DNA of 64,000 nt from Photorhabdus heterorhabditis (lineage in GTDB: Bacteria > Pseudomonadota > Gammaproteobacteria > Enterobacterales > Enterobacteriaceae). The stretch is taken from assembly GCF_018448905.1 (NCBI RefSeq), contig NZ_RCWA01000017.1, positions 1 to 64,000 on the forward strand, written 5' to 3'. The notes under the pieces are model-generated. The model did not search any database. It had not been told where the DNA came from and saw nothing but the letters and a program-made list of their open reading frames with translations. Below, in pieces: positions 1 through 64,000 of this stretch; the first letter of the stretch is position 1, and each line of letters opens with the position of its first letter. The translations under genes and the position numbers were made by a program.

Positions 1-237
1 AAAATAGTCAGCATTATATTCTTGATGTCGTTTTTAAAGAAGATGATTCACGGATTGTTCTGGATGGTGCGATTGAGAATCTTGCGTTATTCCGGCGTCT
101 TGTCTTGAACATGGTTAAACAATGTGATTGTGGCGCCCCGAGCCAGAGAAACAAGCTCAAGAAAGCAGGCTGGAGTGATGATTATCGTGCAAGAGTGTTC
201 TTTGGATGAAGATGAGTCAAAGTATGCTCGCGCCCTG
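1..237 (+). mobile_element. Right end of an ISAs1-family insertion sequence (left part outside window)
   Basis: An open frame from base 3 to the TGA at 207-209 encodes a transposase C-terminus typical of ISAs1/H-repeat elements, with motifs such as ILDVVFKEDDSR and KLKKAGWSDDYR. About 28 bases follow, ending in CCCTG at 233-237, which I read as the terminal inverted repeat. Directly afterwards the sequence becomes anmK in frame (Leu-Asp-Gly from 240). The other inverted repeat and the target duplication lie left of the window, so the exact edge is inferred. Confidence 0.75.
3..209 (+). CDS. Transposase C-terminal fragment, ISAs1 family (5' part outside window)
   Basis: This is the last 68 codons of a DDE transposase of the ISAs1 (H-rpt) group. 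The frame is already open at the window edge. Visible motifs are HYILDVVFKEDDSR, then NLALFRRLVLNMVKQ, then the basic KLKKAGWSDDYRARVFFG tail, matching the end of this family. The catalytic residues would mostly be upstream. It lies on the same strand as the anmK gene it interrupts. Whether the full element is still active cannot be judged from here. Confidence 0.75.
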   Translation, partial: NSQHYILDVVFKEDDSRIVLDGAIENLALFRRLVLNMVKQCDCGAPSQRNKLKKAGWSDDYRARVFFG

Positions 238-239
238 GT

Positions 240-1310
240 CTGGATGGGGTTGATGTGGTACTTGCAGCAATCAATGATAAAGTTGTTGCTCAGCAAGCCA
301 GTTATTCACATTTATTCCCTTATGAATTGAAACAAAAAGTTCTTGCGGTTTGCCAGGGACAGCAAACAACATTATCTGCAATAGGCCGATTAGATTATGA
401 ACTTGGTTCTTTATTTGCTGAAGCAGTACAAGGTTTATTAGATAAAACAGGGTTAACTGCAAGCGATATCACAGCGGTGGGATGTCATGGTCAGACTGTT
501 TGGCATGAGCCAGATAGCCAAACTCCGTTTACCATGCAACTCGGTGATAATAACCGTATAGCAGTGTTAACCGGGATTACTACTATTGGTGATTTTCGTC
601 GGCGGGATATGGCGTATGGCGGGCAGGGAGCACCATTAGTTCCTGCTTTTCATTTCGCTGTATTAGGCCATCCGACAGAACGAAGGATAATTCTCAATAT
701 TGGTGGCATTGCTAACATAACGACTTTATTGCCAGGGTCGTTAGTCAAAGGGTATGACATAGGTCCAGGTAATATGTTGATGGATAGCTGGGTATGGCGT
801 CATCAGAAAAAACCTTATGATAAAGATGCTCAATGGGCACGAGAAGGGATGGTTAATAATAGTTTACTCAGACAAATGCTTTCTGATAATTACTTCTCAC
901 GACCAGCTCCTAAAAGTACAGGCCGAGAGTATTTCAATATGAGTTGGTTGGAGGCGCAATTAGCTAACTATCCGGATATATTGCCTGTGGATGTTCAGGC
1001 AACATTGGCTGAGCTGACTGCGGTGTCTGTGTCACAGCAAATCATGTTGAGTGGTGGATGTGAGCGTCTGATGGTTTGTGGCGGTGGTGCCCATAACCCA
1101 CTAATAATGAGCCGACTTTCTGCATTATTGCCAGGAACAGAAGTGTGTCCGACAGATAAATATGGTCTTATTGGTGATGATATGGAAGCATTGGCATTTG
1201 CCTGGTTAGCATTCCGTACGATGTCGGGTGCTCCGGGGAATTTACCTTCTGTTACTGGTGCTAGCGCTGAAACTATTTTAGGGGCAATTTATCCTGTTAC
1301 TAATCAATAA
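240..1310 (+). pseudogene. anmK: anmK, anhydro-N-acetylmuramic acid kinase, 5' end removed by an IS
   Basis: AnmK phosphorylates and opens 1,6-anhydro-MurNAc in cytoplasmic murein recycling. From codon 240-242 the product follows the family without a break ([73 protein letters not shown]) to a normal C-terminus. The family's N-terminal residues, about 14 including the SGTS part of the ATP-binding segment, are replaced by IS sequence. The first in-frame start after the junction is GTG at 255, giving 351 residues against about 369 in E. coli. Part of the nucleotide-binding loop is missing, so I expect no activity. The rest shows no decay, which suggests a recent insertion. Confidence 0.85.
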
Positions 1311-1358
1311 CAATGATAAGCTGTCTGGTATTTGATGAGTGATAAGCAGAGCTACATA

Positions 1359-2012
1359 ATGTCAGAGCATAATGAATTCAATGTTGCAGAATCACGTCGT
1401 GAATATATTCGTGGTGGGTTAAGACGTAAGGATTTGACCAAAGAACCTATTGAGCTTTTTGAGCGTTGGTTGAAGCAGGCATATGAAGCCAAACTCAGTG
1501 ATCCAACGGCAATGTGTATAGCTACAGTGGATGAGCATGGTCAACCGTATCAACGTATTGTTTTATTGAAGCATTTTGATGCAAATGGACTGGTTTTTTA
1601 TACAAATTTGGGTAGCCGGAAAGCAAAACATTTGGCTCAGAATAACAAAATTAGCCTTCATTTCCCTTGGTATCCTCTGGAAAGGCAAGTCTCTTTCCTT
1701 GGTAAAGCTGAACGTCTTTCTTCTATTGAAGCGCTGAAATACTTCCATAGCCGCCCTAAAGATAGTCAGATTGCAGCATGGGCCTCGCAACAGTCTTCCC
1801 GTATTTCCACGCGAGGTATTTTGGAGGGAAAATTTCTCGAACTGAAACAGAAATTCCTGAATGGTGAGGTTCCTTTACCTAGTTTTTGGGGGGGATTTAG
1901 AGTGACCTTTGATTCTGTTGAGTTTTGGCAAGGTGGTGCAAACCGGTTGCATGATCGGTTTATTTATCAACGAGAAGGTGATGGCTGGCATATTGACAGG
2001 CTTGCACCATAA
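1359..2012 (+). CDS. pdxH: Pyridoxamine 5'-phosphate oxidase
   Basis: PdxH is the FMN enzyme that oxidises pyridoxine or pyridoxamine 5'-phosphate to pyridoxal 5'-phosphate, the last step of vitamin B6 synthesis and salvage. The product is 217 residues, close to E. coli's 218. It carries the FMN-binding stretches RIVLLKHFD and [11 protein letters not shown], the substrate motif [22 protein letters not shown] and the C-terminal RLHDRF..IDRLAP. I chose ATG 1359 (MSEHNEFNV) because it matches family length; an in-frame ATG at 1335 would add eight residues. It lies 48 bp after anmK and upstream of tyrS and pdxY, the usual enteric cluster. Confidence 0.95.
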
Positions 2013-2098
2013 ATCGTGGATTATCATTTTTAATACTGGCACTTATAATAGTGGCGTTTTATGCTATGCCATACTTTTTTAAGCAGCGACTTATTATA

Positions 2099-2342
2099 TC
2101 CCCAATGGATTTCAAGATGTATCGCGACGGCAAGGGAGCGAATCCCCGGGAGCCTATACCCAATAGATTTCAAGTTGCAGTGCGGCGGCAAGAGAACGCA
2201 TCCCCAGGAGCATAGATAACTCTGTGACTGGGGTAAGTGAACGCAGCCAACAAAGCAGCAGCTTGAAAGATGAGGAGTATAGATAACTCTGTGACCGGGG
2301 TGAGTGCAGCCAACAAAGAGGCAACTTGAAAGATAACGGGTA
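2099..2342 (+). repeat. ERIC element (outer copy) interrupted by a second ERIC
   Basis: The left half (2099-2154) and right half (2282-2342) together form one standard ERIC/IRU imperfect palindrome. It starts TCCCCAATGGATTTCAAG and ends CTTGAAAGATAACGGGTA, with the core CCCCGG pairing CCGGGG. The halves are separated by a complete second ERIC. The whole block fills the pdxH-tyrS gap, so any tyrS leader transcript would contain it. Confidence 0.9.
2157..2279 (+). repeat. ERIC element nested inside another ERIC
   Basis: This is a complete 123-bp ERIC of the CCCCAG/CTGGGG subtype. It starts TACCCAATAG and ends GATGAGGAGTA. It is flanked by TA at 2155-2156 and TA at 2280-2281. Deleting it with one TA rejoins GGGAGCC-TA-GATAACTCTG, the normal centre of the outer ERIC, which directly shows insertion at TA with TA duplication. 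Confidence 0.92.
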
Positions 2343-2378
2343 TACAACAGATAAATACACAAACTGATGGAGTCATTA

Positions 2379-3653
2379 ATGTCTAGCAATAACCTGATAA
2401 AACAACTGCAAGAGCGGGGCCTCATTGCCCAGGTGACGGATGAGAATGCGTTAGCGGAGAGACTGGCGCAAGGCCCTGTCTCCCTCTATTGCGGTTTCGA
2501 TCCGACAGCCGACAGCTTGCATTTGGGGCATCTGGTTCCCTTGCTGTGTTTAAAACGATTCCAGCTGGCTGGGCATAAACCTGTGGCATTAGTCGGTGGG
2601 GCCACGGGTTTGATTGGTGATCCAAGTTTTAAAGCCACTGAGCGTAAATTAAATACTGCGGATACTGTCAAAGAGTGGGTAGAAAAGATCCGCAGACAGG
2701 TTTCACCTTTCTTAGATTTTGATTGTGGTGAAAACAGCGCTAAAACAGCCAATAATTATGACTGGTTTGGCGGCATGGATGTTTTGACTTTCCTGCGTGA
2801 TATCGGCAAGCATTTCTCAGTTAACCAGATGATTAACAAAGAAGCGGTTAAACAACGTTTGAACCGTGATGATGTTGGTATTTCTTTTACTGAGTTTTCT
2901 TATAACCTGCTGCAATCATATGATTTTGTACGTCTGAATGAAGAACATGACGTTGAATTGCAGATCGGTGGTTCTGACCAGTGGGGGAATATTACTTCTG
3001 GTATTGATTTAACCCGTCGTATCAACCAGAAACAAGTATTTGGTATGACTGTCCCGTTGATCACTAAATCTGATGGCACTAAATTTGGTAAAACCGAAGG
3101 TGGTGCTGTTTGGTTGGACCCGAAGAAAACCAGTCCATACAAATTCTATCAATTCTGGATCAACACCGCAGATGCTGATGTTTATCGTTTCCTTAAATTC
3201 TTTACCTTTATGAGTCTTGAAGATATTGATGCTTTGGAAGAAGAGGATAAAAACAGCGGTAAGGCCCCTCGTGCCCAGTATGTATTGGCAGAACAAGTCA
3301 CCGGGATGGTGCATGGTGAAGAAGGATTGGCAGCGGCTAAACGTATTACAGAAAGCCTGTTCTCCGGTGCTGTTGCTGATTTGACTGAAGCTGATTTTGC
3401 TCAATTGGCACAGGATGGTATGCCAGTAATCGAGTTGGAAAAAGGAGCAGATTTACAACAGGCTCTGGTTAGTGCTGGGTTAGTACCTTCCCGTGGGCAG
3501 GCTCGTACTATGATTAGTTCCAATGCGGTAGCCGTTAATGGTGAAAAACAATCTGAACCTGAGTATGTGTTTACTGACAGCAACTGTCTGTTCGGTCGTT
3601 ACACATTATTGCGTCGTGGTAAAAAACACGATTGTTTAATTTGCTGGAAATAA
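2379..3653 (+). CDS. tyrS: Tyrosyl-tRNA synthetase
   Basis: TyrS is a cytoplasmic class I aminoacyl-tRNA synthetase charging tRNA-Tyr. It is 424 residues, the same as E. coli. The HIGH-type signature appears as HLGH at residues 48-51, the KMSKS loop as KFGKT, and a C-terminal S4 RNA-binding domain begins around PSRGQART. The tyrosine-site segments ([24 protein letters not shown]) are intact. ATG 2379 has GGAG at 2369-2372 six bases upstream and gives the family start [10 protein letters not shown]. Nested ERIC repeats precede it and a hairpin terminator follows. Confidence 0.97.
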
Positions 3654-3673
3654 CCGATATTGCATAGCATAAC

Positions 3674-3702
3674 GGGCAACGGTAACTAACGTTGCCCTTT
3701 CT
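3674..3702 (+). terminator. Terminator after tyrS
   Basis: An 8-bp stem GGGCAACG / CGTTGCCC (3674-3681 with 3690-3697) is followed by TTTCTT, 21 bp after the tyrS stop codon. Confidence 0.75.
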
Positions 3703-3758
3703 TACTATGATTCTTATTTTACAAATAGAAGCCAGAATAAAAAACATAGGCCACCATT

Positions 3759-4622
3759 GTGAAAAATATCCTTTCAATTCAATCTCATGTTGTTTTTGGG
3801 CACGCTGGTAACAGCGCTGCGGAATTTCCTATGCGTCGGATGGGAGTAAACGTCTGGCCGTTGAATACAGTGCAGTTTTCAAATCACACCCAATATGCAC
3901 AATGGAAGGGGTGTGTTATGCCTGCGGGTCATCTTACAGAAGTCGTTCAGGGCATTGAAGAAATTGAACAGCTAAAATCCTGTAATGCGGTGTTGAGTGG
4001 GTACATTGGCTCACCGGAGCAGGGAAACCATATCATTGATATCGTGAAGCGGGTAAAAGCTGCGAATTCTGATGCTTGGTATTTTTGTGATCCCGTTATG
4101 GGACATCCAGAAAAAGGTTGTATCGTTGCTCCTGGAGTTGCTGAATTTTTGTGTGAAAAGGCTCTTCCTGCGAGTGATGTCATTGCGCCAAATTTACTGG
4201 AGCTTGAAACGCTCAGTATGCAGAAAGTGACTAATGTAGAGCAGGCGGTTACAGCCGCCAGAACTCTGTGCGAAAAAGGGCCGGATATCGTACTGGTTAA
4301 GCACCTTAGCCGTGCTGGTTACCGGACTGATCGTTTTGAAATGTTATTAGTGACTCAGGAACATAGCTGGCATGTTAGTCGGCCTTTGGTGGATTTTGGC
4401 GAGCGTCAGCCAGTTGGGGTTGGTGACTTAACCAGCGGTTTGTTATTAGTTAATCTATTAAAAGGTAAATCTTTACAGACGGCTCTTGAGCATGTTGCTG
4501 CCGCAGTTTATGAAGTTATGATAACAACCAAAGATATGGATGAATATGAATTACAGATTGTAGCTGCTCAAGATAGAATGGTAGCGCCTGACCATAAATT
4601 CTGTGCGACACAACTGGATTGA
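3759..4622 (+). CDS. pdxY: Pyridoxal kinase 2
   Basis: PdxY is a ribokinase-like kinase that phosphorylates pyridoxal in the B6 salvage pathway, complementing PdxH. Its 287 residues match E. coli exactly. The fold's markers are visible: [21 protein letters not shown] at the substrate site, [10 protein letters not shown], the nucleotide-site LVKHL and the anion-hole motif GVGDLTSG with its catalytic Asp. The start is GTG at 3759 with a weak AGG upstream. It is the third gene of the pdxH-tyrS-pdxY group but is separated from tyrS by a terminator, so it may have its own promoter in 3703-3758. Confidence 0.95.
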
Positions 4623-4629
4623 TATATTT

Positions 4630-4664
4630 AACCGTTCCACGGGTATTGCATGTGGAACGGTTTG
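4630..4664. terminator. Bidirectional terminator between pdxY and gstA
   Basis: A perfect 11-bp stem AACCGTTCCAC / GTGGAACGGTT (4630-4640 with 4652-4662) lies between the convergent pdxY (+) and gstA (-). Confidence 0.75.
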
Positions 4665-4677
4665 TATTATCTGTTAA

Positions 4678-5283
4678 TCAAATTAACCCTTCAGCTTTTA
4701 ATGCATCACGAACATTTGGACGTTCTGCAATCCTTATCTGATAGGCTTTAAGATGTAACAGATTGGATAAATCCACTTTAACCAAAGGTGCCCAATTACT
4801 AACAGTAAATAAATAGGCATCAGCAACAGTAAAATGATTTCCGGTAATATATGGTTGTTTTGCTAATACTTCATCCACATAAGTAAATTTCCTCAGCAAG
4901 TTATTAATAACAATTGGGAAATAATTTTCTGGTGTTCCTGGTAAAAACAGTGGTGAAAATCCTTTATGGATTTCACTGGAAACATAGCTAAGCCATTCAA
5001 GTTGATGATATCGTTCCATGGTTCCGGCAGGTGCAATCAATTGCTTGTCCGGTTTCTGGTCTGCAATATATTGAACGATAACAGATCCTTCTGTAAGGAT
5101 ATCATTGTTGTCTAGTAGGAGGGTTGGCACCTGGCCTTTAGGGTTAACTGCGAGGAAATCGTCGCCATTCTCTGTTTTTTTGGTTTTCAGATCAACTTTA
5201 ATAATGCTGAAATCAAGTCCTGCTTCACGGAGTATGATGTGAGGAGATAGGGAACAAGCTCCTGGTTGGTAATAAAGTTTCAT
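4678..5283 (-). CDS. gstA: Glutathione S-transferase, beta class
   Basis: This cytoplasmic enzyme conjugates glutathione to electrophiles and can act as a peroxidase. The 201-residue product has E. coli GstA length. The thioredoxin-like N-terminal domain starts [16 protein letters not shown] with Cys10, the beta-class active-site residue. [11 protein letters not shown] contains the cis-Pro and [11 protein letters not shown] the gamma-glutamyl contact. The C-terminal helical domain has [10 protein letters not shown] chose ATG 5283 because a GGAGC ribosome binding site precedes it; a longer frame upstream reads through non-family sequence. gstA beside pdxY is the E. coli arrangement. Confidence 0.93.
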
Positions 5284-5469
5284 ATGTCGCTCCTTAAAAA
5301 TTTCCGGTAACAGATACAATAGAACAAAGGAACTCAGTAGGGCATTTATCATAGCCCTAATATATATTACCACGACACATGAAAATATGTTATATCAAAC
5401 TGATAATTAAACCGATATAAGATTAGCTGATTATATCATTATCAGCTTCTTGTTACCTCTTTTCTTATA

Positions 5470-5592
5470 TATCCGTCATCTTTCAAGTTGCCTCTTTGTT
5501 GGCTGCACTCACTCACCCCGGTCACATAGTTCTCTATGCTCCCGGGGATTCGCTCCCTTGCCGTCGCGATCCATCTTGAAATCTATTGGGTA
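5470..5592 (-). repeat. ERIC element
   Basis: A full-length 123-bp ERIC in reverse orientation with the CCGG/CCCCGG-type core, ending CTATTGGGTA. It lies in the 513-bp gap between gstA and the orphan gene at 5797. The remainder of that gap (5593-5796) is AT-rich and I see no gene in it. Confidence 0.9.
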
Positions 5593-5796
5593 TATATGAT
5601 AATTCATCTGGATTTTTATAATGTTTCTAGCAAAATTAACTGCGTAAATGGCGAAATTTAGGGGTAATTTTGGATGGAATTATTTATCCAAAACCACCCA
5701 ATATTTAGTACCATATTGCATATTTTGCAACTAATTATATTGAACTGAATGAATAATAGGGATTATTGATAATTTCAGATATTTATTTTATATTGG

Positions 5797-6555
5797 CTAT
5801 AAAATAATTAATATGTTATTTTTGCTGAATGATTTGTGATCATAGAAAAATAAATTAAATTTGTTTGTAAAATCGCTGAAAATTACCATGCATTGTTTAT
5901 AATCTCTTGTGAATATTTCTCTTTTATTTTCTTTGTGAAAGCTCTCAATTAATTTATTGTAAATGTTATTAATTGTTTTAATTTGTTCGTTAAGTCTATT
6001 GACTGAATTATTTATATTTTCAAAACTAAATGAAATATCCGATATATTTAAAGTAATTTCCTCTATCAATGAAGAAATTTTATATATTTGTTTTTTATCT
6101 TCCCCATTGGGAATGTTCTTTAATAATTGTTGGATTTTTATGTGAGTTTTTCCTGCGAAACTTTTCATTCTCTCAAAGTCAATTTTAGTTATTTCAAAGA
6201 GTTGTGGTAATTTTGAGATAAAATCATTCACCTTGACAAAATCTAATTCAATTTCTTTCAATGCATCGCTTACCTTGGTAACATAACCATGACCTAAATA
6301 CCCGCAGCTAAGTGATCCTAAATAAGTCGTTGCTTTATGTATATTACGAGTAATCCTATCAATATCTTGTTCATCAAAATTATATGCATGCTCATAGTTT
6401 TCCAGTGCTGAGGGCCAGCCAGATAATGATTTGCTAAATTCATACCAACAAGTTTCAATCTCTTGTAATGGGTCATGATTTTTCAGACATTTTGGTAATT
6501 TTATATTAGTAATCGATTTAAACATATTGGATATAATTAAAAAATCATTTTTCAT
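5797..6555 (-). CDS. Orphan helical protein of unknown function
   Basis: I do not recognise this 252-residue protein. The start MKNDFLIISNMF is an ATG at 6555, and the frame ends in TAG. The sequence is rich in Lys, Asn, Ile and Phe, has no signal peptide or clear membrane span, and reads as a chain of amphipathic helices (for example KDLxxFVKVNDFISKLPQLFEI-like heptads around residues 100-220). A pore-forming toxin-like helical bundle is imaginable but no motif supports it. Its AT content is far higher than that of fabI or gstA, and it stands alone between an ERIC element and the fabI terminator, which suggests horizontal acquisition. Confidence 0.6.
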   Translation of the reverse strand: MKNDFLIISNMFKSITNIKLPKCLKNHDPLQEIETCWYEFSKSLSGWPSALENYEHAYNFDEQDIDRITRNIHKATTYLGSLSCGYLGHGYVTKVSDALKEIELDFVKVNDFISKLPQLFEITKIDFERMKSFAGKTHIKIQQLLKNIPNGEDKKQIYKISSLIEEITLNISDISFSFENINNSVNRLNEQIKTINNIYNKLIESFHKENKREIFTRDYKQCMVIFSDFTNKFNLFFYDHKSFSKNNILIIL

Positions 6556-6897
6556 TTTATGTACCTTGCTAAAATAATAAAAACTATTAAAAGGTAAAGA
6601 ATATGCAATATAATATTTGAGCCGAAAATATTATAAAGATAAAATATTTTATTTTTTAAATATTAATTTTATAAAAGTTAAGTCTTTAACTATATTAAAG
6701 GACAGATTGATAATTAGTGCAAGGAAACAGAATGATATTTTTTATTTCAGTAAAATAATTATAATGCTATATCATTTAACTCTTTAATTACAAAGGGTTT
6801 AATTAATCTCTTAAATGGTTCTGATATTTTAATTTAAAATTAATTTTTACCTGTTAGTGACAATTTAATTAAGTGATTAATTTGTTTTTTATCCATA
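6556..6897. other. AT-rich intergenic stretch upstream of the orphan gene
   Basis: About 340 bases, very AT-rich, probably holding the leader of the minus-strand gene at 5797-6555. I see no open frame of note and no recognisable RNA. Confidence 0.5.
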
Positions 6898-6933
6898 ATA
6901 TAATGCCCGAAAAGTGGTTTTTTCGGGCATTAT
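6898..6933 (-). terminator. Terminator of fabI
   Basis: ATAATGCCCGAAAA pairs with TTTTCGGGCATTAT around a short loop, 37 bp beyond the fabI stop codon. The A-rich flank supplies the U-tract on the minus strand. Confidence 0.75.
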
Positions 6934-6969
6934 AAACTAAAAGTCAATGATCATTAATTGGATTGATCA

Positions 6970-7767
6970 TTAATTAGATTGTTGCAATTCCAGTTCATTC
7001 ATTGTTGTAATGCTGAAGCCGCCGTCAACATGCAGAATTTCGCCGGTAATACCACCGGACAGATCTGAGCACAGAAATGCCGCAGCGTTACCAACATCTT
7101 CAGTTGTTACAGTGCGGCGAATTGGGTTGACGGATTCACAGTGAGCCAGCATCTTCCGAAAATCTTTGATGCCGGAAGCGGCTAAAGTACGGATAGGGCC
7201 AGCAGAAATACCGTTGACACGAATACCTTCAACACCCATAGCGTTAGCCATATAACGAACATTAGCTTCCAGGGAGGCTTTTGCCAGACCCATGACGTTA
7301 TAGTTAGGGATTGAACGTTCTGCTCCTAGATAGGAGAGTGTCAGCAAAGCAGAATTTGGGTTCAGCATTTCACGGCAAGCCTTTGCCAGAGCAACAAAAC
7401 TGTAAGAACTGATATCGTGCGCGATTTGAAAGCCTTCGCGGGTAATTGTATCCACATAATTACCATCCAGTTGATCAGCAGGTGCAAATCCAATGGAGTG
7501 AACAAAACCATCGAATTTTGGCCAGACTTTGCCTAACTCAGTGAACAGGGCTTCAATGCTTTCATCTTCAGTCACATCGCAAGGCAAAGTAATAGTAGAA
7601 TTGAGGGATTCAGCGAATTCTTCTACACGAAGTTTCAACTTGTCATTTTGATAAGTGAAAGCCAACTCAGCGCCTTGGTCATGCATTGTTTTTGCAATAC
7701 CATAAGCGATGGAGAGTTTACTGGCTACGCCAGTGATCAGAATGCGCTTACCGGTCATAAAGCCCAT
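6970..7767 (-). CDS. fabI: Enoyl-[acyl-carrier-protein] reductase (NADH)
   Basis: FabI reduces trans-2-enoyl-ACP in the last step of each fatty-acid elongation cycle and is the triclosan target. It is 265 residues (262 in E. coli). It belongs to the short-chain dehydrogenase fold: the cofactor motif [13 protein letters not shown] near the N-terminus, HSIGFAP near the triclosan-sensitive Gly, and the catalytic Tyr/Lys in YNVMGLAK. The start [10 protein letters not shown] is the family start. It is transcribed alone, upstream of the sap operon as in enterobacteria, with its own terminator. Confidence 0.97.
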
Positions 7768-7792
7768 AACAGTATCCTTAGTGTGATAACGT

Positions 7793-7810
7793 CATTAATT
7801 GATATTAATG
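7793..7810. promoter_or_regulatory. Perfect palindrome upstream of fabI
   Basis: CATTAAT-TGAT-ATTAATG lies 26-43 bp upstream of the fabI start codon. Its symmetry suits a dimeric regulator site, but I recognise no known operator. Confidence 0.3.
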
Positions 7811-7955
7811 GATTAGAATTGCTCACAAAAACAATATCAATATGACGTTTTATTGTTAACAAACCTAGTGATTCTATCACGCTAGAGAGAAATATGCTGT
7901 ATTTTGCAGGCTGCTCCGAGCAGTGATTAAGGTTTTGTATATCTTAAAGCATATC

Positions 7956-8765
7956 TTAAAGCATATCATGTCGCCAGGTATCAGCAGTGAGTGGTTCACC
8001 AAAATGGCTGGCGATCAGACGTCGAGTTATATCATGTAGAGGAGCAGCCAGCACTTCTGCTGTATTTCCCCGCTCAACGACTTCTCCCTGATGCATTACC
8101 AGTACTTGGTCGCTGATATGTTTCATCATTCCAAGGTGCTGGGTAACATAGAGATAAGAGATGCCTTGTTTCTCCTGTAGTTCCAACATTAGATTAATTA
8201 TTTGGGAACGCATAGACATATCGAGTGATGCAAGTGCTTCATCAGCGATAATAATCTGAGGTTGTAAGATCAATGCACGTGCTAGTGCTACCCGCTGTTT
8301 CTGGCCTGAGGCTAACATATGTGGATAATAATTAGCGTGGTCCGGTAACAAGCCAACTTGCCGCAATGTTTGGTTAATTCGTTTTTCTCGCTCCGTAGTA
8401 TTTAGTTCTGTATTGAGTAGAAGAGGGATATCAAGGATTTGTCCAATACGTTGACGCGGGTTTAACGATGTACTTGGGTCCTGAAATATCATGCGAATAC
8501 GTTGACTGCGATAACTGTAATCGCCATAAGCAAGTTTATGACCTTCGATGATAATTTCGCCGGAGGTGGGTTCCATGACACCTGAAAGCATTTTTGCCAG
8601 TGTGGATTTCCCTGAGCCATTTTCACCAATAATCGCCAGTGTCTGTTTTGTCTTTAAAGTAAAACTGACAGGTTTCACTGCATCAAGATGCTGGCGATGA
8701 AAGAAACCGGTACGATAGCGGAAAGTTTTAGCCAAGTTTCTGACTTCCAACAGAGTATTCACCAT
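7956..8765 (-). CDS. sapF: Sap peptide ABC transporter, ATPase SapF
   Basis: SapF is one of two cytoplasmic ATPases of the SapABCDF importer, linked to resistance to antimicrobial peptides and to potassium uptake. At 269 residues it matches the family. Walker A is GENGSGKST (about residues 48-56), the Q-loop region is MIFQDPSTSLNP, the signature SGQKQRVALARAL, and Walker B IIIADEALASLD. The start codon overlaps the end of sapD by one base, so the two are translationally linked. It is the last gene of the operon. For an insect pathogen and nematode symbiont, host antimicrobial peptides are the likely relevant substrates (inference). Confidence 0.95.
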   Translation of the reverse strand: MVNTLLEVRNLAKTFRYRTGFFHRQHLDAVKPVSFTLKTKQTLAIIGENGSGKSTLAKMLSGVMEPTSGEIIIEGHKLAYGDYSYRSQRIRMIFQDPSTSLNPRQRIGQILDIPLLLNTELNTTEREKRINQTLRQVGLLPDHANYYPHMLASGQKQRVALARALILQPQIIIADEALASLDMSMRSQIINLMLELQEKQGISYLYVTQHLGMMKHISDQVLVMHQGEVVERGNTAEVLAAPLHDITRRLIASHFGEPLTADTWRHDML

Positions 8766-9757
8766 TATTGCTCCTCCAAATTTAATGGGAAGTGGCAGGC
8801 AAAAGCATGGTTTTTAATTACTCGTAATCGCGGGGTTTCAATACAGGTTTTTTGTGCGTAAGGGCAACGTGGACCTAAACGGCAGCCGATTGGCAGATGC
8901 TCAAGGGAGGGAATAGCGCCAGGCAAGGTATTTAGCCTACTTTTATGAGGTAGAGAGCGACCAAAATCAGGAATAGCGCGGCTCAACGCTTGTGTATAGG
9001 GATGGTGTGGTGTCACCAATAATTCATCGGGAGCGGCGCTTTCGACCGTTTGACCACAATATAAAACATTAATGCGATCCACCAGTTTACTCATTATTTG
9101 CAAATCATGGCTTATTAATAGAATGGTGGTGTTATTGTTCTGGTTCAGTCTGGCTAACAGACGAAAGATCTGAGCCTGAGTGGTCGGTTCCATCGCATTA
9201 GTTGGTTCATCTGCAATCAGTAGACGTGGTTGGTTAGCTAATGCAATAGCAATCATTACCTTCTGGCATTCCCCTTCGGTTAATTCGTAAGGGAAACTAC
9301 TCATAATATCTTTATGATCTTTAATTCCCACGCGATGGAGTAGCTCAATCGCTCGACGTTTACGCCAATTGAAACATTGCCACCAGCGGCCTTTATAAGT
9401 CCAGCGAGGGATTGCCTGAATAAGTTGTTGACCAATATTTTCAGAAGGGTCAAGGCAAGATTGTGGTTCCTGAAAAATCATTGAAATATTGTGACCGATA
9501 ACTTTTCGACGTTGTCTTGGAGTCAGGCGAAGCAGATCAATATCATTGAAGCGGAAGCGGTCAGCGGTCACTTTGAGATTGTCTTTAGTGACCCCGCTTA
9601 TCGCTTTGGCAATCAGGCTCTTGCCGGAGCCTGATTCGCCAACCAAGCCACGTATTTCACCTTCTATCAGTGAAATACTGACGCGATCAACGGCTTTAAC
9701 TGGCCCTTTGGCAGTCATAAATTCAATCGTGAGGTTGCGAATATCAAGTAATGGCAT
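8765..9757 (-). CDS. sapD: Sap peptide ABC transporter, ATPase SapD
   Basis: SapD is the second ATPase of the Sap importer and in E. coli also supports Trk potassium uptake. The 330-residue product shows Walker [10 protein letters not shown]-loop [12 protein letters not shown], the family's unusual signature [15 protein letters not shown] in place of LSGGQ, Walker [13 protein letters not shown], and the C-terminal oligopeptide-transporter extension with [15 protein letters not shown] cysteines that may bind an iron-sulphur cluster. It is directly adjacent to sapC and overlaps sapF. Confidence 0.95.
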
Positions 9758-10648
9758 TTATTCCGCCCCCGAATTAATTGCACGGTGTAATCCATCACCT
9801 AGCAAGTTTATTAACAATACACTCATCATTATGGCAGCGCCGGGCAGCATAACGGTCCAGGGAGCAACATAGATGAGCTCCAGTGAATCTCCTAACATAG
9901 CCCCCCATTCAGGTGAAGGCAGTTGAGCACCAAGATCGAGAAAACCGAGTGAAGCGATATCAAGTATGGCAATAGAAAGGGCACGTGTTAGCTCGTTAAC
10001 CAATACTGCGGTAATGTTCGGTAATACGGCATACCATAGAATATGGTAATTAGATGCGCCATCCAGACGTGCTGCAATGACATATTCTTTATCCAATTCA
10101 TCATGCACCGCACTGTAAACAGTGCGCACTATACGCGGTAATAGTGCCAGCCAAATAGCGATTATTGCATGTTGTAAGCTGGCACCAACAAAAGCGACAA
10201 CAATAATTGCTAGTAATAACGATGGGATAGAAAGTAACGTGTCAAGGATATGATTGAGTACGGCGGATTTCAATCCTCGTGTCATACCTGCTAAACAACC
10301 GATGATTAGGCCACATAAAGCGGCTGCCACAGTTACTAACAGTGCTGAACCGAATGTGGATGCAGTACCTATCAATAATCGGCTGAGAATGTCGCGCCCA
10401 AGATCATCGGTACCTAAAAAGAATGCGATATTACCGTGATGTGACCATGAAGGTGGCAGTAGCTGATGACCAAGAAATTGTTGATCAAGCTGATAGGGAG
10501 CTAGATAACTACCAAGTAGACTTAAGGCAATGAGAATAAGTACCCCATAAAAACCCGTCATTGCCAGTGTATCAGAATAGAAAAAACGCCAGATGACCTT
10601 TATCGGCGACGGCATTTTCTTTTCACGATAAAAATCATCTAAGGGCAT
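9758..10648 (-). CDS. sapC: Sap peptide ABC transporter, permease SapC
   Basis: SapC is one half of the membrane channel of the Sap importer. The 296 residues include about six membrane spans and the permease EAA-loop region around [26 protein letters not shown], which docks on the ATPases. The N-terminal [15 protein letters not shown] is cytoplasmic. The first 14 bp overlap the 3' end of sapB, and no base separates it from sapD, so expression is tightly coupled. Confidence 0.95.
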
Positions 10649-11600
10649 ACCATTCCTTATGTTTCAGAGGGGTCATTATTGCGCCAATAATATCAGACAA
10701 CACATTGACAGAAATAACGAGTGTACCAACAACCATGACCCCCGCAGAAATGGCGGAATAATCTTGTTGACGAATTGCACTGACTAGCCAGTGACCAAGT
10801 CCTGGCCAGTTAAATACCAGTTCTGTCATCATGGCCAATGTCAGCATGGTAGAAAATTGTAATCCCAATTTCGGAATGATGGGAGGTAATGCATTATGCA
10901 GTACATGACGGCGGATAATAGTTAGCCTTGATAAGCCACGGATTGTGGCAGCTTTAATATAGTTTTCACTAAAAACCTCTTCGGTGCTGTTTCTCATTAG
11001 CCGGATAACTTCAGTTGTTGGGGCGACCGCGAGGGTAATAACTGGCAAGATTAGATGTTGAATGGCATTAATAATTATCTCATTGCGATAGGGTGATTTT
11101 GATAACCAGGCATCAATTAATGAGAAACCTGTCGCAGGATTAATCTGATATAGCAAATCAAAGCGCCCGGAAACCGGTAGCCAGCCAAGATAAAGAGAAA
11201 AAAACAGGGTTAATAATAGCGCCAGCCAAAAAATTGGGATAGAAAATCCGATTAAGGCAATGGAGATGATGACGGTATCGGCTGTTTTGTTACGCCATAC
11301 GCCAGCGATAATGCCTAGTGGAATGCCAGCCAGTAAAGCGGCAGAGAAAGCCAGAACACAGAGTTCCATTGTGGCAGGGAAGACTTCCCATAGTTGTTCG
11401 TTGATGAGTTCACCATTGATGCTGGATACACCAAAATCCCATAGTAATAAGCTATGGAAATAGAATGTATAAGCATCAAACAGGGATGCTCCGCTGAGCG
11501 GTGCATTGGGGGTAAAATAACTGAGGCTAAAGCTAATTAGCGATAGGAAAAATAGTGTAATAATCAGTAACAGCAAACGGCGCAGAGTGTAAATAATCAT
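10635..11600 (-). CDS. sapB: Sap peptide ABC transporter, permease SapB
   Basis: SapB is the other permease of the Sap importer. At 321 residues it has the E. coli length and ends identically in KHKEWYALR. An N-terminal span ([29 protein letters not shown]) precedes a periplasmic segment, followed by five spans with the EAA loop around [26 protein letters not shown]. It overlaps sapA by four bases and sapC by 14. Confidence 0.95.
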
Positions 11601-13261
11601 TTGCCGTCCTTTTGAGCAATATTATCGGTTTGTTTTTCCCGGTAAACACCCGCGAAAGAGGTATTACCAAATGGGCTAAGTATTAGCCCCTTAATATCAT
11701 AGCGGTAAGCCTGTAAACGTAGGGAATAAGCTAATGGTAAGACAGGCAATTGTTGTTCAAGAATTTTTTGAGCATCATGATAATACTTAATCCGGGATAA
11801 TAATTGCTGGTTAATCAAAGCTTGCTGCAAAATCTTATCAAATATTGGGTTACACCAATGGCTGAAATTCGTCTGTGAGGCGATAGCAGCACAGCTTAAC
11901 AATGGCCGGAAAAAACTGTCTGGGTCATTACTGTCAGTAGACCAGCCTGACAGTGTCATATCGTGAGATTTATCCATCAGTTTGGTTTCCTGAAAGCGGC
12001 CCTCAACGGGCTTGATGCTCATTGTAATACCAACTTGTGCTAAATCAGCTTGAATCAGTTCTGCCATTTTTAGTGGGCTTGGATTATAAGACTGAGAAGC
12101 AGTAGGCACCCATAAGCTTAGTTTCATTCCATTCAGTCCAAGATCATTAAGCATTTTACGAGATTTTTCCGGATTGTATTCCGTAATTTCAGCTTGATTA
12201 TCATAAGCCCATGACGCTCGAGGTAAAATTGATGCCGCTGTTTCTGCCGTTCCATAATAAATCGATTGCATCAGCCGTTGGTTATTAATTGCGTAGGCAA
12301 TAGCTTGTCGAACTTGTAATTGGTCAAGAGGGGGCTTATTGGTATTAAAGGCAAGATAGGCAATATTCATTCCTGGACGTAAAGTCAGACGCAGGCGGGG
12401 ATCGTCTCGTAAGACTTTGAGTTGACTGGCAGCGGGATAAGCTAAAACGTCACATTCACCAGTCAAAAGTTTAGACATTCGACCTGTACCGCCAGCACCG
12501 ACATCAATCACTATTTGCTGCATCTGTGGTTTGCCTTTCCAGTAGTTATCATGGCGAATTAAGCGAATAAATTGTCTGGTCTGGTGGTCTTCTAGCATAA
12601 ACGGACCAGTGCCGACAGGTTTCCAGTCAATTTGTTCATGGTGGTTCATTTCATGTAATCGCTGCCCATATTCTTGTGAAAGTACCGGGGCGTAATGGGT
12701 TGCCAAGTGCCAAAGAAAAGAGGCATCTGGTTCATTCAGGCGAAACTCCACCGTATATTCATTAATCTTACGGATACTTTGAATGGAATCAGCAAGCTGG
12801 AGACTATCAAAATAGGGGTAATTTCCCCCATTGACGTAATGGTAATAGTGTTGTTTATCAAACAGACGCTTAAAGCTGAAGATAACGTCGTCAGCATTCA
12901 TTTTACGGGTTGGGGTAAACCAGTCTGTTGACTGAAAAGAGACATTATGGCGCAAATGAAAGCGGTAGGTAGCGCCATTATCAAGAATTTCCCAACGGGC
13001 GGCTAATTCAGGGAGTAGACGGTAAGTATAAGGATCAACGTCCAGTAGACGCTCATAGAGTTGTGCGGCCAAGGTATCGACCGTCAAACCGCTACTGGTC
13101 AGTTGTGGGTTAAAGGTATTTAGGTTGCCATTAACGCAATAAACAAACCCTTGCTGCCGGATATCAGCCGGAACGCGAGGCTTTTTTTCAGGCGTAGCCA
13201 TTGTTGTTGCAATAGCTGGAGTTGAGAGGACTAATATGATCCAATAAATCAAATTGCGCAT
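11597..13261 (-). CDS. sapA: Sap peptide ABC transporter, periplasmic binding protein SapA
   Basis: SapA captures peptides (and heme in some species) in the periplasm for SapBC. ATG 13261 gives [18 protein letters not shown], a clean signal peptide; an ATG three codons upstream is also possible. The mature protein is a family 5 solute-binding protein with [34 protein letters not shown] and YDIKGL motifs. It is the first gene of sapABCDF. No strong ribosome binding site is visible. The 258-bp gap to pspF holds the RyhB gene, transcribed in the opposite direction. Confidence 0.94.
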
Positions 13262-13369
13262 ATAAGGCATCTGTTATTAATTAGAATTGACACATTGTAT
13301 CTCAATTAGCGATTGAGCCAAGAAAAACGCTGCGATGACGATTAATGAGAAAAATTCTCAATAAAGTGC

Positions 13370-13399
13370 TTTACAAAACGTATTGATAACCATTATCAT
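13370..13399 (+). promoter_or_regulatory. ryhB promoter with Fur box
   Basis: A -35 TTTACA (13370-13375) and -10 TATCAT (13394-13399) are 18 bp apart. Overlapping the -10, bases 13379-13397 match 15 of 19 positions of the Fur consensus GATAATGATAATCATTATC. This is the standard layout for iron repression of ryhB. Confidence 0.75.
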
Positions 13400-13406
13400 C
13401 TGTGTC

Positions 13407-13505
13407 GCACTTCCGGGTAACAATTTTTGTTATTCCAGGAAAGGCACGACATTGCTCACATTGCTTCCAGTGTTTTTTAGCCAGCTCGATTGCTGGCTTT
13501 TTTTT
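13407..13505 (+). ncRNA. ryhB: RyhB iron-responsive small RNA
   Basis: RyhB is an Hfq-dependent RNA made under iron starvation that represses mRNAs for iron-using proteins such as sodB and the sdh genes. Bases 13444-13471 are identical, from memory, to the E. coli core that pairs with targets (GCACGACATTGCTCACATTG followed by CTTCCAGT). The RNA ends in the same AGCCAGC...GCTGGCT terminator plus eight T (13479-13505). A Fur-box promoter sits just upstream. The 5' part differs from E. coli. The 5' end is estimated from promoter spacing. It occupies the sapA-pspF gap, not the yhhX-side position known in E. coli. Confidence 0.92.
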
Positions 13506-13519
13506 ATTTGTTATTCGGG

Positions 13520-14524
13520 CTATTTATCACTTGCGTTGATATTGTGTTTCTTGATTAAGCCTCGTAACTGATAATAGGTCAGTCCCAGTTTTTCTGATGC
13601 TTTTCTCTGATTAAACTTGCTTTCTTTTAAGGATAACTCTATCAATTGTCGTTCGCTGTTATGTTGCCATTGTTTCAGATTAACCGGTAGGGAAGGCAGA
13701 GGCAGTGAAGATGAATTGTTATGATCACCAGCGTAAACTGAAGGGTGTTGCGCAGAAACGAATGGGTTAATAATGATATTATCAAGCTGATCGGGATTTT
13801 CGCCGTGACGATAAACAGAACGTTCCACAACATTTTTCAGTTCACGGATATTACCAGGCCAGTTGTAATTCTGTAGCTGCTGTTTTGCTTGTGCAGTGAA
13901 ACCGGTGAATAAGGGTAAATTAAGTTCGCGGCACATTTGAATAGCGAAATGTTGTGCCAACAACATGATGTCTTGTTGTCTTTGCCGCAATGGGGGGATC
14001 TGAACTACATCAAAAGCGAGCCTATCAAGTAAATCAGCGCGAAACCTACCTTGTGTTGCCATTGTTGGCAGATCAGCATTGGTTGCGCATATTAATCGAG
14101 TATCGACTTGTAATGATTGACTGCCACCAACGCGTTCAAGATAGCCATATTCAATGACGCGCAGCAGTTTTTCCTGAACTTGCATCGGCGCGGTTGCTAG
14201 CTCATCAAGAAACAAGGTTCCCCCATCAGCACGCTCAAATCTTCCTTGATGCCTTTTTTGTGCGCCGGTAAATGCGCCAGCTTCATGACCAAATAGTTCT
14301 GAGTCCAATAAATTCTCGTTCAAAGCAGCACAGTTTAGGGAGATAAAGGGTCCTTGCCAACGAGGGGAGAGGTAATGCAGACGGCGGGCAATCAACTCTT
14401 TACCTGTTCCGCGTTCACCAATAACCAGTACCGGTTTACTTAATTTTGCTAGAGCAGATACTTGCTCCAGAATTTCAATAAAACTGTTTGCTTCACCTAA
14501 CAGATTTTCTGTGGTCTCACCCAT
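13520..14524 (-). CDS. pspF: Psp operon transcriptional activator PspF
   Basis: PspF is a sigma-54 enhancer-binding protein that drives the phage-shock operon under envelope stress. Its 334 residues hold a single AAA+ domain with Walker A GERGTGKE, the sigma-54 contact loop GAFTGA, Walker B GGTLFLDELA and R-finger region, then a Fis-type helix-turn-helix (FNQRKASEKLGLTYYQLRGLIKK). As usual for PspF it lacks a receiver domain, because PspA inhibits it directly. It is divergent from pspA across a 184-bp control region. Confidence 0.96.
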   Translation of the reverse strand: MGETTENLLGEANSFIEILEQVSALAKLSKPVLVIGERGTGKELIARRLHYLSPRWQGPFISLNCAALNENLLDSELFGHEAGAFTGAQKRHQGRFERADGGTLFLDELATAPMQVQEKLLRVIEYGYLERVGGSQSLQVDTRLICATNADLPTMATQGRFRADLLDRLAFDVVQIPPLRQRQQDIMLLAQHFAIQMCRELNLPLFTGFTAQAKQQLQNYNWPGNIRELKNVVERSVYRHGENPDQLDNIIINPFVSAQHPSVYAGDHNNSSSLPLPSLPVNLKQWQHNSERQLIELSLKESKFNQRKASEKLGLTYYQLRGLIKKHNINASDK

Positions 14525-14633
14525 GGTTGTTTAAGCCAATAGTTGGTCAATATGACCACTATATTTTGTTATGATAAAAAGTCAAAGAGAAAAAATCGCT
14601 TTATATTTCATGCAAATAAAGAGAATAAAAAAG

Positions 14634-14650
14634 TTGGCATGACTCTTGAT
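14634..14650 (+). promoter_or_regulatory. Sigma-54 promoter of pspABC
   Basis: TTGGCATGACTCTTGAT fits the -24/-12 pattern TGGCAC-N5-TTGC(A/T), with GG and the TTG element correctly spaced, 59 bp before the pspA start. PspF enhancer sites are expected in 14530-14600, where TTGGTCAATATGACCA is a partial palindrome. Confidence 0.8.
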
Positions 14651-14708
14651 ACATAACATTCACAATATCAACAAATCTTAAAATCTTAGTTAAAGAGGAT
14701 AATTTATT

Positions 14709-15380
14709 ATGGGTATTTTCTCTCGTTTTGCCGATATCGTGAATGCCAACATCTCTTCATTACTGGACAAAGCAGAAGATCCACAGAAAATGATTCGTTT
14801 GATGATTCAGGAAATGGAAGACACTTTAGTTGAAATTCGCTCAACCTCTGCCCGCACCTTGGCCGAGAAAAAACAGTTGGCTCGTCGTATTGAGGCAGGT
14901 GAACAGCAGATACGTGATTGGCAAGAAAAAGCTGAGTTAGCGTTAAGTAAAGATAGAGAAGATTTAGCACGGGCAGCATTGATAGAAAAACAGAAAGTCT
15001 CTGCTTTACTGGACACATTGAAACATGAACTGACCATACTGGAAGAAACACTTGAGCGTATGAAAGGGGAAGTTGTCGAGCTTGAAAACAAACTCAGTGA
15101 AACTCGTGCCAGACAACAGGCGTTGGCTCTGCGCCATCAGGCAGCTGCATCTTCCCGGCAGGTCCGCCGTCAGTTAGACAGTGGTAAAATTGATGAGGCG
15201 ATGGCTCGCTTCGAGCAATTTGAACGTCGTATCGATCATATGGAAGCTGAAGCCGAAACTGTGGGTATGGGGAAACAAAAATCTTTAGAACAGCAATTTG
15301 CTGAATTAAAAGCAGATGATGAAATCAATGCGCAATTGGCAGCAATGAAGGCTAAAATAAATGCTAAAGAACAACATTAA
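14709..15380 (+). CDS. pspA: Phage shock protein A
   Basis: PspA is a peripheral membrane protein of the ESCRT-III/IM30 superfamily. It inhibits PspF in unstressed cells and coats damaged inner membrane to limit proton leak. The 223-residue product begins [25 protein letters not shown], the family amphipathic start, and is almost entirely coiled coil to residue 223. A purine-rich AAAGAGGATAA precedes the ATG. It is the first gene behind the sigma-54 promoter. Confidence 0.97.
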
Positions 15381-15415
15381 TTATAGTGTACTCAACTAAC
15401 CATTAAGGAATAGTA

Positions 15416-15643
15416 ATGGGTTTTATATTTCTTGGCATTCCATTGATGATCTTCGTGCTTTTTGTCTTACCCATCTGGCTGTGGTTGCATTACAGCAGCC
15501 GGAATTCAGACCAAAGTCGATTAGATCAACATGAAATTCAGCTTCTGGCAGAACGTGTACAACATATGCAGGCACGAATCAAAACACTGGAAGATATTCT
15601 GGATGCGGAACACCCTGACTGGAGGCAATATGGCAAATTATAA
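15416..15643 (+). CDS. pspB: Phage shock protein B
   Basis: PspB is a small inner-membrane partner of PspC that relays stress to PspA. The 75 residues consist of one N-terminal membrane span (FIFLGIPLMIFVLFVLPIWLWLHY) and a cytoplasmic leucine-rich helix (LAERVQHMQARIKTLEDILD). AAGGAA precedes the ATG. Its 3' end overlaps the pspC start by 14 bp. Confidence 0.95.
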   Translation: MGFIFLGIPLMIFVLFVLPIWLWLHYSSRNSDQSRLDQHEIQLLAERVQHMQARIKTLEDILDAEHPDWRQYGKL

Positions 15644-15983
15644 CCGCCGGAAATTGTATAGAATACCTGAAAAGGGCAGGATCAAAGGTGTTTGCGCTGG
15701 GTTAGCCCATTATTTTGGCGTACCGGTAGGTTTAATTCGAGTAATGGCTGTATTGTCGTTGTTTTTGGGCTTGTTTGGTTTAGTCGTTATTGCTTATATC
15801 ATACTCGCTTTTGTATTGGACCCAATCCCGATGGATTATATCGAAGAGGCTGGTCCTTCAGTACAAAAGCTGTTGAATGAAGTGGATTATCAGTTGAAAA
15901 CGGGTGAACTTCGTCTACAACAAATGGAACGTTATGTTACCTCAGAAACATTCAGCATTCGCAGTCGTTTCAGCCAGCTTTAA
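15630..15983 (+). CDS. pspC: Phage shock protein C
   Basis: PspC is an inner-membrane sensor that, with PspB, releases PspF from PspA when secretins mislocalise. I start it at ATG 15630 (MANYNRRKLYRIPEKG), which gives 117 residues, follows GGAGG and matches the family. The PspC domain GRIKGVCAGLAHYFGVPVGLIRV is followed by a membrane segment (LSLFLGLFGLVVIAYIILAFV) and a cytoplasmic tail. A pspD gene, present after pspC in E. coli, is not found in the 104-bp gap to ycjX. Confidence 0.95.
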   Translation: MANYNRRKLYRIPEKGRIKGVCAGLAHYFGVPVGLIRVMAVLSLFLGLFGLVVIAYIILAFVLDPIPMDYIEEAGPSVQKLLNEVDYQLKTGELRLQQMERYVTSETFSIRSRFSQL

Positions 15984-16087
15984 CAGTAAGGATTGTGTGT
16001 TGCCTGGCTATTGAAGATCAGAATGAAAAATCGTTATCTGTCAGGCTGGTACAATAAAATTATCGTGATATTTACCATAGGAGAGAC

Positions 16088-17485
16088 ATGAAACGGTTGC
16101 ATAATGAATTAACGGCGCTTGTTAACCGTGGAATGGATCGTCATTTACGGTTAGCGGTTACAGGGTTAAGCCGCAGTGGTAAAACAGCTTTTATCACATC
16201 TTTGGTTAATCAATTACTTCATGCTTGCAGCGGTGCTCGGTTGCCGCTGTTTTCTGCTGTGCGTGATGGCCGTTTGCAGGGGGTGAAACGGGTTCCTCAG
16301 CGCGATTTAGGCGTTACTCGTTTTACTTATGATGAAGGATTGACCGCGCTTTACGGCACACCTCCCTCTTGGCCGACACCTACACGGGGTGTCAGTGAAA
16401 TCCGTCTGGCACTTCGCTATCGTTCTAACGACGCTTTTCTGCGTCATTTTAAAGAAACTTCCACGTTATATCTGGAAATTGTGGATTATCCTGGTGAATG
16501 GCTACTGGATTTACCCATGTTGGCTCAAAGTTATCTGGCATGGTCACGCCAGATGAATAACTTATTACAGGGGCAAAGAGCTGAATGGGCAAAATCTTGG
16601 TTGGCACTTTGCAAACAGTGTGATCCATTGGCACCAGTAGATGAGAATCTATTGGCTGCTATTGCTCAGGCATATACGGAATATCTGATTAAATGCAAAG
16701 AGCAAGGTTTGCATTTTATTCAGCCGGGGCGATTTGTTTTACCGGGTGAAATGATGGGCGCTCCGGCTTTACAATTTTTTCCGTGGCCGGATATCGACTC
16801 TATCGTTGAATCACAGTTTGCTCAGGCAGATCCACACACGAATATTGGTATGTTGCGTAAGCGTTTTGAATATTATTGTCAGTCGGTAGTGAAAGGATTT
16901 TATAAAGAGCATTTTTTGCGTTTTGATCGGCAGATTGTGTTGGTAGATTGTTTACAGCCACTAAACGGTGGGCCGCAATCCTTTAATGATATGCGTTTGG
17001 CGCTGACACAATTAATGCAAAGTTTTCATTATGGTAAACGAACACTCTTCCGTCGTCTGTTTTCCCCTTGTATTGACAGGTTAATGTTTGCTGCCAGCAA
17101 AGCTGATCATATTACCTCGGATCAGCACGCCAATCTGGTTTCCTTACTACAACAGTTGGTTCAGGAAGCCAGACAAAATGCTGCTTTTGAAGGCATTAGT
17201 ATGGATTGTGTTGGTCTGGCATCGGTGCAGGCGACCGAGAATGGAATAATTGAACATCATGGTGAAAAAGTGCCGGCTCTGAAAGGACACCGGCTAGTAG
17301 ATGGTAAACTGCTGACATTTTTCCCGGGTGAGGTGCCCCGGTGTTTGCCAAGGGATGATTTCTGGCAAAAACAGGGTTTCTGTTTCGAAGAATTTCTTCC
17401 TCGTCAGGTGAATGCTGATACACCATTACCTCATGTTCGGTTGGATACCGTGCTGGAATTTTTATTGGGGGATAAAGTGAAATGA
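16088..17485 (+). CDS. ycjX: YcjX, P-loop protein of the psp regulon
   Basis: YcjX (DUF463) is a stress-linked nucleotide-binding protein of unknown precise role. The 465 residues match E. coli. A P-loop [10 protein letters not shown] sits near residue 26, and [11 protein letters not shown] resembles a switch-II segment. No membrane span is obvious. It has its own AGGAGAG ribosome binding site at the end of a 104-bp gap after pspC, and its last four bases overlap ycjF. The pair is conserved next to psp genes, which supports a role in envelope stress. Confidence 0.93.
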
Positions 17486-18546
17486 CGGATTCTCTGCGGC
17501 CAAGAATTGATTTCGAAGATCCCTTGCAGGTGTCATCAGAGCCAGTTTTAAAACCAGCTCAGGTCTTTGATGGAAAAAATAGAGAAAACTTCTCTCCTGT
17601 TTCACCAGAGCTTGAGGCTGAGGAACGTGAAGGTCAGGTAGAAGGAATAGTCAATACAGCACTGAAACCCAAGCGCAGTTTCTGGCGTAAAATGGTACAT
17701 ACCGCCCTGATTTTACTGGCAGTGAGTGTTGTTGCACAGTCTGTACAGTGGGTCTATCAGTCATGGCAGCAACAGGATTGGATCGCATTAGGTGCAACAG
17801 CGGCAGGAGGAATGATCGTATTTGCTGGTATGGGTTCTATTATCAGTGAATGGCGTCGCCTGTACCGGCTAAGGATGCGAGCTGAAGAACGCGATACAGC
17901 GAGAGAACTATTGCAAAATCATGGCGTAGGTAAAGGCCGCGAATTTTGTGAGAAATTGGCAAGTCAGGCAGGTATTGATCCGCATCATCCTGCATTACAG
18001 CGCTGGCAGGCTGCTTTGCATGATACACATAACGATCGTGAAGTGGTGGTGTTGTACGGTAAATTGGTTCAGCCTGTTCTGGATTCTCAGGCAAGAGCTG
18101 AGATTAGTCGCTATGCTGCGGAGTCAGCATTAATGATAGCAGTCAGCCCGCTGGCAATTATTGATATGGCATTTATTGCTTGGCGTAATATCCGGCTGAT
18201 TAACCGTATTGCTGCCTTGTATGGTATTGAATTGGGATATTTCAGTCGTATCCGGCTTTTTCGTCTTGTTTTGATTAATATCGTTTTTTCTGGTGTATCA
18301 GAAATGGTGCGAGAAGTTGGTATGGATTGGTTATCACAGGATATCGCTGCGCGTCTTTCTGCCAGAGTAGCACAAGGTATTGGTGTAGGTTTACTGGCAG
18401 CTCGGCTTGGCATTAAAGCAATGGAGTTATGTCGGCCATTGCCTTGGATGGAAGGAGATAAACCAAAATTAGGAGATTTTCGTCGTCAGTTAATCACTCA
18501 ACTTAAGAATATCATTCCAAATAAATCTAAGAATGTAGTTGATTAA
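17482..18546 (+). CDS. ycjF: YcjF, inner-membrane protein of the psp regulon
   Basis: YcjF (UPF0283/DUF697) is a conserved inner-membrane protein encoded with ycjX. The 354 residues have a charged cytoplasmic N-terminus, two membrane spans (about 70-90 and 100-120) and a C-terminal domain with further hydrophobic helices ([35 protein letters not shown]). It overlaps ycjX by four bases (ATGA), so the two are co-translated. It ends six bases before an ERIC element. Confidence 0.93.
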
Positions 18547-18552
18547 GTGATA

Positions 18553-18675
18553 TACCCTTCATCTTTCAAGCTGCTGCTTTGTTGGCTGCGTTCACTTACC
18601 CCAGTCACATAGTTATCTATGCTCCTGGGGATGCGTTCTCTTGCCGCCGCACTGCAACTTGAAATCTATTGGGTA
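18553..18675 (-). repeat. ERIC element between ycjF and tyrR
   Basis: A complete 123-bp ERIC of the CCCCAG/CTGGGG subtype in reverse orientation, starting TACCCTTCATCTTTCAAG and ending CTATTGGGTA. It lies just after the ycjF stop. The remaining 18676-18916 is the AT-rich tyrR leader, where I see no further gene. Confidence 0.9.
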
Positions 18676-18916
18676 TATATACTTTAATTTTGAATAAAGC
18701 ACAAAATATCCAGATAACGACGACATTTTACGTTATTTTATTCATCTGTCTTATAGTCAATCTTAGAATTTATTTATTTTAGTGAAGGTTTCAATTTACT
18801 ACATTAAAAAAACCGGGGGCTGGTCAATTTTTACTGACAGAATGCTTCATATGAATAATAGTGTAGAGTAATATTAAAAAAAATTATAGATAGTAATGTA
18901 AATAAGGTCAAAACAG

Positions 18917-20500
18917 ATGCGCTTAGAAGTTATTTGCCATGATCGAATCGGGTTGACTCGTGAATTGCTCGATCTGCTGGTATTACAGGACATTGATTTA
19001 AAAGGGATAGAAATATCTCAAACTGGCCGGATTTATCTTAATTTTTCACAAGTTGATTTCAATACATTCCGTAGATTGATGGCAGAAATTCGCCGCATTA
19101 ATGGTGTTATTGATGTTCGTACAGTCTCTTTTATGCCTTCAGAAAGAGAGCATAAAGCAATGTGTGCACTGTTGGAATCTTTGCCTGAACCTGTTTTTTC
19201 AGTTGATCTGAAAGGAAATATTGAGCTAGCTAACTCTGCGGCGTTTAATTTATTTGGCGTTAGTGAGGAACAAGCTTATCAGAAACCTATTAGCCAGTTT
19301 ATCAGCGGTTATAGCTTTTCACGCTGGTTTGAAAATAAAAATGCCCAGCAGCGTGTAGAAAGGATAACTCTTAAAGGTCAGGACTACCTGATGGATATTA
19401 TTCCAATTCAACTGACTGATGAAAAGCAGCAAATGCAGAGTGTGGGCACCGTGATTATGCTCAAATCTGCCGCCAGAATAGGTCATCAACTGAAAAAACT
19501 GACAGTCAATGATAGCAGTGAATTTGAGGAAATTATCGCTGTTAGCCCGAAAATGATTCAGGTTGTTGAGCAGGCTCGGAAAATGGCGATATTGGATGCG
19601 CCGCTGTTGCTGATTGGTGAGACAGGAACGGGTAAAGATGTTTTCGCAAAAGCTTGCCACTTGCACAGTTTGCGTGGAAAGCAACCATTTTTAGGGTTGA
19701 ATTGTGCATCTATGCCGGATGATGTGGTGGAAAGTGAGTTGTTTGGCTATGCGGCGGGTGCTTACCCTAATGCCATTGAAGGGAAAAAGGGATTTTTCGA
19801 GCAGGCTAATGGTGGAACCGTTTTATTGGATGAAATTGGTGAAATGTCACCACAGATGCAAATCAAGCTGTTACGTTTTCTTAACGATGGTACTTTCCGT
19901 AGAGTCGGGGAAGAAAACGAAGTCAAAGTAAGTGTCAGGGTTATCTGTGCTACACAGAAAAATCTGGTTGAATTAGTACAACGGGGGGAATTTCGTGAAG
20001 ACCTCTATTATCGCCTTAATGTGCTGGCTATTACGCTCCCGCCGCTACGCGAGCGTAAGGCGGATATTATGCCGCTGGTTGAATATTTTATTGATCGTTT
20101 TTCTGAAGAACAAGGGATACCGAAACCTAAACTATCTCCTGAGATTGCTCACTTCCTGACAGGCTACAGTTGGCCCGGTAACGTAAGGCAGTTACAAAAT
20201 GCCATTTATCGGGCGTTGACTCAGCTTGAAGGTATGGAGTTGAAGCCGCGGGATATACTACTGCCAGAATTTGAAACTGAGATTTCTTTTAGTGAGGACG
20301 TGTTCGATGGCTCTTTGGATGAAATCAGTAAACGTTTTGAACGCTCAGTGTTGACCCGTCTTTATCGCCACTATCCAAGTACCCGTAAATTGGCTAAACG
20401 TCTTGGTGTATCGCATACCGCGATTGCTAATAAATTGAGAGAATACGGCTTGAGTAGCAGGAAGCACTCCTCCGGGTATGATTCGGATGATGAGGAGTGA
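18917..20500 (+). CDS. tyrR: Aromatic amino acid regulator TyrR
   Basis: TyrR controls aromatic amino acid synthesis and transport in response to Tyr, Phe and Trp; in Photorhabdus it is known to affect secondary metabolism. The 527 residues contain an N-terminal ACT domain (1-70), a PAS domain (about 78-190), an AAA+ domain with Walker A GETGTGKD and Walker B GGTVLLDEIGE, and a C-terminal helix-turn-helix (STRKLAKRLGVSHTAIANKLREYGL). Where NtrC proteins have GAFTGA, it reads GAYPNA; E. coli TyrR has that segment deleted. The start MRLEVICHDRIGLTREL is the family start. Confidence 0.95.
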   Translation: MRLEVICHDRIGLTRELLDLLVLQDIDLKGIEISQTGRIYLNFSQVDFNTFRRLMAEIRRINGVIDVRTVSFMPSEREHKAMCALLESLPEPVFSVDLKGNIELANSAAFNLFGVSEEQAYQKPISQFISGYSFSRWFENKNAQQRVERITLKGQDYLMDIIPIQLTDEKQQMQSVGTVIMLKSAARIGHQLKKLTVNDSSEFEEIIAVSPKMIQVVEQARKMAILDAPLLLIGETGTGKDVFAKACHLHSLRGKQPFLGLNCASMPDDVVESELFGYAAGAYPNAIEGKKGFFEQANGGTVLLDEIGEMSPQMQIKLLRFLNDGTFRRVGEENEVKVSVRVICATQKNLVELVQRGEFREDLYYRLNVLAITLPPLRERKADIMPLVEYFIDRFSEEQGIPKPKLSPEIAHFLTGYSWPGNVRQLQNAIYRALTQLEGMELKPRDILLPEFETEISFSEDVFDGSLDEISKRFERSVLTRLYRHYPSTRKLAKRLGVSHTAIANKLREYGLSSRKHSSGYDSDDEE

Positions 20501-20502
20501 AA

Positions 20503-20528
20503 ATAATGCCCACTTTAGTGGGCATTAT
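20503..20528. terminator. Bidirectional terminator between tyrR and tpx
   Basis: ATAATGCCCAC / GTGGGCATTAT forms a perfect 11-bp stem with a TTTA loop between the convergent tyrR (+) and tpx (-). Confidence 0.8.
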
Positions 20529-20541
20529 GCAATTGTTGGAT

Positions 20542-21045
20542 TTATTTCAGAGCAGCTAGCACGCTGTCGTAATCTGGCTCATTAGTGATCTCATCAACTA
20601 ATTGGCTATAAATCACTTTATCGCTTTCATCAAGTACAATTACCGCACGAGCTGTAAGACCTTTCAGAGGGCTGTCGCTGATAGCCACTCCATAATCTTC
20701 ACTGAAAGTATCGCCACGCAGAGTAGAAAGAGTGACAACATTTGATAACCCTTCCGCACCGCAGAAACGAGACTGTGCAAAAGGCAGGTCGGCAGAAATG
20801 CATAGGACAACGGTGTTCTCCAGGTCATTCGCTACCTGATTAAATTTACGTACTGATGCAGCACAAACACCGGTATCAATGCTTGGGAAGATATTCAGTA
20901 CCTTACGTTTTCCGGCATAGTGGCTGAGGGAAATATCGGAAAGATCTTTGGCTGTTAGAGTAAAATCTTTCGCTTTTTCCCCTGATTTTGGGAATTGGCC
21001 ATTGACGGAAATATCATTGCCCTGAAATTTTACTGTTTGTGTCAT
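20542..21045 (-). CDS. tpx: Thiol peroxidase
   Basis: Tpx is an atypical 2-Cys peroxiredoxin that reduces lipid and hydrogen peroxides using thioredoxin. The 167-residue product (168 in E. coli) begins [14 protein letters not shown] after an AGGAAG ribosome binding site. The peroxidatic Cys lies in [16 protein letters not shown] and the resolving Cys in SRFCGAEGL. The frame stays open about 45 codons upstream of ATG 21045, but that part does not resemble the family. It converges with tyrR, as in E. coli. Confidence 0.96.
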
Positions 21046-21221
21046 AGTCTTTTCTTCCTCTGATAAAGAAACCATAGCGTCCCAGTGTAGAAGAATATTC
21101 GGCTTTTTCCCATCAAAATAGCTCCTGTGACGTAAAATTGTCTGATTGTGCCATTTTGACAATGGTTTATAATTAAGCACTGGAATATTTTTTTATCTAT
21201 ATATACAAGGTATATTACCTT

Positions 21222-22844
21222 ATGCGCTATTTTAGTCTGACTGCATATACATTACTTATTAGTGGCTCTTTTCTCACTGTTTCTGCTTTTGCTGCGGAAG
21301 TTCCTCCTGGCACTCAGTTAAATGATAGACAAGAACTTGTGCGTCACCTTAAGGACGAGCCAGCATCTTTAGATCCGATTAATGCTGTGGGCCTGACAGA
21401 AGCGCAAATTCTGCGTGATTTGTTTGAAGGGCTGGTAAATCAAGATGCGTATGGCAACGCAATCCCCGGAGTAGCGACAAAATGGAAAACAGCGGATAAC
21501 AAAATCTGGTTTTTTACATTGCGTTCTGATGCCCGCTGGTCAAATGGGGAACCGGTTACTGCTACAGATTTTGTTTATAGTTGGCAGAGGTTGGTCACTC
21601 CGGCTAACATTTCTTCTTTTGCCTGGTTTACGGCATTGGCAGGTATTGAAAATGCACAAGAGATTATTGATGGTAAATTACCACCAGAAAAACTGGGTGT
21701 TAAGGCCATTGATAAACATATATTACAGGTTACGCTGAACCGACCTGTTCCTTATTTCCCTAATTTGACGGCGAATTTTAGTCTCTATCCAGTAAATAAG
21801 AACACAGTAGAAAAATATGGAAAAGATTGGATAAAAGTTGGCAATTTGGTAGGGAATGGCGCTTTCAAATTACATGATCGAGTTGTTAATGAGAAAATCG
21901 TTCTGATATCAAATCCTTATTATTGGGATCATAAAAAAACGGTTTTGACCGAAGTCACATTTGTGCCGATTAATCAAGAATCACATGCGACTAAGCGTTA
22001 TCTGGCTGATGATCTGGATATCACCGAATCCTTCCCTAAAAACATGTACAAAAAGCTGCAACATGAATTACCGGGGCAGGTATATACGCCTGATCAATTG
22101 GGGACCTATTATTACGCTTTTAACACACAACACGCACCAACTAATGATGTCAGAGTGCGTAAAGCGCTTTCTATGACGATCGATCGTAAGATCATTGCGG
22201 AAAAAGTATTGGGGACAGGAGAGAAACCAGCTTGGCATTTTACGCCAGATGTGACAGCCGGTTTCCATCCTACAATCAGTGATATGGAACAACGCACCCA
22301 AGCGGAACTGGATCAGCAAGCAAGAGCTTTGTTACAGATTGCGGGTTATGGTCCTAATAATCCGTTGAAACTTTCTCTACTCTATAATAGCTCGGAGAAT
22401 CATCAAAAGATTGCTATTGCTGTTGCCTCAATGTGGAAGAAAAAACTGGGTGTGCAGGTAAGTCTGGTTAATCAGGAATGGAAAACATATATTGATAGCC
22501 GTAATACTGGTAATTTTGATGTTATTCGAGCATCTTGGGTTGGCGATTACAACGAACCATCCACATTTCTAAGTTTGCTGACTTCAACACATAGTGGCAA
22601 TATTGCTAAATTCCATCAGGTTAACTATGACAAACTTCTACAATTAGCCAGTGTGCAAACAGATGATATTCTGAGAAACGATGACTATAACAAAGCGGAG
22701 CAGATGATTGCTGAACAGGCACCCATTGCGCCGATTTATCAGTACACTAATGGCAGGTTGATAAAGCCTTGGCTAAAAGGATACCCAATCACCAATCCGG
22801 AAGATGTGGCATATAGTCATACTATGTACATTATTAAGCATTAA
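21222..22844 (+). CDS. mppA: Periplasmic murein tripeptide-binding protein MppA
   Basis: MppA binds the murein tripeptide L-Ala-D-Glu-mDAP and delivers it to the Opp permease for recycling. The 540 residues start with a signal peptide (MRYFSLTAYTLLISGSFLTVSAFAAE) and continue as a family 5 binding protein with ELVRHLKDEPASLDP, GLVNQDAYGN, FVYSWQRL, NGAFKL and a C-terminus near-identical to E. coli MppA (NGRLIKPWLKGYP). I prefer MppA to OppA on that resemblance and on the tpx-side location. It sits 15 bp upstream of zntB and may be co-transcribed with it. Confidence 0.9.
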   Translation: MRYFSLTAYTLLISGSFLTVSAFAAEVPPGTQLNDRQELVRHLKDEPASLDPINAVGLTEAQILRDLFEGLVNQDAYGNAIPGVATKWKTADNKIWFFTLRSDARWSNGEPVTATDFVYSWQRLVTPANISSFAWFTALAGIENAQEIIDGKLPPEKLGVKAIDKHILQVTLNRPVPYFPNLTANFSLYPVNKNTVEKYGKDWIKVGNLVGNGAFKLHDRVVNEKIVLISNPYYWDHKKTVLTEVTFVPINQESHATKRYLADDLDITESFPKNMYKKLQHELPGQVYTPDQLGTYYYAFNTQHAPTNDVRVRKALSMTIDRKIIAEKVLGTGEKPAWHFTPDVTAGFHPTISDMEQRTQAELDQQARALLQIAGYGPNNPLKLSLLYNSSENHQKIAIAVASMWKKKLGVQVSLVNQEWKTYIDSRNTGNFDVIRASWVGDYNEPSTFLSLLTSTHSGNIAKFHQVNYDKLLQLASVQTDDILRNDDYNKAEQMIAEQAPIAPIYQYTNGRLIKPWLKGYPITNPEDVAYSHTMYIIKH

Positions 22845-22859
22845 AGTAAGGAGCTGGAT

Positions 22860-23843
22860 GTGGAAACGATTTACGGTTCATCATTGAAAGATGCTGATGC
22901 CGTCTATACCTGCCAATTTGATGGAGATGGTGGTATTACACCGATTAATATCAATGTACCCGCCACACCAGCTCAACCTTTCTGGCAACATTTGGATTAC
23001 CATAATTCCAGGAGTTATCGTTGGATTATGGATACGGATTTGTTACCAGAACCTATCAAAACGGGGTTGGCAGGGGAAAGTTTGAGGCCGAAAATGATCC
23101 GTACCGGTGACGGTACGATGATCACTCTCCGAACAATTAATAACAATGAAAGTGAACGTCCTGAGCAATTGGTAACCTTCCGTATTTATATCAATGATAA
23201 AATCATTGTTTCCAGCTGTCATCGTGAAGTTCATTCACTTGGACAGGTGTTAAGTGATTTGCAAAATGGTATAGGTGCGAAAGCGACCGGGCACTGGTTG
23301 GTAGAAATGGTTGATACTATAACCGATGAGGTTGGTAACTTTATTGAAGATCTGCATGACAATCTTATTGAGCTTGAGAATACGATTTTGGATCAACAGA
23401 TGCCGGGGCGGGGAGAATTAGCGTTGCTACGTAAACAACTGATTATTCTGCGTCGTTATATGGCGCCCCAAAGAGATGTGTTTTCACGTCTTGCTAGTGA
23501 AAGATTTCCCTGGATGAGTGATGAAGATCGTCGCCGGATGCAAGAAATTTCTGACCGTTTGGGGAGAGAACTGGATGATTTGGACGGTAGCATTGCCCGA
23601 ACGGCAGTTATTTCTGATGAAATTACCTCGATGATGGCAGATGCCATGAATCGTCGTACCTATACTATGTCATTACTTGCTATGATTTTTTTACCAACAA
23701 CATTCCTGACTGGGTTATTTGGTGTCAATCTTGGCGGTATTCCTGGTAATGAATATTATTTGGGTTTCAGTGTGTTTTGTTTATTACTATTGGGATTGAT
23801 TTTATTTGTTGCGTGGTGGTTAAGGCGAAGTAAATGGCTATGA
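22860..23843 (+). CDS. zntB: Zinc transporter ZntB
   Basis: ZntB is a CorA-family pentameric inner-membrane transporter for zinc. The 327 residues match E. coli. A large cytoplasmic domain with a long helix (about 150-260) is followed by two C-terminal spans separated by the GVN signature in FGVNLGGIPGNEYY. The start is GTG at 22860 with AAGGAG seven bases upstream. The gene is followed by the fnrS locus, as in E. coli. Confidence 0.95.
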   Translation: METIYGSSLKDADAVYTCQFDGDGGITPININVPATPAQPFWQHLDYHNSRSYRWIMDTDLLPEPIKTGLAGESLRPKMIRTGDGTMITLRTINNNESERPEQLVTFRIYINDKIIVSSCHREVHSLGQVLSDLQNGIGAKATGHWLVEMVDTITDEVGNFIEDLHDNLIELENTILDQQMPGRGELALLRKQLIILRRYMAPQRDVFSRLASERFPWMSDEDRRRMQEISDRLGRELDDLDGSIARTAVISDEITSMMADAMNRRTYTMSLLAMIFLPTTFLTGLFGVNLGGIPGNEYYLGFSVFCLLLLGLILFVAWWLRRSKWL

Positions 23844-23910
23844 CGGTCAAAGGGTTATATTAAAGAAATAAAACATAATTACTAAAGCTTTGCTAAAACT
23901 GGCCTTTAAT

Positions 23911-24049
23911 TTGAGATATATACCCAATAGATTTCAAGATGCATCGCGACGGCAAGGGAGCGAATCCCCGGGAGCAGAGATAACTCTGTGACCGGGGTGA
24001 GTGAGTGCAGCCAACAAAGAGGCAACTTGAAAGATGACGGGTATATCAA
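23911..24049 (+). promoter_or_regulatory. Split FNR binding site of fnrS
   Basis: The half-sites TTGAG (23911-23915) and ATCAA (24045-24049) are separated by an ERIC element. Without it they form TTGAG-ATAT-ATCAA, nine of ten defined positions of the FNR consensus TTGAT-N4-ATCAA, centred about 42 bp before the likely fnrS start. A CATGAT -10 is at 24072-24077. In its present form the site is probably not functional. Confidence 0.7.
23921..24043 (+). repeat. ERIC element inserted in the FNR box of fnrS
   Basis: A complete 123-bp ERIC of the CCCCGG/CCGGGG subtype with TA on each side (23919-23920 and 24044-24045). Removing it with one TA joins TTGAGATA to TATCAA and recreates TTGAGATATATCAA. 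Confidence 0.9.
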
Positions 24050-24153
24050 TATTCACCAAGAATAATTGAGGCATGATGACTTCCGCAGGTGAAAACAACG
24101 TTAAGCGATGAACGTTGTGCTCTATAATTGTAGTTTTTCTCACATTGAATCTT

Positions 24154-24208
24154 TCTGTGACCGGAGTGAGTGCAGCCAACAAAGAGGCAACTTGAAAGAT
24201 AACGGGTA
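24154..24208 (+). repeat. Partial ERIC inside fnrS
   Basis: Only the right half of an ERIC is present, from TCTGTGACCGGAGTGAGTG to CTTGAAAGATAACGGGTA. The left half is missing, so this is a truncated or recombined copy. Confidence 0.85.
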
Positions 24209-24230
24209 TAGAATAATTGCCCATTCCTGT

Positions 24231-24263
24231 GCCGATATTATTTTCTAATATCGGCTTTTTTTA
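24231..24263 (+). terminator. Intrinsic terminator of fnrS
   Basis: A stem GCCGATATTA / TAATATCGGC is followed by seven T, the 3' end expected for an Hfq-dependent small RNA. Confidence 0.8.
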
Positions 24264-24732
24264 TTTTTCATTATTATCTTAATTAGAATAAGAAACTAAT
24301 AAATGAAAATTAAGGTGAAAAATAAATTACCGTTCTTAAATATGTCTAAAGTGGTACTTATACGGAAAAAATCATTGTTCATTCGGATTGAGGCAGTTAG
24401 TACGGAAACGATGACAGACCGAGTTTGTCGGACCAATTAAGAGGAGGTCGATAGTAAGCACCGTTGATAACTGCTATGCCCTGGCGTATCAGCTAATCCC
24501 TGTTGGCGGATCTTGTTGGTACGCTCATACGACACGTGGGTTTCGCTACGAGAGATTTCCTCTGTACCCAATCAGAGACGATAACTGTGAATCCAATTAT
24601 TCCGTGTTAAATAACCTGTTACTTTTTTGTGACGATTAACTTGCCATATAAATAGCTGGCTGTAGTCGTTCGCCTTTAGTGAAAATAGTCGTAAGTGCTC
24701 GATTGGGCGGGGAGTCGTCACCTACAGATATG
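24264..24732. other. Intergenic stretch upstream of ttcA without a recognised gene
   Basis: About 470 bases. One plus-strand frame is open for roughly 75 codons (about 24412-24640, ending FCDD) but has no convincing start or family. E. coli carries dbpA between fnrS and ttcA; no trace of dbpA is seen here. Confidence 0.4.
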
Positions 24733-24761
24733 TTTCAAACAAAAAGAAAAATCCGTATAAT
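24733..24761 (+). promoter_or_regulatory. Probable promoter of ttcA
   Basis: TTTCAA (24733-24738) and TATAAT (24756-24761) are 17 bp apart, 66 bp before the ttcA start. Confidence 0.6.
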
Positions 24762-24827
24762 CCACTCCCTGCAAAAATCTATATAGGAAATCCATAGTCG
24801 ATACAATCGACAATGTGAGAAGTCGCG

Positions 24828-25724
24828 ATGAATCAGAAAGATACGAGAAAAGAGACACTGGAATTCAATAAGCTTCAGAAACGCTTAAGGCGGAATGTTG
24901 GCAATGCTATTATTGATTACAATATGATTGAAGAAAATGATATTGTGATGGCATGTATCAGTGGTGGTAAAGATTCATTTGCGATGTTAGATATCCTATT
25001 GAATCTGCAAAAGGCTGCACCAATAGAATTTAAAGTAGTTGCAGTGAACCTTGATCAGAAGCAACCTGGTTTTCCTGAACACATTTTACCTCAATATTTT
25101 GAGAGTCTGGATATTCCATATTATATCGTAGACAAAGACACATATTCAGTTGTTAAAGAGAAGATACCGGAAGGTAAAACCACCTGTGGGTTATGTTCAA
25201 GGCTTCGCCGTGGAACACTTTATTCTTTTGCTGAAAAAATTGGGGCAACAAAAGTTGCACTTGGACATCATTTAGACGACATTGTTGAAACTCTATTTCT
25301 TAATATGTTCCACGGCTCACGTATGAAAGCTATGCCGCCAAAGTTACGATCTGATGATGGACGTAACGTAGTCATAAGGCCACTAACATATTGTCGAGAG
25401 AAAGACCTTGTTAATTATGCGGAATATAAAGAGTTTCCAATTATTCCTTGTAATCTATGTGGTTCTCAAGAAAACCTACAGCGGCAGGCGATTAAAGCTA
25501 TGTTGGTAGATTGGGATAAGAAAACACCAGGCAGGGTGGAGAGTATTTTCAAATCTATTCAAAATGTTAGCCCAAGTCAATTAGCAGATAAAGCGCTTTT
25601 CGACTTTGTCAATTTGCCGCTGTATCGTGAAGGTGAAAGAGAAGAATACGCATTTAACGAAGCAGTAATATCGTCGACTAACATTGATGAATCAATGTTT
25701 ATTGATATTAGTATTGATATGTGA
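24828..25724 (+). CDS. ttcA: tRNA 2-thiocytidine(32) synthetase TtcA
   Basis: TtcA thiolates cytidine 32 of certain tRNAs using ATP and an iron-sulphur cluster. The 298-residue protein has the PP-loop SGGKDS at 45-50, the cluster Cys pair C120-x-x-C123 ([12 protein letters not shown]) and a third Cys in [38 protein letters not shown] is the conserved core. The N-terminus starts [17 protein letters not shown], as in the family, though a shorter start cannot be excluded. It is transcribed alone from the promoter at 24733. Confidence 0.95.
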
Positions 25725-25797
25725 ATTTTTATGTATCTACTGATTGTCAGATCACCTCTTTTTTCTGACTAACCGGTTTTGTAAGGAATTGTGTATA

Positions 25798-25920
25798 TAC
25801 CCTATGGATTTCAAGATGCATCGTGACGGCAAGGGAGCGAATCCCCGGGAGCATAGATAACTCTGTGACCGGGGTGAGTGAGCGCAGCCAACAAAGAGAC
25901 AATTTGAAAGACAACAAGTA
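25798..25920 (+). repeat. ERIC element downstream of ttcA
   Basis: A complete 123-bp ERIC of the CCCCGG/CCGGGG subtype, with a drifted right end (AACAAGTA instead of GACGGGTA). It accounts for most of the ttcA to 26022 gap. Confidence 0.9.
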
Positions 25921-26021
25921 TACAAGTTATCATGCTCTTAGCTGCCATTGGGAAAGACCTAAACATATAACATTTACGGATACGGACTTGCTCTTAAGCA
26001 AGTCCGTACAAAATTGTTGAA

Positions 26022-26594
26022 TCACTCACTCACACCTATCTGCTTCATAAGCACAGAATCGTCCCAGAACAGATACTCTTCATCCATAACCCCTTTTTTG
26101 TTCCAGTGTCCGAGTGTCGCCATGGGGAGGTGATACGCCTTACCTGTAGGTTGAATAACCTTACCATCCGGGAGAACCATGGGTTTCGTAAATGTTCCAT
26201 CAGTAAATCCTGTTACAGCGGTCCATTCCGCATCAGCAGTACCAAACCGTACCGGATGTTCTGTGATTCGGTTATCAGGAGCAAATGTCCACATATACTT
26301 CAGATCGTCAATATGCTTTCGAATACCCTGACTAGTATGACCATCAGGGTAGTGAACAATAATGTCCATGGCATGGCTCTTATGTAGATCCCACCATCTT
26401 TGGTGTGTATAGACACGGAAATCAAGATCGTCAAAGTTAGCCAAATTTCTTGCCAGAGCTTTGGGCATCCCTTGGATTTTAGGTGTTGGTTGATCGACTT
26501 TCGTGCCGGGCCAATTGTTCTGTACCGCAAATGCTACTGGACTGGTAGTAAACAGTAAAAGCGTGAATAACGATAACCTCTTGTGACTTTTCAT
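26022..26594 (-). CDS. Secreted SnoaL-like (NTF2-fold) protein
   Basis: This 190-residue protein begins with a signal peptide (MKSHKRLSLFTLLLFTTSPVAFA) and contains a SnoaL-like NTF2-fold domain from about residue 50. The motifs WWDLHKSHAMDIIVHYPDGHTSQGI, DDLKYMWTFAPD, EWTAVTGFTDGTFTKPM and GVMDEEYLFWDDSVLMKQIG are those of the ester cyclase/SnoaL-like group. A polyketide cyclase role is known for SnoaL itself, but here export to the periplasm and the lack of biosynthetic neighbours leave the substrate unknown. It is monocistronic and followed by the ERIC at 25798. Confidence 0.75.
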   Translation of the reverse strand: MKSHKRLSLFTLLLFTTSPVAFAVQNNWPGTKVDQPTPKIQGMPKALARNLANFDDLDFRVYTHQRWWDLHKSHAMDIIVHYPDGHTSQGIRKHIDDLKYMWTFAPDNRITEHPVRFGTADAEWTAVTGFTDGTFTKPMVLPDGKVIQPTGKAYHLPMATLGHWNKKGVMDEEYLFWDDSVLMKQIGVSE

Positions 26595-26988
26595 GGTCTT
26601 TCCCCTTTGTTAAAGGAACTAAAGGATTGTTTTGTAAAGATTTAAGTATTTATTGCTGGGCTCCTTCATGAGATAAATTAAAAATGATTGTTCATCGGCT
26701 TACTTGACTTTGACTAGATAGAGAAGAACCACCAAAAACAACACAATTTAATAAAGAGTAAGTGACTAAACTGACTCACATACCTGATAACTATCGTATA
26801 GAAAGTTATCAGGTGGCCCCGATACTACGCCTAATAGAAAAGCCTGTAAATAGTCACTCAATGTAATTATAACCATAAAAAATCAACCGCTCGGATTGGC
26901 CGTTTTCACATCAAATTTTTTTCGTTCCAAAAGGAGTGTTTAGAATCTATTGTGATAGAAGAGATTAGTGATTGATAAATAGTGACGA
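26595..26988. other. Intergenic region with a 10-bp inverted repeat
   Basis: Holds the leader of the SnoaL-like gene and a perfect inverted repeat CCTGATAACT / AGTTATCAGG (26783-26792 with 26804-26813) lacking a T-run. I see no gene. Confidence 0.45.
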
Positions 26989-27351
26989 ATGTTGCTAAAG
27001 CTAGGTAAAACAATTGATTCAATGAAGGGTGTTTACTTTGGTAATCTGTTTGGTGATGAGTTCGCGTTTGATTTACTTTTTGACTTGCTTTCTAAAAAGA
27101 GCCTCTTAAATAATAAACTTGATAATTACATTTCTAAACTAAATCATGCATCGTCAGAAGTTTGCCACATTCTGAAGGATCATTTTAATAATCTTACTTG
27201 GAGAGGAAATAAAAAGGATGAAGGTAAATGGTGAGATGAATTTTATCAAAATTTTTTCTTGCAAATTACTGAAGAAAACCAAAAAAGAATAATTGACAAA
27301 TATGAACTTGAATTGTTTCTGGTGATACCTTTGAAGTTATCCGAATATTAA
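26989..27351 (+). pseudogene. Small unknown gene with an in-frame TGA
   Basis: The frame opens at the ATG at 26989 and runs 81 codons to TGA at 27232-27234, giving a soluble, helical, Lys-rich protein (MKGVYFGNLFGDEF, SSEVCHILKDHF). After the TGA the same frame stays open and protein-like for 38 more codons (DEFYQNFFLQITEENQKR...LVIPLKLSEY) to TAA at 27349. A single TGG-to-TGA-type nonsense change in a gene of about 120 codons is the simplest reading. I do not recognise the family. Confidence 0.5.
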
Positions 27352-27957
27352 AATTATGGTATTTACTAAAGATTTTTTTTCAACATGTAGAAAAAAATTA
27401 TATTTGGTTTGCTTATGATGATTTTTTAAAATGACAATATTCATAAAATCCATAATATTCTGAGTATGGAATGAACTTTGCCTTGCCACTCTGGACGTCA
27501 ACTCATATCGCGTGAGAAGAAAAATATGACAACACAAAAAATCATTTTTTTAATATTATTTTTATTTGCGAATTTATTTTAAAATGACTATTTTGTTTAG
27601 GTAGCATAAATTCTTTATGGTTTCAGTTTATTGCTTACTGGTATAATAGGATTATCTTTAACATATAAATATTCTGATTTGTAATTCTATATTTTTATTA
27701 GATAATTGTCAAATGATTCTGGCCTGAATCTTAAAGTTGTAACCTGTCATTAACTCTTTCTTCCATTTCTGGTAGAATTTCTTTAATATTTTTTATCCAT
27801 CGGAAATCCTCCCGTAAACTCACGGTAAATGGGGTTTAGAAAGCGAAATATATCATTTTTGTTACGTTACACCTTAAAGAGTTTGTGATAGATTCAGCTC
27901 GTTTTTATCTATTAATGTTGAACAATTGGTTTTTTTTCTGTTATAGAGAGTAAAGAG
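27352..27957. other. Degenerate AT-rich region upstream of emrE
   Basis: About 600 bases. Near 27525-27690 a plus-strand frame reads as hydrophobic segments broken by several stops (MTTQKIIFLILFLFANLF, then ILYGFSLLLTGIIGLSLTYKY), suggesting a decayed membrane gene. A minus-strand fragment at 27731-27856 is listed separately. I found no convincing riboswitch before emrE. Confidence 0.4.
27731..27856 (-). pseudogene. Possible 3' remnant of an unknown gene
   Basis: On the minus strand a fragment reads TVSLREDFRWIKNIKEILPE followed by MEERVNDRLQL and a stop. Upstream the same frame is broken by TAA after MIYFAF. The composition looks like a real protein C-terminus, but the family is unknown and the fragment is short. 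Confidence 0.3.
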
Positions 27958-28290
27958 ATGAATGGATTTGTATATTTAGTAATGGCAATAGTGGCTGAAG
28001 TCGTAGCAACAGCTTCATTAAAAGCCTCCGATGGGTTCAGTAAACTGTTTCCTTCTATACTGGTCATCGTTGGGTACGGTATCGCTTTCTGGGGATTATC
28101 TCAGGTAGTCAAAGTTGTTCCATTAGGAATTGCTTATGCGATATGGTCTGGCCTTGGTATTGTGTTGGTTTCTATTGCGGCGATATTTTTATATCAGCAG
28201 AAGTTGGATTGGGCGGCTATTTTAGGTATGGTGCTCATCATTGCTGGTGTGATGGTAATAAATTTGCTTTCTAACAGCAGTGCACATTAA
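27958..28290 (+). CDS. emrE: Small multidrug resistance transporter, EmrE type
   Basis: This proton-coupled antiporter of the SMR family exports quaternary ammonium and other cationic drugs as an antiparallel dimer. The 110 residues form four membrane helices. The essential Glu14 is present (VAEVVATASLK), as are Tyr40, Tyr60 and Trp63 (IAYAIWSGLGIVLVS), which favour EmrE over SugE/Gdx. Length equals E. coli EmrE. GAGAGTAAAGAG precedes the ATG. It is transcribed alone or with the lipoprotein gene 66 bp downstream. Confidence 0.9.
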   Translation: MNGFVYLVMAIVAEVVATASLKASDGFSKLFPSILVIVGYGIAFWGLSQVVKVVPLGIAYAIWSGLGIVLVSIAAIFLYQQKLDWAAILGMVLIIAGVMVINLLSNSSAH

Positions 28291-28356
28291 TTAACTATGT
28301 TACTTGAATTAACTATGTTACTTGGTTTTCCCTGAATCGTTTTTTGGAGAAGAGAT

Positions 28357-28656
28357 ATGCTAAATTTCGGCGATAAGAAAGGATTCAAAGTAGCCTTATT
28401 AGGGGGAGTATTCTTTAATTGTGCTTTATTGTTTGGCTGTAGTAGTCAGGCAGGGAAAACATTTGTCCAATATCAGGCAATACAATATTCTCGGCCAGAA
28501 ATTAGTCTTGGAGATGATGCCAAAGCGACGTGTGTTTATGCAGGTGGTACGCCTGCATTAGCAATACAATTAAACGGTGCGAAAGTACCTGTTTGTCAAT
28601 TAGCGAATGGTAAACGTTGTGATGAAAGGGCGTTGTTGCAAGGTTTTTGTGCGTAA
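28357..28656 (+). CDS. Small lipoprotein with a DUF333-like domain
   Basis: The 99-residue product has a basic N-terminus, a hydrophobic stretch and the lipobox LLFGC with Cys28 as the predicted lipidation site. The mature part (ATCVYAGGTPALAIQLNG, VPVCQLANGKRCDERALLQGFC) matches the Cys-rich DUF333 pattern, as in E. coli YoaF. The role is unknown. An AGAAGAGAT ribosome binding site precedes the ATG. Four Cys in the mature part probably form disulphides, and dsbB is the next gene on the other strand. Confidence 0.75.
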   Translation: MLNFGDKKGFKVALLGGVFFNCALLFGCSSQAGKTFVQYQAIQYSRPEISLGDDAKATCVYAGGTPALAIQLNGAKVPVCQLANGKRCDERALLQGFCA

Positions 28657-28703
28657 ATTTAATATAGCAATCAAGCAACTAAAATACCTGTTATGAGCAG
28701 GAA

Positions 28704-28743
28704 CATGCCGCTGGGACTTGGTGATGGATTGTCCCTTGGCATG
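28704..28743. other. Stable stem-loop between the lipoprotein gene and dsbB
   Basis: CATGCC..GGGAC pairs with GTCCC..GGCATG (28704-28717 with 28731-28743), 11 bp with one internal bulge. There is no T-run on either side, so it is a weak terminator candidate between convergent genes. Confidence 0.45.
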
Positions 28744-28801
28744 ATTCTGCGAGTATCTTTGATTCATCAGACAACCTATTTTCAGCCGTCTGAGTTGGAA
28801 A

Positions 28802-29311
28802 TTATTTATGACTAAAGAATTGGCTGATTAGTACTAAGACAGCCATAACCAAATAAACTGCAAAAATACCGACTAACCATTGTGGCATCTCTAGTGTCAG
28901 GAATTGCCATTGTCTTACAGAACAGTCACCAAAGGCTTCAAATACAGAAGGAACCCACTGATTTAATGCCAGCCATGAAGGAAAGTTTACGAAAAAATCA
29001 CAGGTATTAAACGGAGAAGGATACAACTGGATCATAGTATGTTCCCATGACAGTTGCAGACCACTCCAGGCACTATAAATCCACAGAATAATAGCCAGCC
29101 AACGTAACGGCGTTTTGGGGGCGATCGCGCCGAGTAATCCGGCACCTAACACACCAAACAGAGCCACCCGCTCATAAATACACATCACACAGGGCTGTAA
29201 TTTCATCACATGTTGAAAATATAATGCTGAGCCTTCCAGTATCAGGGCCGTAAACGTCATTAACAGCCATGCCCCCCGTCCTTGAGAACAGTAGTTTAAA
29301 AATCGCATCAT
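28802..29311 (-). CDS. dsbB: Disulphide bond formation protein B
   Basis: DsbB is the inner-membrane quinone reductase that reoxidises periplasmic DsbA. Four membrane spans are visible. The active Cys pair CVMC lies in [17 protein letters not shown], and the second periplasmic pair is in FNTCDFF and FGDCSVRQW. The C-terminus [26 protein letters not shown] follows the family. Start choice is uncertain: ATG 29311 ([13 protein letters not shown]) or the next codon at 29308, which has better spacing from AAGGAA. The order dsbB-nhaB-fadR is that of E. coli. Confidence 0.95.
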
Positions 29312-29409
29312 TTCCTTTTTTCCGTGCAAATTAAGATGAGCAATTGAATGCTTATTTTGCCGATTTACCTAGAATAAAAAAAGTCAATTAAGGTAAATCT
29401 GATTTTCAG

Positions 29410-29454
29410 GTAAAAAAATAAAGCCGTATTGAGCTAATTTGTGCTCCACACGGC
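29410..29454 (-). terminator. Terminator of nhaB
   Basis: On the minus strand GCCGT..GAGC...GCTC..ACGGC is followed by TTTATTTTTTT, 17 bp after the nhaB stop. Confidence 0.75.
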
Positions 29455-29470
29455 ATAAGTTTCTTACCGG

Positions 29471-31012
29471 TTATGGCAAAGTGATTAATCCCCACTGGAC
29501 CATCATATCCGTTACCGGAATGAGTAAAAATTCCACACACAGTAAACCGACCAGTGTCATCACAATGGTATAGGGGAGTGCCATTATGACCATTCGACCA
29601 TAAGACAGGCGGATTAATGGTGATAATGCTGAGGTTAACAGGAACAAGAATGCTGCTTGCCCGTTAGGTGTTGCAACGGAAGGCAGATTAGTGCCGGTAT
29701 TAATAGCAACCGCCAGATATTCATATTGTTTATGTGAGATAAGACCATCTCGCATAGCAGCCATAGCTTCATTGATATAAACCGTACCAACAAATACGTT
29801 ATCTGATACTGCGGAGAGCAGGCCGTTAAATAGATAAAACAGAGAAAGTTGTGAGGTTTCTGAAGATTGTAAAACGAACTGAATAAATGGTGTAAACAGT
29901 TGTTGATCAACTATCACTGCAACAATGGAAAAGAATACCGTTAGTAATGCAGTGAATGGCAACGCCTCTTCAAACGCTTTACCCAATGCATGTTCTTCTG
30001 TAATGCCACAGAATGAAGTGGTAAGAATAATGACTGAAAGGCCGATCAGGCCAACTTCTGCCAGATGAAATGCTAGCGCAATAACTAACCATATACCTAT
30101 CAGTGCCTGAGCGATAAGCTGTGTTTTTTCCTGCCGGGTTCGTTTTGCACTGGTTTTTTCATCATAATCTTCCAGTACCTTTCGGACACGCTCCGGTAAT
30201 TCTGCACCATAACCGAAGAGTTTAAAACGTTCGACCAGGAAACACACTAACAGCCCACAGATAAAAACGGGTAAAGTGACCGGAGCCATGCGAATAAAGA
30301 AAGTGACAAAATCCCAGTCAACGTGTTTGGCGATAATCAGATTTTGTGGTTCACCTACCATCGTCATCACACCACCGAGTGCAGTACCTAAACCTGCATG
30401 CATCATCAAGCTACGCAGAAAAGCACGAAACTGTTCGAGAGTTTGCTTCTTTTCTACAGTATTAATGTGACTATTATCATTAATTACGTCATGTTGATTA
30501 GATATAAAATTGTTATAGATAGAATAGAAGCCAAGGGAAACACTGATAACCACCGCAATAACCGTCAAGGCATCAAGAAATGCAGAGAGGAATGCGCTGG
30601 CTAGGCAGAATGCTAAGGCAAGCATTCGTTTGGATCTTATGGAAAGAAGTAGTTTAGTGAAAGCGAACAACAATAACTGCTTCATGAAGTAAATCCCTGC
30701 AACCATAAATATCAGCAACAGAATAACTTCCAGATTATTAGCAATTTCATGACTAATTTGTTGAGGCGATGTCATGCCGATGATAACGGCTTCAATTGCT
30801 AACAAGCCACCCGGTTGTAATGGATAACATTTAAGTGCCATTGCCAAAGTAAAGATAAATTCGGCAACAAGCAACCATCCGGCAACAAATGGGTTGATGA
30901 AGAAGAATACAAGTGGGTTGATGATAAGAAAGCTGATGATAGCTAGCTTATACCAATCTGGCGAGTTACCGAGAAAGTTTTTTGTCACTGCTTGTCGGAT
31001 ACTGGTTTTCAT
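29471..31012 (-). CDS. nhaB: Na+/H+ antiporter NhaB
   Basis: NhaB exchanges sodium for protons at the inner membrane. The 513 residues equal E. coli NhaB, with about 12 spans. Diagnostic segments are [69 protein letters not shown] and [21 protein letters not shown]. It is divergent from fadR with a 222-bp gap, as in enterobacteria. Confidence 0.96.
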
Positions 31013-31234
31013 TGTGATTAAAATTCATCCAAGTATGTAAGGTTATATTCATTAAACAATAGTACGCTTTAATACAAAATATTTTAAGAGAGATTGGGGA
31101 TAATTAAGTTGTTAGCGTGTCTTTTTTATGGTCATTTTTCTGGTTTCTAGACTAGATCGCTATATTGGAGGGGCGGATTCTGATATAATTTCATCTATTA
31201 TTAGTTGAAATAATCGCGTTGGAATAACAAAAAT

Positions 31235-31954
31235 ATGGTCATTAAGGCTCAAAGTCCCGCAGGTTTTGCGGAAGAATATATTATTGAGAGTATATGGAAC
31301 GGCCGTTTTCCTCCTGGCTCCATTCTGCCAGCAGAGCGTGAATTATCTGAGTTGATTGGTGTAACGAGGACTACCTTACGTGAGGTATTGCAGCGTTTGG
31401 CACGTGATGGGTGGTTAACTATTCAGCATGGCAAACCAACAAAGGTGAATAATTTTTGGGAAACATCGGGTCTTAATATTTTAGAAACGCTGGCCCGTCT
31501 TGATCACGATCGTGTTCCTGAATTGATTGATAACCTATTGGCAGTAAGAACGAATATTGCAGCAATATTTATTCGCACTGCTTTCAGGCATAACCCTGAG
31601 CAGTCATTGGAAGTGTTGGCAGAAAGGGAGAATGTGGAAGATAGTTCAGAGTCATTTAGCTCTTTGGATTATGACATTTTCCGTGGGTTGGCTTTTGCTT
31701 CAGGAAACCCAATTTATGGGCTTATTATCAATGGGTTGAAAGGGCTGTATACCCGTGTAGGTCGTTATTATTTCTCTAATCCTGAAGCACGCAAGTTAGC
31801 GATGAATTTTTATCAGCAATTGGTGACGTTATGCTGTGATAAATCCTACGATAAGGTCATGGAATGTGTGCGTAGCTATGGTAAAGAGAGTGGTGTAATT
31901 TGGCACAGCATGCAAAGTACGATGCCTAGTGATTTGGCTGAAGTTTGCCGTTGA
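31235..31954 (+). CDS. fadR: Fatty acid metabolism regulator FadR
   Basis: FadR is a GntR-family dimer that represses fatty-acid degradation and activates fabA/fabB until acyl-CoA binds. It is 239 residues. The winged helix ([47 protein letters not shown]) is followed by the linker [18 protein letters not shown] and the all-helical acyl-CoA domain ending in [13 protein letters not shown]. It is monocistronic, followed by a strong terminator. Confidence 0.96.
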
Positions 31955-32031
31955 TATCTCATTTGTATTTTTGTTTAACTTCAAGCCTGATCTTGCTTCA
32001 TTAATTTCAAATCAAAATTATTTTGAGTTGG

Positions 32032-32070
32032 CCCGAGGCAGAGTTCTCTGCCTCGGGAATTTTGTTTTTT
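32032..32070 (+). terminator. Terminator after fadR
   Basis: A 12-bp perfect stem CCCGAGGCAGAG / CTCTGCCTCGGG (32032-32043 with 32046-32057) is followed by AATTTTGTTTTTTTC. Confidence 0.88.
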
Positions 32071-32364
32071 TCTTTCCTCTTAGTCTTACGCCAATTATCA
32101 ATGTACCTGTTTCGGAATATTATTCCGAAATTTTGGTTTTTGTCTGAGTTTTTATTTCGATTAATTGATGGTTATTGGTATCTTGTGGTTGTTTAATTGA
32201 CTCGCTATTTTAGTCAAAAAATTAAGAATAATTACTGGGTATGAAATAATTAGCATGCGATCTACACCACAATTTTTATTTTAATTTTATGATTTTAATG
32301 TGTTTTTTTATAAATCGTTTGTGCATAAATAATAAATGATGTTGTTGCATAATTGTAATTTAAT

Positions 32365-32380
32365 TGTGACCTAAATCATA
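32365..32380 (+). promoter_or_regulatory. CRP-like site upstream of dadAX
   Basis: TGTGA-N6-TCATA is a near-consensus CRP site. E. coli dadAX is known to need CRP and to respond to Lrp and alanine. The surrounding 32071-32364 is AT-rich with no gene seen and could hold Lrp sites. Confidence 0.55.
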
Positions 32381-32391
32381 AATGTAGATTA

Positions 32392-32419
32392 TTGACGTTA
32401 CCGATGATTGTTCTATATT
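32392..32419 (+). promoter_or_regulatory. Probable promoter of dadAX
   Basis: TTGACG (32392-32397) and TATATT (32414-32419) are 16 bp apart, 58 bp before dadA and just downstream of the CRP-like site. Confidence 0.6.
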
Positions 32420-32477
32420 GGTTTTTTATAAACAGCATATTATGCTTGCCTAAATTTTTTATCATCAGGGGGCCATG

Positions 32478-33788
32478 ATGAGAATTCTTGTTTTAGGTAG
32501 TGGTGTTATAGGTGTAACCAGTGCCTGGTATTTAGTGCAGCAAGGTCATGAAGTAACCGTTATTGATCGTCAAGGAAGTGCCGCTGAGGAGACTAGTGCC
32601 GCTAACGCTGGCCAGATTTCTCCTGGATATGCGACGCCATGGGGAGCGCCGGGTATTCCACTGAAAGCAATTAAATGGATGTTTCAACGCCATTCTCCGT
32701 TGGCTATTCGCCCTGATGGATCACTGTTTCAGTTGCGCTGGATGTGGCAGATGTTGCGCAATTGTGATGCGAATCACTATGCGATAAATAAAAGCCGGAT
32801 GATACGATTGGCAGAATACAGCCGTGACTGTCTCAAACAACTGAGAGCAGATACCGGCATTCAATACGAAGGCCGTCAGGGGGGGACTCTTCAATTATTC
32901 CGTACGAATAAACAGTTTGATAATGCGGTGAATGATATCGAGGTTCTTGAACAAGAAGGTGTTCCTTATAATTTGTTAACTGCGGATAACTTGGCGACGG
33001 TAGAGCCAGCATTGGCGCATGTCGCTCACAAACTGACAGGTGGTTTACAATTGCCTAACGATGAAACGGGTGATTGTCAGCTTTTTACCAAAGAGTTGGT
33101 AAAAATGGCAGAAGCTGCTGGCGTGACGTTCCTGTTTAATAAACAAGTCAAGCAGTTGTTGGTAGAAGGGCGCCGTATCACCGGCGTACAGTGCGAAGAT
33201 GGTGTCATGACGGCAGACAGTTATGTTGTTGCGATGGGGTCATATTCCACCGAGCTGTTGAAAGATCTTGTCAAAATCCCGGTATACCCATTGAAAGGTT
33301 ATTCATTAACTATGCCTATCGTAGATGCAGAACGGGTTCCGGTATCTACTGCGTTGGATGAAACATATAAAATTGCTATGACCCGGTTTGATAACCGCAT
33401 TCGTGTTGGTGGGATGGCGGAGGTTGTGGGTTTCAATTTAAATATTCTTAAAGCTCGTTGTGAAACACTGAAAATGGTGGTACAGGATCTCTTTCCAGGA
33501 GGAGGGGATATTACTCAAGCTAATTTTTGGACGGGCTTACGTCCAATGACACCGGATGGTACCCCAATTGTTGGGCCTACCGAATATAACAATCTCTATT
33601 TAAATACAGGGCATGGTACGCTGGGATGGACAATGGCGTGTGGTTCCAGTCAGCTACTGGCCGATCTTATTTCAGGTAAAAAAACGGCCATTGCCTCTGA
33701 TGATTTGTCAGTATTTCGTTATATTAATGGTTTCAATACACAACTGGGGCCATTGAGTTACCAATTACACACTGAACTGAGAAACTAA
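32478..33788 (+). CDS. dadA: D-amino acid dehydrogenase, small subunit
   Basis: DadA is a membrane-associated FAD enzyme that deaminates D-alanine to pyruvate and passes electrons to the respiratory chain. The FAD-binding motif is [14 protein letters not shown] at the N-terminus, followed by [22 protein letters not shown] and, near the C-terminus, [14 protein letters not shown] and [16 protein letters not shown] start at the second of two tandem ATGs (32478; 436 residues), which is better placed after AGGGGG. With dadX one base downstream it forms the L-alanine catabolic operon. Confidence 0.95.
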
Positions 33789-33789
33789 T

Positions 33790-34863
33790 ATGCCACGTCC
33801 GATTTCGGCAACTATCCATCTTGATGCATTGGAAAATAACCTAGCTGTTATTCGTAATAAGGTCGGTAATAGCAAAATTTGGGCTGTAGTTAAAGCCAAT
33901 GCTTATGGTCATGGTTTACGTTGTATATGGCCGCATCTTGATCAGGCGGATGGATTTGCCTTACTTGATTTTAGTGAGGCAATTTTATTGCGAGAACAGG
34001 GTTGGCAGGGGCCAATATTACTGCTGGAAGGTTTTTTCCAACCGGAAGATTTGCGAATAATTGATGAATATCAATTGACGACAGTAATACATAACCATTG
34101 GCAGCTTAAAGCAATAGAAATGGCTAATTTGAGTAGGCCAATCAATATTTATCTCAAACTCAATAGTGGTATGAATCGGTTGGGATTTCCTGCTGATCAA
34201 TATCGAGAGGTTTTATCCTTAGCAAGGAAGAGTAGAAAAATAGGGCAAATAACGTTGATGTCGCATTTTGCTAATGCAGATAAAAAGATAGGTGTCACTG
34301 AACAACTTAACGTTATCAATTCAGTTAGTCAGGGTTTGGATATTTTTCAATGTTTGGCCAATTCAGGCGCTTCTCTGTGGTATCCGCAAACTCATAGAGA
34401 TTGGGTACGTATTGGTATTGCCCTTTATGGTGCTTCACCCAGTGGAAAGTGGGAAGATATTGCAGATGTTGGGTTGAAAGCGGTAATGAGTTTACAAAGT
34501 GAGATTATTGCAATTCAGAATCTCAAACAAGGGGAAATGATTGGTTATGGCAGCAAATATACAGCATCCGGCCCTATCCGAGTCGGCACTGTTGCTTGTG
34601 GTTATGCTGATGGTTATCCTCACAGCGCAATGACTGGAACGCCGGTTATTGTAAATGGCGTCAGAACTCAAATGTTAGGTGCAATATCAATGGATATGAT
34701 GACAGTGGATTTAACGCCTTGCCCACAGGCACAAATTGGCAGCCCTGTCGAATTATGGGGACAAAATTTGCCGGTGGATGATGTGGCTGGCGTTTCTGGA
34801 ACTATTGGGTATGAGTTGTTATGTGCATTAGCAAATCGGGTTCCGGTATCTGTGTGTCGTTAG
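33790..34863 (+). CDS. dadX: Catabolic alanine racemase
   Basis: DadX is a PLP fold-III racemase that converts L-alanine to D-alanine for DadA. It is 357 residues. The PLP lysine is Lys35 in AVVKANAYGHG. RIGIALYGASP, CGYADGYPH with the catalytic Tyr, and MLGAISMDMMTVDL are the family's other signatures. It begins one base after the dadA stop. The biosynthetic paralogue Alr would be elsewhere, and operon context supports the catabolic assignment. Confidence 0.94.
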   Translation: MPRPISATIHLDALENNLAVIRNKVGNSKIWAVVKANAYGHGLRCIWPHLDQADGFALLDFSEAILLREQGWQGPILLLEGFFQPEDLRIIDEYQLTTVIHNHWQLKAIEMANLSRPINIYLKLNSGMNRLGFPADQYREVLSLARKSRKIGQITLMSHFANADKKIGVTEQLNVINSVSQGLDIFQCLANSGASLWYPQTHRDWVRIGIALYGASPSGKWEDIADVGLKAVMSLQSEIIAIQNLKQGEMIGYGSKYTASGPIRVGTVACGYADGYPHSAMTGTPVIVNGVRTQMLGAISMDMMTVDLTPCPQAQIGSPVELWGQNLPVDDVAGVSGTIGYELLCALANRVPVSVCR

Positions 34864-34980
34864 ATATTAGACAGGTAGTTTTCCCTGCAAGATGAAATGA
34901 TAAATAACGGTTTATTGCTGATGTTATTGAAGGAAATGAGTTATTGTTTTCACTAAATTAATATATCGTTGTTTCATATA

Positions 34981-35103
34981 TACCCAATAGATTTTAATTT
35001 GCAGCGCGGCGGCAAGTGAACGCATCCCTAGGAGCATAGATAACGATGTGGCTGGGGTAAGTGAAAGTAGCCAATAAAGCAGCAATTTGAAGGATGAAGG
35101 GTA
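34981..35103 (+). repeat. ERIC element between dadX and mipA
   Basis: A 123-bp ERIC with several substitutions. Its core is CCCTAG with CTGGGG, which still pairs through one G-U. The rest of 34864-35255 is AT-rich leader with no gene seen. Confidence 0.85.
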
Positions 35104-35255
35104 TAATCTGTTATTTTTGCTGGTAAGATTAATCAGAGCTTAAGCATATGATGCGCTTTGAGCAAAAGTAGAACTTTATTACTTGGAAATAAGGGAAATG
35201 ACTTTTACACTTGAAACCGGATAATTGCATAATTGTTTATAGGAAATCGTAAGTA

Positions 35256-36008
35256 ATGACTAATAAAGCTAAAATTTTAACCTTAGTTGTAACTTTTTGT
35301 CTTTCTTCATCTGTAGCCTATGCAGGGCAATGGTCAATTGGTGCATCTGTTCTGGCTGAGGCATCACCTTATAAGGGGGTAAAGAATAAAGATAAAATAC
35401 TACCTGTTCCAATGGTTAATTATGAAAGTGAAAATTTCTATTTTCATACTTTGGCCGCTGGGTATTATTTGTGGAATCAACCGAAAGATCAGCTATCTTT
35501 AGACGTGTATTATTATCCTCAAAATTTCCGCCCAAAAGATAATAAAGATGAACAGATGAAAAAATTGGATCGTCGTCATGATACCATTATGGGTGGTTTC
35601 AGTTATCGTCATATTGAAGACTGGGGGACGTTACGTAGCTCTTTTGCTGCTGATACTTTGGGTAAAAGCAAAGGTATGACGGTTGACCTTGCTTATCTGT
35701 ATAATTTTGAAAATGATGATTGGTCATTACAACCGGGACTTGGTGTGGTCTGGAGTAGCAAAAAACAAAACCGCTACGAATATGGAGTTAAAGGTAGTGA
35801 GTCACATCGTAGTGGACTGGAAAAATATACGCCAGGCGATAGTTGGACGCCTTATCTGGAATTATCTGCCAATTATAAATTTAATCAGGAATGGTCTGCG
35901 TTTATGATGGGACGTGTTGAACGGTTACCTGATGAAATTAAAGATAGCCCGATGGTTAATAAGTCATATGTAGGTATCGTCTGGACTGGCGTTACATATA
36001 GCTTCTAA
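35256..36008 (+). CDS. mipA: MltA-interacting outer membrane protein, MipA/OmpV family
   Basis: MipA scaffolds murein transglycosylase MltA and PBP1B in E. coli; OmpV relatives are outer-membrane beta-barrels. The 250 residues start with a signal peptide (MTNKAKILTLVVTFCLSSSVAYA) and continue as alternating amphipathic strands ending in a terminal aromatic (WTGVTYSF), as needed for outer-membrane insertion. WSIGASVLAEASPYKGV is the family N-terminus. GGAAATCGTA precedes the ATG. The partner function is inferred from homology. Confidence 0.88.
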   Translation: MTNKAKILTLVVTFCLSSSVAYAGQWSIGASVLAEASPYKGVKNKDKILPVPMVNYESENFYFHTLAAGYYLWNQPKDQLSLDVYYYPQNFRPKDNKDEQMKKLDRRHDTIMGGFSYRHIEDWGTLRSSFAADTLGKSKGMTVDLAYLYNFENDDWSLQPGLGVVWSSKKQNRYEYGVKGSESHRSGLEKYTPGDSWTPYLELSANYKFNQEWSAFMMGRVERLPDEIKDSPMVNKSYVGIVWTGVTYSF

Positions 36009-36027
36009 TTAGCGCTAATTCTGGATG

Positions 36028-36060
36028 AAATCTGAATCCATAGAATTGGATTCAGATTTT
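36028..36060. terminator. Bidirectional terminator between mipA and yeaD
   Basis: A perfect 13-bp stem AAATCTGAATCCA / TGGATTCAGATTT (36028-36040 with 36047-36059) lies between convergent genes. Confidence 0.82.
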
Positions 36061-36084
36061 CTGGTGTGGAGTAGCATAAGATAT

Positions 36085-36963
36085 TTACGGGTTGTCTTTT
36101 CGGCTACGGATTATAACCGAAATGTGGGCTGGACTATCATCTTTGGTGATTAACGGTTTATTTATACGGGCTGTTTCTACACAAACCATATTTTTATAAT
36201 CTTCATTACCTATATCTTTCATATTACCCGACAGTTCAGCACCTGGGTTCCAGCATACAATATCACTGTGATGGTAATGGTGAATTTCAATCGTTCGTCT
36301 CAGTGATTTATCCCTTATCAGGCTAAAATCTTCTGGCTCTGTGTAAATGCGGTCAATACGATCATTGAAAATAAGATATTCTTCTGCTGTGTATTGCTCT
36401 TTGCCAGTAATAGTATCAATGTAATGTTTACCCAGACCACTGATTGAAATCTGGTTAATATCGCTTACATTCAGATAAGTATGCAGGGCACAGGTTGCTT
36501 GATAATTACCATAAGTTTCCAGTTCTACCTCACAGGTATCACTCAGTTTGAAACGAGCAATTAATGTAAAATCATAAGGCCACAATTTATGGGTATATTC
36601 ATTGTCTCTCAGGGTGAAAGTTAATATGACGCCATTTTCATGTTCATTGTGTGCGCTAAATTCCCAGGGAAGAATTCTGGCAAAACCATGAATTGGTGTT
36701 CCAGCCGAGCCAAACCAAGGCCAACAAATAGGGACCCCACCGCGGATAGCTGTGCCTGCTTTAAATGAGGTTTTCTTGCTTAGCCATAATCCCGGTTCTT
36801 GATCTTTGGGGTGCCAGGAGATGAGGTGCGCTCCTTGCAGACTGATTGCACCACGCACTTTTGGATGAGAGATGACGATTAATGGAAGTTCATCCATGTT
36901 TCGTTGACTGATAGAGGGGGATATCTGTTTTGCAACCGGTAATGCAAAAATTTTATCGTTCAT
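36085..36963 (-). CDS. yeaD: Glucose-6-phosphate 1-epimerase (D-hexose-6-phosphate mutarotase)
   Basis: YeaD interconverts the alpha and beta anomers of hexose 6-phosphates. It is a 292-residue aldose-1-epimerase-fold protein with GAHLISWHP, GVPICWPWFG, HGFARILPWEF, LHTYLNVSDI and the C-terminal WNPGAE followed by CVETARI. The catalytic His and Glu of the family lie in HGFAR and CVETA. It follows gapA on the same strand after the gapA terminator, so it probably has its own promoter, as in E. coli. Confidence 0.92.
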   Translation of the reverse strand: MNDKIFALPVAKQISPSISQRNMDELPLIVISHPKVRGAISLQGAHLISWHPKDQEPGLWLSKKTSFKAGTAIRGGVPICWPWFGSAGTPIHGFARILPWEFSAHNEHENGVILTFTLRDNEYTHKLWPYDFTLIARFKLSDTCEVELETYGNYQATCALHTYLNVSDINQISISGLGKHYIDTITGKEQYTAEEYLIFNDRIDRIYTEPEDFSLIRDKSLRRTIEIHHYHHSDIVCWNPGAELSGNMKDIGNEDYKNMVCVETARINKPLITKDDSPAHISVIIRSRKDNP

Positions 36964-37030
36964 CCGTATAACCTTGTAAAACTAAAACAGGGGTATTGCA
37001 TTATCCAAGAATAATGCATGTTGTACACAG

Positions 37031-37071
37031 ATTAAAAAAACAAAAGAGCTGCCTTTCCCGGCAGCTCTTTT
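37031..37071 (-). terminator. Terminator of gapA
   Basis: GAGCTGCC..GGCAGCTC (8 bp) flanked by A-rich and T-rich runs sits just downstream of gapA. On the minus strand it ends TTTTGTTTTTTT. Confidence 0.82.
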
Positions 37072-37091
37072 CAGGTAAGGTGATTACTCAG

Positions 37092-38366
<1,275 letters not shown>

Positions 38367-38433
38367 TTAATTTTTTGTTATTATTAATTAATTTTGTAAG
38401 AACATTAGTCTTATTTTTATTAAGGTGGTCGTG

Positions 38434-38844
38434 ATGGCTAAGAATTCTGATGTTTCCCTTTATACAGAGCTTACTGATATTCAGCGTCATGTTACCCAGT
38501 ATGCCGGGACGGAGTCTCCATTCTCAGGGAAATTACTCCATAATAAAAAAAGTGGCGTGTATCATTGTCTGTGTTGTGGACGGCCGTTGTTTATGTCTGA
38601 TACTAAATTTGATTCTGGCTGTGGCTGGCCGAGTTTTTATCAGCCTGTCAGTAATGATGCAGTACTGTATATTGATGATAATAGTCATAATATGCATCGT
38701 ATTGAGGTTCGCTGTAGTCATTGCGATGCTCATTTGGGACATGTGTTCTCTGATGGTCCGCAACCGACAGGCGAACGTTTTTGTATCAACTCGGCTGCGT
38801 TAAGTTTTACTGATGAAAATACAGGCGAAAAAACAGCAGGTTAG
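38434..38844 (+). CDS. msrB: Peptide methionine (R)-S-oxide reductase
   Basis: MsrB repairs the R form of methionine sulfoxide in proteins. The 136-residue product starts [10 protein letters not shown] at ATG 38434 after AAGGTGG. Two CxxC zinc-binding pairs (HCLCCGRP and RCSHCDAHL), WPSFYQPV and the catalytic Cys in RFCINSAAL are all present. It diverges from gapA across a 346-bp promoter region in which I see no other gene. Confidence 0.95.
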
Positions 38845-38928
38845 TTATTTTTATCATTGTCGGTACAACCATTAATTTAAGAAATTAAATCGTTTCAGCT
38901 AATTCTGGAAAGTAATGAGGAAATATCA

Positions 38929-39198
38929 ATGGAACTGGATGATCTTTTATCTGTAATGACACCAGAAATATATCAAAACTTGGTTCAGGCAGTGGAACTG
39001 GGCAAATGGCAGGATGGTGTACCTCTGACGGTGGAGCAGAAGGAATATAGCCTGCAAATGGTTATGTTATGGCAAGCAAAGCATAACCATGATCCGGAGC
39101 ATATGACAATCGGTACCGATGGTCGGTTGGTAATGAAGAGTAAGCAAGAGCTGAAAGCAGCCTTTCAGTCTGAAATGGTGGCAACATTGAAACCATAA
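38929..39198 (+). CDS. yeaC: YeaC family protein (DUF1315)
   Basis: An 89-residue conserved protein of unknown function. MELDDLLSVMTPEIYQNLVQAVELGKWQDG and LQMVMLWQAKHNHD are near-identical to E. coli YeaC. It is small, acidic and soluble. GAGGAAAT precedes the ATG. Its place between msrB and pncA is the E. coli order; it may be co-transcribed with msrB. Confidence 0.9.
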   Translation: MELDDLLSVMTPEIYQNLVQAVELGKWQDGVPLTVEQKEYSLQMVMLWQAKHNHDPEHMTIGTDGRLVMKSKQELKAAFQSEMVATLKP

Positions 39199-39224
39199 TC
39201 TTCAGAAGGTTAGGTTAGCGGAAA

Positions 39225-39247
39225 GGCTGAGTTTGTTGAACTCAGCC
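39225..39247. terminator. Hairpin between yeaC and pncA
   Basis: GGCTGAGTT / AACTCAGCC forms a 9-bp stem between the convergent yeaC (+) and pncA (-). The T-run is weak. Confidence 0.5.
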
Positions 39248-39262
39248 TGGCCCTTGTTGGTA

Positions 39263-39901
39263 TCAGACAAGAGTATCTTCTAGTTGATCAATTCTTATTA
39301 GCATAGCGCCTTGTTCTTTTATCTCTTTGAACGCCACTTTACTGTCGTCTGGATTGAGGTTAACCCCTCGGCAGCCATCGGTAATGACCCAGGTTTCATA
39401 ACCTAATGCCAATGCGTCCAGTGCGGTAAACTTCACACAATAGTCGGTGGCGATACCAATAATGAACAGACGTTCAATTTGCTGTGTTTGCAACCAGTCA
39501 TCAAGCTGGGTTTTACTCTGATGACCATTGTCAAAAAAAGCGCTGTAGCTATCGATTTGTGGATTTTCGCCTTTATAGAAAATCTCGATAATGGCCTGTT
39601 TGTTTAGTTGTGGATGAAAATCAGCGCCATGTTGTCCTTGAACACAATGTTCCGGCCACCATATTTGTGGAATACCATTCAGTACACCAATATCACCGAT
39701 CTTCTGACCGGAATTCACTGCGAAACTCATATGTTCAGCAGGATGCCAATCTTGGCTGGCAATAATACTGATATTGTGCTTTAGGCAAATATCAATAGCC
39801 TGATTTGCAACATCAATGACTTGTTCACTCTCTTTTACGGCCAAGGCTCCGCCAGTACAGAAATCGTTCTGTATATCGATAAGTAATAGTACTGTTTTCA
39901 T
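39263..39901 (-). CDS. pncA: Nicotinamidase
   Basis: PncA hydrolyses nicotinamide to nicotinate for NAD salvage and activates pyrazinamide. The 212 residues show the catalytic triad: Asp in LIDIQNDFCTGG, Lys in FYKGENP and Cys in TDYCVKFTA. Metal-binding residues are in SQDWHPAEHMSF. It follows ansA by 12 bp on the same strand; this ansA-pncA operon is conserved in enterobacteria. Confidence 0.95.
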   Translation of the reverse strand: MKTVLLLIDIQNDFCTGGALAVKESEQVIDVANQAIDICLKHNISIIASQDWHPAEHMSFAVNSGQKIGDIGVLNGIPQIWWPEHCVQGQHGADFHPQLNKQAIIEIFYKGENPQIDSYSAFFDNGHQSKTQLDDWLQTQQIERLFIIGIATDYCVKFTALDALALGYETWVITDGCRGVNLNPDDSKVAFKEIKEQGAMLIRIDQLEDTLV

Positions 39902-39913
39902 CTTTTTCCTGGA

Positions 39914-40933
39914 TTATTTGTCAGCATAACTCAATTCACCACGTAAATTTTGTTGCATTAGATATCTAATCTCTTCGTGGTTGTACGATTGACTGAGTAA
40001 ATAGTGTAATTTGGTTAAAGTTGCTTCAAAAGTCATATCATAACCGCTTATCACGCCAGCCTCAGCCAGAGCATGGCCTGTTGCGTATCCTTCCATGTTT
40101 ACCCTACCAGAAATGCATTGAGTCAGATTGACAACGACAATTCCTCTTTCTGTAGCCTGTTTTAGCTCTTTTAGTAATTCAGGGTGCTGTGGCGCGTTTC
40201 CAACGCCATATGAGCGTAGGATTAATGCCTTAACTGGCTGCATTAAAATATTATTCACAACCTGACTGGAAAGACCGGGGTAAATGGTTACTACGCCAAT
40301 TGGCTGGGGGGTAATCCGATGGGTGATAAATTCACCTTGGCTGGCAGGCGCCGGGCATGTATTGAAAGCTTTGATATTAATACCCGCTTCCATTAATGGA
40401 GAACAGTTTGGTGAAGCAAAGGCATCGAAACCATCTGCATGGGCTTTAACTGTCCGGTTTCCACGGAACAGTTTATTATTGAAAAACAGGCTGACTTCAT
40501 TAACTGGATAATTAGCGGCAAGATAAAGCGCATTTAGCAAGTTTGTTTGCCCGTCGGAACGCAGTGCTTCTAATGGAATTTGTGACCCTGTAACAATAAT
40601 TGGCTTACCAAGATTCTCAAACATAAAAGAGAGCGCTGATGCGGTAAACGCCATCGTATCTGTGCCATGCAAAATCACGAAACCATCATAATCATCGTAA
40701 TTCTGCTGGATATCGTCAGCAATACATTGCCAGTCTTCGGGGGTCATATCAGAAGAATCAATCAGTGGCTGATGCTCACGGATAGTAAATATCGGCATTT
40801 CAGCGCGGTGGAATTCAGGCATTTTGATTAATTGGTGCTGTAAGTGCCCGGAAACGGGAATGTATCCCTGAGATGAATGTTGCATCCCAATTGTTCCGCC
40901 GGTATAGACGACATAAATAGATTTCTTCTGCAT
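39914..40933 (-). CDS. ansA: L-asparaginase I, cytoplasmic
   Basis: AnsA deamidates asparagine to aspartate in the cytoplasm. The 339 residues have no signal peptide, which separates it from the periplasmic AnsB. The catalytic threonines are Thr14 in YTGGTIGMQ and the one in LHGTDTMAFTAS, with the Lys of ALRSDGQ nearby. It is upstream of pncA and 166 bp beyond the sppA stop. Confidence 0.94.
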   Translation of the reverse strand: MQKKSIYVVYTGGTIGMQHSSQGYIPVSGHLQHQLIKMPEFHRAEMPIFTIREHQPLIDSSDMTPEDWQCIADDIQQNYDDYDGFVILHGTDTMAFTASALSFMFENLGKPIIVTGSQIPLEALRSDGQTNLLNALYLAANYPVNEVSLFFNNKLFRGNRTVKAHADGFDAFASPNCSPLMEAGINIKAFNTCPAPASQGEFITHRITPQPIGVVTIYPGLSSQVVNNILMQPVKALILRSYGVGNAPQHPELLKELKQATERGIVVVNLTQCISGRVNMEGYATGHALAEAGVISGYDMTFEATLTKLHYLLSQSYNHEEIRYLMQQNLRGELSYADK

Positions 40934-40980
40934 GACTGTGTACCTCGTAAAAAGATCAACTGGATTATAGGGATATTACC

Positions 40981-41015
40981 AAATAAAAAAAGCCTGACAG
41001 GGTATCTATCAGGCT
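40981..41015 (-). terminator. Terminator region between sppA and ansA
   Basis: AGCCTGA / TCAGGCT (40991-40997 with 41009-41015) followed on the minus strand by TTTTTTTATTT. It lies 85 bp downstream of the sppA stop. Confidence 0.7.
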
Positions 41016-41099
41016 AATGATTTAATGCATTCAAATATTGCCAGAGCTATGTCATGAATTATCATGACATATTCTTGCTAATGGCATGGTTACGGCATT

Positions 41100-42956
41100 T
41101 TAGCGAATATCCTCGCAATTTAAACAAAATGCATAGCGATTTTGTGGATCATTCAAATGGCGATAGAACTCTACCTGTTGTTTCGCTTGCTGGGCCACTT
41201 GAACCAGTGGAGCAGGCAGCCATGCCTGAATAGCTTCCGGCATTATGGCTTGAGCGGTTGTCGTTAATTGGCTTATCAGCAATTCGCTAAATGACATTTC
41301 GGGTTGCATCCAGTCAAGTTCTGGCTTATCCAATTTTGCCAATTCAGCGGCTTTTGCAACGGCATCATCGAAATCACCTAATTGGTCGACCAATCCATTG
41401 GCTTTCGCGTCATTACCAATCCACACATGCCCCTGAGCAATCTTATCAACTTCTTCCGGTGTCTTATTGCGAGCATCCGCAACCAAGCCAATGAAGTTCT
41501 TGTAGCCATTCTCAATATTAAGCTGCATGAGTTCTGAGAACTCTTTACTCAGCCCTTTAGTGAAGGATATATCAGCTAATGGCGTTGTAGCGATCCCATC
41601 AGTGTGGATACCAATATGATCCAAACTGTTTTCATAAGTTGTGATAACACCGAAGATACCGATAGAACCGGTCAGCGTACTTTGGTTTGCGATAATGTAA
41701 TTGGCCGGTGTGGAGATCCAGTAACCGCCGGATGCAGCCAGCCCACCCATAGAAACGACAACGGGTTTATTTGCTGCACGTAGGGCAGCCAGTTCGGTAC
41801 GGATAACATCAGAAGCGCTGACGCTGCCACCAGGGCTGTTTACTCGCAGAACAACTGCTTTGATATTATCGTCCAGACGAGCCTGGCGGATCTGAGCAGC
41901 GGTTGTATCACCGCCAACCATCCCCGGAGCTTGCTGTCCATCAATGATCGCACCTTGTGCTACGATAACGGCGATATTGCCCTTGGATGATGATCTATTC
42001 TGTGGTGCATAATCATAAATACTGATGGCATTGAAATGCTGATTTTTCTCATCCCAACCAAAGGCTTTGGTCATTTCGCTTTCAATAATATTACGTGGAA
42101 CAACATAATCGACCAGCTTGTGTTTAAGTGCATATTGGGCGTTATCACCCCCAGCCGCACGCAGATTAGCAATCATCTCATCAGCACCTGGAAATACTTG
42201 ATGAACAGAAAGCTTACGGTTAGTGGCGATAGTATTGAGGTAGTTATGCCAAAGACCGTTGACCCAACGGCTGTCAGCTTCGCGGGCGGCTGGAGACATA
42301 TCATCACGCATAACGGGTTCAACAGCTGATTTATACGTCCCGACACGGAAGATATGGGTGGTAACTTTCAGTGAATCCAGCAAGGATTTATAATAGAGAT
42401 TATTGGTTGAATAGCCGTAAAGACCAACGGTCCCTTGTGGTGACAGATAAATTTTATCGGCATAGGTAGCGAGATAGTATTGTGACTGATTGTAACTGTC
42501 ACTGATAGAGTAAACGGGTTTGCCGGAAGTTTTAAACTCATTAATTGCCTTACCGATATACTGCATAGATGATTGGTCAGCGCCCATGAAATCATCAAGT
42601 TTCAGTACCAGACCTGTGATTTTGTCGTCAGTTTTTGCCTGGCGAATATTATCAACAATATCAAACAGGGAGTTTTCCTGTAATTTATTGCTGGAGGCAC
42701 CAAACAGTTCTCGTCCCAACTGATTCAACGGGTTACGATTGGAAACTTGATCTACAACAACGCCAGTGAGATTGACATACAAGGCTCCCTGATAACTATC
42801 TACCGTTTTGTTTGGTTGTTGATAAATCAGAAATCCGCCAACAACAGCCAGAATGAGTATGATAAAAATCAGGTTCGAAACGACTTCCCTAACAAAATTC
42901 AGTAGTTGCCAACTCCATTTAAATAATCTTGCGATCAACTTCCATAAAATACGCAT
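41100..42956 (-). CDS. sppA: Signal peptide peptidase SppA (protease IV)
   Basis: SppA is a tetrameric inner-membrane serine protease that degrades cleaved signal peptides. ATG 42956 gives 618 residues, the E. coli length, with an N-terminal membrane anchor (LIFIILILAVVGGFLIY). Two ClpP-like repeats carry the Ser/Lys dyad: the Lys in GTYKSAVEP of the first and the nucleophile in SMGGLAASGGYWIS of the second. The frame extends 22 codons upstream without family resemblance. The C-terminus DPQNRYAFCLNCEDIR is conserved. Confidence 0.95.
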   Translation of the reverse strand: MRILWKLIARLFKWSWQLLNFVREVVSNLIFIILILAVVGGFLIYQQPNKTVDSYQGALYVNLTGVVVDQVSNRNPLNQLGRELFGASSNKLQENSLFDIVDNIRQAKTDDKITGLVLKLDDFMGADQSSMQYIGKAINEFKTSGKPVYSISDSYNQSQYYLATYADKIYLSPQGTVGLYGYSTNNLYYKSLLDSLKVTTHIFRVGTYKSAVEPVMRDDMSPAAREADSRWVNGLWHNYLNTIATNRKLSVHQVFPGADEMIANLRAAGGDNAQYALKHKLVDYVVPRNIIESEMTKAFGWDEKNQHFNAISIYDYAPQNRSSSKGNIAVIVAQGAIIDGQQAPGMVGGDTTAAQIRQARLDDNIKAVVLRVNSPGGSVSASDVIRTELAALRAANKPVVVSMGGLAASGGYWISTPANYIIANQSTLTGSIGIFGVITTYENSLDHIGIHTDGIATTPLADISFTKGLSKEFSELMQLNIENGYKNFIGLVADARNKTPEEVDKIAQGHVWIGNDAKANGLVDQLGDFDDAVAKAAELAKLDKPELDWMQPEMSFSELLISQLTTTAQAIMPEAIQAWLPAPLVQVAQQAKQQVEFYRHLNDPQNRYAFCLNCEDIR

Positions 42957-43126
42957 ATCATCTCCAAAGATGGGATCAAATGAGGCTATCCTAATGACCA
43001 GACATGTCAATGTCAGCTTCAAATAATGGCATATTGCCCGAAAAAAACGCTTTTGGGCTTTTATTCATTAACAAACAAACAGAAAATATTAGCTTATAAT
43101 AAAACATCTTAATCTAGGAGAAAAAT

Positions 43127-43678
43127 ATGGACGCATTGCAACTCTTATTGAATCGACGTTCAGCATCACGTTTAACGACACCTGCGCCTCAAGGTGAAGC
43201 ATTACAGAATATTCTGGCTGCAGGTATGAGGGCGCCTGATCATGGTGCATTACGCCCGTGGCGCTTTATTGTCATGCAGAATGAAGGTATTGAGCGATTC
43301 AGTCAATTACTCCATCAGGCTGCCGTTAACAGTAATTTGGGTGTTGAGGCAGAAGAAAAAGCGAAAAATGCGCCTTATCGTGCGCCATTAATCATCTCTG
43401 TTATTGCAAGAGTGACAGAGAATTCCAAAATACCGGAATGGGAACAAGTCGTTGCTGCTGGTTGTGCTGTACATGCGATGCAAATGGCTGCGGTAGCACA
43501 AGGGTTTGGTGGTATTTGGCGTTCCGGCGCATGGACTGATGATAATACAGTGCGTGCCGGTCTGAGTTGTAATGAACATGATAAAATAGTGGGTTTTCTC
43601 TACTTGGGAACACCTGCTTTGAAAGCACCAGGCAAGGTTGCCATGCCAGATATGACTAATTTTGTCAGCTACTTCTAA
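43127..43678 (+). CDS. ydjA: NAD(P)H nitroreductase YdjA
   Basis: A minimal FMN-dependent nitroreductase-family oxidoreductase. Its 183 residues equal E. coli Ydj[16 protein letters not shown] near the N-terminus and [12 protein letters not shown] make FMN contacts, and GGIWRSGAW lies on the dimer face. The physiological substrate is unknown. AGGAGAAAA precedes the ATG. It is 12 bp upstream of selD and probably co-transcribed with selD and topB. Confidence 0.93.
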
Positions 43679-43690
43679 CCGGAGTCTGCT

Positions 43691-44734
43691 ATGTCAACAG
43701 AAGTTCGCCTTACCCAATACAGCCACGGCGCTGGGTGCGGCTGTAAAATTTCACCAAAGGTTCTGGAAACCATTCTGCACAGTGAACAGGAAAAGTTTCT
43801 TGACCCTCATTTGCTGGTTGGTAATGAAACACGAGATGACGCGGCGGTTTATGATATAGGGAATGGCACGGGTATCATCAGCACGACAGATTTTTTTATG
43901 CCGATTGTCGATGATCCGTTTGATTTCGGGCGTATTGCTGCAACAAACGCTATCAGCGATATTTATGCAATGGGCGGCAAGCCCATTATGGCGATAGCTA
44001 TTTTGGGATGGCCGATTGAGAAACTGGCACCAGAGATTGCTCGTAAGGTGATTGAAGGTGGCCGGGCTGTCTGTAAAGAGGCGGGGATTGTACTGGCGGG
44101 AGGGCATTCTATTGATGCACCTGAGCCTATTTTCGGTTTGGCTGTAACCGGTATCGTTAACATTGCCCGGGTGAAACAAAACAGTGCAGCGAAAGCAGGT
44201 AGTCAGCTATTTCTGACAAAGCCGCTTGGCATTGGCGTATTAACCACGGCTGAGAAAAAAAGCTTGTTGTTGCCTGAGCATCAGGGGATAGCGACAGAAA
44301 CAATGTGCCGATTGAATAAAATGGGGATTGATTTTGCCGAAGTTGCTGGTGTTACGGCAATGACTGATGTGACTGGGTTTGGCCTTTTAGGGCATTTGAG
44401 TGAAGTTTGTGAAGGTTCAGGTGTTCAGGCAACGCTCTATTTTTCAAAAATTCCCAAATTGCCGGAAGTAGAATCATATATTGAAAAAGGTTGTGTTCCG
44501 GGGGGAACCGGGCGTAACTTTGACAGTTATGGTCATCTTATTGGCGAAATGACAGAACTTCAGCGCAAACTGTTATGTGATCCGCAGACATCCGGTGGCT
44601 TGCTGTTGGCCGTTCTGCCAGAGGCTGTGGATGAAGTGAAAGCTATTGCACGATGTCATGGCATTGAACTGACAGCAATTGGTGAATTGTCTGAGCAACG
44701 GTTAGGCAGAGTGCTAATTGAGGTGAATGAATAA
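43691..44734 (+). CDS. selD: Selenide, water dikinase
   Basis: SelD makes selenophosphate from selenide and ATP for selenocysteine and selenouridine synthesis. The 347 residues have the active Cys16 and Lys19 in [12 protein letters not shown] (a cysteine codon TGC, not UGA) and the AIR-synthetase-like ATP site ([40 protein letters not shown]). It is between ydjA and topB, with only five bases to topB. Confidence 0.96.
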
Positions 44735-44739
44735 TATCC

Positions 44740-46668
44740 ATGCGGCTTTTTATTGCAGAAAAACCAAGCTTAGCCAGAGCGATTGCGGATGTTCTACCTA
44801 AACCGCATCGCCGTGGTGATGGCTTTATTGCTTGTGGAGATAACCAGCTTGTTACCTGGTGTATTGGACATTTGCTGGAACAGGCGGAACCTGATGCCTA
44901 TGACAGTCGTTTTGCTCGCTGGTCATTGGTCGACCTTCCTATCGTTCCTGAAAAATGGCAGTTAAAACCTCGTCCCTCTGTTGCGAAACAACTTAATATC
45001 ATTCAGGAATTGCTAAAAAAAGCAGATGAAGTGATACATGCGGGGGACCCGGATCGCGAAGGGCAACTGCTGGTAGATGAAGTGTTGGATTTTTTGAATT
45101 TGGATAGTGAAAAACGAAAAAATGTTCGCCGTTGTCTGGTAAATGATCTAAATCCACAAGCAGTTGCTAAAGCGGTTGACCGTTTGAGAGATAACCGGGA
45201 TTTTATTCCGCTATGCGTTTCAGCTCTCGCCAGAGCCAGGGCTGATTGGTTGTATGGTATCAACATGACCCGGGCTTACACTTTGCTTGGACGCAATGCG
45301 GGGTATCAGGGTGTATTATCTGTTGGACGGGTTCAGACACCTATTTTGGGATTAGTCGTTCGTCGGGATGAAGAAATTGAGCATTTCGTACCAAAAGACT
45401 TCTTTGAAGTAAAAGCTCATATTGTTACGCCGAAAGATGAACGTTTTATCGCAATTTGGCAGCCGAGTGAATCTTGTATCGATTTTCAGGATGAAGAAGG
45501 TCGATTGATACACCGGCCTCTGGCTGAACATGTTATTGCCAGAATAACCGGTCAGCCAGCCTATGTAATATCGTATCAAGATAAACGGGAATCTGAAGTT
45601 GCTCCCTTGCCGTTTTCGTTATCCTCATTGCAGATTGAAGCCGCTAAACGTTTTGGCTTGAATGCGCAACAAGTGCTGGATATTTGTCAGCGGTTATATG
45701 AAACGCATAAATTGATTACTTATCCCCGTTCTGATTGCCGTTATTTACCTGAAGAGCATTTTGCCGGGCGTCATGCAGTGCTTAATGCGATATCTGTTCA
45801 TACAACAAATCTATTACCCCAAGATTTATTGGAAGTAGATAGAAAGAATCGCTGTTGGGATGATAAGAAGGTTGATGCTCATCATGCAATTATTCCAACC
45901 GCCCGAAATAGCCATACCAATTTGACAGACAACGAAACTAATATTTATGGTTTGATTGCCAGACAATATTTGATGCAATTTTTCCCTGATGCGATATTTC
46001 GAAAATGTGTTATTGAATTGGAAATTGCTGGTGGAAAATTTATTGCGAAAGCTCGTTTTCTTGCTGAGGCAGGTTGGAGAACGTTGCTTGGTAATAAAGA
46101 GCGTGATGAAGAAAATGATGGAACGCCATTACCCGTGGTTGCGAAAGGTGATGAGTTATTGTGTGAAAGAGGAGAGGTGATAGACCGTCAGACTCAACCA
46201 CCAAAGCCATTTTCTGATGCGACCCTCCTTTCTGCTATGACGGGAATCGCCCGTTTTGTACAGGATAAGGAATTAAAAAAAGTTCTGCGGGCCACAGATG
46301 GATTAGGGACTGAAGCAACGCGGGCTGGCATTATCGAATTGTTGTTTAAACGAGAATTTCTTTATAAAAAAGGACGTCATATTCATGCAACGCCAGCGGG
46401 CAGGGCGTTGATTCATGTATTGCCGGATATAGCAGCTTTACCGGATATGACAGCACACTGGGAATCACGGTTAACGCAAATCAGTGAAAAACAGTTCCGC
46501 TATCAGGATTTCATGGGGCCGCTTGAGGAGACATTGCAGCAGTTAATCTGGCAGGCTAAGCAGAACCGCAACTTGCAAGCTTTCCGTGATTTACCTCCCG
46601 TCCCGGTTAAAGGTAAAAACGGGAAAAAAGTAAAATCTGGGAAGAAAACTAAAGCAACTGCGCCTTAA
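44740..46668 (+). CDS. topB: DNA topoisomerase III
   Basis: TopB is a type IA topoisomerase that decatenates replication intermediates. The 642 residues (653 in E. coli) start [20 protein letters not shown]. The Toprim acidic motif is [11 protein letters not shown] and the active Tyr is in [25 protein letters not shown] and [13 protein letters not shown] are further type IA motifs. The C-terminal tail is Lys-rich ([19 protein letters not shown]), fitting DNA contact. It closes the ydjA-selD-topB cluster. Confidence 0.96.
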
Positions 46669-46674
46669 GGCGCA
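46659..46674. terminator. Short hairpin at the end of topB
   Basis: TGCGCCTT / AAGGCGCA overlaps the topB stop codon, between the convergent topB and xthA. No proper T-run follows, so termination is uncertain. Confidence 0.4.
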
Positions 46675-46726
46675 ATTGTTGCATTATTCTGCAAAAAGTC
46701 ATTGATATTCAGGGTTAATTAGAATA

Positions 46727-47533
46727 TCAAATTTCAAATTCTGCCCAAACAGGTGCATGATCTGAAGGTTTTTCCATTTCACGGATTTTGTAATCAATAC
46801 CTGTAGCGATACAGCGCTTCGCTAATGGTTTACTTGCGAGCAGCAAATCAATACGCAACCCGCGATTATCATCAAACCCTTTTGAACGATAATCAAACCA
46901 GGAAAATTGGTCGTTACATTCTGGATTCAGGTTCCTGAATGTATCAACCAATCCCCAATTTTTCAGACGATCCATCCAATCTCGTTCCTCTGGCAGAAAA
47001 GAACATTTACCTGTTTTTAACCACCGTTTTTGATTGTTATCACCAATCCCGATATCCAGATCTGTTGGGCTGATATTCATATCACCCATGACAAGCACTT
47101 GTGATTGGGGAGATAAATTTTGCTCCAAATAGCTTTGCAGATCCTGATAAAACTTCTCTTTTGCGGGAAATTTCACTGGATGGTCACGGCTTTCCCCTTG
47201 TGGAAAATAGCCATTAATGACTGTTAATAGCCCGTGAGGGGTTTTTATGTCTGCCATGATAATACGGCGTTGGGAATCTTCATCATCTCCTGGAAACCCA
47301 CGGCGTACAGCAACAGGAGCCTGACGCGTTAGCAGCGCAACGCCGTAATGGGCTTTCTGACCATAATAAAATACATGATAGCCAAGCTTGCTGACTTCTT
47401 CTAAAGGAAACAACTCATCATGAACTTTTGTTTCCTGTAAACCAATAACATCGGGTTGATGCTGCTCTACGATCGCAGCTAACTGATGGGGGCGGGCACG
47501 TAATCCATTAATATTAAAAGAGATAAATTTCAT
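46727..47533 (-). CDS. xthA: Exonuclease III
   Basis: XthA is the main AP endonuclease and 3' exonuclease/phosphatase of base-excision repair. The 268 residues start [18 protein letters not shown]. Metal and catalytic residues are in [34 protein letters not shown] and the final [10 protein letters not shown]. Length and C-terminus agree with E. coli. It faces topB. Confidence 0.96.
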
Positions 47534-48034
47534 CTTTTACAGCCATCCAGTAAAAAGACACAAGAACAATAATAACAGATGGATTTTAAAAAGTAACTAT
47601 TGACAATGGTCAGAGCGAAATAGTAACGGACCTTTCAATATTATAATTCATTGTGAAAAATATAATAATTTATAGTGAGAAACCACCTCCGATAGACCGT
47701 TTTTATCTCTAGTGTTACAAAAATTGATTACTGAAAAATGTAGAACCCTATCCTAATCTTTGATAGAAAATTGAGCTCGTTAGTAATGTTTATATTTTCT
47801 AATGGTTGATTGGTTGAGATTAATTTTTGAACCATGATAAACATGAATAATAGCGTTTATTGAGCCACCTATGTATTGAACATAAGCTTTTTTTATGTGG
47901 TATATGTTTGAGAAGTATTTGTTTTTTTGTACAAAATTTATGCCTTCGCGTATCAAACTTGATTTAACTGTCATTTGGTGAAGGCTATTTCAAAGAAATT
48001 ATTTTAGCCACAGGTTATATAGGAACGGTGAATT
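47534..48034. other. AT-rich region between xthA and a LysR-type gene
   Basis: A 64-codon minus-strand frame (47780-47974, MTVKSSLIREGINFVQKNKY...) sits head-to-head with the LysR-type gene but has no clear ribosome binding site or family. I leave it as a doubtful small gene. Nothing else is recognisable. Confidence 0.35.
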
Positions 48035-48898
48035 ATGTTTTTTTCTCGTAAATTAGAAGCATTCATGGCAGTGGTGGAAAATGGTTCTTTAAGTAAAGCG
48101 GCAAGAGTGATGAACCGAACAACTCCTCCAGTAGCTAAATCAATCAAAGACTTCGAGGCAACATTAGGGAAGCGCCTTTTCAAAAGGGAGAAATTTGGGA
48201 TGAGTCTGACTAAAGATGGTTTAGAATTATATAACGATCTTAAAGATCTTTATTTACAAGAAAAAGAAATAACTAAAAAACATATCAGTGGTAGTATATG
48301 TAACATAGTTAATATTTATTACGATTGGGGGAAAAACAAGCATCTAATTTATTTATATAAGGCAGCTGATAGAAATAGCTCCCAGGTAAATATATTCCGG
48401 TTTAGTTATGATAACATTGAAGAAATAGTGGATTATGACGGCAACACGCTGATTCTAAGCTCAGAAAAGATACTAAGCGACCGTTTCAGTCTTATTCGTA
48501 AAATAAAGGGGCCTGAATTGGGGATTTGCTGCCGAAAAGAATTATTGGATATTGCTGGTGGAGATGTAATGCAATTGCTAAAAAATAATACTTGGTTATG
48601 CGACCCTGTACTTTATAAAAGCAGTTTCATTAAAAACTTGGAAGAAGAAGTTATTCAAAGTGGTAGTAAAGTGAATATGCGCCAAATGGATAATATGGGA
48701 TGCTGTCTGAATTTTATTTATTCAAGAGACTATATTTTTATTACAGACTCTCATCCTGACGAATTGGAAGGAGGAGATGCTTTGAGTTTTGTTCCTATTG
48801 TAAAACCTGGCGTAGCAAACCAATGTTATATTTATAAATCTAAGTCGCATTCAAGTGTACTCAATCGTTTTATCGATTCAGTTAATGATATGAGCTAG
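48035..48898 (+). CDS. LysR-family transcriptional regulator
   Basis: The N-terminal winged helix is typical of LysR proteins: MFFSRKLEAFMAVVENGSLSKAARVMNRTTPPVAKSIKDFEATLGKRLFKRE (1-52). The 287-residue protein then has a divergent co-inducer domain with weak LysR resemblance, unusually Cys- and Asn-rich (LGICCRKELLDI, MGCCLNFIYSRDYIF). The ligand and targets are unknown. Low GC and lack of conserved neighbours mark it as accessory. LysR regulators often control a divergent neighbour, but only a doubtful small frame lies upstream. GGAACGGTG precedes the ATG. Confidence 0.8.
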   Translation: MFFSRKLEAFMAVVENGSLSKAARVMNRTTPPVAKSIKDFEATLGKRLFKREKFGMSLTKDGLELYNDLKDLYLQEKEITKKHISGSICNIVNIYYDWGKNKHLIYLYKAADRNSSQVNIFRFSYDNIEEIVDYDGNTLILSSEKILSDRFSLIRKIKGPELGICCRKELLDIAGGDVMQLLKNNTWLCDPVLYKSSFIKNLEEEVIQSGSKVNMRQMDNMGCCLNFIYSRDYIFITDSHPDELEGGDALSFVPIVKPGVANQCYIYKSKSHSSVLNRFIDSVNDMS

Positions 48899-48908
48899 AG
48901 TTTATTTT

Positions 48909-48944
48909 ACGCGGAGTAGCTTATTGTAAGCTCCGCGTTGTTAT
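48909..48944 (+). terminator. Terminator after the LysR-type gene
   Basis: ACGCGGAG..GCTTA / TAAGC..CTCCGCGT (48909-48938), followed by TGTTATT. Confidence 0.7.
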
Positions 48945-49214
48945 TCTATAAGATAGTTATAGAAAGTTTTCACTGTAGTTAAATAAGAAATCTATATTTA
49001 TTTTGGTTTTGTTTGAATATCTAAGATAATGTTTTATGGTGGAGGGGAAAGGTGACTTGTTCCTTGCCGTTGGGCCAATTACTGCCTTGTTGTTTTATTA
49101 GGCTCAACCAAACCTTGTTCGATATGTAAAAGAACTTTGAATAAATACCATTCATTTCTTATGGTTAATGACATATTATTTCCGGGCCGGTATTTTCCCG
49201 GTATCAAATTATTC
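48945..49214. other. Intergenic region with short broken frames
   Basis: Around 49034 a frame reads MVEGKGDLFLAVGPITALLFY, then a stop, then 12 more in-frame codons, suggesting a gene remnant too short to name. CCGGG..CCCGG forms a small hairpin at 49184-49203. Confidence 0.3.
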
Positions 49215-49240
49215 AAGGCCATTGTTTATGGCCTTTTCTT
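49215..49240 (+). terminator. Terminator-like hairpin
   Basis: AAGGCCAT / ATGGCCTT with loop TGTTT, followed by TTCTTG. It lies beyond the decayed glycoside-hydrolase-like gene and could end a lost plus-strand gene. Confidence 0.55.
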
Positions 49241-49316
49241 GTTTAACTGTCAGTCACAGTTCATCTTGGCATCACACATACTATATCAACTAGCATGGAT
49301 TTTGGTTTATTGTTTT

Positions 49317-50356
49317 AGCCACGGCGCAGTGGCGCGCTAAAAAATGATGTTAGCCTCCAGATAGTTTTCGGCAAAATCAGTGAATTTCTCTTGGATAAAT
49401 GATTTTCGGGTTGGTACAGATCAGGGCAGTCTCCTAGACTGCTATCGCGACCAAATCCAGTTTACCTTTGTAACGATTGAAAAATGGATAGGCGTTTTTC
49501 ATCTGAGTGGGTTTATATGGCACGATATCTGGACCACCAAGACCTATCTTATTTTTCAACACGAAATAAAACAGGCAAGATATATACCTAATGGATTTCA
49601 AGATGCGGCACGACGGCAAGGGAGCGAATCCCCGGGAGCATAGATAACTATGTCATAGAGAACTATGTGACCGGGGTGAGTGAGAGCAGCTAACAAAGAG
49701 GCAACTTGAAAGACGACGGGTATATACTGATGAGCGTTATTCCATTCGTATGGTCAGAAATTAACATATTGCACCGCATAGGGTTTTTTGAATACTTGAC
49801 GGGTAAATTTAACATTGCCAAGTTCGGCAGCAAAATCCGGTTTTGTCACTTCATGTCAATATTAATGTCGGTTTCTGGCAAGTTAATACCGGTAAGACGA
49901 CCATCAAACTCTTTTGCTAGCGCAGAAAGCAAATTCTGGTAGCGTTTGCGCAACTCTATGAATTCCACTGAATAGCAATCCATAGCCTTGTGCTTTGCCT
50001 TCCTTTTTCTCAAGAAAGCGATCTTGGATTTGGACAACCCGCTTCTTTTTGATCTTGCTAAGTGGCATCAGATCTTTTTCGATCGCGGAGAAATCATATT
50101 TCCTTGATGCACTTTCCAATTGCTTCCAGTTATAAATAATTTGCATACCATCAATATCCTGTCGTTCTTGCAGAGGGCGTAACTGATGGAGGTTATCAGA
50201 TAAAGTATAAAGAAAGTTTTGCGGTTTTTCTGCTAATGTGGAAGCTGGATTATTCCATTCATTAATCGATGATATCAGGTTGATAATTACAACTTCTCTT
50301 TGAGCGTTGGTTGATTCACATAATAAATGCAACATCGTTAATCTGGAAGTAAGCAT
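49317..50356 (-). pseudogene. Decayed glycoside-hydrolase-like gene, split by an ERIC
   Basis: Read on the minus strand in three frames, a single protein can be followed. From ATG 50356: LAEKPQNFLYTLSDN, YNWKQLESASRKYDFSAIEKDL, VQIQDRFLEK; after a frameshift YQNLLSALAKEFDGRLTGINLPET; after another DFAAELGNVKFTRQVF, YAVQYVNF, a TGA where a Trp is expected, then PYEWNNAHQY. An ERIC interrupts, and the protein resumes KNKIGLGGPDIVPYKPTQMK and AYPFFNRYKGKLDLVAIAV, then more stops and a final DFAENYLEANIIF. The TIM-barrel-like pattern suggests a glycoside hydrolase; the family name is a recollection, not a search result. It is inactive. Confidence 0.7.
49585..49722 (+). repeat. ERIC element inserted in a coding sequence
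   Basis: A 138-bp ERIC of the CCCCGG/CCGGGG subtype, longer than the others through a small duplication in its loop (ACTATGT repeated). Removing it with one TA from the flanking TA-repeats rejoins the disrupted reading frame as HQY-IS-CLFYF. Confidence 0.88.
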
Positions 50357-50584
50357 GTTCGTATTCCCTTAAATAATTCATTTTATGTTTTACCACCCCA
50401 TGTTTTTCGGGAATGATGATGTAATCGGTTTACCACAAAATTTATTTTCTTAGCAGAGACTTCATTAAAATCGGTTCCATTTGGAAAGTATTGTCTAATT
50501 AACCCATTGATATTCTTATTGATCTCTCTTTCCCAAGACAAGTAAGGGTGGGAAAATTCCCCGATTGCGGCAGGTTTTAAAAGG

Positions 50585-50707
50585 TTATTGCCTGAGATGG
50601 GGGAAGATATTTCTTAGAGTATACCAACAACGAGTGAATATTATCATTGATAGAATCGATAAAGAAAATCCCAGTAATACAAATACATAATCTATTGGCT
50701 TTTCCAA
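50585..50707 (-). CDS. Possible 40-residue membrane peptide
   Basis: A TTG codon at 50707, seven bases after AGGAG, opens a 40-codon frame: MEKPIDYVFVLLGFSLSILS with a strongly hydrophobic core, then a basic tail ending HLRQ. The frame is open for another 31 codons upstream without an ATG. It could be a small membrane protein or the remnant of a longer one. Only the start context and hydrophobicity support it. Confidence 0.25.
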   Translation of the reverse strand: MEKPIDYVFVLLGFSLSILSMIIFTRCWYTLRNIFPHLRQ

Positions 50708-51020
50708 AACTTTTCTCCTGCGATAGTCAAAACGTCGGAATTCCCCATCGGTTTGAAAATCTTGTAGCTGATAAAAGTGATGACTAACATATTTATCCCA
50801 TTATTAATGTATTCATTGTGGATAACTTGTCTTCTAATACATGAATTAATGAACAAAATAAGTTGAAATAGCTTAGGTTATATTGCATATTGAACAGACG
50901 TAAGAACATGTGACACCACTCAAAGATAGGGTGGTTTTTTGTCAAGTAGAGTAAATTTCAAATACTGACATATTAAGGGCGTTTCTTTTCTTAAGAAAGA
51001 GCCGTATCCGAGGGGATATC
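50708..51020. other. Intergenic stretch
   Basis: AT-rich, no gene recognised. The segment 50357-50584 on the other side of the 40-residue frame is equally featureless. Confidence 0.4.
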
Positions 51021-51209
51021 ATGTCATACTCAATGCAGCGAATAGAGGAAATGGCTGAAGAGATCATTTCTGGACTTTTCGCAGATGGTAGAACTCCAAT
51101 GGAACAATTTGGTATTAATTGGAAGCAGGCTGAACGCTTAGAGCGTAATGCTCCCCAGATAGTTATGGGGTATGAGCCAGATGAAGATTGTTTGCAACAT
51201 GTGCGTTGA
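51021..51209 (+). CDS. Small protein of unknown function
   Basis: The 62-residue product MSYSMQRIEEMAEEIISGLF...DEDCLQHVR is acidic and probably helical. GAGGGGATATC gives a good ribosome binding site before the ATG, and a terminator lies 55 bp after the stop, so it has the shape of a complete transcription unit. I recognise no family. The phage-lysis-like remnant that follows makes a phage origin plausible. Confidence 0.5.
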   Translation: MSYSMQRIEEMAEEIISGLFADGRTPMEQFGINWKQAERLERNAPQIVMGYEPDEDCLQHVR

Positions 51210-51264
51210 GGTGTATGAAACGCAAACCAGTCGTTAAAACCCTAAAAATATGAATTCAATTATG

Positions 51265-51289
51265 GCCTCGCTTGGTTGCGGGGCTTTTT
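51265..51289 (+). terminator. Terminator after the small gene at 51021
   Basis: GCCTCGC / GCGGGGC (one G-U pair) with loop TTGGTT, followed by five T. Confidence 0.7.
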
Positions 51290-51301
51290 CATTGTCGGCT
51301 G

Positions 51302-51514
51302 TTGGAGCAACAGGATAAAATTGTCAGTCAGCAGGAGCGGATAAAACGCTCGTCTGATTTGGATGATAAACATATAGAGTAACTTGCTAATATTAAATCT
51401 GAAATTGACGTTTTTCAGTAACTGAACAAGATTATTTTGATCTACGAAGAATGATTGCTGAGAACGAGCAGCAAACTCAATATTTGCGGGGTGACATCAA
51501 AACTCAGCGCTAGT
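51302..51514 (+). pseudogene. Possible phage Rz-like lysis gene remnant
   Basis: LEQQDKIVSQQERIKRSSDL, then DDKHIE, stop, LANIKSEIDVFQ, stop reads like the coiled-coil part of an Rz-type spanin broken by stops. Short and without a start, so the family assignment is weak. Confidence 0.3.
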
Positions 51515-51685
51515 GAACATTAATACCAATTTTACAATGTGTTGTGTAAGTTTTCATGGTGTGGAGTCTCTTACTATCTGATTTATAAAGATAACTCTGT
51601 ATTGGTGGTTATTTATTTTTAGCTAATATATAATTTTTCTTCATCAGAAACTGGGTATTTAATCCAATTTCATACCGGAGTGATT

Positions 51686-51727
51686 ATGATCCCAATACAA
51701 ACAGAAAGAGCAGCCCTTCTAATTTAA
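51686..51727 (+). CDS. Leader peptide of cat (13 codons)
   Basis: ATG 51686 follows GGAG at a spacing of five and opens MIPIQTERAALLI, ending at TAA 51725-51727. Codons 10-13 form the 5' arm of the hairpin that hides the cat ribosome binding site. A ribosome stalled in the leader would open that hairpin. This is the layout of drug-inducible cat and erm leaders; function here is inferred. Confidence 0.6.
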   Translation: MIPIQTERAALLI

Positions 51728-51756
51728 TCAATTTGTTAAATTTTACATTAGAAGGG
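51714..51756 (+). promoter_or_regulatory. Hairpin sequestering the cat ribosome binding site
   Basis: CCCTTCTAAT (51714-51723) pairs perfectly with ATTAGAAGGG (51747-51756), extended by three more pairs after one mismatch. The 3' arm contains the AGAAGGG Shine-Dalgarno of cat, whose ATG is at 51763. Confidence 0.75.
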
Positions 51757-51762
51757 AAAAAT

Positions 51763-52401
51763 ATGAGTTACTCAAAGGTTGATATAGATCTCTGGAATAG
51801 GAAAGCGCATTTCTTGCATTTCCGTAATGTCGTGCAATGTGGATTTAGTCTGACAACAAAAATTGATATTACCCATTTGTTATCTTCGTTGGTAGAAAAA
51901 CAATATAAATTCTACCCGACCATGATTTATTTAATATCAAAAGTTGTGAACTCTTACTCTGAGTTCAGAGTGGCTGTAAAAGATGAAGAATTAGTTGTAT
52001 GGGATAGTGTAAATCCTGCGTATACAATCTTTCACAATGAAACAGAAACATTCTCAGCGATTTGGACTGAGTTCAATTGTGATCTGCCAGAGTTTATGAA
52101 AAACTATTCTGCTGATTATGAAACCTATAAAGATGATCTTTGTTTTTTTTCTAAACCAGAACTACCTGAAAACCACTTTCATATATCGTCAGTGCCGTGG
52201 GTAAGTTTTGATGGGTTTAACTTGAACGTTGCGAATTTTACAGATTATTTTCCACCCATATTTACGATGGGAAAATTTTACAAGAATGGAAATCAAACGC
52301 AGTTGCCTTTGGCAATTCAAGTGCATCATGCTACTTGTGATGGTTTCCATGTTGGGCGTGCTATTAATAAATTACAAGAGCTATGTGACGATTTTATTTA
52401 G
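51763..52401 (+). CDS. cat: Chloramphenicol O-acetyltransferase, type A
   Basis: CAT acetylates chloramphenicol with acetyl-CoA in the cytoplasm and works as a trimer. From ATG 51763 (MSYSKVDIDLWNRKAHFLHF) the product is 212 residues, within the 210-220 range of the family. The catalytic motif HHATCDGFHVG near residue 188 carries the active His, and FYPTMIYLISKVVN, SVPWVSFDGFNL and FPPIFTMGKF are conserved. GAAGGG lies six bases before the ATG but inside the hairpin. The gene is chromosomal, without integron or IS flanks, so it may be an intrinsic resistance gene of this lineage. Confidence 0.93.
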   Translation: MSYSKVDIDLWNRKAHFLHFRNVVQCGFSLTTKIDITHLLSSLVEKQYKFYPTMIYLISKVVNSYSEFRVAVKDEELVVWDSVNPAYTIFHNETETFSAIWTEFNCDLPEFMKNYSADYETYKDDLCFFSKPELPENHFHISSVPWVSFDGFNLNVANFTDYFPPIFTMGKFYKNGNQTQLPLAIQVHHATCDGFHVGRAINKLQELCDDFI

Positions 52402-52451
52402 TTAAAGTCAACCTGAATTTTCATAATGATGAATCATAATTAATGATTAAA

Positions 52452-52480
52452 GCGGCTCATGAATTTATGGAATGAGCCGC
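52452..52480. terminator. Hairpin between cat and the membrane regulator
   Basis: GCGGCTCAT / ATGAGCCGC (9-bp perfect stem) between convergent genes; no T-run on the plus strand. Confidence 0.5.
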
Positions 52481-52616
52481 AGGCGATAGTTGAATTAATT
52501 CGGTTGTTTCTTATTTAATTTATCTCCATTTGTGAATGTTTAATAGGGTTGAAAATAAAAATTCATATTTTATTAATATTTTCTTCAATTATTAAAATAT
52601 AAGTCATCATTATTTC

Positions 52617-53093
52617 TCAGTTAAAAAAAGGAGCAGTATATAAGATAGTAGATAACCAGATGCTTGCCGTGATGAACATGATAATAAGTTTGGTGAAACG
52701 CCAATAAGATGGCTTGGGAATTGTATTTGTGGGGATGAATGATTCGGTATTCTTAGACTGACTATCTTCTGGTTCTTTATCTTGAAATGGCAAAATAAAA
52801 CGATAGCCCTGTCGGTATACTGTGTGTATTGCTTCGCCTAGCTCACAATAGCGTAGTGTCCGGCGTAACTTACAGATCAATTGCAATAGATTGGTTTCTG
52901 CTACTCCGTTTTGGCGTTCAGGCCAAACCAGCGGGATTAGCTGTTCCCGGTTTAAGGTGTTCCCTTGTGATGCATGTTCCCACAGTGCGAGTAGCAGGCG
53001 TTTCTCTTTCTCCGTAATGATAAACATATTCTTACCATGGATTATTTTGTTGGAGTCACAGTCCAAATAAACATCTCTAGTTATTTTCAGCAT
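52617..53093 (-). CDS. Membrane-tethered ToxR/CadC-like transcription regulator
   Basis: Residues 1-102 form an OmpR/ToxR-type winged helix (TEKEKRLLLALWEHASQGN, LNREQLIPLVWPERQ, LLQLICKLRRTLR, IHTVYRQGYRFILP). A polar linker (103-133) leads to one membrane span (about 134-152, KLIIMFITASIWLSTILYT), after which only six residues remain. The 158-residue protein therefore has a cytoplasmic DNA-binding domain but almost no periplasmic sensor, so a partner protein or the membrane itself may provide the signal. It lies between cat and the PVC operon, divergent from the latter, and could control it (inference). Confidence 0.82.
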   Translation of the reverse strand: MLKITRDVYLDCDSNKIIHGKNMFIITEKEKRLLLALWEHASQGNTLNREQLIPLVWPERQNGVAETNLLQLICKLRRTLRYCELGEAIHTVYRQGYRFILPFQDKEPEDSQSKNTESFIPTNTIPKPSYWRFTKLIIMFITASIWLSTILYTAPFFN

Positions 53094-53596
53094 AACGCAT
53101 TCTCTGCCTCTGTTTAATGTGTTTAGTGTTTACCTATCCGCTATAGCCAGGAGACTCAAATAGGCTTATGCCTGTTAAAATTTATATAATTTCTGCATTA
53201 ATAATGCAAGAAAATAAATAATTTAAAATTTTTATTTTGTTTTGTAATGCATGTTATTTTTCTGATTTTTATTGAGAAATAAAATTAATGATAATTATTT
53301 ATTTATCAATTTTATTTATATTTTTGATGGCGGTTATTTTTATTTATGAAATAAAGGGGCGTTTTATAATATAGATAAAAATTTTTTAGGTATTATTGGA
53401 TTTTTATAAATCATTTTTATGCGAATTAGAGAATAGATGACTATGAGTGATGCCCCAGCTAACTGGGAAGTATTGGGTGATTGTTGGGTAATTGTATTGA
53501 ATCATTGAGCAAAAGCAGCGATAAAAATAATTAGTTTTTATTTTTAACTTTTATTTAGGTATGGGTGAGTGACTATTGATCAGCGAATGGCTCTAG
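53094..53596. other. Long AT-rich leader region upstream of the PVC operon
   Basis: About 500 bases, extremely AT-rich in 53160-53420, probably containing promoters for the regulator (minus) and the PVC operon (plus). A 23-codon frame at 53437-53508 (MTMSDAPANWEVLGDCWVIV...) has no good ribosome binding site and is unproven. High AT content would suit H-NS silencing. Confidence 0.45.
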
Positions 53597-53612
53597 TGTG
53601 ATGTTTATCACG
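53597..53612 (+). promoter_or_regulatory. CRP-like site upstream of the PVC operon
   Basis: TGTGA-TGTTTA-TCACG matches the CRP consensus TGTGA-N6-TCACA at nine of ten positions, 199 bp before pvc1. Its right half is also the first part of the tandem repeats that follow. Confidence 0.55.
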
Positions 53613-53641
53613 TACTAATCACGTACTAATCACGTACTAAT
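53609..53641 (+). repeat. Three tandem copies of an 11-bp unit
   Basis: CACGTACTAAT is repeated three times without spacing. Eleven bases is about one helical turn, so the copies face the same side of DNA, as in iterated regulator sites. Confidence 0.85.
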
Positions 53642-53743
53642 TTAGTGGGTTCAGGTGTTAGTTAGGTCGCCTCATTTCTTCTATGAGGATTTGGATATAA
53701 AAGCCGGGCTAATACACCAGAGGAATTAGGCGTGATACCTAAG

Positions 53744-53754
53744 GGCGGTAGCGT
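53744..53754 (+). promoter_or_regulatory. ops element (RfaH recruitment site) in the PVC leader
   Basis: GGCGGTAGCGT is an exact match to the core of the ops/JUMPstart element, 56 bp upstream of the pvc1 ATG on the coding strand. ops pauses RNA polymerase and loads RfaH, which prevents premature termination in long operons such as LPS, capsule and haemolysin genes. Confidence 0.8.
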
Positions 53755-53810
53755 ACCTGAAATGATGAGTGTTTTAGCTCAATATAAATTTTTTTAGGAA
53801 GGAAATAACG

Positions 53811-54260
53811 ATGTCTACAACTGCCGATCAAATTGCTGTTCAATACCCAATCCCAACCTATCGTTTTGTCGTTACCATTGGTGATGAACAAATGTGTTTT
53901 CAAAGTGTATCAGGATTAGATATCAGCTATGACACAATTGAATATCGTGATGGAGTAGGTAACTGGCTACAAATGCCTGGACAGCGTCAAAGACCGACTA
54001 TTACCTTGAAGCGAGGTATCTTTAAAGGGCAATCTAAGTTGTACGATTGGATTAATTCTATTTCTCTTAATCAGATAGAGAAGAAAGATATTTCTATTAG
54101 TCTGACCGATGAAACAGGTTCAAATCTGCTGATTACCTGGAATATCGCTAATGCTTTCCCAGAAAAGCTAACTGCTCCCAGTTTTGATGCAACCAGTAAT
54201 GAAGTTGCGGTGCAAGAGATAAGCTTGAAAGCAGATCGGGTTACTGTTGAATTCCATTAA
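53811..54260 (+). CDS. pvc1: PVC1, inner tube protein (Afp1-like)
   Basis: PVC1 polymerises into hexameric rings that form the rigid inner tube driven into the target cell. The 149-residue protein belongs to the phage tail tube (gp19/Hcp-like) family: PIPTYRFVVTIGDEQMCFQSVSGLDISYDTIEYRDG, then RPTITLKRGIFKGQSKLYDWINSI and VQEISLKADRVTVEFH. AGGAAGGAAATAACG precedes the ATG. It is the first gene of the operon, downstream of an ops element, and is followed by a terminator-like hairpin that may raise its level over the distal genes. Confidence 0.93.
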   Translation: MSTTADQIAVQYPIPTYRFVVTIGDEQMCFQSVSGLDISYDTIEYRDGVGNWLQMPGQRQRPTITLKRGIFKGQSKLYDWINSISLNQIEKKDISISLTDETGSNLLITWNIANAFPEKLTAPSFDATSNEVAVQEISLKADRVTVEFH

Positions 54261-54262
54261 TA

Positions 54263-54310
54263 CACTGTTTGGTGTCAGGAATAATCTGGCACGTTAATAC
54301 AGTGCTTTTT
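54263..54310 (+). terminator. Terminator-like hairpin between pvc1 and pvc2
   Basis: CACTGT..GTGTCAG....CTGGCAC..ACAGTG (outer arms 54263-54268 and 54299-54304, inner arms 54272-54278 and 54286-54292) is followed by CTTTTT. pvc2 continues 13 bases later, so this would be a partial terminator or a processing site. Confidence 0.6.
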
Positions 54311-54323
54311 AAAGGCTAATATT

Positions 54324-55421
54324 ATGACAATTGATACATCTTATCCGGGTGTCTATATTGAAGAAGATGCTTCATTGGCACTTTCTGTCCGTACAAGTGC
54401 AACGGCAGTGCCTGTTTTTGCTGTTGCAAATAACAATTTATTAATGTCAGCGACCCATATTCGCATTAGTAGCTGGTTGGACTATCTGACACGAAAAGGA
54501 GGGCAATTTAATCCCACTGACATGCTTGATATTTCACTACGTGCTTATTTTATTCATGGCGGTGGATATGGTTATCTGGTTAAAACCAAAGATTTAGCCA
54601 GCCAGGTTCCAGAACTTGATGATGTAACCTTGTTGGTTGCTGCCGGAGAAGATATCAAAGAGGCTGTAAGTACACTTTGTAAACCGGGTAAAGGATTATT
54701 CGCCATTTTTGATGGCCCAAAGAGTGATAGTGAAATAAAAGAACCCGAAAAAATACTTCAATCTTACCCTGCGACCCCTTACGGGGCAGTTTACTATCCC
54801 TGGCTAACAGCTGAATGGGGAGATAAAAAAGCTCCCGTTGATATTCCACCCAGTGCCGTGATGGCCGGTATTTATGCCAATGTCGATAACAGCCGGGGGG
54901 TTTGGCAAGCACCGGCTAACGTCCCTATTCAAGGCGGATTACAACCTAAATACCCGGTGACTGATGATTTACAAGGGGAATATAACAAAGGTAAAGAAAA
55001 GTCAGATAAGGCGTTGAATATGATCCGTACCTTTCCTAAGGGCAGCACGCTTGTCTGGGGAGCCAGAACACTTGAAGGTAGTGATAACTGGCGTTATATC
55101 TCGGTTCGTCGCCTGTTTAACAGTGCAGAAAGGGATATCAAAAACGCCATGAGTTTCGCGGTATTTGAACCCAACAGCCAACCCACCTGGGAGGTTGTGC
55201 GCCGGGCTATTGATAATTATCTCTATTCCCTTTGGCAACAAGGCGGATTAGTGGGAAATAAAGCTGATCAGGCTTATTTCGTTCAAGTTGGTAAAGGCAC
55301 CACGATGACTGATGATGATATTAAACAGGGCAAAATGATCGTCAAAGTGGGTATGGCGGCGGTTCGTCCGGCTGAATTTATTATTTTGCAGTTTAGCCAG
55401 TCAATTGGGCAAGCTCGGTAA
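54324..55421 (+). CDS. pvc2: PVC2, contractile sheath protein (Afp2-like)
   Basis: PVC2 is one of three sheath paralogues; sheath contraction drives the tube into the target. The 365 residues start MTIDTSYPGVYIEEDASLALSVRTSATAVPVF, the N-terminal linker of the tail-sheath family, and end with the conserved domain GTTMTDDDIKQGKMIVKVGMAAVRPAEFIILQF. The intervening motifs PPSAVMAGIYANVDNSRGVWQAPANV, KGSTLVWGARTL and RYISVRRLFNSAERDI are sheath signatures. The domain between residues 33 and 110 is short compared with pvc3. Confidence 0.93.
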   Translation: MTIDTSYPGVYIEEDASLALSVRTSATAVPVFAVANNNLLMSATHIRISSWLDYLTRKGGQFNPTDMLDISLRAYFIHGGGYGYLVKTKDLASQVPELDDVTLLVAAGEDIKEAVSTLCKPGKGLFAIFDGPKSDSEIKEPEKILQSYPATPYGAVYYPWLTAEWGDKKAPVDIPPSAVMAGIYANVDNSRGVWQAPANVPIQGGLQPKYPVTDDLQGEYNKGKEKSDKALNMIRTFPKGSTLVWGARTLEGSDNWRYISVRRLFNSAERDIKNAMSFAVFEPNSQPTWEVVRRAIDNYLYSLWQQGGLVGNKADQAYFVQVGKGTTMTDDDIKQGKMIVKVGMAAVRPAEFIILQFSQSIGQAR

Positions 55422-55451
55422 AAATCATCTAAATTGAATGAGGACGTTATA

Positions 55452-56942
55452 ATGCCTTCTGTCGCATATACTACACCCGGTGTCTATATTGAAGAGGATG
55501 CTTCACTCTCGTTATCAATTAGCACCAGCCCAACAGCGATTCCGGTTTTTATTGGTAAGTTTTTTAGAAAAGATGGAACCCCGATAAAACCGGGTAGTTG
55601 TATTAAAATCACCAGTTGGTTGGATTTTACCTCACAGTTTTCGTTTTCGCCTGTAGTGTCAGTAAAGGCTGAGGCTACCAAGGTTGAACTTAAGCCTAAG
55701 CCTGAACCTGAACTTGAACCTAAGCCTAAAACTACGGAACCAAAAGACATTCAGAGACTTGCTGTTACTGAAGGTAGTGATTCGCTAGAGAAAGAAAAAG
55801 AGAAAAAGGAAGGAGAGGAAAAGGAGGTTAAATACACCTATACCTATGTTGCCACTATCACAGAAATTTCTTTAAGTGCCTTTGCTGTGCAGCATTATTT
55901 TAATAATGGCGGTGGTATCTGTTATTTGTTGCCATTGGTAGCAACTGATGCAGGTACTGCGACAACAGAATTAGCAACGCTGCCAGACCTGATTGAAAAA
56001 CAGCAGGAGATCACTTTACTGCTCTGTGCTGAAACGGATGAAACGTTAAAACCTCATACAAAACAGGCTGTTTACGATGCGATAAATTCCTTGTTGCAAA
56101 AAAAAGTGGGTTATTTTCTGATTGCTGACAGTAAAGATGGAACAAATAAGCCAACGACCCAACCGGATAAAACCGCTGTCTATTACCCTGATTTAGAGAC
56201 CTCTTTTACTTATAACCCGCCAACGGATGCTGATATTGTGTTAAGGGGTTATCAGGGGAATAAAGAGGTGAATACGCTAGCTGATCTGAATACGGATTCA
56301 CCAAAAGAGTATAAAGAAGAGTATGAAAAAGCTAAAAAATTAGCTTATGACAAATGGCAGGCAGCTAACGTACCCACAACACCAATTACCTTGCCACCCA
56401 GCGCCGCCGTTGCGGGTGCTTATGCGGCAACCGATGCTAGTCGTGGTGTTTGGAAAGCGCCCGCCAACGTAGCATTGAATAATGCTAAACCAAACAAGGT
56501 GATCACCGATGATAAGCAAGGTGCTATGAATAAAGCGGGCATTAATGCTATCCGTCACTTTACTGGTAAAGGCACCCTGATTTGGGGCGCACGTACCCTG
56601 AAAGAAAGTGATGACTGGTGCTATATTCCGGTACGTCGCTTATTTAATAGTGCAGAACGGGATATCAAACAGGCAATGCAAGTTGCTGTCTTTGAACCCA
56701 ATAGCCAACCCACCTGGGAGCGAGTACGGTCAGCCATTGACAATTATCTCCACCAACTTTGGCAGCAAGGGGCGCTGGTCGGTAGTCACCTTCAGGAAGC
56801 CTATTTTGTGCAAATTGGTCAAGGTATCACCATGTCCGAGACAGATATTAGGGACGGAAAAATGATCGTCAAGGTTGGGATGGCGGCGGTCCGTCCGGCT
56901 GAATTTATTATCCTGCAATTTTCGCAAAACGTAGCACAGTAA
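55452..56942 (+). CDS. pvc3: PVC3, contractile sheath protein with a charged insertion
   Basis: This second sheath paralogue is 496 residues from ATG 55452 (MPSVAYTTPGVYIEEDASLS), chosen for its GAGGAC ribosome binding site. The C-terminal half (KGTLIWGARTL, YIPVRRLFNSAERDIKQAMQ, KMIVKVGMAAVRPAEF) is nearly the same as pvc2. Residues about 68-130 form a low-complexity insertion of Lys, Glu and Pro (KPKPEPELEPKPKT, then EKEKEKKEGEEKE) absent from pvc2 and pvc4. The insertion falls in the N-terminal sheath region expected to be exposed on the outer surface. Confidence 0.92.
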   Translation: MPSVAYTTPGVYIEEDASLSLSISTSPTAIPVFIGKFFRKDGTPIKPGSCIKITSWLDFTSQFSFSPVVSVKAEATKVELKPKPEPELEPKPKTTEPKDIQRLAVTEGSDSLEKEKEKKEGEEKEVKYTYTYVATITEISLSAFAVQHYFNNGGGICYLLPLVATDAGTATTELATLPDLIEKQQEITLLLCAETDETLKPHTKQAVYDAINSLLQKKVGYFLIADSKDGTNKPTTQPDKTAVYYPDLETSFTYNPPTDADIVLRGYQGNKEVNTLADLNTDSPKEYKEEYEKAKKLAYDKWQAANVPTTPITLPPSAAVAGAYAATDASRGVWKAPANVALNNAKPNKVITDDKQGAMNKAGINAIRHFTGKGTLIWGARTLKESDDWCYIPVRRLFNSAERDIKQAMQVAVFEPNSQPTWERVRSAIDNYLHQLWQQGALVGSHLQEAYFVQIGQGITMSETDIRDGKMIVKVGMAAVRPAEFIILQFSQNVAQ

Positions 56943-56995
56943 CTGCATTAAGACGCGGTTTAGCGCTGCGTCTGTTTACTGCTAAGGAGATGATC

Positions 56996-58195
56996 ATGGA
57001 GATGATAAAACAGCCAGGCGTAACCGTAACGGAAAACCTAATATCGCAGAAACAGGATAATGAATTCATCGGGGTACCTGTTTTTATCGGTGATATCCAA
57101 CGTCTTGTAAACGAAAGCAGTCGCGATAAAGCCGTTAAACTCACTAGTCTGACCGATTTTACTCTGACATTTGCTCAGTCAGGATTAACGTACTATTCCG
57201 TGCGCCATTTCTTTGAAAATGGGGGACAGCAAGCCTATGTATTGCCACTGGGTCTTAATGCGCAATTAAAAGATTTTCAATCATTGATCACTGCGTTACA
57301 ACAGGATTGGATTAAACAGGTCATTTCCGCAGAGAGTGCTATCACACTGATTGTCATTCCTGATATTGCCCGCTTTAATCGGATGGGTGATCCCAGCGCA
57401 AAAATAGATCTTTGGTTGCAGTTTTGGCAGTCAGTGCTCGATCTTTGTAAGAGCCGGCGTGGCATTATAGGATTGTTGGATGCCCCTGATGACCTAGCAC
57501 TGGCGGCTAAATGTTTAGAGCAATTTTCCTCAAGTGATCGGCAATGGGGCGCGGTATATTGGCCAGCACTGAACAGTGCTTACCAAGACGCAGGACAAAA
57601 TACTGTCGTACTTTCGCCTACGGCTGCGGTTGCTGCTGTCATTCAGAGTAACGATAAACGGAAAGGCATATGGACTGCTCCCGCTAATGTGGCTTTAGCC
57701 AAAGTGGTGAGTCCGATACGCTCTTTTATTGAAGCTAATGCCTTCTTTAATCGGGATGATGACACCCCGTTGAATCTGATTCGCAGTTTTCCCGGCAAAG
57801 GGATAAAAATCTGGGGATGTCGCACTCTGGACAACACACCCGACTCTCCCTGGCGCTATATTCAAATTCGCCGTCTGGTTTCCTATATTGAAGCTCATAT
57901 GACCCGACTCGGCCATGCTTTCGTTTTCGAGCCAAATAACCCGATTACTTGGATGAAACTTAAAGGCCAAACTTATAACTGGCTACATCAGCTGTGGTTA
58001 AAAGGTGGACTGCGGGGGACTGAGGAAGAACGGGCATTTGACATCTTACTCGGTGTTGATGAGTCAATGAGTGAAGCGGATATGCGGGCCGGGAAAATGA
58101 TCATGAAAATCAGGCTAGCGCTGTTAATTCCGTCAGAATTTATTGAGCTGAGTCTGACGTTTGATACGCGTACCGGTACAACCAGGTTAAGTTAA
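56996..58195 (+). CDS. pvc4: PVC4, contractile sheath protein (Afp4-like)
   Basis: The third sheath paralogue is 399 residues from ATG 56996, which has AAGGAG six bases upstream; ATGs at 56990 and 57002 are alternatives. It starts QPGVTVTENLISQKQDNEFIGVPVFIGDIQ and carries SPTAAVAAVIQSNDKRKGIWTAPANVAL, KGIKIWGCRTL, RYIQIRRLVSYIEAHM and a C-terminal DMRAGKMIMKIRLALLIPSEFIEL. It is more divergent than pvc2 and pvc3 are from each other, consistent with a minor sheath protein next to the baseplate, as proposed for Afp4. Confidence 0.92.
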   Translation: MEMIKQPGVTVTENLISQKQDNEFIGVPVFIGDIQRLVNESSRDKAVKLTSLTDFTLTFAQSGLTYYSVRHFFENGGQQAYVLPLGLNAQLKDFQSLITALQQDWIKQVISAESAITLIVIPDIARFNRMGDPSAKIDLWLQFWQSVLDLCKSRRGIIGLLDAPDDLALAAKCLEQFSSSDRQWGAVYWPALNSAYQDAGQNTVVLSPTAAVAAVIQSNDKRKGIWTAPANVALAKVVSPIRSFIEANAFFNRDDDTPLNLIRSFPGKGIKIWGCRTLDNTPDSPWRYIQIRRLVSYIEAHMTRLGHAFVFEPNNPITWMKLKGQTYNWLHQLWLKGGLRGTEEERAFDILLGVDESMSEADMRAGKMIMKIRLALLIPSEFIELSLTFDTRTGTTRLS

Positions 58196-58208
58196 ACAGG
58201 GGCAAAAT

Positions 58209-58667
58209 ATGCAAAACTTCTACACCCCGTCAGTATCACACCGTTTTATCGCCAGTTTTTTGTTTAACAATATTCCCAGTCCACTTGATATTGCCTTTCA
58301 GCGGATCTCGGGTCTGAGCCGTGAACTGCAAACCACCCAACACAGCCAGGGTGGAGAAAATGCTAGAAATGTTTGGCTGGCCGATAAGATCCAACATGGC
58401 AGTTTGGTGTTGGAACGCGGTGTGATGACGGTGACGCCGCTCACTCTGGTATTTGATCATGTCCTGCGTGGGGAAAAAGCGATTTATGCTGATGTGGTCA
58501 TTATGTTGCTGAATGAAAATTATTTACCCGTGGCAAGCTGGACAGTGAGTAACGCCTTACCGGTTCGTTGGTCTACCGGTGACTTTGATGCCAAAAGCAA
58601 TGCTGTTTTGGTGAACTCTTTGGAATTACGTTATCAGGATATGCTCTGGTTAGGAGTGACAGTATGA
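58209..58667 (+). CDS. pvc5: PVC5, tube-type protein (Afp5-like)
   Basis: PVC5 is a second gp19-type tube protein thought to start the tube on the spike. The 152 residues begin [21 protein letters not shown] and contain [41 protein letters not shown] and the closing [18 protein letters not shown], aligning with pvc1's fold but with different surface loops. It starts 13 bp after pvc4 and overlaps pvc6 by four bases. Confidence 0.9.
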
Positions 58668-58843
58668 CGGTAGAAATTAAAGAACTGATTATTCGGGCCA
58701 AAGTCACTGATTCCATGAGTGATTCATCATCTCCACGAACATTAGTTCAGGAAGAGTTAGATAATGCCCGCTTGATTGAAAGGGTGAAGCGAGAGGTGCT
58801 AGAGGCATTACGTGAAGCAGGAGGTCATTATGAGCTTAATTGA
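58664..58843 (+). CDS. pvc6: PVC6, small conserved protein (Afp6-like, DUF5908)
   Basis: A 59-residue protein, [20 protein letters not shown]...[10 protein letters not shown], with a helical, charged C-terminal half. It overlaps pvc5 (ATGA) and its 3' end overlaps pvc7 by 14 bases, so it is embedded in the translation-coupled block. A small gene of this size at this position is constant in PVC and Afp clusters. Its structural role is not known to me. Confidence 0.85.
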
Positions 58844-59513
58844 ACGTAGTCTGTCCAAACTCACGCTGACTGCTTTTAAAGATCGGGAAGGTAAAATCTT
58901 GGTGGGCAGTTTACAGGTCATGTATAACCCGGATGCAATCCAGTTCAATTATCAGGCCAGTTATAAAAAGGAAGAAAGCGTTACCGGTACCTACCAAAGC
59001 AACCAATATGTATCGTCTCAGCCTGCTGGCTTGTCATTAAATCTGTTGTTTGATGCCTCTATGCCCGGCAACAATACGCCGATCGAAACCCAGCTGGCGA
59101 TCCTGAAAACCCTCTGTGCCGTTGATGCTGGCACTAAAGCCCCCCATTACCTTAAAATCAAATGGGGCAAAATGCGCTGGGAAAATAAAGGTTATTTTGC
59201 TTGTCGGGCCAACGGCCTCAATATTCATTACACCTTATTTGACCGGGATGCTACGCCGTTGCGGGCAACTGCCACCTTATCTGTGGTGGCAGATGAAAGT
59301 TTTGTTATTCAAGCTACCGAGCAACAATTAAAATCGCCACCGGTTACTGCGGTCAGTGTAACCGATATGCTCTCTCTACCTTTGATCGCACTGGGTGCCG
59401 GCGCTTCTCTGGCAGGCGGTATCGATTATCTCTCTCTGGCTTGGCAAAACGGTTTGGATAATCTGGATGATTTCACGCCAGGACAAACGCTGCAAGCACG
59501 GAGGAAGGCATGA
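58830..59513 (+). CDS. pvc7: PVC7, LysM-like baseplate/tube-cap protein (Afp7-like)
   Basis: Afp7-type proteins join the tube to the spike in the baseplate. The 227 residues from ATG 58830 ([25 protein letters not shown] upstream) contain [55 protein letters not shown] and a C-terminal [11 protein letters not shown] expected for a LysM-like end. It overlaps pvc6 upstream and pvc8 downstream (ATGA). Confidence 0.9.
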
Positions 59514-61111
59514 ATATACCCGAGATAGCCATTAAGATAGATGGCAAAACGCTCAGCCAATTTACGGTTATCAGTCTGACAATCAACCACCATATTAATG
59601 GTATTCCTTCGGCTAACATGACTTTGGGTATCGTTGGTGATGTGAGTCATATATTCGAGGCAAAGGCTCAGGCTGAATTGACAAATTGCCGCCCGAATCA
59701 TGAGCTTATCGTGCAGGTCCAAAAAAAAGTGTTATTTAAAGGTGTCATCGTTCGGCAGGCACTGGGGCTTAAAGGTCAGGACAGCATGATTATGCTGACG
59801 GCAAAACATCCGCTGCAAAAATTAACGCACAGTTTCCACTCGCAGCTATTTAGTAAACAGAGTGATGAGGCGATTATCAGAAAGCTATTCAGTCAAGCGG
59901 GCCTATCTGTGACAATAAAACAGGCCCCTCAGCTGAAAACGGTTCATGAGCAAATGGTTCAGTTTCGCTGTAATGACTGGGCATTCTTAAAAAGTCGGCT
60001 TAATGCCACTCATACTTGGTTGTTACCCGGTCACGATGCTATTACGTTGGTCACACCGGAGTCACTTAATCATTCAACCGTGCATACTCTTCGTCAGCGT
60101 GGTAGTCATCAGGACGTTGTGTTATTTGAAGCTAATCTGCAATGGGATAATCAGCGTAGTCCTAAAATGGTCAGTGTGCAATCTTGGGATATTAGCCAAC
60201 AAAAACTATCGAAGGCCATTCAAGTAAAAAATAGTGGACTGGGTCAAAACCAACTTGCTATAGACAATCTGAAATCATTGACTGACCAGGAATGGCAATG
60301 GATTTTCAGCTATCCGTTGGATAATGAACAAACTCAACATGTTGCTCAAGGCATCATGGACAACCGGAGAAGTCATAACATATCTGGCAGTTTTGAAGTT
60401 GAAGGTAATGATCGCTATCAACCGGGTCATATTCTGGCATTAAACGGCTTTGGTCAGGGGATGGATGGTCAGGCAATTATTACCGGTGTCAGTCAGACAA
60501 TCACTCAGCGACAAGGTTGGCGTACCCGGTTAACTTTAGGCATGCAATCAGACGCAGAACAGGCTGTACCGCAAGTTAAAGAGTTACATGTCGGTATCGT
60601 GGAGAAATACCAACAAGACAGCCAGTCACTGGAGCGTATCCCGGTTAAAATCCCCGCTTTTAACTTGACCAATGGTGTGCTTTTTGCCCGGCTGGGTAAA
60701 CCTTATGCCAGTCATGAAAGTGGATTTTGCTTCTATCCAGAGCCGGGGGATGAGGTGATTATCGGTTTCTTTGAATGCGATCCCCGTTTCCCGGTGATAT
60801 TAGGCTCCATGCACAACCCTAAAAATAAATCGCCGTTAAAACCCAGTGAAAAAAATTTGGTGAAAACGTTAGTGATTAAACAGGGGGATAACCAGCAGGC
60901 ATTGCTATTCGATAATGAAGATAAAACGCTCGCTTTTAATAGTGGCAAAAATACGTTATCTCTGCAACAGGATAAAGATATCACGATGAGTTCTGCTAAA
61001 AATATAATAGCGCATGCACAGGAAATTCATATTCAGGCTGAAAAATCCCTGTCAGCCGCTGGAAAGTCTGGGGTAGAGATTAAAGGGGCGAAAATTAATT
61101 TAACCCAATAA
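59510..61111 (+). CDS. pvc8: PVC8, VgrG-like spike protein (Afp8-like)
   Basis: PVC8 forms the trimeric central spike that punctures the target. The 533 residues combine a phage gpD/gp27-like N-terminal half (IPEIAIKIDGKTLSQFTVISL, RCNDWAFLKSRLNATHTWLLPG) with a gp5-like OB domain (IPVKIPAFN, GVLFARLGKPYASHESGFCFYPEPGDEVIIGFFECDPRFPVILGSMHN) and a C-terminal beta-rich needle with repeated short segments (LSLQQDKDITMSSAKNIIAHAQEIHIQAE). No extra effector domain is attached. Confidence 0.93.
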   Translation: MNIPEIAIKIDGKTLSQFTVISLTINHHINGIPSANMTLGIVGDVSHIFEAKAQAELTNCRPNHELIVQVQKKVLFKGVIVRQALGLKGQDSMIMLTAKHPLQKLTHSFHSQLFSKQSDEAIIRKLFSQAGLSVTIKQAPQLKTVHEQMVQFRCNDWAFLKSRLNATHTWLLPGHDAITLVTPESLNHSTVHTLRQRGSHQDVVLFEANLQWDNQRSPKMVSVQSWDISQQKLSKAIQVKNSGLGQNQLAIDNLKSLTDQEWQWIFSYPLDNEQTQHVAQGIMDNRRSHNISGSFEVEGNDRYQPGHILALNGFGQGMDGQAIITGVSQTITQRQGWRTRLTLGMQSDAEQAVPQVKELHVGIVEKYQQDSQSLERIPVKIPAFNLTNGVLFARLGKPYASHESGFCFYPEPGDEVIIGFFECDPRFPVILGSMHNPKNKSPLKPSEKNLVKTLVIKQGDNQQALLFDNEDKTLAFNSGKNTLSLQQDKDITMSSAKNIIAHAQEIHIQAEKSLSAAGKSGVEIKGAKINLTQ

Positions 61112-61123
61112 TAGGAAAGTAAA

Positions 61124-61567
61124 ATGACAAACAAAATATTGGCTGATATTTATGGTCGGGGCTGGGCATTTCCGCCACAGTTTTTTATCGATGAAAATAT
61201 TCCTGAAACACAATCCGGCGTAAAAATGGCGGAAGGAGCCGAGCATGTTCGCCAGAGTATGAAAATCCTTTTTTTAACGGAACCTGGCGAGCGGATTATG
61301 CGTGAAGATTATGGTTGTGGCCTGAATGATTATATGTTTGAAAATATCAGTGATGAACTGATAGCACGAATTCAAACGCGCATTGAAGAGCGAGTATTAC
61401 GTTATGAACCCCGTGCAGAAGTGACAGAAATTCAGGGGAGCCAGAGAACCGATTTGCCTAATACCTTACATGTTCAGGTGACTTATGCCCTGAGAGGTAG
61501 CGAAATTAGCCAGCAAATTGAAGGTATTCTTGAGATTGGCGAAGGGCCGATACGGGTGATCTTATGA
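61124..61567 (+). CDS. pvc9: PVC9, gp25-like baseplate protein (Afp9-like)
   Basis: A baseplate wedge protein of the phage T4 gp25 family that nucleates the sheath. The 147 residues hold the signature region FLTEPGERIMREDYGCGLNDYMFENISDEL and RIEERVLRYEPRAEVTEI. AGGAAAGTAAA precedes the ATG. Its last four bases overlap pvc10. Confidence 0.92.
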   Translation: MTNKILADIYGRGWAFPPQFFIDENIPETQSGVKMAEGAEHVRQSMKILFLTEPGERIMREDYGCGLNDYMFENISDELIARIQTRIEERVLRYEPRAEVTEIQGSQRTDLPNTLHVQVTYALRGSEISQQIEGILEIGEGPIRVIL

Positions 61568-61977
61568 GTAAACAACTGGTTGTTGATGGCGACATCCTGC
61601 TATTCGAACCGTTGTTTGGTAACCGGCAGGTCATCATTTTGGGGCCGGCAACCATCAGAGGCAGCGGGCACGCGCAAATCCGGGGGAAAAAGATCGTTAT
61701 TGTGGGGGACGAAAAAAAAGTACAGTTTCAAGCGCAATATATTACCCCCAGCCACCCGATACCCGGTATGGGCATGGTCACCATTGCTCAGTTAGATGCC
61801 AGCCAGCAGGTAAACTTTTGTCGCAGCCCTGTCACGGTGATTATTGTTGGGCAACAATTTACTGCCCGTTTTACGCCGTCACAACCAGCAACTAGTCAGG
61901 CTGGCCCAGATGTGACAGCACCCAGTATGGGAAAAGGCCGTTTTATTGCCAGTCAATATGCCGTTAGTGCCGGGTAG
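61564..61977 (+). CDS. pvc10: PVC10, PAAR-like spike tip (Afp10-like)
   Basis: A 137-residue protein with the beta-strand pattern of PAAR-type spike tips (DGDILLFEPLFGNRQVIILGPATIRGSGHAQIRGKKIVIVGDEKKV) and a short C-terminal extension (TARFTPSQPATSQAGPDVT). It is predicted to sharpen the pvc8 trimer. It starts inside the pvc9 stop (ATGA) and is followed by an 83-bp gap before pvc11. Confidence 0.85.
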   Translation: MSKQLVVDGDILLFEPLFGNRQVIILGPATIRGSGHAQIRGKKIVIVGDEKKVQFQAQYITPSHPIPGMGMVTIAQLDASQQVNFCRSPVTVIIVGQQFTARFTPSQPATSQAGPDVTAPSMGKGRFIASQYAVSAG

Positions 61978-62060
61978 ATAACAGTTTAATCTTATTTTCA
62001 AATAATCATGATCTCCTGAAAACATATTAAGGTTATATTCAAATAACAGGTGGCGTAAAT

Positions 62061-64000
62061 ATGGAACAGACCGGATTAAATAATAAACTTACCGCTATCG
62101 TACCGGATACCAATTTTAAACTTGATGAAAGAAGTATGTTGGATATTTTAAATTGGCTTAAAACATATGCGGAAAAAATTCCCTTTGATCAGGAGAAAAA
62201 GAAATTCTGGGATAGTTTCTACTTTATTCAGGAAAATCATCCTCAGCAATTAGTGGATATTTACCAAAATGTGCATAAAGCAAATGGCCTTTTACCCGCC
62301 CATCAGGCATTTTTACTGGCTTTTTTAAAACTATTAGAAACAACTAAAATATTATTCAATACCTTCCCGGCACGGCATCGTAATCTTTATTACCGGGAGT
62401 TATTGGGTTTGAAACCCAGAAATGCGCGGGCGGATCAGGTTGCAATAGGTATTACCCTGAATGCTGATTGTGCCGAATATCTTATTCCAAAAGGAACACT
62501 TTTTGATGCCGGGCATGATAGGGCGGGAAATCCGTTACAGTATGTGACCGAATCCGATTTATTAGCGAATCAGGGGGCATTAACCGATTTGCGTTGGTAT
62601 CGAAAAGAGGGTGATGGCTGGCAATCGGCAATACTATTGAATCTTGCAGAGAGCATTAAATTACCAGAAAACGATATCCGGCTTTTTAGCCCAACATCTA
62701 ATGATGTTTCAGTGCTTTCAGGCTATCTGATTACTTCGCCTCTATTTACCATGTCAGCAGGAAAACGCAGTATTAAAGTGACACTGGCGAACAAGTGGGA
62801 AGGTAATCGTGATCACATCATTGCTCAGATCAGTTCGGGAGATCATTGGCTTTCACTGCCGAAACCTTCTGTAACAACAGAAGTAAAAGAAAATACTGAC
62901 GTCCATTGCCTTACATTTTACTTGTCAGCTAACCATGATCCCATCACTCCGCCTGATGGTTTGGATAATATGACGTTTGATGTACCGGTGTTAAAGCTAG
63001 GTACCACTCAAGGCTCTACTCTACCTAAAATTACCGAGATCGAAGTCAATGTTAATGGTAACCGCAGTGTGTACTATGCCTCTGATGGCGGTATTGAACA
63101 AACGGATACAACCAGTTTTCCCTTTGGTCAATTGCCGTCGTTAGGCTCCGGTTTTAATTTGGTTGCCCCGGAATGGTATGGCTCTGAAAACGCAACATTG
63201 ACGATTACGCCTCAATGGGTTGGCTTGCCGCAACAAAATTTTTCACAATGGTATGCAGCATATGATACTAAACCCGATAATAAGGCATTTGAGATTCAGG
63301 GTTATTTAGTTACTCCTAATAAGGAAAAAAAGACGATTAATGGACTCCAGTCATTATTCGATGGAGCTAATGAACCCCAAGGGCAAAGTCTAACGTTTAC
63401 CTTACCGGCAATGGATTACCCTCTTGCAGACAGTCCAGAACCTAATGATTGGCCTGCATCGGTGCGTATAGAACTGGCCAAGCAAGATTTTATGCACCCC
63501 CAATACTGGAAAAATCCCAAAGATAAGAATTTACCCTATACGCCACAAATCAGTGCGTTACAGGTTCAATTCAGCGCTAAAGCCAAACCTGAACAATTTG
63601 CCGTTTATCCTCTGGCACCTTTTGGCCGTGGCGAGGCAGCAGCGGAAACGTCAGCATTCACCCATGAAGCATTTTATTTGGGATTTACCGGTGTACTGCC
63701 AGGGCAAACGCTATCCTTATATTGGCAGTTAGAAGGTCTTAAAGCGCTTAATTTATCCTGGTTTTATCTCAACAAACACAACATCTGGAGTCCATTGGAT
63801 AAACGAGTTCACGATCAAACGCGTAATCTGTTTGATCGGGGTATCTGGCGTGCCTTATTACCAGAGGACGCGGCAAATCAAGTCGCTCTGATGCCGACGG
63901 GCCGGTACTGGCTGAAAGCAGAGATAACCAATCAGATTAAACCTCAAGATTATCCACGTATTAAGGGCCTGCTGTATAACGCCACAATCGCCACCTTAAT
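62061..64000 (+). CDS. pvc11: PVC11, baseplate-J-like wedge protein, 3' end outside window
   Basis: From ATG 62061 (MEQTGLNNKLTAIVPDTNFK, AGGTGG upstream) the frame stays open to the right edge, giving at least 646 residues. Afp11/PVC11 proteins are large baseplate wedge proteins containing a gp6/BaseplateJ-type domain. The N-terminal part has FYFIQENHPQQLVDIYQNVHKANGLLPAHQAFLLAF and RHRNLYYRELLGLKPRNARADQVAI, then beta-rich repeats. The J domain itself would follow beyond the window. Confidence 0.88.
   Translation, partial: MEQTGLNNKLTAIVPDTNFKLDERSMLDILNWLKTYAEKIPFDQEKKKFWDSFYFIQENHPQQLVDIYQNVHKANGLLPAHQAFLLAFLKLLETTKILFNTFPARHRNLYYRELLGLKPRNARADQVAIGITLNADCAEYLIPKGTLFDAGHDRAGNPLQYVTESDLLANQGALTDLRWYRKEGDGWQSAILLNLAESIKLPENDIRLFSPTSNDVSVLSGYLITSPLFTMSAGKRSIKVTLANKWEGNRDHIIAQISSGDHWLSLPKPSVTTEVKENTDVHCLTFYLSANHDPITPPDGLDNMTFDVPVLKLGTTQGSTLPKITEIEVNVNGNRSVYYASDGGIEQTDTTSFPFGQLPSLGSGFNLVAPEWYGSENATLTITPQWVGLPQQNFSQWYAAYDTKPDNKAFEIQGYLVTPNKEKKTINGLQSLFDGANEPQGQSLTFTLPAMDYPLADSPEPNDWPASVRIELAKQDFMHPQYWKNPKDKNLPYTPQISALQVQFSAKAKPEQFAVYPLAPFGRGEAAAETSAFTHEAFYLGFTGVLPGQTLSLYWQLEGLKALNLSWFYLNKHNIWSPLDKRVHDQTRNLFDRGIWRALLPEDAANQVALMPTGRYWLKAEITNQIKPQDYPRIKGLLYNATIATL

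Follow-up and report, generated by a model that had tools for sequence, protein, structure and literature searches.

The repeat described here is known in Photorhabdus as MITEPlu5 and occurs in P. luminescens TT01 as 552 complete copies with a typical length of 123 bp. MITEPlu5 duplicates a TA target, has ends similar to those of IS630-type elements and is reported to be highly mobile, with 47 indels between two strains (PMC6267812). The gene that it meets at the present locus encodes the small RNA FnrS. In E. coli, FNR activates fnrS directly from a single site at -42.5, supported by a ChIP-seq peak (PMC3688515), and in two plant-pathogenic enterobacteria fnrS is up 28- and 52-fold without oxygen (PMC3349551). 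FNR sites may match their consensus only in part (PMC3688515). Within the E. coli RNA, pairing-region mutations have been placed at nt 4-5, 47-49 and 57-59 (PMC8595263).

Both systems coincide in the window, the whole 64,000-nucleotide stretch of Photorhabdus heterorhabditis DNA that was analysed. An ERIC (MITEPlu5) copy sits inside the FNR box of fnrS (Table 1). The stretch 23911-24049 reads TTGAGATA, TA, TACCC...GGGTA, TA, TCAA, with TTGA beginning at 23911 and TCAA finishing at 24049. When the flanks are rejoined over a single TA they give TTGAGATATATCAA, a 9/10 match to the FNR consensus TTGATNNNNATCAA, centred at -42.5 from the FnrS start in the Rfam match. An initial annotation of this DNA had proposed just such an insertion, with a 9/10 box restored about 42 bp upstream of FnrS once the element and one TA are deleted; its coordinates, the distance to FnrS and the 123-bp core are borne out. 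It had treated the case as one of a promoter only. The promoter ERIC stands, but a remnant of a second ERIC within FnrS itself was overlooked, and the locus is that of a doubly hit sRNA. Our preferred explanation, to which we give a probability of roughly 0.8, is that an ERIC insertion split the class II FNR box of fnrS, that FNR binding at -42.5 and strong anaerobic induction would thereby have been lost, and that a separate ERIC left its remnant in FnrS.

Table 1. Features in and around the fnrS locus of the window
Feature	Position	Strand	Details and basis
zntB-like gene, upstream neighbour of fnrS	22860-23843	+	327 aa; open frame (ORF listing)
Distal part of former FNR box, TTGAGATATA	23911-23920	+	Now ~167 bp upstream of FnrS; sequence, relatives' unbroken box, position
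Left TA of target duplication	23919-23920	.	Sequence and relatives' empty sites
ERIC / MITEPlu5 copy, core TACCC...GGGTA	23921-24043	+	123 bp; 127 bp with both TAs
Right TA of target duplication	24044-24045	.	Sequence and relatives' empty sites
Proximal FNR half-site ATCAA	24045-24049	+	Still present at -40 to -36
Probable -10 hexamer CATGAT of fnrS promoter	24072-24077	+	Inferred from position relative to relatives
FnrS small RNA	24085-24259	+	RF01796, 78.3 bits (gathering score 60), model 1-119
Remnant of a second ERIC, right half (element positions 67-127), after FnrS nt 70	24154-24210	+	57 bp; repeat search
FnrS terminator hairpin, 10 pairs, then T run	24231-24255	+	Intact; scan and fold
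ttcA-like gene, downstream of fnrS	24828-25724	+	

The decisive evidence for a split box comes from the relatives. A genus search covered 13 Photorhabdus genomes including the window's own, the single representative of its species, and FnrS was found in 13/13. The initial annotation had pointed to empty sites in other Photorhabdus as the check on its reconstruction, and the box is indeed unbroken in all 12 of the other genomes: TTGAGATATATCAA in 11 and TTGAGATAGATCAA in one, each 9/10 to the consensus, with the centre at -42.5 (11 genomes) or -41.5 (one). Their empty sites retain a single TA. A second collection of 12 named loci (9 Photorhabdus, 3 Arsenophonus) has TTGAGATATATCAA in 9/9 Photorhabdus, where eight are assemblies already counted and the one genome added, P. 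akhurstii, agrees; for locus L019 the match was taken from the printed upstream stretch. The three Arsenophonus boxes score 9/10, 9/10 and 8/10.

Conservation extends beyond these genera. The zone from -60 to -25 was scored at 50 further enterobacterial fnrS loci, and the top-scoring box was centred at -42.5 (48 loci) or -41.5 (2), with ties in position broken towards -41.5. The scores were 9/10 in 26 loci, 8/10 in 22 and 7/10 in 2; these loci are the 30 best and 20 chosen from the weakest of 113 non-Photorhabdus FnrS matches, so that the remaining 63 lie outside the count. Control stretches of similar width, taken within or near zntB and thus not independent of one another, reached a maximum of 7/10 (in 5/50 enterobacterial loci and 12/13 Photorhabdus). 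By score, 7/10 is therefore background, whereas 8/10 to 9/10 at one fixed place marks a conserved site. The single consensus mismatch of the reconstructed box, TTGAG for TTGAT, is no defect: 38 of these 50 enterobacterial loci likewise have TTGAG on the left.

Little of this site is left in the window genome. The consensus positions at -42.5 now read GACGGGTATATCAA, a 5/10 match in which ATCAA is whole and the distal half scores 0/5. The class II arrangement (TTGAT-N4-ATCAA near -41.5) is thus absent here and present in 12/12 relatives. The zntB-fnrS gap was searched for another FNR site that might compensate, and the idea was rejected: nothing exceeds 7/10, and the best other site has that score at -32.5, a level also seen in the controls. 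The fnr gene itself is present as a complete open frame (NF008365 match, 514 bits against a cut-off of 228), and the encoded FNR has the N-terminal cysteines and the VETISR segment. Since the distal half-site is gone, no site scores above 7/10 and fnr is intact, loss of FNR-dependent fnrS induction in this strain, as the initial annotation predicted, is likely. The proposed course of events begins with a transposing ERIC (MITEPlu5, a TA-duplicating IS630-type MITE) that would have entered the TATATA of the class II box and displaced the distal half-site by about 125 bp. An FNR dimer would then no longer be able to bind at -42.5, leaving fnrS without strong anaerobic induction, either silent or weakly expressed regardless of oxygen. 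A further, separate ERIC would have inserted into FnrS behind nt 70, its left half being lost later; the remaining half lengthens the RNA and, by predicted folding, would tie up the pairing region at nt 45-60.

The promoter insertion belongs to an abundant family. With 40 of 515 candidates scored, 49 ERIC pieces were recovered, of which 44 are near-complete (the promoter copy and 43 others). ERIC clusters number 55 in a sample of 464 kb, made up of the window and 20 stretches of 20 kb each; this amounts to about one per 8.4 kb, and the 5.05-Mb genome is estimated to hold roughly 600 copies. The promoter ERIC folds end to end as a long imperfect palindrome (-50.9 kcal/mol). It differs from the genome consensus by three substitutions in 127 positions, inside a young cluster of 19 of the 59 full-length copies with three differences or fewer. 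In the 57 bases of the FnrS remnant there are two substitutions and a 4-base deletion, too few changes to order the two insertions. Elsewhere in the window, at 2097-2344, ERIC pieces (part, whole, part) lie head to tail within 250 bp, apparently ERIC in or beside ERIC. The promoter ERIC region (23918-24067) also gives sub-threshold Rfam matches to V_AS5 (24.9 bits, cut-off 96) and Ysr49 (22.2 bits, cut-off 95), RNAs that may be ERIC-type repeats. A 96-aa minus-strand open frame at 23934-24224 crosses both ERIC pieces and most of FnrS; misannotation of frames within ERIC as protein is the subject of a published warning (PMC6267812).

Target choice was assessed at 72 full-length ERIC sites, up to 30 of them from best-match loci that lean to young copies, with partial copies and copies lacking TA ends dropped. 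At 51 of the 72 (71%) the target TA has another TA directly beside it, on one side or both; the corresponding shares are 12% among all TAs and 21% among those in AT-rich surroundings. ERICs thus prefer TATA targets, and the fnrS box offers one: TATA is found in the FNR box of 11/12 other Photorhabdus, against 2/50 other enterobacterial loci. The density outside long frames is 0.48 clusters per kb, from which one would expect, without selection, about 0.06 ERICs per genome in a 123-bp fnrS and 0.006 in a box, taking all sequence outside frames of at least 120 codons as free for insertion. ERIC hits at fnrS need no special cause, and their rate is not extraordinary. Box scores over the 72 target TAs were 9/10 in one case, the fnrS promoter copy, 8/10 in 2 and 7/10 in 11, compared with 0.17%, 1.8% and 11% among the sample's total of 31,790 TAs. 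These numbers are too small to claim any enrichment of FNR boxes among ERIC targets, and restoration of a box is weak evidence when taken alone; what decides is the unbroken box in 12/12 relatives. A search by exact pattern for TTGA and TCAA separated by a 123-bp element, which misses elements of other lengths or with changed ends, found two places in the 13 genomes, fnrS and one in genome G002 (locus L128, 1501-1638). The latter was rejected as a second split FNR box, rejoining to TTGATATAATCAA with the half-sites one base too close. The rejoined sequence is a near-palindrome.

The second insertion lies inside the RNA. FnrS is 175 nt long in the window genome because it contains the ERIC remnant, whereas the other 114 of 115 family matches measure 106-123 nt; the RNA falls outside this range and the family model nonetheless matched from 1 to 119. 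By descent and synteny the locus remains an fnrS gene. The right-hand junction of the remnant reads GGGTATAGAATAATT, while the insertion site reads CTTTATACAGAATAATT or CTTTATATAGAATAATT in most relatives and a shortened CTTTATATAAATTG in the two nearest. Comparison of the junction with these empty sequences suggests that an ERIC entered the TATA stretch of FnrS and then lost its left half and a few flanking bases. A whole ERIC lies within about 2 bp of the same FnrS site in another genome (G010, locus L013), which also carries an additional ERIC upstream of its intact FNR box. G010 lies outside the family sample of 115, and its FnrS match, cut by the ERIC, spans just 86 nt; FnrS genes broken by a whole element could therefore escape the model.

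The upstream and downstream neighbours are presumably zntB and ttcA, names that we take from the initial annotation. The zntB-like gene shows 83-89% DNA identity to the copies next to fnrS in the other 12 Photorhabdus, with genome G005 aligned over the 3' two-thirds only. In a tree of zntB alone (13 Photorhabdus), the window genome joins G003 and G002 at 42% support, and the nodes that separate G010 from these three stand at 91-99%. Since G010 and the window genome lie apart on this tree with empty-site genomes between them, their ERICs in the FnrS linker are probably two independent insertions. The ttcA-like protein is about 95% identical in G002 and G003. In the other 10 Photorhabdus, the only ttcA homologue found is on the opposite strand relative to fnrS and 66-68% identical, and this looks like a replacement of the gene in the clade of the window genome, G002 and G003. 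The interval between fnrS and the ttcA-like gene gave no match to a known RNA family up to E 1. Farther away in the window, at 13440-13505, lies a complete RyhB sRNA (85.5 bits, cut-off 55).

How much the remnant matters to the RNA was approached through predicted folds of the RNA by itself, in the absence of Hfq. Both lengthened RNAs, those of the window genome and G010, retain the 5' stem-loop and the terminator. The mapped E. coli pairing positions all lie 5' of nt 70. In the window RNA, nt 45-60 are predicted to pair with the ERIC remnant with a mean probability of 0.76 and to be unpaired with a probability of 0.22; the unpaired probability in the 12 other Photorhabdus is 0.36-0.61, in every case above that of the window genome. 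The whole ERIC of G010 folds on itself, with nt 45-60 unpaired at 0.56 and their pairing with the ERIC at 0.00. A whole ERIC in FnrS may thus be tolerated, while half an ERIC may mask the pairing region. Over nt 1-70, FnrS is identical at 68/70 positions to its two nearest relatives, compared with 871 and 869 of 980 positions (~89%) for zntB. The RNA does not look visibly decayed, which could reflect either recent insertion or continued use.

A tentative proposal, somewhat short of an even chance, is that selection is relaxed: FnrS would be dispensable in some Photorhabdus and insertions would accumulate neutrally. This is compatible with the preferred explanation and adds to it a reason why the insertions were tolerated. 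Two of the 13 Photorhabdus, which are separated on the tree, carry an ERIC in one and the same part of FnrS, against the expected 0.06 or so per genome, and the window genome adds the promoter hit and a remnant predicted to mask nt 45-60. Against this, both linker insertions lie beyond nt 70 and leave the 5' region as well as the terminator untouched, as selection on a working RNA would allow, and the self-folding ERIC of G010 leaves nt 45-60 free. A broader reading, possible but doubtful, would make fnrS a recurrent ERIC target, with TATA in both box and linker, where a whole ERIC is tolerated and half an ERIC captures the pairing region. The FnrS arm of the response to oxygen would then, with the FNR box split as well, be in the course of being lost in this lineage, with its sisters keeping the ancestral promoter.

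Two further alternatives concern what the split promoter still does, and both appear unlikely. The first is that fnrS was rewired and not lost, with FNR-independent transcription from a promoter formed jointly by the ERIC end and native sequence, or by read-through from zntB, yielding oxygen-blind FnrS. The conserved first 70 nt and terminator would fit such an RNA, and outward promoters are known in other MITE families (PMC10969869). A weak TTGAAA - 17 bp - TATTCA pair can also be read by eye across the right ERIC end, but it breaks the scan rule on the last T of the -10. The scan itself returned no sigma-70-like site in 23840-24320 (shuffles: mean 1.5, sd 1.4), recognising neither a new promoter at the ERIC end nor a -35 upstream of CATGAT; having covered the window genome alone, its silence cannot tell a broken promoter from the native one. 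According to a review, ERIC had yielded no DNA motif besides the terminal repeats (PMC2229807), and even a transcribed RNA would, by the predicted fold, have its pairing region covered by the remnant.

A second, comparably unlikely course is that FNR still activates fnrS, more weakly, by way of the surviving ATCAA half-site or of a weak site nearby. The half-site that persists in the window promoter is the counterpoint to a full loss: it keeps its native distance from the start, and sites with partial consensus matches can work (PMC3688515). This is opposed by a distal half of 0/5 and by a best neighbouring site, at -32.5, that is matched in the controls. Misplacement of the ERIC from another copy during assembly is very improbable, for although the draft comprises 226 contigs and the copies are estimated at 600, the flanks rejoin over one TA to the relatives' exact sequence, which a wrong join of two loci would not do.

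In the window genome, a natural insertion has thus interrupted a single activator site ahead of a single conserved sRNA, with base-exact boundaries, and all relatives examined keep the promoter unbroken. The exactness of the break and the intact promoters of the relatives make the contribution of FNR to FnrS testable with closely related natural promoters. The promoter case is sharpened by the second ERIC in FnrS, which may mask the pairing region, and by a plausible target rule. The locus suggests that a TATA-preferring, TA-duplicating repeat tends to break regulatory boxes that contain TATA.

The fnrS case is a new instance of a known phenomenon, the insertion of a MITE into a promoter; among the matches listed from the openly licensed literature, none of the titles and abstract openings reports an ERIC within FnrS or an FNR box. 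The element itself matches MITEPlu5 and ERIC (IRU, RU-1; MITEEc1), sharing the 123-bp core, the TA duplication, the CCC near the ends and a copy number in the hundreds, and the difference is its place within an activator site. Correia elements (CREE/NEMIS) at Neisseria promoters, for example mtrCDE, likewise alter the regulation of neighbouring genes (PMC10969869). According to that article they work through an IHF site, through promoters or through RNase III processing, whereas the fnrS ERIC breaks an activator site. ERICs at the 3' ends of Yersinia genes also change neighbour expression (PMC10969869, PMC2229807), through an RNase E site that affects mRNA stability; at fnrS the step affected would be transcription initiation. 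Small repeats within conserved RNA genes have a precedent in the Rickettsia palindromic elements of the tmRNA and M1 (RNase P) RNA genes (PMC2229807), which are housekeeping RNAs, in contrast to the base-pairing sRNA at fnrS. Finally, FnrS of the window genome shares its 5' stem-loop and terminator with E. coli FnrS (RF01796) and its relatives, and the Photorhabdus relatives also share the box position at -42.5. It differs from them in a box split by an ERIC and in an RNA extended from ~120 to 175 nt by half of another.
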